41,672 bases of DNA from a bacterium (GTDB taxonomy: Bacteria > Patescibacteriota > Minisyncoccia > Phycocordibacterales > Phycocordibacteraceae). The notes beneath the pieces are model-generated. The model ran no database searches. It saw only the letters and a list, made by a program, of their open reading frames with translations, and was not told where the DNA came from. The position numbers were made by a program, and so were the translations under genes. Positions 1 to 41,672 of this stretch are shown piece after piece; within the stretch, counting starts at the first letter, position 1, and each line of letters starts with the position of its first letter. The stretch is taken from assembly GCA_021794425.1 (NCBI GenBank), contig JAJYQV010000001.1:1-41672 (forward strand). Direction: 5' to 3'.

Positions 1-1
1 G

Positions 2-403
2 GCCGTCGAGCCGGGCAATCGCGTGCTCGACGTCGGCAGCGGCTCAGGCTACACGACCGCGCTCCTTGCCGAGCTCGTCAGCAAGGGCGGGGAAGTGACC
101 GGCCTGGAACGCGTCCCCGAGCTCGTCGCGTTCGGGCAGCAGAACCTCGCGAAGTATGCGCCGGCAAACGCGCGCATCGAGCAGGCGGGTACGGCGCTCG
201 GGAAGCCCTCCGCCGCGCCCTTCGACCGCATCCTCGTCTCGGCCGCCGCGCGCGAAGTTCCCGAAGCGCTCAAACAGCAGCTCGCCGACGGCGGCCACAT
301 GGTGATCCCCGTCGGCTCTGCCATCTGTGTCGTCGACCGCGCGGGCGACACCTTCGCCACCTGCTGCCACGAGGGTTTCGCCTTCGTCCCGCTCGTTTCC
401 TGA
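2..403 (+). CDS. pcm: Protein-L-isoaspartate O-methyltransferase, C-terminal part (5' end outside window)
   Basis: SAM motif LDVGSGSGYTTALLAEL, then FDRILVSAAAREVPEALKQQLADGGHMVIPVG, typical of PCMT; frame open to the window edge. Confidence 0.9.
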   Translation, partial: AVEPGNRVLDVGSGSGYTTALLAELVSKGGEVTGLERVPELVAFGQQNLAKYAPANARIEQAGTALGKPSAAPFDRILVSAAAREVPEALKQQLADGGHMVIPVGSAICVVDRAGDTFATCCHEGFAFVPLVS

Positions 404-425
404 CGAGACGTGCTAGGATACCTCC

Positions 426-998
426 ATGCATCACCACACACACGGCATAGGGTTTCAGTACGATGAGGAGAAGCGCCGGGAAAAGCTCGACCCGGAGAAG
501 TTCCTGCGCGCCGCAGGGCTCCAAGAGGGCATGGCCTTCATGGATATCGGTTGCAACGATGGCTTCTTCGCGATTCCCGCAGCGAAGATCGTCGGTTCAT
601 CGGGGAAAGTGTATGGGGTTGATATCGATCCTGAAGCTATCCAGCGGCTCGCCCGCCGCGCTACGGAAGAAGGCCTTGAGAATATCGAAGTGCGTGCGGG
701 CACCGCTGAGGAGACTCTTTTCTGCGACGGGTGCGCCGACATGATCTTCTTCGGCATCGTCCTGCATGATTTCAACGATCCGGCTCACGTCCTCAAGAAC
801 GCCCGCGCGATGCTCGCCACGGGCGGCAAGCTCATAAACCTCGATTGGAAGAAGGAGCCGACGGAAGCTGGTCCGCCGCTCTCGGTCCGGCTGAGCGAAG
901 CAGACGCGAGTACACTCATCGAAGAGGCAGGGCTGACCGTGTCCCGCGTGGACGACTTCTCGCCTGACTTTTATCTCATAATCGCTACGCGCCCCTAA
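426..998 (+). CDS. Class I SAM-dependent methyltransferase
   Basis: MDIGCNDGFFAIPAAKIVGSSGKVYGVDIDPEAI motif I region; TAGGAT 6 nt upstream of ATG. Confidence 0.85.
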   Translation: MHHHTHGIGFQYDEEKRREKLDPEKFLRAAGLQEGMAFMDIGCNDGFFAIPAAKIVGSSGKVYGVDIDPEAIQRLARRATEEGLENIEVRAGTAEETLFCDGCADMIFFGIVLHDFNDPAHVLKNARAMLATGGKLINLDWKKEPTEAGPPLSVRLSEADASTLIEEAGLTVSRVDDFSPDFYLIIATRP

Positions 999-1021
999 AC
1001 GAGGCGTGCTATAATCACGCC

Positions 1022-1246
1022 ATGACCACCGTAACGCTCACTATGCCGAAGCCGTTGCGCGCCAATGATGACCTCGTCGTCATCCCGCGGAAAGAGTACG
1101 AATCGCTCAAGGCGCGCGCCGTGCCCGAGTACACGCCAACCGCCGCCGAACGGCGCGCTATCGCGCGCGCCCGGAAGAATTTTGCAGCAGGGAAGACCAT
1201 CTCGCTTGCGCAACTGAAGGATGATCTGGCACGTCGAGGTCGATAG
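1022..1246 (+). CDS. Putative antitoxin of a RelE/ParE-type toxin-antitoxin pair
   Basis: Small 74-aa ORF overlapping the 5' end of a RelE/ParE-like toxin; TATAAT 6 nt upstream of ATG. Confidence 0.7.
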   Translation: MTTVTLTMPKPLRANDDLVVIPRKEYESLKARAVPEYTPTAAERRAIARARKNFAAGKTISLAQLKDDLARRGR

Positions 1247-1478
1247 AAGCGTCAACAAATATCTTGCGCGTATCCCCAAAAAGGATGCCGCCCGGCTCGC
1301 AGCGACTCTCGACGAATTTGAAACGAACCCGCTTGCCGGAGACATCATAAAACTCTCCGGCGAAGACGCCGTGTGGCGCCGCCGTATCGGCTCGTATCGC
1401 ATCTTTTTCGAGTTCTTCGCCGACAGACGAACCGTTCTCGTTCACGAGATTCGACGGCGCGGCTCAAACACTTACTAA
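1221..1478 (+). CDS. RelE/ParE-superfamily toxin
   Basis: 85 aa; WHVEVDRSVNKYLARIPKKDAARL...WRRRIGSYRIFFEFFADRRTVLVHEIRRRGSNTY matches the family pattern (RxGxYRIxFE...VxxIxxR...Y). Confidence 0.82.
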   Translation: MIWHVEVDRSVNKYLARIPKKDAARLAATLDEFETNPLAGDIIKLSGEDAVWRRRIGSYRIFFEFFADRRTVLVHEIRRRGSNTY

Positions 1479-1480
1479 CC

Positions 1481-2197
1481 ATGACAGTACGTATTGACCC
1501 ATCCTGGAAAGCGCGCCTCGCCCCGGAATTCGAGAAGCCGTACTTCAAAGAGCTCACCGAGTTCGTGAAGCAGGAGTACAAGAGCGAGCCGGTGTATCCG
1601 GCGCCGGGAAATATTTTCCGAGCATTCGACCTGTGCCCGTTCGACAAGGTGAAAGTCGTCATACTCGGCCAGGACCCGTACCATGGGCCGGGGCAGGCGA
1701 ACGGGCTCTGCTTTGCGGTCTCCGACGGCGTCGCGCTCCCGCCCTCGCTCCAGAACATCTTCAAAGAGATCGAGAGCGACCTCTGTAGAAGTCGAACTTC
1801 TACAGAATCAGCAGAGCCGTGCTGTAGAAGTTCGACTTCTACAGTGCACCGCTCGGGCGACCTCGCGCGGTGGGCAGAGCAGGGCGTGCTGCTCTTGAAC
1901 GCGACCCTCACCGTCCGCGCACGCCTGGCAGGGAGCCACCAAGGGAAGGGCTGGGAGGGGTTCACCGATGCGGCCATAAAAGCGCTCTCGGACGAACGCG
2001 AGCACCTCGTTTTTATACTTTGGGGCAACTATGCAAAAGCAAAAGGCGCGCACATAGACCGCACGAAGCACCTCGTCATAGAGTCGCCACACCCCTCGCC
2101 GTTCTCTGCCGCCTCCGGCTTCTTCGGCTCCAAACCTTTCAGCAAGACAAACGACTATCTCATCGCGCACGGCCAAACCCCGATTGATTGGCTCTAG
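1481..2197 (+). CDS. ung: Uracil-DNA glycosylase with an in-frame palindromic insertion
   Basis: VVILGQDPYHGPGQANGLCFAV, GVLLLNATLTVRA, PHPSPFSA and terminal TPIDWL are UNG motifs; ATG at 1481 gives the conserved N-terminus. Confidence 0.95.
   Translation: MTVRIDPSWKARLAPEFEKPYFKELTEFVKQEYKSEPVYPAPGNIFRAFDLCPFDKVKVVILGQDPYHGPGQANGLCFAVSDGVALPPSLQNIFKEIESDLCRSRTSTESAEPCCRSSTSTVHRSGDLARWAEQGVLLLNATLTVRARLAGSHQGKGWEGFTDAAIKALSDEREHLVFILWGNYAKAKGAHIDRTKHLVIESPHPSPFSAASGFFGSKPFSKTNDYLIAHGQTPIDWL
1783..1805. repeat. Small palindromic element, copy 1 (in ung)
   Basis: CTGTAGAAGT-CGA-ACTTCTACAG, perfect 10-bp stem with 3-nt loop. Confidence 0.9.
1822..1844. repeat. Small palindromic element, copy 2 (in ung)
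   Basis: CTGTAGAAGT-TCG-ACTTCTACAG, exact reverse complement of copy 1, 16 nt downstream. Confidence 0.9.
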
Positions 2198-2257
2198 GCA
2201 CCGTGGTATTGTCCAACTCGGAACAACCCATAACGCTTGTTAAAGAAGGAGGTTCGA

Positions 2258-2863
2258 ATGAATGACCTTGTAGATCTTTTCCTCTTGGGAGGATTGCTGG
2301 CATTTATTGCAATCCTCATTCGTCGGGCGCGCGCCAAACGGTACGCTGCTAGGCAGGCTGCTCTCGGGAAAGACTTGCGCGCGCGCCGAAAATCCTTCCG
2401 TCGGAACGAAATCGTGTGCGCCATCATCGATAGTGTCTACTTCGAATTGTACGGGGACGACACTGTTATTGTTGGCTCACACGAAGACGCAGCGTGGCTG
2501 GCCTCGGTGATATCTCTCTTCAAACCAGGGGAGGTCGTTGAACTTCGACGCGCCGTGCACGAGACTATCTGCAGCACCGGCCGCGAAGCGTATGAGTGGC
2601 ACATGAAAAATCCGTCACTTAACTATCCCGACCACTCGATCTCGCCTCCAGCACTTGGCTACGCCATCAAGCACGGCAAGCTCACGCCGGAGGAAGTCGC
2701 GGCTATCCGCTTCGACCACGGCGAAACGGCGGAGGAGTATGTGGTGATGGCTGACAGGCTCCTCGACAAGGTCATGGCGCAGCTTAAGGCCGGCACAGCG
2801 TACATCGATTGGACGCGCTTTCAAGACATGGAAGAGCCGGAGGAGTGTTTCGATAATCACTGA
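2258..2863 (+). CDS. Uncharacterised membrane-anchored protein (paralog A)
   Basis: N-terminal TM segment (LFLLGGLLAFIAILI); SD AAGGAGG upstream; C-terminal half resembles the protein at 3034-3624. Confidence 0.75.
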   Translation: MNDLVDLFLLGGLLAFIAILIRRARAKRYAARQAALGKDLRARRKSFRRNEIVCAIIDSVYFELYGDDTVIVGSHEDAAWLASVISLFKPGEVVELRRAVHETICSTGREAYEWHMKNPSLNYPDHSISPPALGYAIKHGKLTPEEVAAIRFDHGETAEEYVVMADRLLDKVMAQLKAGTAYIDWTRFQDMEEPEECFDNH

Positions 2864-2882
2864 CACTCAAATTTTGTTCCCT

Positions 2883-2911
2883 TAAGGGTCGCGCGAGCGA
2901 TCCTTTTGTTT
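2883..2911 (+). terminator. Rho-independent terminator after paralog A
   Basis: AAGGGTCGC-GCGA-GCGATCCTT stem (one G:T pair) followed by a T-rich tract. Confidence 0.7.
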
Positions 2912-3033
2912 TCTTGCGGAAAGAATTGATTGGCTCTAGCAGCCGTGCTATGGTGCCCCTGGACCGGCATCGCGCCCGCATCGCAGCGCGAGGTCATGCC
3001 TTGAATCTTTACGAAAGGAAGGAGGGGAACGAA

Positions 3034-3624
3034 ATGGTAAATATAAATCAGGCGGTCGAGATGCCGCTGCATCTGGTTGTCGTGCTCGTGGTGGCGTCCA
3101 TCGTACTCGCCGCTGCCTGCCTCACGCTTGCGTGGGCGCGAAACTCGGACAGGCGGCGCAGCGCCGGCGCATCCGGGTCGCCCGACCTCGCGGACCGCAT
3201 CCTCGGCGCCGTGTGCGAGCACATTCGCGAAGGGCTGGTTGTCGAGGGGGACAGCGTCGACGACATGTTTGTCGTCCTCGGTCCGAGAAAGGACGCGGAA
3301 CTTGTGCGGCACCTGCTCGCATCCTACTTCGATGAAAAAGGGAAGGCGGCTCTCGCTCAGTCCGTGCATGAGCGCATTTGTTCCATCGGGCGCGGCATGT
3401 CCGAGCGTCTGCGTGACGAGAGCCCGCATCTCCGTCGCCCGAAGGAGCCTCAGCCAGTGACGCTCGGTTACGCGCTGGCGTGCGGTGCGGTCTCCCCGGG
3501 CGAAATCCACAGTCACGCGGCGACTACCGAGGGACTTCTTAAGGCCGTCATGTCGCAGATCGAGACTGGAGAGGCCTGTTGGGACATACGGTCGTTTCCT
3601 CTGCGCCCGGCCGGCAGCGCCTAG
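3034..3624 (+). CDS. Uncharacterised membrane-anchored protein (paralog B)
   Basis: TM segment LHLVVVLVVASIVLAAACLTLAW; SD AAGGAGG; shares SVHERICSIGR...LGYALACG..SPGEI...LLKAVMSQIETGEACWDIRSF with paralog A. Confidence 0.75.
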   Translation: MVNINQAVEMPLHLVVVLVVASIVLAAACLTLAWARNSDRRRSAGASGSPDLADRILGAVCEHIREGLVVEGDSVDDMFVVLGPRKDAELVRHLLASYFDEKGKAALAQSVHERICSIGRGMSERLRDESPHLRRPKEPQPVTLGYALACGAVSPGEIHSHAATTEGLLKAVMSQIETGEACWDIRSFPLRPAGSA

Positions 3625-3690
3625 GCATCTTGATCCTTAAATTGCACCGCCCGGTTTCGGCCGCGCGGGTGCTTGTTTTGTAAACCGTAA

Positions 3691-3721
3691 ACAGCGGGGT
3701 TCGCGTAGCGAACCCCGCTGT
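3691..3721. terminator. Strong hairpin, likely terminator for the minus-strand gene
   Basis: ACAGCGGGGTTCGC-GTA-GCGAACCCCGCTGT perfect stem between convergent genes. Confidence 0.7.
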
Positions 3722-3727
3722 GTTCAT

Positions 3728-3973
3728 TCATGCGTTCCCCTCCGGCTCAAGGACGAGGAGTACGCACCAGAGGGAGCAGAAGACGAATGCCCCCGCAAGC
3801 GTCTCTATGCCGTTTTCGGTTTCGTACCCGAATTCGCCGCGGTACACGACTCCGTGCGCGATAGGGAGTTCATGCGCGCACACGGGACAGCGGCACAGCT
3901 CCTGCAATTCCTCCGCTGGAAAATACGTAGCGGGTCTGAGCTCGGCGGGGAGCCCTGTGTGCTTGGTATGCAT
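3728..3973 (-). CDS. Small putative zinc-ribbon-like protein
   Basis: CPVC...CSLWC cysteine pairs; SD AAGGAGG before ATG at 3973 on the minus strand. Confidence 0.6.
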   Translation of the reverse strand: MHTKHTGLPAELRPATYFPAEELQELCRCPVCAHELPIAHGVVYRGEFGYETENGIETLAGAFVFCSLWCVLLVLEPEGNA

Positions 3974-4097
3974 CGCTGCCTCCTTATCATGTGTACCGTT
4001 TGCCACGGCGTGGCGGTGTCAAGCAGGTCTGTATGCAAGGATACCACGGCCACCAACACCGCGACCGCATTCTCGAGGAAGGGTTCTTTTGTCCGCG

Positions 4098-6065
4098 CTA
4101 CCACATCTTCGCCCGACTTTTCGGATCGCGGTAGAGTTTGTCTCCTTTCTTCACCTCGAACGCCGCGTAGAATTCCGGCAGGTTCGAGAGCGGGCCGTTC
4201 ACGCGCGTTTCCGCCGGCGCGTGCGGGTCGGTCGTCACCTGCATCTTGACGAATTCCGGCCGCGCGAGCTCGCGCTCGAAGAGCGATGCGCCGAGGAAGA
4301 AACGCTGTTCGGGCGTGAAGCCGTCTATATCTTTCCGACTTATCCGTGCGAGCTTCAGCTGGTACGCATCGTAGGCGATCGAGATGCCGCCCAGGTCAGC
4401 GACATTTTCGCCGAGCGTGAGCCGCCCGTTCACGTGTAGACCGTCCGCGACCGTGTAGGCATCGAACTGCTCGACGACCTTCTTCGTCTTCTTTTCAAAC
4501 TGTGCGCGGTCAGCTGGCGTCCACCAGGTCTTCCGGTTCCCGACGCCGTCGAACTTCGAGCCCTGATCGTCAAACGCGTGCGTGATCTCGTGCCCGATGA
4601 CCGAACCGATGCTCCCGTAGTTGATCGCATCGTCCGCCTCCGACGAGAAGAAGGGGGGCTGGAGGATTGCGGCAGGGAAGACGACATCGTTTAAGCCGAA
4701 GCTGCAATACGCGTTGACCGTCTGCGGATACATAAACCACTCTTTGCGGTCGACTTTGCTCTTGCGGAGCTTCGCGAGCTCGCGCTTGCTGTGCCACACC
4801 CCCGCGCGCACGACGTTGCCGAAGTAATCGTTCGGGTCGATGATAAGACCCTTGTAGCTCTTCCAGACATCCGGGTAGCCAATCTTATGGGTGACCTGAT
4901 GCAGCTTCTTAATCGCTTTTTTCTTGGTCGCGGGGCTCATCCAGTCGAGACGCTTGATGCGTGCCTCGTAGGCCGCGAAGAGATCATCGACCATCTCAAG
5001 CATCATCCTTTTTGCGTGCGGGCTGAAATGGCGCTCGACGTAGAGCCGGCCGAGGAGCTCGCCGAGGCTTCCGTTGACCGTGTTCAAGACGCGGCGCCAG
5101 AGCGGCTTCATGTGCGTCGTTCCGGTCATCACGGTGCCATAGAAGGCGAAGTTCTCCTTCTCGAGTGCCGGCGTGAGGTGGGCCGCAAAGTCGTTCACGA
5201 GGTGCGTGCGCAGATAGAGCTTCCAGTCCTCGACCGGCACCGAATGCAGGAGCCCTCCTACAGCCTTGAAGAATTCCGGCTGCATCACGATCACGTCGGA
5301 CACGCGCGCACCGATAGTGCGGAAGTATGTCGCCCAGTCGATCTGCGACGCAAGCTTCGCGAGCTTCGGGAGCGTGTACTTGAAGTAGGTCTTGTCCACG
5401 TCGCGCGTGTCCTCCTTCGTCATCGACACCCTTGCGAGCTTGGTCTCGATAGCAAGCACCGTCTCCATCGCGCCCTGCACATCTTTCGCGATCCCGCCCA
5501 TTCTGATGAGCTTTTGCAGATGAGTCCGGTACGCCTCGCGCACCCGCTTCGATTCCGCATCGTCCTTGAGGTAGTAGTCTCGGTCCGGCATACCGAGACC
5601 GTCTTGCGCGAGGTAGAGCGCATACCGCTCGCTGTTCTTCATATCCTGGTCGACCATGCCGCCCCAGATGCCGCTTGCGCCGCGCTTCTCGAGCTTCGCA
5701 ATCGTCGGGACGATGTCTTCCGGCCGTCTGATCTTATCGATAAGCGCCAGGTACGGAGCGAGTGGCGAGAGGCCGAGCGCCTGGCGACGCTTCGTGTCCA
5801 TGCCCGAACGCAGGAAATCGCGCAGCATCTGCTCGGGCGAGCCTTTCGCGACGCCGCGCTTCTGCTCAACCTCTTTCACCAGGGCGTGGAGCTGTGTGTC
5901 CACGTCGCTCCGGAGTTTCAAGAACGATCCCCAGCGCGATTCGTGCTTCGGTATCGTATTGCGCTTCATCCAGGTGCCGCCCGCGTAGCGGAAGAAGTCA
6001 TCCTGTGGCCGCACGCTTGCATCCATATCCAGCACATCAAATCCCCATCCGTTCTGTTTTTTCAT
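4098..6065 (-). CDS. pepO: M13 family zinc metallopeptidase (neprilysin/PepO-like)
   Basis: VIGHEITHAFDDQGSKFD (HExxH), GENVADLGG and NAYC..LNDVVFPAAILQPPFF motifs. Confidence 0.92.
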   Translation of the reverse strand: MKKQNGWGFDVLDMDASVRPQDDFFRYAGGTWMKRNTIPKHESRWGSFLKLRSDVDTQLHALVKEVEQKRGVAKGSPEQMLRDFLRSGMDTKRRQALGLSPLAPYLALIDKIRRPEDIVPTIAKLEKRGASGIWGGMVDQDMKNSERYALYLAQDGLGMPDRDYYLKDDAESKRVREAYRTHLQKLIRMGGIAKDVQGAMETVLAIETKLARVSMTKEDTRDVDKTYFKYTLPKLAKLASQIDWATYFRTIGARVSDVIVMQPEFFKAVGGLLHSVPVEDWKLYLRTHLVNDFAAHLTPALEKENFAFYGTVMTGTTHMKPLWRRVLNTVNGSLGELLGRLYVERHFSPHAKRMMLEMVDDLFAAYEARIKRLDWMSPATKKKAIKKLHQVTHKIGYPDVWKSYKGLIIDPNDYFGNVVRAGVWHSKRELAKLRKSKVDRKEWFMYPQTVNAYCSFGLNDVVFPAAILQPPFFSSEADDAINYGSIGSVIGHEITHAFDDQGSKFDGVGNRKTWWTPADRAQFEKKTKKVVEQFDAYTVADGLHVNGRLTLGENVADLGGISIAYDAYQLKLARISRKDIDGFTPEQRFFLGASLFERELARPEFVKMQVTTDPHAPAETRVNGPLSNLPEFYAAFEVKKGDKLYRDPKSRAKMW

Positions 6066-6116
6066 AGTCTCTGCATAGTACAAGAACACCCCGAGCTGTG
6101 CTATCTTTTCTCCCAT

Positions 6117-8048
6117 ATGACTGTCTCAGAAGTCCGTAAACGCTATCTTGATTTCTTTGCAAATCGCGGCCACGCGATTATTCCGTCCGCACCCATCGTG
6201 CCGGAAAACGACCCGACGACGCTCTTCACGAGCTCCGGGATGCAGCCCTTGGTGCCGTACCTTTTGGGCCAGGAGCACCCGGAGGGCACCCGGATCGCCG
6301 ACAGCCAGATGAGCTTCCGCGCGGAAGACATCGAGGAAGTGGGCGACAACCGCCACACGACCTTTTTCGAGATGCTCGGCAACTGGAGCCTCGGCGACTA
6401 TTTCAAGCAGGAGCAGCTCCCGTGGCTCTTCGAATTTCTCACGAGCACGGAGGACGGACTCGGGCTCGACTCCGAGAAGCTCTATGTCACCGTCTTTGCG
6501 GGCGACCCCGAGAGCGGCATGGCAAAAGACGACGAGTCGGTCGGCATCTGGCAAAAGCTCTTTGCCGAGAAAGGGATTGACGCGAAGCTCGTCGAGCTCG
6601 GCACCGAAGAGCACGGGGGCGAGGTCGGCATGCAGGGCGGTCGCATCTTCTCCTATGGCGCGCGCAAGAATTGGTGGAGCAGGGCAGGGGTGCCGGCGAA
6701 GATGCCCGCCGGCGAGATCGGCGGCCCCGACTCCGAGGTCTTCTATGACTTCGGCGGGGAACACGACCCGGCGTTCGGCGCGCACTGCCACCCCAATTGC
6801 GACTGCGGCCGCTTCATCGAGGTGGGCAACTCGGTCTTCATGCAGTTCATCAAGCAGGAGGACGGTTCATTCAAGGAATTGCCGAAGAAGAACGTCGACT
6901 TCGGCGGCGGGCTCGAGCGCCTCGCGGCTGCGACGCGTGGCAACCCGGACGTCTTCCTCATCGACGTTTTCGACGAGGCGCGCGGCGTGCTCGAATCCCG
7001 CTCCGGAAAAGAATATAGAAGTCAGACTTCTATAACTCGGTCGTTCCGCATCATTCTCGACCACATGCGCGCGGCATCCTTCATGCTCGCTTCCGGCATC
7101 CGCCCAGGCAACAGCGAGCAGGGGTACGTCCTGCGCCGCCTCATCCGCCGCAGCATCCGCGAAGCGGACAAGCTCGGCATCACAGACGCCGTGCTCGCCG
7201 ACGTCGCGAAGGGATTCGGCGATGCGTACGCGGAGGCGTATCCGTTCGTCCTTGCTGCAGCAAGCACCATCCGCGAAGAGCTCGAAAAAGAGGAAGCACA
7301 GTTCCGCAAGACGCTCCTGAACGGCGTGCGTGAGCTTGAGCGCATGGGGAACGACATCGACGCCTTCACGCTCTTCACCACCTACGGTTTCCCGATTGAG
7401 CTCACCGAGGAAATCGCCAAGGAGCGTGGCGTCTCGCTCAACATGGACACGATTCGCACAAAGATGAAAGAACACCAGGAGCAGTCCCGCGCGGGCGCGG
7501 CGCAGAAATTCGCGGGCGGCCTCGCTGACCACGCGGAGCAGACCATCCGCTACCACACCGCGCACCACCTCCTCCTGAAAGCGCTTCAGAAGGTCCTCGG
7601 GCCGGACGTGCACCAGCGGGGGAGCAACATCACCTCTGAGCGCCTGCGCATCGACTTCAGCTGGGGCGCAAAGATGACCGACGAGCAGAAGGCCGAAGCG
7701 GAAAAGATCGTGAACGACGCGATCGCCGCAGAGCTTCCCGTCACGCGCTCCGTGATGAGCCGCGACGAGGCCGAGAAGCTCGGGGCCGAGCACGAGTTCG
7801 GCGCGAAGTACCCCGAGCAGGTGAGCGTGTACTCGGTCGGACCGAAAGACGCCACCGACGAGGACCCAAAGTTCGCCGAGGCGTACTCGATCGAGTTCTG
7901 CGGCGGCCCGCACGTGGGCAACACCCGCGAGCTCGGGGAAGGCGGCCCTATGCAGCCTGACGGCAGCCGGGCGCGCACGCATTTCAAGATACAGAAAGAA
8001 GAGGCGTCGTCCGCCGGCGTCCGCCGCATCAAGGCGGTGATAAGATAG
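6117..8048 (+). CDS. alaS: Alanyl-tRNA synthetase, short form, with in-frame palindromic insertion
   Basis: LTSSGMQPLVPYLLG, FFEMLGNWSLGDYFK, GYVLRRLIRR, editing-domain HTAHHLL and CGGPHVGNT; ends at VRRIKAVIR without a C-Ala domain. Confidence 0.95.
   Translation: MTVSEVRKRYLDFFANRGHAIIPSAPIVPENDPTTLFTSSGMQPLVPYLLGQEHPEGTRIADSQMSFRAEDIEEVGDNRHTTFFEMLGNWSLGDYFKQEQLPWLFEFLTSTEDGLGLDSEKLYVTVFAGDPESGMAKDDESVGIWQKLFAEKGIDAKLVELGTEEHGGEVGMQGGRIFSYGARKNWWSRAGVPAKMPAGEIGGPDSEVFYDFGGEHDPAFGAHCHPNCDCGRFIEVGNSVFMQFIKQEDGSFKELPKKNVDFGGGLERLAAATRGNPDVFLIDVFDEARGVLESRSGKEYRSQTSITRSFRIILDHMRAASFMLASGIRPGNSEQGYVLRRLIRRSIREADKLGITDAVLADVAKGFGDAYAEAYPFVLAAASTIREELEKEEAQFRKTLLNGVRELERMGNDIDAFTLFTTYGFPIELTEEIAKERGVSLNMDTIRTKMKEHQEQSRAGAAQKFAGGLADHAEQTIRYHTAHHLLLKALQKVLGPDVHQRGSNITSERLRIDFSWGAKMTDEQKAEAEKIVNDAIAAELPVTRSVMSRDEAEKLGAEHEFGAKYPEQVSVYSVGPKDATDEDPKFAEAYSIEFCGGPHVGNTRELGEGGPMQPDGSRARTHFKIQKEEASSAGVRRIKAVIR
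7014..7034. repeat. Small palindromic element, copy 3 (in alaS)
   Basis: TATAGAAGT-CAG-ACTTCTATA, perfect 9-bp stem with 3-nt loop. Confidence 0.85.
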
Positions 8049-8052
8049 TCAC

Positions 8053-9117
8053 ATGAGTTTCTTTGAGAACCTTTTTCACCACAAGAAACGAGCCGCTGAG
8101 TCAGTCGTGCTTATTGACATCGGCGCAAGCTCAGTCGCCGGAGCCTACGCTCGCTACCTGGAAGGGGGGCCGACAGAGCTGCTCTACAGCCGGCGTCTGC
8201 CTATTGAGATACGGAAAGACGAAACGCACGGCCGCGCCATGCTGCGCGCGCTCGACATACTTGGGAACGATCTTGTCCGCGAGGGCGCGCCGGTCCTTGC
8301 GCGCGTAGTCGGGAAGGGAAACGTCGACGTCGTTCTCGTTTCGATTGATGCTCCGTGGCAGGAAACCAAGGTGCACACTGAACGCTTCGAGCAAAAAGAG
8401 CCTTTCGTCTTTACCAAAAGCCTCATCACCAAACGACTTGAAGAGGTCAATGCCGCGCCTCCCGATAAGACGCTCGTCGACGAAAGCATCATCGGCACGA
8501 TCTTAAACGGATACGGGACGCGCAGTCCATACGGGAAAAAGGCTCATCGCGCCTCGGTCATCGTCCTCACCTCGCTCATTGAGCGGCAAATCGCCAATAG
8601 CATCATTTCGGCGCTCGAGAGTCTGTACCACACGAAGAGAGTCATCCCGATCGCGGGGAGCTCGCTCCGCTACCAGGCGATACGGGACATTTTCCCCCAC
8701 GAACGGGACGCCCTCATTCTTGACGCGACCGGCAGATCGCTCACTTCTATCTCCCTCGTGCGCAAGGGAAATTTCGTCGATCTGATTCACGTGTCGACTC
8801 CCTCTGATGACGGTGCATGGGTGCCAACCATCACGAGTGAGCTCGCCGATCTTGCAAAACGCTATCCGCTGCCTCGGACGATATTTCTGCTCACTCGCGA
8901 GTCGGAGACCTCGGCGCTGAGGCAAAAGCTCGACGCCGCTAACTTCGCCTCGCTCTGGCTCTCGGCTAACCCGCCCAAAATCATCCCCGTCTCGAGAAAT
9001 CACGTTGCTGGATCAATCAAACAGACGGCAGCAACTCCTCCGGACATCGTCCTCCTTTTCATGACGCTTTATTATGAGTATCGACACCGCGCTCTGAACG
9101 AACCGGGGTTCGAGTAA
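8053..9117 (+). CDS. Putative actin-like/PilM-FtsA-like protein
   Basis: N-terminal VVLIDIGASSVAGAYARY resembles the phosphate-1 motif of PilM/FtsA-type ATPases; later DALILDATGRSLTSISLVRKG. Confidence 0.5.
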   Translation: MSFFENLFHHKKRAAESVVLIDIGASSVAGAYARYLEGGPTELLYSRRLPIEIRKDETHGRAMLRALDILGNDLVREGAPVLARVVGKGNVDVVLVSIDAPWQETKVHTERFEQKEPFVFTKSLITKRLEEVNAAPPDKTLVDESIIGTILNGYGTRSPYGKKAHRASVIVLTSLIERQIANSIISALESLYHTKRVIPIAGSSLRYQAIRDIFPHERDALILDATGRSLTSISLVRKGNFVDLIHVSTPSDDGAWVPTITSELADLAKRYPLPRTIFLLTRESETSALRQKLDAANFASLWLSANPPKIIPVSRNHVAGSIKQTAATPPDIVLLFMTLYYEYRHRALNEPGFE

Positions 9118-9226
9118 ACCCGCCCGGTCCCTCCCTCGCAACAAAGCCCAGGGGGCATCCTGGAGAATTTCCGCAATACACAGCACCTGTTTACAAACCT
9201 CCTCTCCGAGATGATATACTCTGCTC

Positions 9227-10441
9227 ATGCGCACCATTGACGACATTATTCCGCCGTCCCGTCGGAAAGAAACAGGACCCCTTACCGGCGAGTCAGACAA
9301 TCGCGGACCATCCCGCCCGAGACAATCGTTCGCGTTTCCATACAAGACGCTTGCGGTCGTGGCACTCGTCATCCTCGCGTCGATCGGCGCTTTGTATTAC
9401 TTCTCAAGCGCGAAAGTTGAAATAACGCCCAGCACCGTTTCGGCCGCTGTCCAAAGCTCCTTTACGGCAAGTCAGGGTGCTGGTGACCTGCCGTACCAAA
9501 TCATTACGACGCAGAAAGTCGCCACGCAAAGCGTGGCGAGCAATGGCACGAAAATGGAGAATTCTTCCGCCTCCGGTTCCGTCACCATCTACAACACCCA
9601 ACCAAAGGCGCAGAGACTCATCACGAATACCCGTTTCGCGACCACTGCAGGGCTCATCTTCCGCATCCACGCAGCAGTGACCGTTCCGGCGGGCAGCGCG
9701 GCAAACCCTGGCAGCGTAAAGGTGAAGGTCTACGCGGACAAGCCGGGCGATTCCTACAACGTGGGCCCTTCCTCATTTACCATTCCGGGATTTGCCGGAA
9801 CGCCGCAAGAGAACAAAGTCTACGCACGCTCGTCTGAGGCGATGTCGGGCGGCAGCTCGGGGAATGTGCCGGTTATCGACGCTTCCGTTGCGGATCCCGC
9901 ACGAAAGGCACTCATTGCAGCCCTCGCCCCAGAACTCACGGCAAGCCTCCAGAGCCAAGTGCCGTCCGGGTACGTGCTCGTACCCGGCGCGGCGACCACG
10001 ACCTTCGAAGACCTCGCCCCGACCTTGTCTCCCACAAACGGCATGGCAGACCTCAAAGAGCAGGGCACGATGACAGCGGTCGTATTCCCCAACGCCGCGC
10101 TTGCGAAATCAATCGCCTCGTCGGTCGCAGGGCTCGACTACCAGGGCGAGCCGCTCACCCTCTTGCCCGCAAGCACGCTCCAGCTCTCGGCTCCCGCCGG
10201 CATGCCAAGCGCGGAGGCGTCCTCATTCTCTTTCATCCTTGCCGGAACGGCCTCACTGGCCTACGTGGTCGATCCGACCCGCATCGCCGCAGCCGTGGCA
10301 GGAAAGACTCGCGCTGCAGCCGAGGTGGCATTGACGAACTATCCAGAAGTCAAGCGCGCGGTGATCATCCTCAGGCCGTTTTGGAAGCAGACGTTCCCGC
10401 AGGACCCCTCCTCTATCGCCATAACGGTCGCAAATCCGTAA
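9227..10441 (+). CDS. Membrane-anchored baseplate-J-like surface protein (tentative)
   Basis: Single TM (TLAVVALVILASIGALYYF) and large extracytoplasmic region with SASGSVTIYNT...TVPAGSAANPGSVKVKVYADKPGDSYNVGP; TATACT 6 nt upstream of ATG. Confidence 0.55.
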   Translation: MRTIDDIIPPSRRKETGPLTGESDNRGPSRPRQSFAFPYKTLAVVALVILASIGALYYFSSAKVEITPSTVSAAVQSSFTASQGAGDLPYQIITTQKVATQSVASNGTKMENSSASGSVTIYNTQPKAQRLITNTRFATTAGLIFRIHAAVTVPAGSAANPGSVKVKVYADKPGDSYNVGPSSFTIPGFAGTPQENKVYARSSEAMSGGSSGNVPVIDASVADPARKALIAALAPELTASLQSQVPSGYVLVPGAATTTFEDLAPTLSPTNGMADLKEQGTMTAVVFPNAALAKSIASSVAGLDYQGEPLTLLPASTLQLSAPAGMPSAEASSFSFILAGTASLAYVVDPTRIAAAVAGKTRAAAEVALTNYPEVKRAVIILRPFWKQTFPQDPSSIAITVANP

Positions 10442-10511
10442 TTCGTATTTGACGATTCTTGAGACACCTGCTAGATTGTCTAAGTATCTGCATGGATAAA
10501 CGAAAGAGTAA

Positions 10512-10751
10512 ATGAGCGAAGGCGAAGAGACCAAAACGACGACGGTTGGTTCCGTCGAAGAGGTGTTGCCTAACTCGCTCTTTCGTGTCCGCATTCCCGC
10601 TGAGAAAGAGGGAGAGGAAGGGGAGCTCGTGCTCGCCTATCTTGCAGGCAAGATGCGCTTGCATCGTATCCGCGTCCTGGTCGGCGATCAGGTAGATATG
10701 GTGCTTGATCCTTACGGGGGTCGCGCAAGGATCGTGCGCCGATTAACGTAA
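10512..10751 (+). CDS. infA: Translation initiation factor IF-1
   Basis: VEEVLPNSLFRVRI...LAYLAGKMRLHRIRVLVGDQVDMVLDPYGGRARIVRR. Confidence 0.92.
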   Translation: MSEGEETKTTTVGSVEEVLPNSLFRVRIPAEKEGEEGELVLAYLAGKMRLHRIRVLVGDQVDMVLDPYGGRARIVRRLT

Positions 10752-10771
10752 CCTAATTACCGATACCTACG

Positions 10772-10888
10772 ATGAAAGTCCGTGCCTCAATCAGAGTGCA
10801 GCAACCAGGAGATCAGCTCGTCCGACGCGGCGGACGGCTGTATCGTATTAACAAGAAGAATCCTCGCCGCAAGGCGCGCCAAGGATAA
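10772..10888 (+). CDS. rpmJ: Ribosomal protein L36, cysteine-free variant
   Basis: 38 aa read directly: [38 protein letters not shown]; correct place between infA and rpsM; not in the ORF track (too short). Confidence 0.88.
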
Positions 10889-10901
10889 TATTATTTTTAA
10901 T

Positions 10902-11282
10902 ATGCGTATAGCCGGCGTCACCATCCCCGATAATAAACAGCTCGCCTACTCGCTGCCGATACTCTTCGGCATCGGCCCCACGCGCGCCAAAGACATCCTC
11001 AAGGCCGCCGGTGTCCCTGAGACGAAAAAGGGCGGTGAACTCACCGCCGACGAGGAGCAGAAGATCCGTTCGCTTTCCGAAGCGTATCTCATCGAAGGCG
11101 AGCTACGCCGAGAGATAGGACAGAACATCAAACGATTGAAAGACATTCGTTCACTCCGTGGCGAACGTCACACCCGAGGGCTTCCGGTACGCGGTCAGCG
11201 CACCAAGACGAACTCGCGCACGCGCCGCGGCAACGTTCGCAAGACGATGACCTCGGGTCGCCGTACCCTTGAAAAGACCTAA
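10902..11282 (+). CDS. rpsM: 30S ribosomal protein S13
   Basis: MRIAGVTIPDNKQL...FGIGPTRAKDIL...RGLPVRGQRTKTNSRTRRG. Confidence 0.96.
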   Translation: MRIAGVTIPDNKQLAYSLPILFGIGPTRAKDILKAAGVPETKKGGELTADEEQKIRSLSEAYLIEGELRREIGQNIKRLKDIRSLRGERHTRGLPVRGQRTKTNSRTRRGNVRKTMTSGRRTLEKT

Positions 11283-11290
11283 TCATACCT

Positions 11291-11725
11291 ATGGGAAAGA
11301 AACGAATCATCAAGAAGCACGGGAAAGGCCTCGACCAGGGGCGGAAGGAACGCGCCCTCGGCAAGGCGACCAAGCGGCGTCTTGAAAAGGGTGTCCTGCA
11401 CATCGAGGCGACCTTCAACAACACGAAAGCGCTCGTCACGGACGAAAAGGGCAATGCGATTATTTCGTCATCGGCTGGCGCGCTTGGTTTCTCCGGCGCG
11501 CGCAAGTCGACGCCGTATGCCGCAGCAAAAGTTGGCGAATTCCTCGGTGAGAAGAGCACTATGATCGGCATCAAGGAGGCGTCCGTCGTGATCCGCGGCG
11601 TCGGTGCCGGACGCGAGTCCGTCTTGCGCGCATTCTCGGGCAAGGGCATCCAGATCCGCTCCATCAAAGACGCGACGCCGGTTCCGCACAATGGTCCGCG
11701 GCCGCCAAAACCTCGTCGCATCTAA
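11291..11725 (+). CDS. rpsK: 30S ribosomal protein S11
   Basis: HIEATFNNTKALVTDEKGNAIISSSAGALGFSGARKSTPYAA...PVPHNGPRPPKPRRI. Confidence 0.96.
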   Translation: MGKKRIIKKHGKGLDQGRKERALGKATKRRLEKGVLHIEATFNNTKALVTDEKGNAIISSSAGALGFSGARKSTPYAAAKVGEFLGEKSTMIGIKEASVVIRGVGAGRESVLRAFSGKGIQIRSIKDATPVPHNGPRPPKPRRI

Positions 11726-11737
11726 TCTTTTACTTAT

Positions 11738-12349
11738 ATGAAAACCGGACCACGATACAAGATAGCGAAGCGCCTCGGCGCGACCGTCTTCGAGAAAGCG
11801 CAAACACAGAAGTTTGCGATATCCGCCGAGCGCAGCGCAAAGAACAAGCGCCGCGGGCGCGGGCGCCAGAGCGAATACGGTAAGCAGATGCTTGAGAAGC
11901 AGAAGGTACGCGTCACCTACGGCCTGCCGGAACGCCAGTTCCGCAACTATGTCCGCAAGGCGCTCGCCGCCCACAGCGCAAAACCGTCCGACCGCCTCCA
12001 CGAGCTCCTCGAGCTCCGCCTCGACAACGTCGTCTGGCGGCTCGGTCTCGTGCCGACGCGACGCGCCGCCCGCCAGATGGTCGCTCATGGCCATGTGATG
12101 GTCGGCGCTAAGAAGAGCCGCGTCCCGTCGCAGGCGCTTTCGGTCGGCGACACCATCAGCGTGCGTGCAGGCTCGAAAGAGCACGGCGCCTTTGTTGGCT
12201 TCAACGAGCGCTTCATGGAGCGGAAGCTCCCGTCGTGGCTCTCGTGGGATCCCAAGTCGATGTCTGGCAGCGTTGTCGAACGCCCGACCGTCACTTCGGC
12301 AGATCCGGCGGGCGACCTTGTCGCGGTGCTCTCGTTCTACACGAGGTAA
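11738..12349 (+). CDS. rpsD: 30S ribosomal protein S4
   Basis: MKTGPRYKIAKRLG...EKQKVRVTYGLPERQFRNYVRKAL...RLDNVVWRLGLVPTRRAARQMVAHGHVMV. Confidence 0.96.
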   Translation: MKTGPRYKIAKRLGATVFEKAQTQKFAISAERSAKNKRRGRGRQSEYGKQMLEKQKVRVTYGLPERQFRNYVRKALAAHSAKPSDRLHELLELRLDNVVWRLGLVPTRRAARQMVAHGHVMVGAKKSRVPSQALSVGDTISVRAGSKEHGAFVGFNERFMERKLPSWLSWDPKSMSGSVVERPTVTSADPAGDLVAVLSFYTR

Positions 12350-12378
12350 TTTATTTAATTGGTAATTACGATTGCGTT

Positions 12379-13320
12379 ATGGAATACCACATCACCCTTC
12401 CGAGTAAGCCCCGCATCGTGTCTGAGGAAGGCACGCAGGGCGTCTATGAGATCGACTCGCTTTATCCGGGCTACGGCCACACGCTCGGCAACAGCCTGCG
12501 CCGCATCATTCTTTCGTCGCTCCCCGGTGCCGCGATCACGCAGGTAAAGATTGACGGCGTTCCCCACGAATTCGCGACTATCGATGGCGCACGCGAGACC
12601 GTCATGGAGATTCTTCTCAATCTCAAGCGCGTGCACTTCGTCCTTCACGGCGATGAGCCGCAGACCATCTCGCTCACCGCCAAGGGCGCCGGCGAAGTCA
12701 CCGCAAAAAATTTCAATCTTCCGAGCCAAGTCGAGATCATGAACCCCGACCAGCACGTCGCCGACCTCTCCGGCAAAGCCGTCCTTGAGATCGAGGCGAC
12801 CATTGAGCGCGGCTTGGGCTACGTCCCGCGCGAGGTTCTCACGAAAGACAAGGTCGATATCGGCACCATCGCGCTTGATGCCACCTTCACCCCGATCCGT
12901 CGCGTGAATTACGAGGTCGAAAACATGCGTGTCGGCGATCGCACCGACTTCAACCGCCTGCGCGTCCTCATTGAGACCAACGGCACCATCACCCCGCGTC
13001 AAGCGCTTGAACAGTCCATCGAGACGATGATTCATCAGCTCAAGGCGGTCATCGGTTTCCAGGAAAGTGCGCCTGCGGCCGAAAACGTCTCTTCCGATGG
13101 GGAGGGGAGCGCCATTGATGCCGCGAAGGTGAAGATCGCCGACCTTGAGCTCTCTGCACGCGTCGCGAGCGCGCTTGAAGACGCCGGCATCAAGAGCGCC
13201 GCTGGCCTCGCAAGGAAGTCGGCATCCGCGCTCCTTGAGCTTGACGGTATCGGCGACAAGGCCGTCGAGGAGATCTCGCTCGCGCTCGCACGCTTCGGGC
13301 TCACGCTCAAGAGCGACTAA
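12379..13320 (+). CDS. rpoA: RNA polymerase subunit alpha
   Basis: YPGYGHTLGNSLRRIILSSLPGAAITQVKIDGVPHEFATI; alpha-CTD present. Confidence 0.96.
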   Translation: MEYHITLPSKPRIVSEEGTQGVYEIDSLYPGYGHTLGNSLRRIILSSLPGAAITQVKIDGVPHEFATIDGARETVMEILLNLKRVHFVLHGDEPQTISLTAKGAGEVTAKNFNLPSQVEIMNPDQHVADLSGKAVLEIEATIERGLGYVPREVLTKDKVDIGTIALDATFTPIRRVNYEVENMRVGDRTDFNRLRVLIETNGTITPRQALEQSIETMIHQLKAVIGFQESAPAAENVSSDGEGSAIDAAKVKIADLELSARVASALEDAGIKSAAGLARKSASALLELDGIGDKAVEEISLALARFGLTLKSD

Positions 13321-13345
13321 TCGGTTTCTCTGGTACTGTAGTCTT

Positions 13346-13699
13346 ATGGCCTATACTAAAAAAGCACAAACCTTTGCTCGTCCGAGCAATCAGCGCCGCG
13401 CACTCATGCGGTCGCTTGCGCGCTCGCTCGTCCTTGAGGAACGCATCTCGACCACCGAGGCAAAAGCGAAAGCACTGCGCCCGTTCGTCGAGCGCCTCGT
13501 AACTTATGCAAAAAAAGGCACGCTCGCGAGCCGTCGCCTCGCCAAGAGCACGCTTGGCGATGACGAGGCGGTCAAGAAGCTCTTCGAGTCAATCGGCCCG
13601 CGCTATGCAGACCGCGCCGGCGGCTACACGCGCATCGTGAAGCGCACGGCCCGCGGTGCAAACGACGCACGCAAGCTTGCATATATCGCTTTTGTCTAG
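13346..13699 (+). CDS. rplQ: 50S ribosomal protein L17
   Basis: SNQRRALMRSLARSLVLEERISTTEAKAKALRPFVERLVTYAKKG; TACTGT 6 nt upstream of ATG. Confidence 0.95.
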   Translation: MAYTKKAQTFARPSNQRRALMRSLARSLVLEERISTTEAKAKALRPFVERLVTYAKKGTLASRRLAKSTLGDDEAVKKLFESIGPRYADRAGGYTRIVKRTARGANDARKLAYIAFV

Positions 13700-13718
13700 T
13701 ATGCATATCAGTACTACC

Positions 13719-14093
13719 ATGACGACCCGCATTACCAAGCCCGAACCGACGACGCACACGATTGATGCGACTGATCGTACGCTCGGCCGCGTGGCGAGCG
13801 AGGCAGCACACGCGCTCCTTGGGAAGCGTTCCGTGCATTTCGCCAAGAACATGGCCCTTCCCGTGACGGTCGTCATCGAGAATGCGAGCAAGATGCACCT
13901 TCCGAGCACTCGCACCAAGGGCAAGGTCTACACGCACTACACCGGCTTCCCGGGCGGCCTGCGCTCCATGGACATGGAAGAAATGATCGCCAAGAAGGGC
14001 ATTGAGGAGGTCGTGAAGAAGACGGTCGACGGGATGATCCCGCGCAACCGCCTGCGCGCACCCCGCATGAAGAATCTCATCGTTCACGCATAA
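13719..14093 (+). CDS. rplM: 50S ribosomal protein L13 (alternative start 13701)
   Basis: HTIDATDRTLGRVASEAAHALLGK...YTHYTGFPGGLRSM...VDGMIPRNRLRAPRMKNL. Confidence 0.93.
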   Translation: MTTRITKPEPTTHTIDATDRTLGRVASEAAHALLGKRSVHFAKNMALPVTVVIENASKMHLPSTRTKGKVYTHYTGFPGGLRSMDMEEMIAKKGIEEVVKKTVDGMIPRNRLRAPRMKNLIVHA

Positions 14094-14097
14094 TAAT

Positions 14098-14496
14098 ATG
14101 GCAACTACCACTTACACCAACGCAGTCGGGCGCCGCAAGACCGCCATCGCGACCGTCCGTATCACGCCCGCTGCTAAAGCAAGCGTCACGGTCAACGGCA
14201 AGAGCGTCAAGGACTATTTCAAGACTGCCGAGCGCGCCAAGATCGCCGAGGAAGCGCTCGCGCTCGCTGAGAGCGCCGAGACCTACGCGGTGTCCGCGCA
14301 CGTCGAGGGCGGCGGTGTCGCGGCACAGGCCGAGGCGCTTCGCCACGCGATCAGCCGCGCGCTGACCGAAGCCGAGCCGAAGACGCGCCCGACCCTCAAG
14401 ACCGCAGGCCTGCTCCGGCGCGACCCGCGCGCCAAGGAGCGCAAGAAGCCGGGTCTCGTCAAAGCCCGCAAGCGCAAGCAGTGGAGCAAGCGCTAA
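14098..14496 (+). CDS. rpsI: 30S ribosomal protein S9
   Basis: AVGRRKTAIATVRI...GGGVAAQAEALRHAISRAL...RRDPRAKERKKPGLVKARKRKQWSKR. Confidence 0.95.
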   Translation: MATTTYTNAVGRRKTAIATVRITPAAKASVTVNGKSVKDYFKTAERAKIAEEALALAESAETYAVSAHVEGGGVAAQAEALRHAISRALTEAEPKTRPTLKTAGLLRRDPRAKERKKPGLVKARKRKQWSKR

Positions 14497-14516
14497 GCGC
14501 GTGCTATACTCGGCGC

Positions 14517-14822
14517 ATGAATACCACCCGCGAAGGTAGCGTGCGGTGCATCGTCTTCAAAGATGACGACACCTGGTACGGTGTCGCGCTCGAGTTCAAT
14601 ATCGTGGTCGAGGCAGATGATTCAGACGTCGTGATGTTCGATTTGCAGGAAGCTATTCGCGGCTACGTCGGGTCACTACGCAAGGCACGAGTTGCGACTA
14701 AATTCGAAGCGCTGAACCAGAAGTCCGACGAAGAATACGAGCAGATGTGGCAGAATCTCCAGGCGGCCAAGCCAACTCCGTCGCCCCATCAGGTGAAATA
14801 CTTCGGCATTGCAACCATCTAG
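14517..14822 (+). CDS. HicB-like antitoxin
   Basis: IVFKDDDTWYGVALEFNIVVEADDSDVVMFDLQEAIRGYV, HicB-like, directly upstream of a HicA-like gene; TATACT 6 nt upstream of ATG. Confidence 0.75.
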   Translation: MNTTREGSVRCIVFKDDDTWYGVALEFNIVVEADDSDVVMFDLQEAIRGYVGSLRKARVATKFEALNQKSDEEYEQMWQNLQAAKPTPSPHQVKYFGIATI

Positions 14823-14831
14823 CCAGCCAGT

Positions 14832-15062
14832 ATGTCGCGTGGCGTCATGAATTGGACATTCAGCGATGTCGTCGATGTCCTCAAGGAGCACGGATTCACA
14901 CTGAGCCATATCGAGGGCAGCCATTATTTCTACCTCAAGAGCCATGACGGCAAAGTGTATCAGGTTTGCGTCCCCAAGCACGGTTCGCGCGCCTTCAAGC
15001 CGCGGACACTCAAAGGCATGATCGCTCAATCAGGTCTTACCAGATCAGGTTGGGGAATATAA
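14832..15062 (+). CDS. HicA-like toxin (type II addiction module mRNA interferase)
   Basis: DVLKEHGFTLSHIEGSHYFYLKS...VPKHGSRAFKPRTLKGMIAQSGL matches the HicA pattern. Confidence 0.85.
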   Translation: MSRGVMNWTFSDVVDVLKEHGFTLSHIEGSHYFYLKSHDGKVYQVCVPKHGSRAFKPRTLKGMIAQSGLTRSGWGI

Positions 15063-15064
15063 AA

Positions 15065-15089
15065 GAGCGCAAGAAGCCGGGCCTCGTCA
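15065..15089 (+). repeat. Duplicated fragment of rpsI coding sequence
   Basis: GAGCGCAAGAAGCCGGGCCTCGTCA matches rpsI 14437-14461 at 24/25 positions. Confidence 0.85.
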
Positions 15090-15091
15090 CA

Positions 15092-15120
15092 AAACGGTAG
15101 AAGTTCGACTTCTACCGTTT
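15092..15120. repeat. Small palindromic element, copy 4
   Basis: AAACGGTAGAAGT-TCG-ACTTCTACCGTTT, perfect 13-bp stem with 3-nt loop. Confidence 0.9.
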
Positions 15121-15391
15121 GAGGAGGCCATCCGCGCTTACGAGAGAAAGCTCGACGCGGCACTCGACGCTGATACCGTCATCACGCAGTTCGGCATCGG
15201 GGCAGACGGCCACATCGCAGGCATTCTCCCGCACTCGTCTTCAGTTGACGCTACCGAGCTCGTCGCCGGTTACGAAGCAGGGCCGTATATCCGCATCACC
15301 ATGACCCCTCCCGCCTTTGAACGTATCGACCCAGCTCCTGAAGCAGCTCCCCGAGGCGTATCTTTACACAGACCTTGCGTGGCTAAGATAA
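15118..15391 (+). pseudogene. pgl: 6-phosphogluconolactonase fragment
   Basis: FEEAIRAYERKLDAALDADTVITQFGIGADGHIAGILPHSSS...YIRITMTPPAFERI, then a frame change to TQLLKQLPEAYLYTDLAWLR*; N-terminus and an internal segment missing. Confidence 0.8.
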
Positions 15392-15456
15392 TCGTGGTAT
15401 ATGTATATCGGCGAGCTTAGCTCATTTTTCACAATCTTTACTTTTGGGAGACAGAT

Positions 15457-15852
15457 ATGTCTGAGAAGGTGTCAGCGGCACGCGCTGCCGCGGAACGTGA
15501 ATTCCGTAACCTGCTGCACCGGGTGCAGCATCGACAACCCATACGCTTGCACGCGCCCGTCTTCTGCATGCGCAGAGGTTCGCTCGTGTTCGCTATTCCG
15601 ATGCATGCACTAACGCTCGGAACGATGTATCGGCTCGTTATGGAAATCGGGTCACATCGCTATGCGCCCGCGCTGCATGACGGGTACCTCATGGTGCCCT
15701 GCACCCTCGACGTGAATGGCATTACCGAGTTCGATCGGCTCGTCAGACTCGCTTCAGAGTGGGCTTCTCGCACATTTGACTGCGAAGTCATCGTCGAGCG
15801 CCATCGCGGAGATCGCGGGGTCCGCCACGCGTGCGGTCTCCAACACATCTGA
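15457..15852 (+). CDS. Uncharacterised accessory protein
   Basis: 131-aa ORF with SD (GGGAGA) and a following rho-independent terminator. Confidence 0.55.
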   Translation: MSEKVSAARAAAEREFRNLLHRVQHRQPIRLHAPVFCMRRGSLVFAIPMHALTLGTMYRLVMEIGSHRYAPALHDGYLMVPCTLDVNGITEFDRLVRLASEWASRTFDCEVIVERHRGDRGVRHACGLQHI

Positions 15853-15871
15853 CATATCTGATCCACCTTCG

Positions 15872-15900
15872 CACCCGCCTTTATGGCGGGTGTTCCTTTT
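15872..15900 (+). terminator. Rho-independent terminator
   Basis: CACCCGCC-TTTAT-GGCGGGTG then TTCCTTTT. Confidence 0.8.
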
Positions 15901-15933
15901 GACTCTGCGCTCTATTTCAGGCACAATGGGCGC

Positions 15934-16479
15934 ATGACGAAAGAATGGCACGGAGACGACATCGAGCCGGAGGACATCGTCCTCGAGGCGGAGCACAACG
16001 AGGCGCCCCAGGGTGGCGACTGCGAAAAGAAGGTCGCAAAGCTCAAAGACGAGCTTGCAAAGGTGACGGCCGAAAACCGGGAAAACCTCGACGGCTGGCA
16101 GCGCGCCAAGGCCGACTACGTGAACCTCTTGAAGCGCTTTGAAAGCGAAACGAAATCGACCGAGCTGAAAGGGAAGGTGAAAGCCGTCGAGACTCTGCTC
16201 CCGGCCTTTGACGCGATTGAGCGCGCGAAAGAGCACGGGGAAATTCCCGAGGGCTTCGCTGCCATCGCGCGCCAGCTCGAGGGCGCCTTTGCCTCGCTCG
16301 GCCTCGAAGAGCTCGGTGCCGTGGGCGAGCAGTTCGACCCGGCACTCCACGACGCACTCGGCCAAGACCCCGCCGCCGAAGCGAAAGAAGATGGTACGAT
16401 AACCGTAGTATTGGAGAAGGGCTGGAAGGTCGGCGACACCGTTATCCGCCCGGCCAAAGTGAGGGTTGCAGCCGCGTAG
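15934..16479 (+). CDS. grpE: GrpE nucleotide exchange factor
   Basis: LDGWQRAKADYVNLLKRFE...LLPAFDAIERA...GAVGEQFDPALHDAL...VLEKGWKVGDTVIRPAKVRVA, upstream of dnaK. Confidence 0.92.
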   Translation: MTKEWHGDDIEPEDIVLEAEHNEAPQGGDCEKKVAKLKDELAKVTAENRENLDGWQRAKADYVNLLKRFESETKSTELKGKVKAVETLLPAFDAIERAKEHGEIPEGFAAIARQLEGAFASLGLEELGAVGEQFDPALHDALGQDPAAEAKEDGTITVVLEKGWKVGDTVIRPAKVRVAAA

Positions 16480-16521
16480 GGGTTTTCGTAGAATACTTGT
16501 TGGCTTAACTTATTTAGACAT

Positions 16522-18414
16522 ATGGCAAAAATCCTTGGTATCGATTTGGGAACGACAAACAGCGCGATGGCGATCGTCGAGGGCGGCGAGCCGCGCGTGC
16601 TCGAAAACGCAGAAGGCGCGCGCACGACCCCGTCCATCGTCGCGATAGGGAAGAACGGCGAGCGCATCGTCGGTACGCTCGCGAAGCGTCAGTCGGTGAC
16701 AAACCCGCTCAACACCATCTTCCAGATCAAGCGCTTCATCGGCCACACCTTCGACGAGCCCGAGGTGCAGAAGGACAAGGCGGCCGTGCCGTTTGAGATG
16801 CGTAAAGCCGACAACGGCGGCATCGAGGTAAAGATGAATGATAAGTGGTACCGCCCGGAAGAGATCTCAGCGATGATCCTCGGCAAGATGAAGGCCGATG
16901 CTGAGGCAAAGCTCGGCGAGAAGATCACCGAAGCGGTCATCACCGTGCCGGCCTATTTCAACGACGACCAGCGGAGCGCCACCAAGGCAGCCGGGCAGAT
17001 CGCCGGCCTCGAGGTGAAGCGCATCATCAACGAGCCGACCGCTGCCGCGCTCGCGTACGGCTTCAACAAGAAGAAAGACGAAAAGATCGCGGTCTTCGAC
17101 TTCGGCGGCGGTACCTTCGACATCTCGGTGCTTGAGGTAGGCGGCGACGTGATTGAAGTGAAGAGCACCGACGGCGACGCGCACCTCGGCGGCAAGGACA
17201 TCGACCAGAAGATCATCACCTGGCTCGCGGAAGAGTTCCGTAAGGAGAGCGGCATCGACGTGATGGGCGATGCGCTCGCGCGCCAGCGCCTTGACGAGGC
17301 TGCCGAAAAGGCAAAAATCGAGCTGTCGAGCGCGATGGAGACCGAGGTCAACATCCCGTTCCTCACGAGCGACGCGTCGGGCCCCCGCCACCTGCTCATC
17401 AAGATGACGCGCGCCAAGCTCGAGGAACTCTCGGCAGAATTCATCGAGCGCGCGATGGCCATCACCAAGCGCGCGATGGAGGCTTCGCCGTTCGGCGTTG
17501 CTGACGTGAACGAGGTCATCCTCGTGGGCGGCCAGACCCGCATGCCGGCCATCCAGACGGCTGTGGAGAAATTCTTCGCCAAGAAACCGAACATGAGCGT
17601 GAACCCGGATGAGGTCGTCGCCATCGGCGCAGCCATCCAGGCGGGCATCCTGCAGGGCGACGTGAAGGATATCCTCCTCGTGGACGTGATCCCGCTCTCG
17701 CTTTCCATCGAGACCATGGGCGGCGTCGCTACCAAGCTTATCGAGCGCAATACCGCGATTCCGACCAGCCGTTCGCAGACGTTCTCCACCGCCGCCGACA
17801 ACCAGCCGTCGGTGGAGATCCACATCACCCAGGGCGAGCGCGCCATGAGCGCCGACAACAAGTCGCTCGGCAAGTTCATGCTCGACGGCATCCCACCAGC
17901 TCCCCGCGGCATGCCGCAGGTCGAGGTGACCTTCGACGTGGATGCGTCCGGCATCCTCACCGTGAAGGCGAAAGAGAAAACGACCGGCAAAGAGCAGAGC
18001 ATCCGCATCGAGGGCTCGACCGGCCTCTCCAAGGAAGACATCGAGAAGATGAAGGCCGATGCTGAGGCAAACGCCGCAGAAGACGAGAAGCGCAAGGAGC
18101 TCGTCGAGGTGAAGAATGTCGCCGAGCAGAGCATCTACGCTGCCGAGAAGGCGATCAAGGAGAACGGCGAGAAGGCCGGTGCTGAGGTGGTCAAAGAGGT
18201 CGAGGACAAGATCACCGACCTGAAGAGCGTGAAAGACAAGGACGACCTCGCGGCCATCAAGTCGGCCACCGAGGCACTCTCAACGACCCTCTCGAAGATC
18301 GGCGAGGCGATGATGAAGAACCAGCCGGCAGGCGAGGCTCCGAAGGAAGGCGGCGATCAGACCCCGCCGGAAGCAGGAGCGACCGACGCCGAATTCAAAG
18401 AAAAGCCTGAGTAG
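16522..18414 (+). CDS. dnaK: Chaperone DnaK (Hsp70)
   Basis: [41 protein letters not shown] and further Hsp70 signatures. Confidence 0.98.
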
Positions 18415-18418
18415 CAGG

Positions 18419-18441
18419 GTGGGGGAGTCTGACTCTCCCAC
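18419..18441. repeat. Small palindromic element, copy 5 (after dnaK stop)
   Basis: GTGGGGGAGT-CTG-ACTCTCCCAC; 10-bp stem with one G:T pair, 3-nt loop. Confidence 0.75.
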
Positions 18442-18450
18442 ATGCAACCC

Positions 18451-18486
18451 CCCGCGGCGCTTCGCGCCGCGGGACTTGCTTTTTTA
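18451..18486 (+). terminator. Terminator after dnaK
   Basis: CCCGCGGCGC-TTC-GCGCCGCGGG followed by ACTTGCTTTTTT. Confidence 0.75.
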
Positions 18487-18538
18487 TGCATAGTGTGTAT
18501 AATATAGTTTGTTCAAACCAGCCCTTTGGGAGAAAATC

Positions 18539-18862
18539 ATGCGTAATCACACGTTGGATATCCTGGCCGGTATGGCCGCATTGTTCTTCGGCATCGTCGC
18601 CGTCAACGCTCTCAGGCACGACGACGTCGTATCTTTCACCCGTGTTTATCTGCGCACGTGTGCGCTCGACGCGCGCCAATGCATCGGCGGCACCGTGCGG
18701 ACGCCGGACGGTATCGTCCGGACGATTGACGACTGCCGCGCCCAGTGCGGCCTCAACCAGTACGACGTCCGCCAGCTCGTCCGCGACTGGCGCGGAAAGT
18801 CCATCGAGGAGCAGCAGGGCCTGATCATCACTTTGCCCTCCGCTCACAAAACGATGGTTTAA
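18539..18862 (+). CDS. Uncharacterised small membrane-anchored protein
   Basis: N-terminal hydrophobic segment [23 protein letters not shown] near 18498; SD GGGAGA; own terminator. Confidence 0.6.
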
Positions 18863-18875
18863 CCCTCACGTTCCC

Positions 18876-18908
18876 AAAAGGCAGCCCCCGGCTGCCTTTT
18901 TTTTATTT
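18876..18908 (+). terminator. Rho-independent terminator
   Basis: AAAAGGCAGCC-CCC-GGCTGCCTTTT plus T tract. Confidence 0.88.
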
Positions 18909-18936
18909 TGCATACCAAAAACAGAACCGGTATAGT
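18908..18936 (+). promoter_or_regulatory. dnaJ promoter, predicted leaderless transcript
   Basis: TTGCAT - 17 nt - TATAGT, then 6 nt to ATG 18943. Confidence 0.65.
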
Positions 18937-18942
18937 ATGCCC

Positions 18943-20040
18943 ATGGCAAAGGACTACTACCAAGTGCTCGGCGTCGACAAGAAGGCGACCCAGGACGATA
19001 TCAAGAAAGCGTTTAGGAAGCTCGCCCACAAGCACCACCCGGACAAGGGCGGTGACGACGCGACGTTCAAGGAGGTGACCGAAGCGTACGCGGTCCTCGG
19101 CGACGAAAAGAAGCGGCGCGAGTACGACACCTACGGACAGTCGTTCCCGGGTGGCGCCGGTGGCGCGCAGGGCAACCCGTTTGCGGGCGGGCAGAACCCG
19201 TTCGGCGGATTCGACTTCTCGCAGTTCCAGCAGGGCTTCGGGCAGGGCGGCGTCGAGTTCGACATGGGCGACCTCTTCGGCGACCTCTTCGGCGGCGGCC
19301 GGGCAGCGCGCACAGCGCGCGGGCGCGACATTTCGATCGACCTCGAGATCCCGTTCAAGGACGCCGTCTTCGGCACCGAGCGCACGGTGCTCATCGGCAA
19401 GGTCTCGACCTGCGACACGTGCCATGGTTCGGGCGGGAAGCCCGGCACTGAGCTTGAAACCTGCAAGACGTGCAACGGCAAAGGCCGCGTGCAAGAAGTA
19501 CGCAGCTCTCCGTTTGGACAGTTCTCAAGCGTACGCACCTGTACCGCCTGTGAAGGTGTCGGAAAGATCCCGAAAGAAAAATGCCCGGATTGCAAAGGCC
19601 ATGGCGTGAAGCGGAAAGAAGAAGAGATCAAGATCGGCATCCCCGCAGGCATCGACAATGGCGAAATGATCCGCCTGCCGCAACAGGGCGAAGCGATCAA
19701 GACGGGCACCGCGGGCGACCTCTACGTCAAGGTTCATGTAAAGCCGCACCCGACCTTCCGCCGCCAGGGACACAATCTCACCATGGACCTTCCGGTCAAG
19801 CTCACCGACGCGCTTCTGGGCACCACAATCTCCATCGAGACTCTTGAAGGGAAGACGCTCGAGGTGAAAATCCCGCAGATGAAGCGCGCCGAGGAGCACT
19901 TGCGCGTGCGCGGCAAGGGCATCCCGACCGGCGGAAGCTCGGCCGGCGACCTCATCATCCGCCTCGAGGTGGCGCTCCCGCACAAGCTCTCCGGCAAAGC
20001 TAAAAAATCGGTCGAAGAGCTCAAGAGCGAGGGGCTCTAG
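18943..20040 (+). CDS. dnaJ: Chaperone DnaJ (alternative start 18937)
   Basis: [35 protein letters not shown]-domain; CxxCxGxG zinc-finger repeats. Confidence 0.97.
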
Positions 20041-20061
20041 TTATAAACAGACGAACGCAAA

Positions 20062-20086
20062 CGCGCGCCGGCAGAGCCGGCGCGCG
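20062..20086. terminator. GC-rich hairpin after dnaJ, 5' of the next -10
   Basis: CGCGCGCCGGC-AGA-GCCGGCGCGCG; no clear U tract. Confidence 0.5.
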
Positions 20087-20103
20087 CTGCTATACTATTT
20101 CCC

Positions 20104-20625
20104 ATGACCGCAGCCGACGGCATCGCCCAGGTGAATACGTTCGCGACCCACACGGCGCTCACGGCATGGGGTGTGGCGAGCGCGTTCCTCGCGATTATCG
20201 TCCTCTCCGCCGCGTTCTTTCTCTTTGCACGATACGTTGGACGCGGACCATTTGTCGCGCTCCTGCTCTCACTCTATGGCGCCTACGCGATATACCTCTC
20301 GTTCCCCTTTGACTCGCTCATCCCGACCGCGCCGGCACTCACCGCACTCCTCTGGCACCTCGGCCTCTATGCCGGCCTTGCGTTCGCGTTCTACCTCATC
20401 CTGCGTCGCGTCGTTGTCTCCGATTTCCTCTACATCGGCATCTTCGGGCTCATCGCGCTCTCGTTCCTCGGTGCCGGTTTCCTGCTCGCGCTTGGCTACC
20501 ACGTCTTCGCAGTGACCGCCGTCTATCATTTTACGCCTGCTATCGCCGCGCTCTTTGAGCCAAACCAGTACTTCTTCTGGTGGTTCGTCGCCCCTGCCGT
20601 CGGACTCTTCTTCCTCGCACGCTAA
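20104..20625 (+). CDS. Uncharacterised multi-pass membrane protein
   Basis: 173 aa with several hydrophobic helices; TATACT 7 nt upstream of ATG. Confidence 0.7.
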   Translation: MTAADGIAQVNTFATHTALTAWGVASAFLAIIVLSAAFFLFARYVGRGPFVALLLSLYGAYAIYLSFPFDSLIPTAPALTALLWHLGLYAGLAFAFYLILRRVVVSDFLYIGIFGLIALSFLGAGFLLALGYHVFAVTAVYHFTPAIAALFEPNQYFFWWFVAPAVGLFFLAR

Positions 20626-20647
20626 TTTTGTGTTATAACACACGCTT

Positions 20648-22426
<1,779 letters not shown>

Positions 22427-22443
22427 TCTGCTACGCTAGCCGT

Positions 22444-24240
22444 ATGGAATCAGAAGCATCGAAAGAACCACCGGTGACGCTCGGCGAGGGAATGCGCGGG
22501 GTGTGGCGGCACGTGCGCGAATACAAAGGCACGGTCATCCTGCTTTCCGTACTCGGGATCATCTCGGCTATCGCAAATGGCGCCGTGCCGTACGTGACCG
22601 GCCGCTTCTTCGACTCGCTCGTCGCGCTCTCGAGAGGGCAGACACTCGCATACTCCGGACTCCCGTATTGGGTACTTATGCTAGCCATCTGGGCGGCAAT
22701 TCAAATCATTGCCAACGGGATCGACTTCGTGCTGGACCGCAAACGCCGGAAGATCGATAGCGGCCTGCAACCGAAGATTCAAGCAGCCGGGTTCGTGCAT
22801 CTGCTCAAACTCCCGTTGGCTTACCATGCGAACGAACAGATCAACGCGGTCGTTTCTAAGATGAGCTACGCGAGCTACCGTATCTCCTCTATCGTAGAAA
22901 ATACCATCCAGATTGTGCCACAATTTCTCTCTGTCATCATCGGCATCGTTCTCGCTGCGAGTATCAGCCTTCCTATGGCAGGCGTCCTTGCCTCTGGAGT
23001 ACTCGTCTATGTGATTCTGCTCGCTTTCATCTTGCGCCCGGTTGCCGTCATGGAGCACACCGTGCAGCAATCCTGGGGCGATATGTGGGATGACGCCGCG
23101 GCGGCGGTACAGCAGGCGGCGACAGTAAAACAGTCTGTGGCAGAAACATACGAAATTGCAAAAGTGCGAAAGAATCTGACCGAGGAAATCCCCGCACTTT
23201 GGTTTTCTATTCAAAAAATATGGAGTAACGTTAACTTCTTTCAGCGGAGTATCGTCTTCGTAACGCAACTTGTCATCTTTATCTCCTCGGCTCATTCGGT
23301 AGCAAGCGGTTCGATGACCATCGGAGACCTCATCGCACTGAATGGCTATGCGCTGCTCTTTTTCGGCCCTTTTGTCACGCTTGGAGGAAGTTGGCAGGTT
23401 TTCCAGAACGGCATCACATCGGCCGGCCTCATAGAACGTGTCTTCAATCGGGTACAAGAAAACTACCACCCGAAAGACGCCCGCATCGCAGGCGAGACGC
23501 CCGGCACAGTCGCATTCGAAGACGTCACCTTCCGGTACGAGGAGAAGCACGAGCCGGTGCTCTCGCATTTCTCGTTCGAAGCGCAGCCAGGCCAGTCGGT
23601 CGCGTTTGTCGGTGAGTCTGGGGTGGGGAAGAGCACCGCCGTCTCGCTCATCTCCGGTTACTACTTCCCGGGCGAGGGCCGCGTCCTCGTGGATGGCGTC
23701 GACACGCGCGTGTGGGATCTCACCGCGCTCCGGCAGAAGATCGCGGTCGTCCCGCAGGAAGTCGCGCTCTTCAACGACACCATCCGCACGAACATCCGGT
23801 ACGGCTCTTTCGACGCGACAGACGAGCAGGTCGAGGCTGCCGCGCGCGAAGCGCACATCCACGACTTCATAGAGAAGCAGCCGGAGGGGTACGACACGAT
23901 CGTCGGCGAGCGCGGCATCAAGCTCTCGGTGGGGCAGAAGCAGCGCCTCGCGATCGCCCGGGCGATCCTCCGCAATCCCGAGTTCCTCATCCTCGACGAG
24001 CCGACCTCGGCGCTCGACCCCGAGACCGAGCGCCTCGTCACCGAATCGCTCCACAAGCTCATGCAGGGCCGCACGACCTTCGTCATCGCGCACCGCCTCT
24101 CGACCGTCCGCAAAGCCGACCTCATTCTCGTGGTCAAAGACGGCACCGTCGTCGAGCGCGGCAGCCACGATGAGCTCATGGCGATTACGGGCGGCACCTA
24201 CCGCCACCTCTACGAGCTCCATGTCGGTCTCCATGAGTAA
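22444..24240 (+). CDS. ABC transporter, fused permease/ATPase, subunit 2
   Basis: Walker A GESGVGKST, signature LSVGQKQ, Walker B FLILDEPTSALD; adjacent to subunit 1. Confidence 0.93.
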   Translation: MESEASKEPPVTLGEGMRGVWRHVREYKGTVILLSVLGIISAIANGAVPYVTGRFFDSLVALSRGQTLAYSGLPYWVLMLAIWAAIQIIANGIDFVLDRKRRKIDSGLQPKIQAAGFVHLLKLPLAYHANEQINAVVSKMSYASYRISSIVENTIQIVPQFLSVIIGIVLAASISLPMAGVLASGVLVYVILLAFILRPVAVMEHTVQQSWGDMWDDAAAAVQQAATVKQSVAETYEIAKVRKNLTEEIPALWFSIQKIWSNVNFFQRSIVFVTQLVIFISSAHSVASGSMTIGDLIALNGYALLFFGPFVTLGGSWQVFQNGITSAGLIERVFNRVQENYHPKDARIAGETPGTVAFEDVTFRYEEKHEPVLSHFSFEAQPGQSVAFVGESGVGKSTAVSLISGYYFPGEGRVLVDGVDTRVWDLTALRQKIAVVPQEVALFNDTIRTNIRYGSFDATDEQVEAAAREAHIHDFIEKQPEGYDTIVGERGIKLSVGQKQRLAIARAILRNPEFLILDEPTSALDPETERLVTESLHKLMQGRTTFVIAHRLSTVRKADLILVVKDGTVVERGSHDELMAITGGTYRHLYELHVGLHE

Positions 24241-24258
24241 CGTGGTAGGATAGGGATA

Positions 24259-24741
24259 ATGGCACAAAGCAGAGAAAAAGAGGGAACGACGCTTGAGACA
24301 CTCGCCCGGATTATGACGAGCGGGTTTGAGAAAGTTGACAAGCAATTCGAGAATGTCACCAAGAAGTTCGAGCAGGTGGACCTGCGATTCGAGCAGATTG
24401 ACCGCCGGTTCGGTCAATTCGATACCCGCTTTGAGCAGAACGGCCAACGCCTGACGCAGATCGAATACCGTCTGAAGGACTTGAGTCGTGACCAAGACGA
24501 ACTCTCGCGCATGGTCGCCGAGGGATTTGACGAGCTCGGCTCCGAGATGAACGAACGTATAGACAAGCTCGGGGCGAAGATGGATCAGCGTTTTACCGAA
24601 ACCGACGACCGGTTGCTGCACGCCGAGCGCGCGGCTGTAAAAGCACATGAACTCGCACTCGACCTCAAAGAAGAAACGGCAGCGATGCATACTGCCGTCA
24701 CCCTGAACTCGCAGCGTATAACCGTACTAGAAACCGTATGA
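24259..24741 (+). CDS. Coiled-coil protein of unknown function
   Basis: Repeated FEQVDLRFEQIDRRFGQFDTRFEQNGQRL pattern; stop overlaps the tyrS start (ATGA). Confidence 0.7.
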   Translation: MAQSREKEGTTLETLARIMTSGFEKVDKQFENVTKKFEQVDLRFEQIDRRFGQFDTRFEQNGQRLTQIEYRLKDLSRDQDELSRMVAEGFDELGSEMNERIDKLGAKMDQRFTETDDRLLHAERAAVKAHELALDLKEETAAMHTAVTLNSQRITVLETV

Positions 24742-25994
24742 CTCTTGCCGACGAACTCAAAGCACGCGGACTCGTGGAGCACGCCTCGGCCGAACCGGAA
24801 GAGATCCTCAGAACCACCCGCACCGTCTACCTCGGTATCGATCCGACCGCCGACTCGGCACAAGTGGGCAACCTTGCTGTCATCCTCCTCATGAAGCGCC
24901 TCAGCGACGCCGGCCACAAGCTCGTCTTCCTCGTGGGTGGCGCGACCGGCATGATCGGTGACCCGAAAGAAAAAGGGGAGCGCTCGCTTCTCGACGAGAA
25001 GACCCTCGCGAAAAACACCCGCGCGCTCAAAGCGCAGCTCAAAGAAATCCTCGGCACCAAAGTCCGCTTCACCATGGTCGACAACGCCGATTGGTTGGGC
25101 CGTGAGAAACTCATCCCGTTCCTGCGCGACGTGGGCAAGCACTTCACGGTGAACGACCTCGTGAAGCGCGACATCATCCGCAAGCGTCTTGAGACGCCAG
25201 ACGAGAGCATCTCGTACACCGAGTTCACCTACGCGCTCCTCCAAGGATTCGATTACTTCGTCCTCAACGAGAAGTACGGCGTCGACCTCCAGGTGGGAGG
25301 GAGCGACCAGTGGACGAACATCCTCTCGGGCGTCGACCTCATCCGTAAGCGCTCGGGGAAGCAGGCGTACGCGCTCTCGATGCCGATCATTACCGACGCG
25401 TCCGGCAAGAAGTTCGGCAAGAGCGAGGGCAACGCGGTCTGGCTCGACCCCAAGAAGACCTCGCCGTTCTCGTTCTACCAGTTCTGGATCAATCAGCCCG
25501 ACGCAAACCTCGAGACGTACCTCAAGGTTTACACGTTCCTCCCGTTGCCGGAGATTGGCGCCTTGATGGAGCTCCACCGTCGGAACCCGGGCGAGCGCCA
25601 GGCACAGGAGACCCTCGCTCGGCTCGTCACCGAGATCGTGCACGGCCCGGGAACGACCGCCGCGGTCGCCGCCGCTTCCTCGGCGCTCTTCGGCGGCACG
25701 CCGTTCGCCGAGCTCTCGCGCGAGGCGCGTGAGGTCGCGCTCGCCGAAGCACCGTCGGTGTTCCTAACGAAGGAGCTTATCGAAGATGGTTTTTCGCTTG
25801 CCGAAGCGCTCGTAGCAGGAGGGCTCGCAAAGAGCAAGAGCGACGCGCGCCGCCTCATCGAAGGGAAGGGCATCACCCTCTCCGGCTTTCCGATCCAAGA
25901 CCCCGACCAGAAGCTCTACCCGGGCGACCTCCCGGAAGGCTTCGCTCTCGTGCGCCGCGGCAAGCAGGGCGTCCTCATTCTCGTTTTGAAATAA
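24738..25994 (+). CDS. tyrS: Tyrosyl-tRNA synthetase
   Basis: YLGIDPTADSAQVGNLAVILLMKRL, GGSDQWTNILSGVDLIRK, KKFGKSEGNAVWLD, C-terminal S4 domain. Confidence 0.97.
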   Translation: MTLADELKARGLVEHASAEPEEILRTTRTVYLGIDPTADSAQVGNLAVILLMKRLSDAGHKLVFLVGGATGMIGDPKEKGERSLLDEKTLAKNTRALKAQLKEILGTKVRFTMVDNADWLGREKLIPFLRDVGKHFTVNDLVKRDIIRKRLETPDESISYTEFTYALLQGFDYFVLNEKYGVDLQVGGSDQWTNILSGVDLIRKRSGKQAYALSMPIITDASGKKFGKSEGNAVWLDPKKTSPFSFYQFWINQPDANLETYLKVYTFLPLPEIGALMELHRRNPGERQAQETLARLVTEIVHGPGTTAAVAAASSALFGGTPFAELSREAREVALAEAPSVFLTKELIEDGFSLAEALVAGGLAKSKSDARRLIEGKGITLSGFPIQDPDQKLYPGDLPEGFALVRRGKQGVLILVLK

Positions 25995-26002
25995 AGATTC
26001 AC

Positions 26003-26758
26003 ATGCCCACCGATCAAAATACGTTCGGCCTACTCAGCAAAGCATACAGTAATGCACGGCGCGGTTACCCAGACGAGTTGTATGAATATCTGCGAAACCT
26101 CATCGGCAACACCAACGCCGTAACGATAGACCTCGGGTGCGGGACGGGCATCTCAACCAGAGAACTCAAAGCGCACGGGTTTGAGGTTATCGGCGCTGAC
26201 AAAGAGCAGGGAATGGTTGCCGAGGCGTTGCGAGAAACTCCAGATATTCCATACGTTGTTGCCGGGGCGGATAGCATCCCGTTCGAATCCGATCATTTCG
26301 ACCTATGCACTGCCTTTACGGCATTCCATTGGTTCAACACAGAACTTGCGCTTACAGAGATACGGCGCGTGCTAAAGAATGGCGGTCTTTTCTTCGCGGC
26401 GCTCAAGATGAATCACAAATCAGAGGATACCGAGGGGTTCCGGAAAGGCTACCAGGCAATCTATCGCAAATATGCGGGCAACACATTCAGCACCCTAAGC
26501 GACCACGACAATAGAGAGTTTTTGGCGAAGCTTTTTACGAATCTCACAGAGAAGACATTCTACGTCGAGGAGCGCTACACCGTAGACGAAATGCTCACGC
26601 TTGCACAATCACTCAGTCTCTGGAATCTCGTGTCTGACGGGAACCGACCGAAGATGCTGCAAGAACTTAGAGATTTTTATGAGCAGCACCTCATAGACGG
26701 GATGGTGGTAAGGAAACAAGAAATTGCAACCGTTGCCGCGACAAAGGCGGTGGCATGA
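26003..26758 (+). CDS. Class I SAM-dependent methyltransferase
   Basis: VTIDLGCGTGISTRELKAHGFEVIGADKEQGM...FDLCTAFTAFHWFN. Confidence 0.88.
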   Translation: MPTDQNTFGLLSKAYSNARRGYPDELYEYLRNLIGNTNAVTIDLGCGTGISTRELKAHGFEVIGADKEQGMVAEALRETPDIPYVVAGADSIPFESDHFDLCTAFTAFHWFNTELALTEIRRVLKNGGLFFAALKMNHKSEDTEGFRKGYQAIYRKYAGNTFSTLSDHDNREFLAKLFTNLTEKTFYVEERYTVDEMLTLAQSLSLWNLVSDGNRPKMLQELRDFYEQHLIDGMVVRKQEIATVAATKAVA

Positions 26759-26761
26759 AAA

Positions 26762-26783
26762 AGGCCTGCGCATGCGCAGGCCT
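26762..26783. terminator. Bidirectional hairpin between convergent genes
   Basis: AGGCCTGCGCATGCGCAGGCCT perfect palindrome. Confidence 0.6.
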
Positions 26784-27178
26784 CAAAGCAATCGTTGGAT
26801 TTTCATCTTCGTCCCGTCTCCGCGGAACTCCTCTAAGGTACTCTCGACTACCGTACCGGCGTTCGGGTCAGCATGAATGACCGTGCCGCATTCGGTAGCG
26901 ATGCCGACGTGACCCGGGGCGTTGTAACGAGCCGCTCCGAACACGAACACCAGGTCTCCCGCCATACGTTCCTCAAGAGGTACGTTCTGGCCCATCTCAT
27001 TTTGCTGAGACAGCGGAAGCGCGGTGCCGATTAGAGCGTACAGGTACGCTGTCAAGGAAGTGCAAGAAACTTTTCCCGGTGCCTCCGCAAGGGAAGCGTG
27101 CCGGTCATACACCGCCTGATTGATCAACTTGCGCGCCCCGGCCACCAAGACCAGGCGCTTTTCTTCGCGCGTGGTCAT
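26783..27178 (-). CDS. NlpC/P60-like peptidase
   Basis: VSCTSLTAYLYALIG (Cys) and GHVGIATECGTVIHAD (His) arrangement; SD GGAGG before ATG. Confidence 0.75.
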   Translation of the reverse strand: MTTREEKRLVLVAGARKLINQAVYDRHASLAEAPGKVSCTSLTAYLYALIGTALPLSQQNEMGQNVPLEERMAGDLVFVFGAARYNAPGHVGIATECGTVIHADPNAGTVVESTLEEFRGDGTKMKIQRLL

Positions 27179-27202
27179 GGTAACCTCCTCACTTGGTTAC
27201 TT

Positions 27203-28203
27203 CTCCCCACCTTTGAAATAGGACAGCACACGTGCGCTAACGTACGGTCATATGAAGCAATACAAACATCTGTGCCATGAGGAGCGGTTCATGATCGAAA
27301 CGCTTCTCAAGAAATACGTGGCCATCCGAGAGATCGCCCGGTTCCTGGGGAGAAGCCCCAATACCGTCTCCCGTGAGATACGGAAGAACTCGGTGCAGGG
27401 CGCGTATCGTGCCGACAAAGCCAAACAGAGGGCATACTTCAAACGATGGAGAAGCAAACGCCAGTGCCTCAAGGTGGCGACTGACCGATTCCTGCACCAC
27501 TTCGTGGATGAGAAGCTGCGGGAGAAGTGGTCACCCGAGCAGATCAGCGGGTATCTAGAGAAGGAGCTCGGTATCGTGTGTTCTGCAAAGGCCATATACA
27601 AGTTCGCCCGTCGCCGCTGCTATGACCGGTACCTCTTCTGGGGCTGGAACAAGCGCAAGGGAGGAAGGAAGCAGTATCACTATGGAAACCAGAAAGATGG
27701 GAGGAAATACATAGACGAGAGGCCAGTACTTGATGGCCCTGGACACCTTGAGATGGACTTCGTCGTCTCCAGGCAGAGTACCTGGGTGTTCCTGGTCTTA
27801 GCGGACCGGCACACCCGGAGGACCTGGGTACGGAAGCTGCCGGACAGAAAGCGCGGCACTGTCCGTGCCGCGCTTTCTGAGCTGTTGTCCGGGGTTGAGG
27901 TTAAGAGCATCACCACCGACAACGATATTGCCTTCTCGAACTGGAGGGAACTCGAGGTTCTCCTCGCTGCTCCATTGTACTTCACCCACCCGTACCACTC
28001 CTGGGAAAAGGGGCTGGTGGAGAACACCAACCGGTGGATCCGGTGCTTCGTGCCGAAGAAGCGAGATATCGGGTCGGTGACTCAAGAAGAGATGCGAGAG
28101 ATACATGCCTTCTTGAACGACCGACCGCGTGCGGTGATTGGCTTCGCCATCCCCTCGCGCTATTATTCAGACATCGCGTGTCCTATTTGAGGGGTTTGGG
28201 GAG
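27203..28203 (+). mobile_element. IS30-family insertion sequence
   Basis: Imperfect terminal inverted repeats CTCCCCACCTTTGAAATAGGACA (27203-27225) and TGTCCTATTTGAGGGGTTTGGGGAG (28179-28203) around a transposase. Confidence 0.8.
27252..28190 (+). CDS. IS30-family transposase
   Basis: N-terminal HTH (REIARFLGRSPNTVSREIRKN), DDE-type core (LEMDFV...TTDNDIAFSNW...HPYHSWEKGLVENTNRWIR); stop lies in the right inverted repeat. Confidence 0.93.
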   Translation: MKQYKHLCHEERFMIETLLKKYVAIREIARFLGRSPNTVSREIRKNSVQGAYRADKAKQRAYFKRWRSKRQCLKVATDRFLHHFVDEKLREKWSPEQISGYLEKELGIVCSAKAIYKFARRRCYDRYLFWGWNKRKGGRKQYHYGNQKDGRKYIDERPVLDGPGHLEMDFVVSRQSTWVFLVLADRHTRRTWVRKLPDRKRGTVRAALSELLSGVEVKSITTDNDIAFSNWRELEVLLAAPLYFTHPYHSWEKGLVENTNRWIRCFVPKKRDIGSVTQEEMREIHAFLNDRPRAVIGFAIPSRYYSDIACPI

Positions 28204-28273
28204 GGTTAATCGCCAGTTTTAAATATGCTACTTATTTATACTAAAGTCAAGCAGTTTCTCGACCCATTTTCTC

Positions 28274-28324
28274 ATGCTCGTCCGCTGCGGCAAGCAGAGC
28301 GTTTTGATTTTGCATACCAAATAA
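28274..28324 (+). pseudogene. Relic resembling the tyrS 3' end
   Basis: MLVRCGKQSVLILHTK* vs tyrS C-terminus ALVRRGKQGVLILVLK*: 11/16 residues identical, same stop position. Confidence 0.6.
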
Positions 28325-28376
28325 GATAAAATGTTCTTGTTGTCAGGCGCGCATTCTCCGCAACTTGACAAAGTAA

Positions 28377-28459
28377 GCGTCGGTGGTAGAGTGGTCAATT
28401 ACAACAGGCTGTAAACCTGTCGGCTTCGGCCTACGTTGGTTCGAATCCAACCCGGCGCA
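28377..28459 (+). tRNA. tRNA-Tyr (GTA)
   Basis: Acceptor GCGTCGG/CCGGCGC, anticodon stem ACAGG/CCTGT with loop CTGTAAA, long variable arm, T arm GTTGGTTCGAATCCAAC. Confidence 0.92.
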
Positions 28460-28473
28460 CCGTAGAGCCACCC

Positions 28474-28514
28474 AAACAGACACGCGCCCGCCTCCGGCGG
28501 GCGCGTGTCTGTTT
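28474..28514. terminator. Strong hairpin after tRNA-Tyr
   Basis: AAACAGACACGCGCCCGCC-TCC-GGCGGGCGCGTGTCTGTTT, perfect 19-bp stem. Confidence 0.7.
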
Positions 28515-28547
28515 GGCGGGTCTTGCGGGTGGTGCTAGGATGCGCGC

Positions 28548-29090
28548 ATGCAAACCGTCATCGATAGCGCCTATACGCTTGACGAAGCGCTCGCCGGGAA
28601 AGATGTGCCGGAGGAGGTGCGCCGCTCGCTCGTGCTCGTCGAGGTTGCCTACGCCTCGTTCGACGGGCGCGTCCATGCCGGGCAGCTCGTGCTTCACGAA
28701 CGCGTCGCGGAAGAGGCTCGGGCGATTTTCGCCGATCTTTTCGCACGAGCGTTCCCAATAGAAAAGGTCGTACCGGTCGTCGCCTACGGGTGGGATGACG
28801 ATGCCTCCATGCGCGCGAACAACTCCTCCGCGTTCAACTACCGCTTCATCGCCGGCACCAATGAACTCTCGGACCACGCCTTCGGTCTCGCCATCGACAT
28901 AAACCCGATGCAAAACCCCTACACCAAGCGCGGCGGGCGCATCGTTCCCGACGGGGCGACATACCATCCGGCAGTCCCCGGCACGATTGCCGCGGAGGTC
29001 GCGGCGCTCTTTACCGAGCGCGGCTGGGAATGGGGTGGGGCATGGGATGGCGCACGCAAGGATTGGCAGCATTTCGCCAAGCGGCTGTAG
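28548..29090 (+). CDS. M15-family peptidoglycan peptidase
   Basis: NNSSAFNYRFIAGTNELSDHAFGLAIDINPMQNPY and WEWGGAWDGARKDWQHF; TAGGAT 6 nt upstream of ATG. Confidence 0.85.
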   Translation: MQTVIDSAYTLDEALAGKDVPEEVRRSLVLVEVAYASFDGRVHAGQLVLHERVAEEARAIFADLFARAFPIEKVVPVVAYGWDDDASMRANNSSAFNYRFIAGTNELSDHAFGLAIDINPMQNPYTKRGGRIVPDGATYHPAVPGTIAAEVAALFTERGWEWGGAWDGARKDWQHFAKRL

Positions 29091-29167
29091 CCTGCCCTAG
29101 CAGTGCGAGAGCGCACGCTGCGTTTTTTCTCTACGGCTTCGCGTTTTTGTGGTATCGTATCCTTTAT

Positions 29168-30124
29168 ATGGCAGACAAACCCGTCCTACTCTCAGGCGTG
29201 AAGCCGACCGGCGACCTCCACATCGGCAACTATTTCGGCGCAATGCGCCAGCAGGTCGAGCTTTTCCGAGAAGGGAAGCACCGCTGCTTCATCATGGTAG
29301 CGGACTACCACGCGCTCAATACGGTCCAGGACGCGGGCGAGATGCGCCGGCGCACATACGATCTCGTCATGACCTACCTCGCCATCGGACTCGATCCGGA
29401 AGAGGTCGTGCTCTTCAAGCAGTCAGACGTACACACCCACACCGAGCTCGCCTGGATCTTCGACACCATCACCACCATGCCGTACCTCATGCGCGCGCAC
29501 GCGTTCAAGGATGCCGAAGCGAAGAATAAGGAAATCAGCGTCGGCACCTTCAACTACCCGATGCTCATGGCGGCCGACATCCTGCTCTACGACGCCGCGG
29601 TCGTGCCGGTCGGGGCGGACCAGAAGCAGCATATCGAGATCGCGCGCGACACGGCAGAAAAGTTCAATCGCGTCTTCAAAGAAGACATATTCATGCTCCC
29701 CGAGCCCTATATCATGCCGGACGTCGCCATTGTCCCTGGCACCGACGGCCAGAAGATGAGCAAAAGCTACGGCAACGTGATCCCGCTCTTCGCGTCGCGC
29801 GACGAGCTTCACAAACGCGTGATGAGCATCGTCACCGACTCCTCGGGCGAACGCCCCCAAAACGTGTACGCCATCCACAAGCTCGTCCGGAGCGAGCAGG
29901 AACTCGACGCGATCTATGCCGAGCACGCCGGCAACTATAAGACGCTTAAAGAAATCCTCGTCGAGGACCTCGACCGCTACCTTGCGCCCATGCGCGCTCG
30001 CTACGAAGAGCTCAGAAGCGAGCTCGGCATCGTGGAAGACATCCTCGCCAAGGGCGCCGAAGAAGCCCGTGCCGTCTCGGAGCGCAAGATGGAGCACGTG
30101 AAGCGCGCTATCGGCGTGGCCTAA
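29168..30124 (+). CDS. trpS: Tryptophanyl-tRNA synthetase
   Basis: LLSGVKPTGDLHIGNYFGAM, PVGADQKQHIEIARDTAEKFN, PGTDGQKMSKSYGN. Confidence 0.97.
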   Translation: MADKPVLLSGVKPTGDLHIGNYFGAMRQQVELFREGKHRCFIMVADYHALNTVQDAGEMRRRTYDLVMTYLAIGLDPEEVVLFKQSDVHTHTELAWIFDTITTMPYLMRAHAFKDAEAKNKEISVGTFNYPMLMAADILLYDAAVVPVGADQKQHIEIARDTAEKFNRVFKEDIFMLPEPYIMPDVAIVPGTDGQKMSKSYGNVIPLFASRDELHKRVMSIVTDSSGERPQNVYAIHKLVRSEQELDAIYAEHAGNYKTLKEILVEDLDRYLAPMRARYEELRSELGIVEDILAKGAEEARAVSERKMEHVKRAIGVA

Positions 30125-30158
30125 CGCGCCCCGGAAAGCCTGGCTTTCCGGGGCGCGT
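30124..30158. terminator. Terminator-like hairpin after trpS
   Basis: ACGCGCCCCGGAAAG-CCTGG-CTTTCCGGGGCGCGT. Confidence 0.65.
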
Positions 30159-30247
30159 CCTTGACTTTTCTGCAGAGAGTTATAGTATTTTGTCAGACCC
30201 CCAGATTCACTTCTGGGGTTTTGAACAACAAACAAAAGGAGACAGCA

Positions 30248-31258
30248 ATGTCCAACGACCTGTATTTCGCCGACTCACTGGCGTTCTTGGGGCCCCAAGG
30301 CGAGCGGCCGATCTTCAACCCATGGAAACGGCCCTGGCTGCGGCTTGCTCATGTCACGAGCGTGCCGCCAACCAGGAAACCAATCGACATGTATGACTTC
30401 GACACGGCGTTTGCCGCGCACTGCACCTTCAGGAAAAACGCGCTGTCCAATGCGCTGGTGCACACGGTGCGCACGAGGAGCGATCTCGACAAAGCAGGCA
30501 TAGGCCTCCTCTTCGGGATGCAGCACGCGCCCGATGGCCTCACGCTTGAGCGCGTTCGCCAGCTGTCAGACGCCGGCGTCCGCGTCATGGGGCTTGCCTA
30601 TGATGAGGCGAGCGAGTACGGCAGCGGCTACAAAGTCGGCGGCGGGCTCACCGGACGCGGCCGAGAGCTTCTGCGATGGATGGCGGCGTGCAGCGTCATC
30701 CCCGACCTCTCGCATCTAAACGAAAGGACGGCGATCGAAACGCTCGAGTTCATCCGCGACGAGCGGCTCCCGCTGAAACCGATGGCTAGCCATAGCGGAT
30801 GCTACTGCGTCTATCCGCATGCGCGAAACTTGTCGGACAACGCGATCAGAAAAATAATCGCCTTAAAAGGGTATGTCGGCATCCCGACGATCACCTTCCT
30901 GATCGGGAAAGGAGAAGAGGGCGCCGACCATCTCGGAACTATGATGAAGCACTTTGCGTGGATAAATTATCTGCGCGGGAGCGAAAATCTCGGGGTCGGC
31001 TCGGACGGCGTCCATCAAGACATGACGATGGACGAAGCGAGGGTTCATTTCGACCGGATGACCGCCTTACTGAAGGGCCATCTGCCGGACGGACTTTCGT
31101 TCCCCGACCGCCCGCCGGAGCTCATCATGGGGGGTAGCCGGATGTTCGAGATCATCAAAGAAAGGATGGTCTGGGGAAAGTTCCCTCCGGGGTTGATTCG
31201 CAACCTGCTGGGGGAAAACTTCCGAGTCTTCCTTCATCGTTCTCTGCCGCGGGCCTAG
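30248..31258 (+). CDS. M19 membrane-dipeptidase homolog, divergent
   Basis: GLTGRGRELLRWMAACSVIPDLSHLNERT, MASHSGCYCVYPHARNLSDNAIRKI and GLIRNLLGENF match the M19 family; SD AAAGGAG. Confidence 0.75.
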   Translation: MSNDLYFADSLAFLGPQGERPIFNPWKRPWLRLAHVTSVPPTRKPIDMYDFDTAFAAHCTFRKNALSNALVHTVRTRSDLDKAGIGLLFGMQHAPDGLTLERVRQLSDAGVRVMGLAYDEASEYGSGYKVGGGLTGRGRELLRWMAACSVIPDLSHLNERTAIETLEFIRDERLPLKPMASHSGCYCVYPHARNLSDNAIRKIIALKGYVGIPTITFLIGKGEEGADHLGTMMKHFAWINYLRGSENLGVGSDGVHQDMTMDEARVHFDRMTALLKGHLPDGLSFPDRPPELIMGGSRMFEIIKERMVWGKFPPGLIRNLLGENFRVFLHRSLPRA

Positions 31259-31273
31259 GAGCCCCGCATCAAT

Positions 31274-31306
31274 CACCCCGCAATAAAACGCGGGGTGTGT
31301 TATTTT
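31274..31306 (+). terminator. Rho-independent terminator
   Basis: CACCCCGC-AATAAAAC-GCGGGGTG followed by TGTTATTTT. Confidence 0.8.
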
Positions 31307-31315
31307 ATAAGCTAT

Positions 31316-32644
31316 ATGGAACGAATACTGATAGGGGAGCTCGGACAGCGCGTGGGAGAAACGGTCTTCATTTCCGGCTCGGTCGACGTGCGCCGAGATC
31401 AGGGGAAGATGGTCTTTTTCGATTTTCGCGATCGCACGGGCACGGTGCAAGGCGTCTGTCTTCCAGGTTCCGACGCGCTCGCGGTCGCCAAAGAGACCGG
31501 CAAAGAATTCGTCGTCCGGGCCGAAGGCATCGTGAACAAGCGCCCCGATAAGAACGTCATCGCGGACAAACAGAATGGCGACATCGAGCTTGAAATCACC
31601 ACTCTTGATGTGCTCGCCCGCGCCGAACCGCTGCCATTTGATACCGATGCCGACATCAATCTCGACACCCTCCTCGACTATCGCCCGTTCACCGTACGCC
31701 GTCCGCGGGAGCAGCTCGTCTTCAAGACGCAGGCCGAGATCGTCGCGGGTTTCCGCGAATACCTGGACAGCCAAGGCTTCACCGAGTTCCAGGCGCCCAA
31801 GCTCGTAGGCGACGACGCCGAGGGAGGTGCGGGCGTATTCAAGGTCGAGTACTTCAAGGACCGGAGCGCCTACCTCGCCACTTCGCCTCAGCTCTACAAG
31901 CAGATGATGGTCGGCGCGTTCGAGCGCGTGTATACTACCGGTCCGCAGTTCCGTGCCGAAAAGCACGCCACCACCCGCCATCTAAACGAGCTCACCATGC
32001 TCGATTTTGAGATGGGTTTTATCAAGGATCACGCCGACGTGATGGTCATGGTCGAGGGCGCGCTCAAGCACATCACGAAGCGCCTCGGCGAAAAACTTCC
32101 GGAGCAAGTTCCGCTCCCGCAAATCCCCGAGGCCTTCCCGGTAGTGAAGCTCCGCGAGGCGCAGGAGATCCTCGGCGTCTCCACCGACGAGCCCGACCTC
32201 GAGCCCGAGCACGAACGCGCGCTTTGCGAATGGGCGCTGAAAGAAAAGGGGAGCGACTTCATCTTCGTCACCCACTACCCGGTCTCCAAGCGCCCGTTCT
32301 ACACGCTGGAAGACGAGAGTGACCCAGGTATGACCAAGAGCTTCGACCTTCTCTTCCGCGGTGTCGAGATCCTCTCGGGCAGCCAGAGAGTCCACGATCA
32401 CGATACGCTCGTGGAGAAGATCCGCGGGAAAGGCCTCGACCCGGAGAAGTTCTCTTTCTACCTCATGGCCTTCAAGTACGGTCTCCCGCCGCACGGCGGC
32501 ATCGGCATGGGGCTTGAGCGCCTCACACAGAAGTTCCTTCGGCTCGAGAACGTGAAAGAAGCAACCCTTTTCCCGCGCGACATGAACCGCATCGACGTGC
32601 TCCTCTCGAGCTCCATCCCGGACGATGAACCCGACAACGACTAG
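31316..32644 (+). CDS. aspS: Aspartyl-tRNA synthetase, archaeal-type
   Basis: 443 aa; OB-fold FISGSVDVRRDQGKMVFFDFRDRTGTVQ, YLATSPQLYKQMM, FRAEKHATTRHLNELTMLDFEM, GIGMGLERL; no GAD insertion. Confidence 0.88.
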   Translation: MERILIGELGQRVGETVFISGSVDVRRDQGKMVFFDFRDRTGTVQGVCLPGSDALAVAKETGKEFVVRAEGIVNKRPDKNVIADKQNGDIELEITTLDVLARAEPLPFDTDADINLDTLLDYRPFTVRRPREQLVFKTQAEIVAGFREYLDSQGFTEFQAPKLVGDDAEGGAGVFKVEYFKDRSAYLATSPQLYKQMMVGAFERVYTTGPQFRAEKHATTRHLNELTMLDFEMGFIKDHADVMVMVEGALKHITKRLGEKLPEQVPLPQIPEAFPVVKLREAQEILGVSTDEPDLEPEHERALCEWALKEKGSDFIFVTHYPVSKRPFYTLEDESDPGMTKSFDLLFRGVEILSGSQRVHDHDTLVEKIRGKGLDPEKFSFYLMAFKYGLPPHGGIGMGLERLTQKFLRLENVKEATLFPRDMNRIDVLLSSSIPDDEPDND

Positions 32645-33368
32645 CACGGGGTTTTCCATCCAGACCGAAGCCTACCGGGGCCCGTTCGAGCTCGTGCTCG
32701 ACCTCATCGCCGCGCGCAAGCTCCTGGTGAACGATCTCGCGCTCGCCGCGATTACCGAGGACTTTATCGCGCATGTGCGCGCGCAAGAAACCTTCCCCGT
32801 CGAAGAGACCGCGAACTTCATCGCAATCGCGGCAACCCTCCTCCTCATCAAGTCGAAGTCGCTCATCCCCGACCTCACGCTCACCGAGGAAGAGCAGGGA
32901 GACGTGGACGACCTGAAGCGTCGCCTCGAAGCCTACGAGAACGTGCGCGAAGCGGCGCGCGAGCTCGGAAGGATTTTCGGCAAGCAGCCGATGCTCCGCG
33001 CCGGCTGGCGCGCGCCCGAGCCGTTCTTCTCGCCCGCGCGCGACTTCACGCCGGAGGCGCTCGAGCAGGCGCTCGCGAAGCTCCTCGCCGCGCGCGAAGC
33101 GGTCGAAGAGCTCCCCGAAGCGCGCGTGAAGCCGCTCATCTCGATTGAAGAAGTCATGGACGATCTCGCGAAACGCGTGCGGAGCGCGGCCACTCTCTCG
33201 TTTAAGGCCTTTACCGGCGACAAGAAAGAAAAGGTCGAGATTGTCGTCTCCTTCCTCGCGCTCCTCGAGCTGGTCAAGCAGGGCGCCGTCGCCGCTGATC
33301 AGTACGAACCCCACGGCGACATCCGCATCCAGAACACCGCCACCAATGCAGTCCCGAGATACGGGTAA
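32625..33368 (+). CDS. scpA: Segregation and condensation protein A
   Basis: FSIQTEAYRGPFELVLDLIAARKLLVNDLALAAIT...FIAIAATLLLIKSKSLIP...VSFLALLELVKQGAV. Confidence 0.93.
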   Translation: MNPTTTSTGFSIQTEAYRGPFELVLDLIAARKLLVNDLALAAITEDFIAHVRAQETFPVEETANFIAIAATLLLIKSKSLIPDLTLTEEEQGDVDDLKRRLEAYENVREAARELGRIFGKQPMLRAGWRAPEPFFSPARDFTPEALEQALAKLLAAREAVEELPEARVKPLISIEEVMDDLAKRVRSAATLSFKAFTGDKKEKVEIVVSFLALLELVKQGAVAADQYEPHGDIRIQNTATNAVPRYG

Positions 33369-33374
33369 CGAAGT

Positions 33375-33395
33375 TATAGGAATCTGATTCCTATA
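33375..33395. repeat. Small palindromic element, copy 6 (after scpA stop)
   Basis: TATAGGAAT-CTG-ATTCCTATA, perfect 9-bp stem with 3-nt loop. Confidence 0.85.
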
Positions 33396-33481
33396 TAGCT
33401 CCGCTTCGCGCGGGGCTTCGATTTTTATACCCAAAATCAGGCGTTGCCCGAGGCCCTCGGCGCAGGTATGATAGTAGGGAT

Positions 33482-34042
33482 ATGATTTCTCCCGCTGCCG
33501 CCCTCGAAGCGCTCCTTTTCGTCTCCGGCGAGGCGATCCCGAAGAAGCGGCTCGCGAAGCTCCTCGGGCTTTCGGACGAGCAGCTCGCCACGACCGCCAA
33601 AGAGCTCGCCGAGGGGCTCGGCGGCCACGGCATGGCGCTCATCGAAACCGCAGAAGAGCTCGAGCTGCGCACCGCGCCGGACGCGGCGGCCGTCGTGAAG
33701 CGTCTGCGCGAAGACGAGCTCGCGCGCGACTTGGGGAAGGGGAGTCTCGAGACCCTCGCGGTTGTCGCCTACCAGGAGGGCGCGACGCGGAGCGAGATCG
33801 ACTGGGTGCGCGGCGTGAACTCCTCCGCATCCTTGCGTACCCTCCTCATGCGCGGCCTTATCGAGGGGCACGAAGACCCGAAAGACAAACGGCGCATGCG
33901 CTACACGCTCACCACCGAAGCGCTCGCGCACCTGGGTATTGCTCGCGCAGCAGAACTCCCTCGCGCCACGGAACTCAGTGCGGCGGCTCGCGCCGTCGTC
34001 GAAGCGGAGCTGCTCGCCGCAGACGCGCCAGCGACGACGTAA
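33482..34042 (+). CDS. scpB: Segregation and condensation protein B
   Basis: ALEALLFVSGEAIPKKRLAKLLG...TLAVVAYQEGATRSEIDWVRGVNSSASLRTLLMRGLIE. Confidence 0.93.
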   Translation: MISPAAALEALLFVSGEAIPKKRLAKLLGLSDEQLATTAKELAEGLGGHGMALIETAEELELRTAPDAAAVVKRLREDELARDLGKGSLETLAVVAYQEGATRSEIDWVRGVNSSASLRTLLMRGLIEGHEDPKDKRRMRYTLTTEALAHLGIARAAELPRATELSAAARAVVEAELLAADAPATT

Positions 34043-34051
34043 ATCATTCGC

Positions 34052-35005
34052 ATGGACTCCCTCCAGCTCCAGAAACTTGCCCAACGCAGCCGCTCCACTC
34101 GAGAGGCAGGCGTTGCGCTCCTCTTCGCCTCGGGCATTCTCGCCCTCTTCCTTTTCATACCGAGTACGCCGCAGCCGATGCCAAACGACGCGGCACCAAT
34201 TGCGATAGCGACCTCGACCGCGCCAGGCGCGTTCGCTCAAGTTCCTATCGAGGCGAAAGCCGCCATCGTCTACGATCTCGCGACTGGAAAGACTCTGTAC
34301 GCGAAGAATGCCGATGCGCAGCTTCCGCTCGCTTCGCTCACAAAACTTCTCACCGTCTACGCCGCCATCACCGAACTCTCTCCCCAGACACCGATCACCA
34401 TACCGGCTGACGTGACGCACCTTTACGCTCCACACGCCTTCTCTGCCGGACAAGTGTTCTCGCTCGCCGACCTCGCACGGCTCACCCTTACCGCCTCGCT
34501 CAATGATGGTGCTGCCGCGATCGCGGAAGCGACGGCCGCACGAGAGAATCGCCCGCTCGACGAGACGCTCGCGAGCGCCGCAGCCGCGCTCGGCCTCTCC
34601 CAGACCTACGCGGTGAACGGCAACGGGCTCGACGTAAACACCGCCGTTTCAGGCGGGTACGGCTCGGCGCACGACCTCGCGCGGCTCGCCGGCGCGCTCG
34701 CCGAGCGCGCTCCAGAGATTACCGAGGCGACGACACACGCCACCGCGCGCGCCGTCTCGGAAGGAGGCACGACCTTTACGGTAAAGAACACGGACCCGAT
34801 GGTGTCCGCCATCCCGCAGCTTCTCCTCTCAAAGACGGGTTATACCGACCTCGCCGGCGGCAACCTCGCCCTCGTCTTTGACGTGGGCATTAATCACCCG
34901 ATCGCGGTCGTCGTGCTCGGCTCGACCGAGAAGGACCGCTTCACCGACGGCACGACGCTCGTCGCGGCGACGCTCGCGCATTTCGCGGGAGTCCCTTCGC
35001 TATGA
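34052..35005 (+). CDS. D-alanyl-D-alanine carboxypeptidase (S11)
   Basis: LASLTKLLT (SxxK), ASLNDGAAA (SxN), LLSKTGYTD (KTG); N-terminal TM anchor. Confidence 0.9.
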   Translation: MDSLQLQKLAQRSRSTREAGVALLFASGILALFLFIPSTPQPMPNDAAPIAIATSTAPGAFAQVPIEAKAAIVYDLATGKTLYAKNADAQLPLASLTKLLTVYAAITELSPQTPITIPADVTHLYAPHAFSAGQVFSLADLARLTLTASLNDGAAAIAEATAARENRPLDETLASAAAALGLSQTYAVNGNGLDVNTAVSGGYGSAHDLARLAGALAERAPEITEATTHATARAVSEGGTTFTVKNTDPMVSAIPQLLLSKTGYTDLAGGNLALVFDVGINHPIAVVVLGSTEKDRFTDGTTLVAATLAHFAGVPSL

Positions 35006-35009
35006 GGCC

Positions 35010-36077
35010 ATGATCAGTATTGCCTCACGCGTGCTCATCCCCTCGGCGACGACCTTTGCGCTCGGCATCGCACTCGCGCCGTTCCTTGCGAATATCTTGT
35101 ATCGTGCGAGAGCGTGGAAAAAGAAAGCGGGGAAGGGCACCGGCATCGGGGGCGGCGGCACGCCGATCTTCGACGAGCTTCACAAGGAGCGAGAGGTCTC
35201 GACTCCCCGTATGGGCGGCGTCCTTATCTGGGCTTCCGTTCTCGCGACCGCATTCTTTTTCTGGATTCTTGCGCGTTCGTTCGACGGCTTTTGGACACCC
35301 CTCGATTTTGTTAATCGCCGCGAAACATGGCTCCCGCTTCTCGCGCTTGCGGCAGGGGCGTTGGCAGGGTTCATCGACGACCTTCTTGAGATAACCAAGA
35401 GCAGCGGGGGGCTGTCGCTTGCCCGACGACTCTCTATCGTCGGCATGATAGGGCTTCTCGGCGGCTGGTGGTTTTATGCGAAGCTCGGCGTCGAGACGAT
35501 CAGCGTCCCTTTCGCCGCGCCGCTCATACTCGGGTGGCTCATCATTCCGGCCTTTGCGCTCGTGACGCTCGCGATCTATGCTGGCGGCACCATTGACGGG
35601 CTCGACGGGCTCGCGGGCGGCGTCTTCGCGATCATCTTCCTCGTGTACGCCGGCATCGCTTTCGGCGAGGGACAGGCCTCGCTCGCCGCGTTTGCCGCGT
35701 CGGTCGCTGGTGCGACGCTCGCCTTCCTCTGGTTTAACGTGCCGCCCGCGCGATTCTATATGTCAGAGACCGGCAGCATGGCACTCACGCTCGCGCTCGC
35801 AATGACAGCATTCGCCTCCGACGCGCTCGCCGGCGGTGTCGGGGTGTTTGTCCTCCCCCTCGTTGCCTTCCCGCTCACGGCCACCGTCGTGACGACGCTC
35901 CTCCAAGTGTTTTGGAAAAAAGTTTTCCACAAAAAACTATTTCGAGTCGCGCCCATCCATCACCACTTTGAAGCCCTCGGCTGGCCCGCGACAAAGGTCA
36001 CCATGCGCTACTGGATCATCACGATCATCGCCGGCGTGCTCGGGCTCGCTATCGCGCTCCTCGCCCGCCTGCCATGA
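35010..36077 (+). CDS. mraY: Phospho-N-acetylmuramoyl-pentapeptide-transferase
   Basis: TPRMGGVLI, FIDDLLEITKSSGG, GGTIDGLDGLAGG, APIHHHFEALGW. Confidence 0.93.
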   Translation: MISIASRVLIPSATTFALGIALAPFLANILYRARAWKKKAGKGTGIGGGGTPIFDELHKEREVSTPRMGGVLIWASVLATAFFFWILARSFDGFWTPLDFVNRRETWLPLLALAAGALAGFIDDLLEITKSSGGLSLARRLSIVGMIGLLGGWWFYAKLGVETISVPFAAPLILGWLIIPAFALVTLAIYAGGTIDGLDGLAGGVFAIIFLVYAGIAFGEGQASLAAFAASVAGATLAFLWFNVPPARFYMSETGSMALTLALAMTAFASDALAGGVGVFVLPLVAFPLTATVVTTLLQVFWKKVFHKKLFRVAPIHHHFEALGWPATKVTMRYWIITIIAGVLGLAIALLARLP

Positions 36078-37171
36078 AGTTCGTTTCAGGAGATCGCGTG
36101 TTCTTAATGCTCGTAATCACGCTCGCCCTTGCCGGTATCGCGATCTTTTCCTCGGCGGCGCTCGGCTTGCTTGCGCGCGAAAGTAGCTCGGTATCGCGCG
36201 ACATCCTGCTCCAGACAGGCCTCGGTCTCGGCCTCGGTCTCGTCGCGTTTCTTCTGGCTCGCGCAGTTCCGTTCGCGCTCATAAAGCGCTACGCGCCCCA
36301 CTTTTTCATCGCAACGCTCATCCTTACCGCGCTCGTTTTCATACCGGGGATCGGCTTCCATTCTGGCGGCGCAACCCGTTGGATCAACCTCCGCGTCACG
36401 ACGTTTCAACCGGCAGAACTCCTCAAGATCGGATTCGTCTTCGCACTCGCATGGTGGCTCGCGCCGCGCGCACGGCAGCTCAGAAACCCGAAAAAAGGTC
36501 TGTTGCCGTTCGTCGCGGTCCTCGCGGTGCCCGCAGCGCTACTCCTGGCGCAGCCGAATACCTCTACGACGATGCTCCTCCTTGCCACCGGTGCCGTCAT
36601 GTACTTTGCCGCAGGTGCGCCGTGGCGCGACTTCGGCATCCTGGGACTCGGTGTCCTCCTCGTGCTTAGCGCCGTCATCCTCGCCCGGCCATACGTCCTG
36701 CAGCGCGTGAAGACGTTCGTCGATCCTTCGGCCCACTCGCTCAGCAGCGGCTACCAGATCCAACAGGCGCTCATCGCAGTTGGTTCGGGCGGACTCCTCG
36801 GGCGCGGCTTCGGGCAAAGCGTCGAGAAATTCAATTATCTGCCCGAGCCGGACGGCGACTCAGTCTTTGCTGTCTTTGCGGAAGAAACTGGATTTATCGG
36901 CACGCTCATCCTTCTCGTCCTGTTTGTCGCTCTTGCCGCGCGTGGCATCGTGATAGCGGGAAACTCTGCCGACCTTTTTGGCGGGCTCATGGCGCTCGGG
37001 TTCTCTTTCCTCATCATCTTACAGGCATTCATCAATATCGGCGCAATGCTCGGCATCATCCCGCTCACCGGCCTCCCACTGCCATTCATTTCCCACGGCG
37101 GGACCGCGCTTGCGACGACGCTCCTCATGTGCGGCCTCATCTTGAACGTTTCCGTTCATAAGAGAGCTTGA
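36074..37171 (+). CDS. ftsW: Lipid II polymerase/flippase FtsW (SEDS family)
   Basis: GGATRWINL...FQPAELLKIGFV, SGYQIQQALIAVGSGGLLGRGFGQS, LPLPFISHGGTALA. Confidence 0.93.
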   Translation: MKFVSGDRVFLMLVITLALAGIAIFSSAALGLLARESSSVSRDILLQTGLGLGLGLVAFLLARAVPFALIKRYAPHFFIATLILTALVFIPGIGFHSGGATRWINLRVTTFQPAELLKIGFVFALAWWLAPRARQLRNPKKGLLPFVAVLAVPAALLLAQPNTSTTMLLLATGAVMYFAAGAPWRDFGILGLGVLLVLSAVILARPYVLQRVKTFVDPSAHSLSSGYQIQQALIAVGSGGLLGRGFGQSVEKFNYLPEPDGDSVFAVFAEETGFIGTLILLVLFVALAARGIVIAGNSADLFGGLMALGFSFLIILQAFINIGAMLGIIPLTGLPLPFISHGGTALATTLLMCGLILNVSVHKRA

Positions 37172-37188
37172 AATGTTATAGTGTGGCT

Positions 37189-38328
37189 ATGAAAATCGCA
37201 TTTACCGGCGGCGGCACGGGAGGGCACTTTTACCCCCTCATCGCCATCGCGGAAGCTTTGCAAGACCTCGTCCGAGAAGAGCATCTCATTGAGCCGGTCT
37301 TCTACTATCTCGCGCCGAACCCGTTCGACGAGAAGGCGCTTTTTGAAAATGGCATCGCCTATATCCGCATACCGGCAGGGAAGGTGCGGCGCTACGCTTC
37401 CTTCTCGAACGTCGTGGATTCGTTCAAGACTTTTTTCGGGACAGTCTCGGCAGTCATCGCGCTCTTCCGCATCTACCCCGATGTCGTCGTCTCCAAGGGC
37501 GGCTATGCGAGCGTGCCGACCGTGCTCGCCGCGCGGCTCCTACGCATCCCGCTCATCATCCATGAGTCAGACGCCAAGCCCGGACGCGCGAACCTGCTCG
37601 CGGCGAAGTTTGCCGACAAGATAGCCATTTCCTTTGAGAGCACGGCTGCCTTCTTCCCTAAGCGCGTACAAGACCGGATTGCGCGGACCGGTATTCCGAT
37701 CCGGAAAGCGCTCATGCGGACCGAAACTGAGGGGGCACGCCAGTATCTCAGCCTCGAGGTGGGCGTGCCGACTATTTTCATTCTCGGCGGCTCTCAAGGC
37801 GCCGAAAAGATAAATGAAGTCGTGCTCTCCTCGCTCTCTGAACTCGTCTCGTTCGCAAATGTCATTCACCAGACCGGCCCCGCGAAATTCAAGAACGTCG
37901 AAGGGGTCAGCAGAGTCGTGCTCACGGACAACCCGCACGCAGCCCGCTATCATCCGTTCAAATACCTCGACCAAGTATCGATGCAGCGCGCTGCAGGCGT
38001 CGCCGACATCGTCATCTCGCGCGCGGGCGCAAATGCAATCGCCGAGATCGGCCTCTGGAGAAAGCCGGCGATACTCATCCCCATCCCTGAATCGGTGAGC
38101 CATGACCAGCGCACGAACGCCTACACGTTCGCGCGGACCGGCGCGGCGGTCGTCCTTGAAGAAGAGAACCTTACCCCGCACTTGCTTGTCGCCGAGATAC
38201 AGCGCATCCTTGAGGACCCCGAGCTCGCCAAACGCATGAGCGCGGCGGCCGAAGGTTTCACTGACCCTGATGCGGCGCGTATCCTCGCCCGCGAAGTTCT
38301 CGCGCTCGCACTCCCGCACGAAGCATGA
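37189..38328 (+). CDS. murG: UDP-GlcNAc transferase MurG
   Basis: FTGGGTGGHFYPLIAIAEAL, SKGGYASVPTVLAARLLRIPLIIHESDAKPGRANLLA, LGGSQGAEKINE; TATAGT 6 nt upstream of ATG. Confidence 0.95.
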   Translation: MKIAFTGGGTGGHFYPLIAIAEALQDLVREEHLIEPVFYYLAPNPFDEKALFENGIAYIRIPAGKVRRYASFSNVVDSFKTFFGTVSAVIALFRIYPDVVVSKGGYASVPTVLAARLLRIPLIIHESDAKPGRANLLAAKFADKIAISFESTAAFFPKRVQDRIARTGIPIRKALMRTETEGARQYLSLEVGVPTIFILGGSQGAEKINEVVLSSLSELVSFANVIHQTGPAKFKNVEGVSRVVLTDNPHAARYHPFKYLDQVSMQRAAGVADIVISRAGANAIAEIGLWRKPAILIPIPESVSHDQRTNAYTFARTGAAVVLEEENLTPHLLVAEIQRILEDPELAKRMSAAAEGFTDPDAARILAREVLALALPHEA

Positions 38329-39668
38329 ACACGATTGTCACCCGCTTCGCCCCGTCACCGACCGGCCTTCTGCACGCCGGCAACTACCGCACGGCCGTCT
38401 TCGCCTATCTTTTCGCAAGGCGCAACGGCGGCTCGTTCATCTTACGCATAGAAGACACAGACAAAGCGCGCTCGCGGCCGGAATACGAGGCGAACATCCT
38501 TGAGGCGCTCGCGTGGCTCGATTTGCCATTCGACCACGCGTATCGCCAGAGCGATAATGCCGCGCGGCATCGGGAGGTCCTTGAGGCGCTCGTCGCAGCT
38601 GACCACGCCTATGTCTCGAAGGAAACGCCGAAGAACCCTGGAGACCGAACCGAGGTCATCCGCTTCAGGAATCCTGGCGGGGCTATTTCTTTTACTGATC
38701 TCATCCGGGGCGAGATAACGATGGAGGTCGGTGATCTCGGTGACTTCATCATCGCGCGTTCATTTGATGAACCGATCTTCCACCTCGCCGTCGTCATCGA
38801 CGATGGCGACGAGGGCGTCACCCATGTCATTCGGGGGGAAGACCACATCTCAAACACGCCGCGCCAGATACTCATCCAACGCGCGCTCGGATTCGCTCGG
38901 CCGATCTACGCGCACCTGCCGCTCATACTTGGCAGCGACCGCACGAAACTCTCGAAACGCAAAGGAGCAAAAGCGCTCACCGAGTATCGCGACCTCGGCA
39001 TACTCCCCGAAGCCATGCTCAACTATCTCTCCCTGCTCGGCTGGAATCCGGGCGATGAGCGCGAGTATCTTTCGCGGGAAGAACTCATCAGCACTTTCGA
39101 TCTCGCGCGTGTGCAGAAGGGAAGCGCTATTTTTGACGAGACGAAGCTCCGTTCGGTAAACCAGCGCTGGATGCGCACACTCTCCGTCGACGATTTTATC
39201 GCGCGCGGAGCCCTCTCGGCCCCTGATGCAGACAGGCTCCACAAGGCCGTTCCGCTCCTCAAGGAACGGGCACAGACGTTCCAAGAGGCGCGCGAGATGC
39301 TCGCCGGCGAGCTCGCCTGTCTTTTCAAAGAGCCGCTTCTCGACCGGAACATTCTTATCGCCAAGGAGCCTCCTGGGCGCTCCGGTATGACCGCAGCAGC
39401 CCTATCGAGCCTCCTCGCGCCTATCGAGGCGCTCGCGGGAGCGGGAGGGGTCGGAATGTCCGTAGAGACCATACGAGCGGCGCTCATGCCGCTCGCTGAT
39501 GCAGAGGAAGCGAGAGGGAAGGGGGGGCGCGGCGCGGTCCTCTGGCCGCTCCGCTACGCGCTTTCTGGGGCGGAACGCTCTCCAGACCCCTTCACACTTA
39601 TCTCGATCCTCGGCGCGGCAGTCGCGATTTCGCGCATACGAAACGCCGTTGCTATACTGGAAGGATGA
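38325..39668 (+). CDS. gltX: Glutamyl-tRNA synthetase
   Basis: TRFAPSPTGLLHAGNYRTAVFAYLFARRNGGSFILRIEDTD, VIRGEDHISNTPRQILI, DRTKLSKRKGA. Confidence 0.97.
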   Translation: MNTIVTRFAPSPTGLLHAGNYRTAVFAYLFARRNGGSFILRIEDTDKARSRPEYEANILEALAWLDLPFDHAYRQSDNAARHREVLEALVAADHAYVSKETPKNPGDRTEVIRFRNPGGAISFTDLIRGEITMEVGDLGDFIIARSFDEPIFHLAVVIDDGDEGVTHVIRGEDHISNTPRQILIQRALGFARPIYAHLPLILGSDRTKLSKRKGAKALTEYRDLGILPEAMLNYLSLLGWNPGDEREYLSREELISTFDLARVQKGSAIFDETKLRSVNQRWMRTLSVDDFIARGALSAPDADRLHKAVPLLKERAQTFQEAREMLAGELACLFKEPLLDRNILIAKEPPGRSGMTAAALSSLLAPIEALAGAGGVGMSVETIRAALMPLADAEEARGKGGRGAVLWPLRYALSGAERSPDPFTLISILGAAVAISRIRNAVAILEG

Positions 39669-41020
39669 AGCGTCTCGGAGTCTCGCTCTTTTTCTTCTTA
39701 TTGTTAGCCGGATTCTCTCTCGGCAATCCGAGATTTGCAAAGGCTGACGCAGCGGCAGACATCCAGGCCAAGATCGACGCGAACAAGCAGCAAATTGATT
39801 CGCTTGAGGCGGAAATCGCAGCTTTCCAGAAGCAGCTCGACGCCGCGAGTGCAAAGAAAAACACGCTCCAATCAACGATCCGCTCGCTTAGTCTCTCGCA
39901 GCAGCAGCTCGCCGCGCAGATCAAGGTCACGCAGAATAAAATCGCGTCAGCAAACCTTCAGATACAGCAGCTCTCGCTCTCTATCGGCGACAAGGAAGCG
40001 GCCATCAGCGCCGACCAAGCGGCCATCGCCGCTCAGCTCCGCGCCATTACCGAAAGTGAGCAGACGCCGCTCATTATCCAGCTCATTTCCGCAAACTCCC
40101 TCGGCGACGCATGGAAAGCGGCTGATGAGGCTGTCCAATTCAACCAGGCACTCGGAAACAACATCGACGACCTGCGCACCGTACGCACGGCGCTTGGTGC
40201 CGACCGTGACAAGGCCACTGCAACGAAAACGAGCCTGCTCGCGCTCCAGAACGACCTCACGTTGCAAAAGCGTTCTGTCGATGCCAACAAGGCGACGCAG
40301 CAGAAGCTTCTCTCGCAGACGAAGAACCAGGAGGCGAATTATCAGAAGCTCATCGCGCAGAAGAAAGCGTCGGAAAAATCCTTTGAGGACGAGCTCATTA
40401 ACCTTCAGAGTCAGTTGAACCTCGTCGTGCACCCGGACCTTTTACCAAAGGTCGGCACAGGCGTCCTCTCCTGGCCTTTTAGCCACTCGTTCATGTCCGC
40501 CTGTGCCGGGCGGAAAAGCGTCTTTGGAAACCTGTTCTGCGTCACGCAATACTTCGGTAATACGCCGTTTGCGACCAAAAACCCGCAAGTTTATAACGGC
40601 CACGGCCACAACGGCATCGATATCGCCGCGCCCATCGGCACGCCGGTCGAGGCGGCACTCAGCGGTACCGTACTCGCCACCGGCGACACGGATCTGGTGC
40701 ACGATTCAAGAGGTCGCCAGTGCTACTCCTTCGGCAAATGGGTGATGCTCGTGCACGGGAACGGCATCAACACCCTGTACGCGCACCTTTCCGAAATCGA
40801 TGTCTCGAAAGGGCAGTCGGTCTCAACCGGGCAAGTAATCGGCCTCTCAGGTATGACCGGCTATGCGACCGGGCCGCACCTCCACTTCGGCGTCTACGCA
40901 AGTGAGGGAACCGAAATCATGACACTCCGGCAATTCCGCGGCGCGACCATCGGCTGCGCTGACGCTACCATGCCGGTGGCAACGCTCACAGCGTACCTCA
41001 ACCCGCTCTCTTATCTCTAG
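39665..41020 (+). CDS. EnvC-like M23 murein hydrolase activator/peptidase
   Basis: Long N-terminal coiled coil; GHGHNGIDIAAPIGTPVEAALSGTVLATG...GPHLHFGVY M23 motifs; TATACT 6 nt upstream of ATG. Confidence 0.92.
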   Translation: MKRLGVSLFFFLLLAGFSLGNPRFAKADAAADIQAKIDANKQQIDSLEAEIAAFQKQLDAASAKKNTLQSTIRSLSLSQQQLAAQIKVTQNKIASANLQIQQLSLSIGDKEAAISADQAAIAAQLRAITESEQTPLIIQLISANSLGDAWKAADEAVQFNQALGNNIDDLRTVRTALGADRDKATATKTSLLALQNDLTLQKRSVDANKATQQKLLSQTKNQEANYQKLIAQKKASEKSFEDELINLQSQLNLVVHPDLLPKVGTGVLSWPFSHSFMSACAGRKSVFGNLFCVTQYFGNTPFATKNPQVYNGHGHNGIDIAAPIGTPVEAALSGTVLATGDTDLVHDSRGRQCYSFGKWVMLVHGNGINTLYAHLSEIDVSKGQSVSTGQVIGLSGMTGYATGPHLHFGVYASEGTEIMTLRQFRGATIGCADATMPVATLTAYLNPLSYL

Positions 41021-41028
41021 CGCATGTC

Positions 41029-41132
41029 TCAAAACCCTCCCCGAGCGAGGAGTGTTTCGTGTAAAAGACTTGAATTGGGCCCTCTTTTACACGGAACAGT
41101 CCGAGCGAGGGGCGGATTTGAGGGGTTTTTGA
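41029..41132. repeat. Nested direct/inverted repeat element
   Basis: CCGAGCGAGG at 41041 and 41101; inner inverted repeat 41053-41068/41083-41098; outer TCAAAACCCTC / GAGGGGTTTTTGA. Confidence 0.7.
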
Positions 41133-41205
41133 ACAAGCTCTAGATCTCTAGAGCGCGTCTTTTCCTTTCACCCAGTCTTTCGCAAGAGAGCTGGTCGAAT
41201 AAAGA

Positions 41206-41271
41206 ACCCTGGGCTCACGCCACAGGGTATTCTTGTCAGTCACTGCATCCCCGGGCTTACGCCGCACGGGG
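41206..41271. repeat. Two REP-like hairpins with GGGCTYACGCC core
   Basis: ACCCTGGGCTCACGCCACAGGGT (41206-41228) and CCCCGGGCTTACGCCGCACGGGG (41249-41271), each followed by ATT. Confidence 0.65.
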
Positions 41272-41358
41272 TATTGATGTGGAATAAACCGAAGGGAGGG
41301 GAGTTCCCAATGACGACAGTCGCGCGGACTCATGAGCGTTGTTATACTGTACCTGTCC

Positions 41359-41532
41359 ATGCTCAAACTCATCTTTTTGCTCTTCGTTCTCGTCCTTGCG
41401 TTGTCGTTCTTTGGCATCTCAATCCAATCCATCATCAATTCTCCCGCTGGCCAAGCAAACTTCGGCTACCTTTACCATCTCCTGGTCCAGGGGTGGCAGT
41501 GGCTCGTGAACTTCGCTCATCTTAAGATTTAA
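41359..41532 (+). CDS. Small membrane protein
   Basis: 57 aa with hydrophobic N-terminus LKLIFLLFVLVLALSFFGISI; TATACT upstream. Confidence 0.55.
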   Translation: MLKLIFLLFVLVLALSFFGISIQSIINSPAGQANFGYLYHLLVQGWQWLVNFAHLKI

Positions 41533-41541
41533 GTAAGCCCA

Positions 41542-41672
41542 AGCGGCTTCGCCGACTACACGAGTGCGCAAAGCGATTGTGCGTACGGCTCGCTTCATGC
41601 GAGCGTTCGCACAATCGCGACTATCTTTTGCGCACTTGTTGAGCGGCTTCGCCGACTACACGAGTGCGCAAA
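41542..41672. repeat. 100-bp-period direct repeat with nested hairpin, cut by the window end
   Basis: 31-nt AGCGGCTTCGCCGACTACACGAGTGCGCAAA at 41542-41572 and 41642-41672; hairpin 41563-41636 between. Confidence 0.85.

What the first reader, a model, noticed from the sequence alone, without database searches (positions are those of the whole stretch)
41542..41672. 100-bp-period direct repeat with nested hairpin at the window end
A 31-nt sequence is perfectly repeated 100 bp apart, the second copy running to the last base. Between them is a nested stem: AGTGCGCAAA/TTTGCGCACT (10 bp), GCGATTGTGCG/CGCACAATCGC (11 bp) and GCTCGC-TTCAT-GCGAGC (6 bp), with an 8-nt one-sided bulge. Each repeat starts with a CGGC-TTC-GCCG mini-hairpin. 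It may be the start of a tandem array of structured units (ncRNA, recombination site or array-type element), or an assembly break at a repeat.
Basis: partly seen in the sequence, partly recalled or inferred. Interest (0 to 1): 0.68.

Follow-up and report, generated by a model that had tools for sequence, protein, structure and literature searches.

The report
Folded dif-like hairpin repeats beside dif
The repeated hairpin at the window end is a short tandem array of folded, dif-like recombination sites directly beside dif, the site where this tiny bacterium's single Xer enzyme should separate joined chromosomes; it resembles the attachment site of the cholera filamentous phage but carries no genes, and may show how ordinary Xer enzymes come to recombine folded DNA.

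Summary
The repeat and nested hairpin are real. The window stops at a 10-N scaffold gap; beyond it come two more identical 100-bp units and then a 28-bp site, AGTGCGCAAAA|GATATA|TTGTGCGCACT. That site is the chromosome-dimer-resolution site dif: 11+6+11 bp, one copy in 78 of 93 genus genomes, syntenic, roughly opposite dnaA, found across Patescibacteria. The contig ends at the gap share exactly 127 nt, so only two units or more are certain. Each unit holds two inverted dif-like sites with unequal central regions (4 and 11 nt) that fold into one bulged hairpin, as attP2/attP1 of phage CTXphi do (5-7 and 12 nt); the long one starts with GAT, like dif. Such hairpins sit beside dif, on one side only, in 17 of 78 genus genomes and three other Patescibacteria, and were gained many times. 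Read as circles, the units form nearly fully paired 81-100-nt dumbbells. Best explanation: cargo-less, CTXphi-attP-like elements inserted at dif by the single host Xer as folded single strands. The dif identity is firm; the integration route is inferred. Inovirus prophages at dif in Saccharibacteria show that Xer-exploiting phages occur in this phylum.

The parts
41543..41562 (+). flank GCGGCTTCGCCGACTACACG with mini-hairpin CGGC-TTC-GCCG, same as the spacer inside each unit
41563..41572 (+). forward arm AGTGCGCAAA (left half-site of the attP2-like forward dif-like site)
   Evidence: matches the left arm of the dif site of this genome
41573..41576 (+). short central region GCGA of the forward site (4 nt)
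41577..41587 (+). right half-site TTGTGCGTACG of the forward site
   Evidence: shares TTGTGCG with dif
41604..41614 (-). right half-site of the inverted (attP1-like) site, CGTTCGCACAA on the + strand
41615..41625 (-). long central region of the inverted site (11 nt; reads GATAGTCGCGA on the - strand, starting GAT as dif does); holds the bulge
   Evidence: length 10-11 in nearly all relatives
41626..41636 (-). left half-site of the inverted site, TTTTGCGCACT on the + strand
   Evidence: 11 of 11 identical to the reverse complement of the dif left arm
41637..41662 (+). spacer TGTTGAGCGGCTTCGCCGACTACACG, loop of the second stem-loop of the dumbbell
41663..41672 (+). forward arm AGTGCGCAAA of the next unit; the contig piece ends here. 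The rest lies beyond the window on the same scaffold: 10-N gap 41673-41682, two contiguous units with forward arms at 41700 and 41800, and dif AGTGCGCAAAA-GATATA-TTGTGCGCACT at 41900-41927

Best explanation
The window end is the left part of a tandem array of cargo-less, folded dif-like sites attached to the chromosomal dif of a Ca. Kaiserbacteria-like genus (Patescibacteria). Each unit carries a forward site with a short central region and an inverted site with a long one. On single-stranded DNA these pair into a bulged duplex that imitates dif, as attP2 and attP1 of phage CTXphi do. The host's single Xer recombinase exchanges one strand at the arm/GAT border of dif and inserts the folded circle (about 100 nt here); this rebuilds dif on the right and leaves the hairpin on the left. 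Repeated insertion, or slippage between the direct arm repeats, gives the array. Shown by sequence: dif and its conservation, the hairpin architecture, arm matching, repeated gain, tandem copies. Inferred: the single-strand route, Xer as the agent, the circular intermediate, and whether the units are remnants of larger phages.
For: dif: core single copy in 78 of 93 genus genomes, none in the control; 11+6+11 form with mirrored outer arms; synteny; 444-459 kb from dnaA in genomes of about 700-800 kb; one conserved Xer; found across Patescibacteria. Unit: 19 loci with a stem-loop ending 0-6 nt before ATCTTTT, 10-11 nt between half-sites in nearly all, always GAT next to the arm; inverted arm matches the same genome's dif arm at 87 of 95 variable positions, shuffles 40.7, 0 of 20,000; found only beside dif. 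CTXphi attP1 and attP2 have 12- and 5-7-nt central regions, inverted, and the bases next to the XerC arm must match dif (PMC3089051, PMC4246890). Left arm differs while inverted and dif arms are identical in G051, G067, G071, as insertion predicts. Circles fold as dumbbells, z -4.6 to -9.3. At least 13 changes on the tree for 17 occurrences. G082/G092 hairpins nearly identical, flanks 52-57%. Inoviruses at dif in Saccharibacteria.
Against: No element with cargo and this paired site was found, in genomes or in viral contigs. A free 60-100-nt circle has no known source. Nothing here shows that Xer acts on the fold. In the window's own array the flank left of the first unit equals the unit spacer, which slippage explains as well as repeated insertion. 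G003, G027 and G036 match their dif arm only 8-9 of 11 (old or different).
Confidence: 0.55

Rival explanations
1. Fold-back template switching at the replication terminus: the nascent strand at near-palindromic dif turned back and copied its own arm, giving inverted partial dif copies, later amplified by slippage. No recombinase or mobility is needed.
For: The inverted arm plus spacer is often a perfect or near-perfect palindrome with dif's arm (G012, G060, G067, G068); copies are always next to dif.
Against: Does not explain the recurring 10-11-nt central region, the second half-site held in its own stem, or the near-identical hairpins in genomes with diverged flanks. Left arms that differ from inverted and dif arms (G051, G067, G071) are not expected.
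Confidence: 0.2
2. Scars of dif-integrating filamentous phages (CTXphi-like): att hairpins left after the phage genome was deleted.
For: Inovirus prophages at dif exist in Saccharibacteria; the order of sites equals that left by CTXphi.
Against: No phage-bearing version with this hairpin in the 78 loci, searched within about 4 kb; every instance would need deletion down to 4-28 nt of spacer; the inoviruses seen have a plain dif, not paired sites.
Confidence: 0.15
3. Transcription terminators of the gene to the left (stem-loop followed by TCTTTT).
For: Hairpins follow the 3' end of an upstream ORF and are followed by four T.
Against: The T run is part of the inverted dif arm; the variable arm bases follow the dif arm of the same genome; 61 of 78 genomes lack the hairpin. 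Orientation gives no help: 0 of 9 flipped dif loci have hairpins, but p = 0.19.
Confidence: 0.05
4. Assembly artefact: the tandem copies are duplicated contig ends.
For: 127-nt exact overlap of contig ends across the 10-N gap.
Against: Two units are contiguous right of the gap; G031 has two diverged units and G050 two different hairpins in a row; single hairpins beside dif do not depend on the gap.
Confidence: 0.05

Closest known systems
CTXphi attP(+) (attP1/attP2) of Vibrio cholerae
   Same: Two inverted dif-like sites, one with an over-long central region (12 nt; 10-11 here), one short (5-7; 4-5 here), pairing into a bulged hairpin; bases next to the arm match dif; after insertion the order is paired sites, element, dif.
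   Different: About 100-nt unit with no genes; sites 16 nt apart, not about 90; a single Xer instead of XerC plus XerD; Patescibacteria; no activity shown.
Chromosomal dif (XerCD-dif; single-Xer difH, difSL, archaeal XerA-dif)
   Same: 28-bp 11+6+11 site, one per chromosome, far from dnaA, with an Xer recombinase.
   Different: Own consensus, about RTGTCGYAAAA|GATATA|TTGTGCGACRT, with mirrored arms; I found no description of it in the paper library.
Integron attC arrays
   Same: Tandem array of folded-strand recombination hairpins beside a double-stranded site, Xer-family enzyme (integron facts partly from own knowledge).
   Different: No integron integrase found, no cassettes, half-sites are those of dif.
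VGJphi/TLCphi-type Xer-integrated elements
   Same: Integrate at dif with host Xer; the Saccharibacteria inovirus in L260 looks like this kind.
   Different: They carry phage genes; VGJphi has a single dif-like site and integrates as double strand.

Membership tests
Chromosomal dif site | 11+6+11 bp, two half-sites | tested here: met
   78 of 78 sites
Chromosomal dif site | single copy per chromosome, conserved place | tested here: met
Chromosomal dif site | near the replication terminus | tested here: inconclusive
   about 55-65% of the genome away from dnaA in three genomes; skew and GGGNAGGG polarity in one genome, sparse sampling
Chromosomal dif site | resolves dimers with Xer and FtsK | not testable with these tools
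   Xer gene present; activity not testable, FtsK not searched
CTXphi-type folded attP | two inverted dif-like sites, long and short central regions, pairing into a bulged hairpin | tested here: met
   met in the window's array and several relatives; some loci (e.g. G012, G036, G060, G068) keep no clear left arm
CTXphi-type folded attP | bases next to the arm identical to dif | tested here: met
   GAT in all 19, partly built into the search pattern; the looser scan found no other kind beside dif
CTXphi-type folded attP | belongs to a replicating element with cargo | tested here: not met
   no cargo between hairpin and dif, no such site in viral contigs
CTXphi-type folded attP | integrates as single strand by one strand exchange | not testable with these tools
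   needs biochemistry
Integron | integron integrase gene (intI) | tested here: not met
   only one Phage_integrase-family gene in the genome, Xer-like, on another contig; integron-integrase models (TIGR02249, NF011946) far below cut-off
Intrinsic terminator | stem-loop followed by a U run | tested here: inconclusive
   form present, but the T run is the dif arm and the arm bases track dif

The most novel reading that the evidence does not exclude
A recurrent class of gene-less, dumbbell-shaped single-strand DNA mini-elements that spread among Patescibacteria by insertion at dif through the ordinary single Xer: an integron-like array without an integron integrase, a living analogue of the Xer-to-integron transition.
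Probability: 0.3. Interest if true: 0.9.

Novelty: new variant of a known kind. Interest (0 to 1): 0.74.

Why it matters
It gives a conserved dif consensus for Patescibacteria, for which I found no description in the open-access library. It shows dif-attached folded sites of CTXphi design far outside Vibrio and without cargo. How Xer-type recombinases came to use folded single strands, as integron integrases do, is an open question (scenario discussed in PMC7790495); a natural array of such sites beside dif, served by one Xer, makes it testable with small substrates.

Tried and rejected
Rfam families: no match. Known phages holding the array: none. Hairpins elsewhere in the genus genomes: other pattern hits do not fold this way; the many class-wide hits look like chance but were not folded one by one. 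CTX-like paired attP in viral contigs: the three hits lie inside a tailed-phage gene, chance. Hairpins beside dif sites with central GGTATA, which would have tested the matching rule: none seen.

Full report
Observation. The repeat and nested stems are exactly as described and fold far better than shuffles (z -7.7). The window is the first 41,672 bases of a 44,410-base scaffold. At 41673-41682 there are ten N; then two identical units follow and the array ends at a different 28-bp sequence. The last 127 nt before the gap equal the first 127 nt after it, which looks like the overlap an assembler with k=127 leaves at a repeat. Two units or more are therefore certain and the number is open. Tandem copies are not peculiar to this assembly: G031 has two diverged 84-bp units and G050 two different hairpins in a row.

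What lies beside it. The end of the array reads AGTGCGCAAAA|GATATA|TTGTGCGCACT (scaffold 41900-41927). The 17-nt core (one mismatch allowed) occurs once, and only once, in 78 of 93 genomes of the genus and never in the reversed control. All 78 sites have the form 11+6+11; the inner bases are almost fixed, and the outer arm bases vary but tend to mirror each other. The site lies between an M23 peptidase plus a small membrane ORF on one side and a LOG-family gene, bL27 and bL9 on the other. In G002, G027 and G035 it is 444-459 kb from dnaA in genomes of roughly 700-800 kb; in G002, GC skew and GGGNAGGG polarity change in that region, though sampling was coarse. A 20-mer built on the core finds at least 119 genome contigs; among those listed, every title that names a group names Patescibacteria: Saccharibacteria, Nomurabacteria, Kaiserbacteria, Yonathbacteria and others. 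The consensus, about RTGTCGYAAAA|GATATA|TTGTGCGACRT, has the form of a dif site. An Xer-type recombinase was found in 13 of 14 genomes tested, usually as the only one; the copy in the window's genome passes the XerA-type NCBIfam model and scores high for XerD and XerC below their cut-offs.

Anatomy of the unit. Each unit carries a forward dif-like site with a 4-nt central region and an inverted one with an 11-nt central region. Pairing them gives the hairpin: arm stem, 8-nt bulge, second arm stem, loop. Seventeen of 78 genus genomes, and L179, L247 and L274 outside the genus, have such a hairpin directly left of dif. The distance between the half-sites of the inverted site is 10-11 nt in nearly all, its central region begins GAT as dif's does, and its arm matches the same genome's dif arm (87 of 95 variable positions; shuffle mean 40.7; 0 of 20,000 shuffles as high). 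That shuffle does not correct for relatedness, but the tree needs at least 13 changes for 17 occurrences (many inner branches are weak). The GAT rule is partly built in, because the census looked for ATCTTTT; a looser scan found no other kind beside dif. Hairpins of this build were not found elsewhere in the genus genomes.

Comparison with CTXphi. CTXphi attP1 is AGTGCGTATTA-12 nt-TTATGTTGAGG and attP2 AATGCGTATTA-7 nt-TTATGTTACGG, inverted, about 90 bp apart. The folded (+) strand recombines with dif by one XerC strand exchange, and the bases next to the XerC arm must match those of dif (PMC3089051; PMC4246890). Insertion leaves attP2 and attP1 on the chromosome and makes a new functional dif. 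The arrays here show that order: forward site, inverted site, short spacer, dif. Insertion also predicts that dif's arm comes from the element and so matches the inverted arm, while the left arm is the old dif arm. G051, G067 and G071 fit (left arms TTTACGC, AATGCGC, TCTACGC; inverted and dif arms identical to each other), and G047 fits with one arm mismatch. Cut from arm end to arm end and closed, the units form circles of 81-100 nt that in most cases fold as two abutting stem-loops with a short bulge (G027 is the weakest).

Mobility. G082 and G092 share an almost identical hairpin while their flanks are 52-57% identical; sister genomes G069 and G092 have different hairpins at the same spot. 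This argues for gain by transfer rather than descent, though strong constraint on the hairpin cannot be excluded. No cargo was found, and no virus with the paired site. Filamentous phages do use dif in this phylum: in Saccharibacteria an FtsQ-like gene lies about 400 nt left of dif in some 36 loci, and in L260 and L282 inovirus Zot and Rep genes lie right of dif. In L260 a second GATATATTGTGCGACGT plus the usual right flank lies about 5 kb further on.

Verdict. The dif assignment is firm on sequence grounds (about 0.95). That the units are folded dif-like sites of CTXphi design is well supported (about 0.8). That they were inserted by Xer as folded single strands is the best explanation (0.55), with fold-back duplication and phage scars as live rivals. 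I file the 28-mer as dif; I do not file the units as CTXphi-type attP elements, because the cargo feature was tested and not met. They are built like such a site.

Noticed in passing
L260 1999-7000, L282 1363-6153, L277: Inovirus genes (Zot-like, Rep-like) lie right of a complete Patescibacteria dif; in L260 a second GATATATTGTGCGACGT plus host flank lies about 5 kb on, so this looks like a filamentous prophage integrated at dif of a Saccharibacterium.
   Followed up: partly
dif loci of G001, G007, G009, G021, G024, G048, G052, G061, G080: dif is flipped relative to its conserved neighbours in nine genomes, nine separate changes on the tree (at least eight of the nine were in the tree by name); none of these has a hairpin, but with p = 0.19 that may be chance.
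   Followed up: partly
L276, L278, L362 and other IMG/VR contigs: Tailed-phage-like contigs (integrase and head protease in L276, terminase in L278) carry a Patescibacteria-type dif site; possible use of dif by tailed phages, or host flank in the contig.
   Followed up: partly
L008 about 1098-1213 (-) and 1285-1464 (-): Two small ORFs right of dif seem to share an ending of the form YA..TGF.S..ISL and may be paralogous membrane proteins; judged by eye, no Pfam match for the one scanned.
   Followed up: no
L026 2227-2400: A 93-bp tandem repeat (1.9 copies) in a same-genus genome (G018), fetched through a chance match and not linked to dif.
   Followed up: no
G050: The Phage_integrase search found no Xer in G050 although it has dif and two hairpins; the genome is about 93% complete, so the gene may simply be missing.
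   Followed up: no
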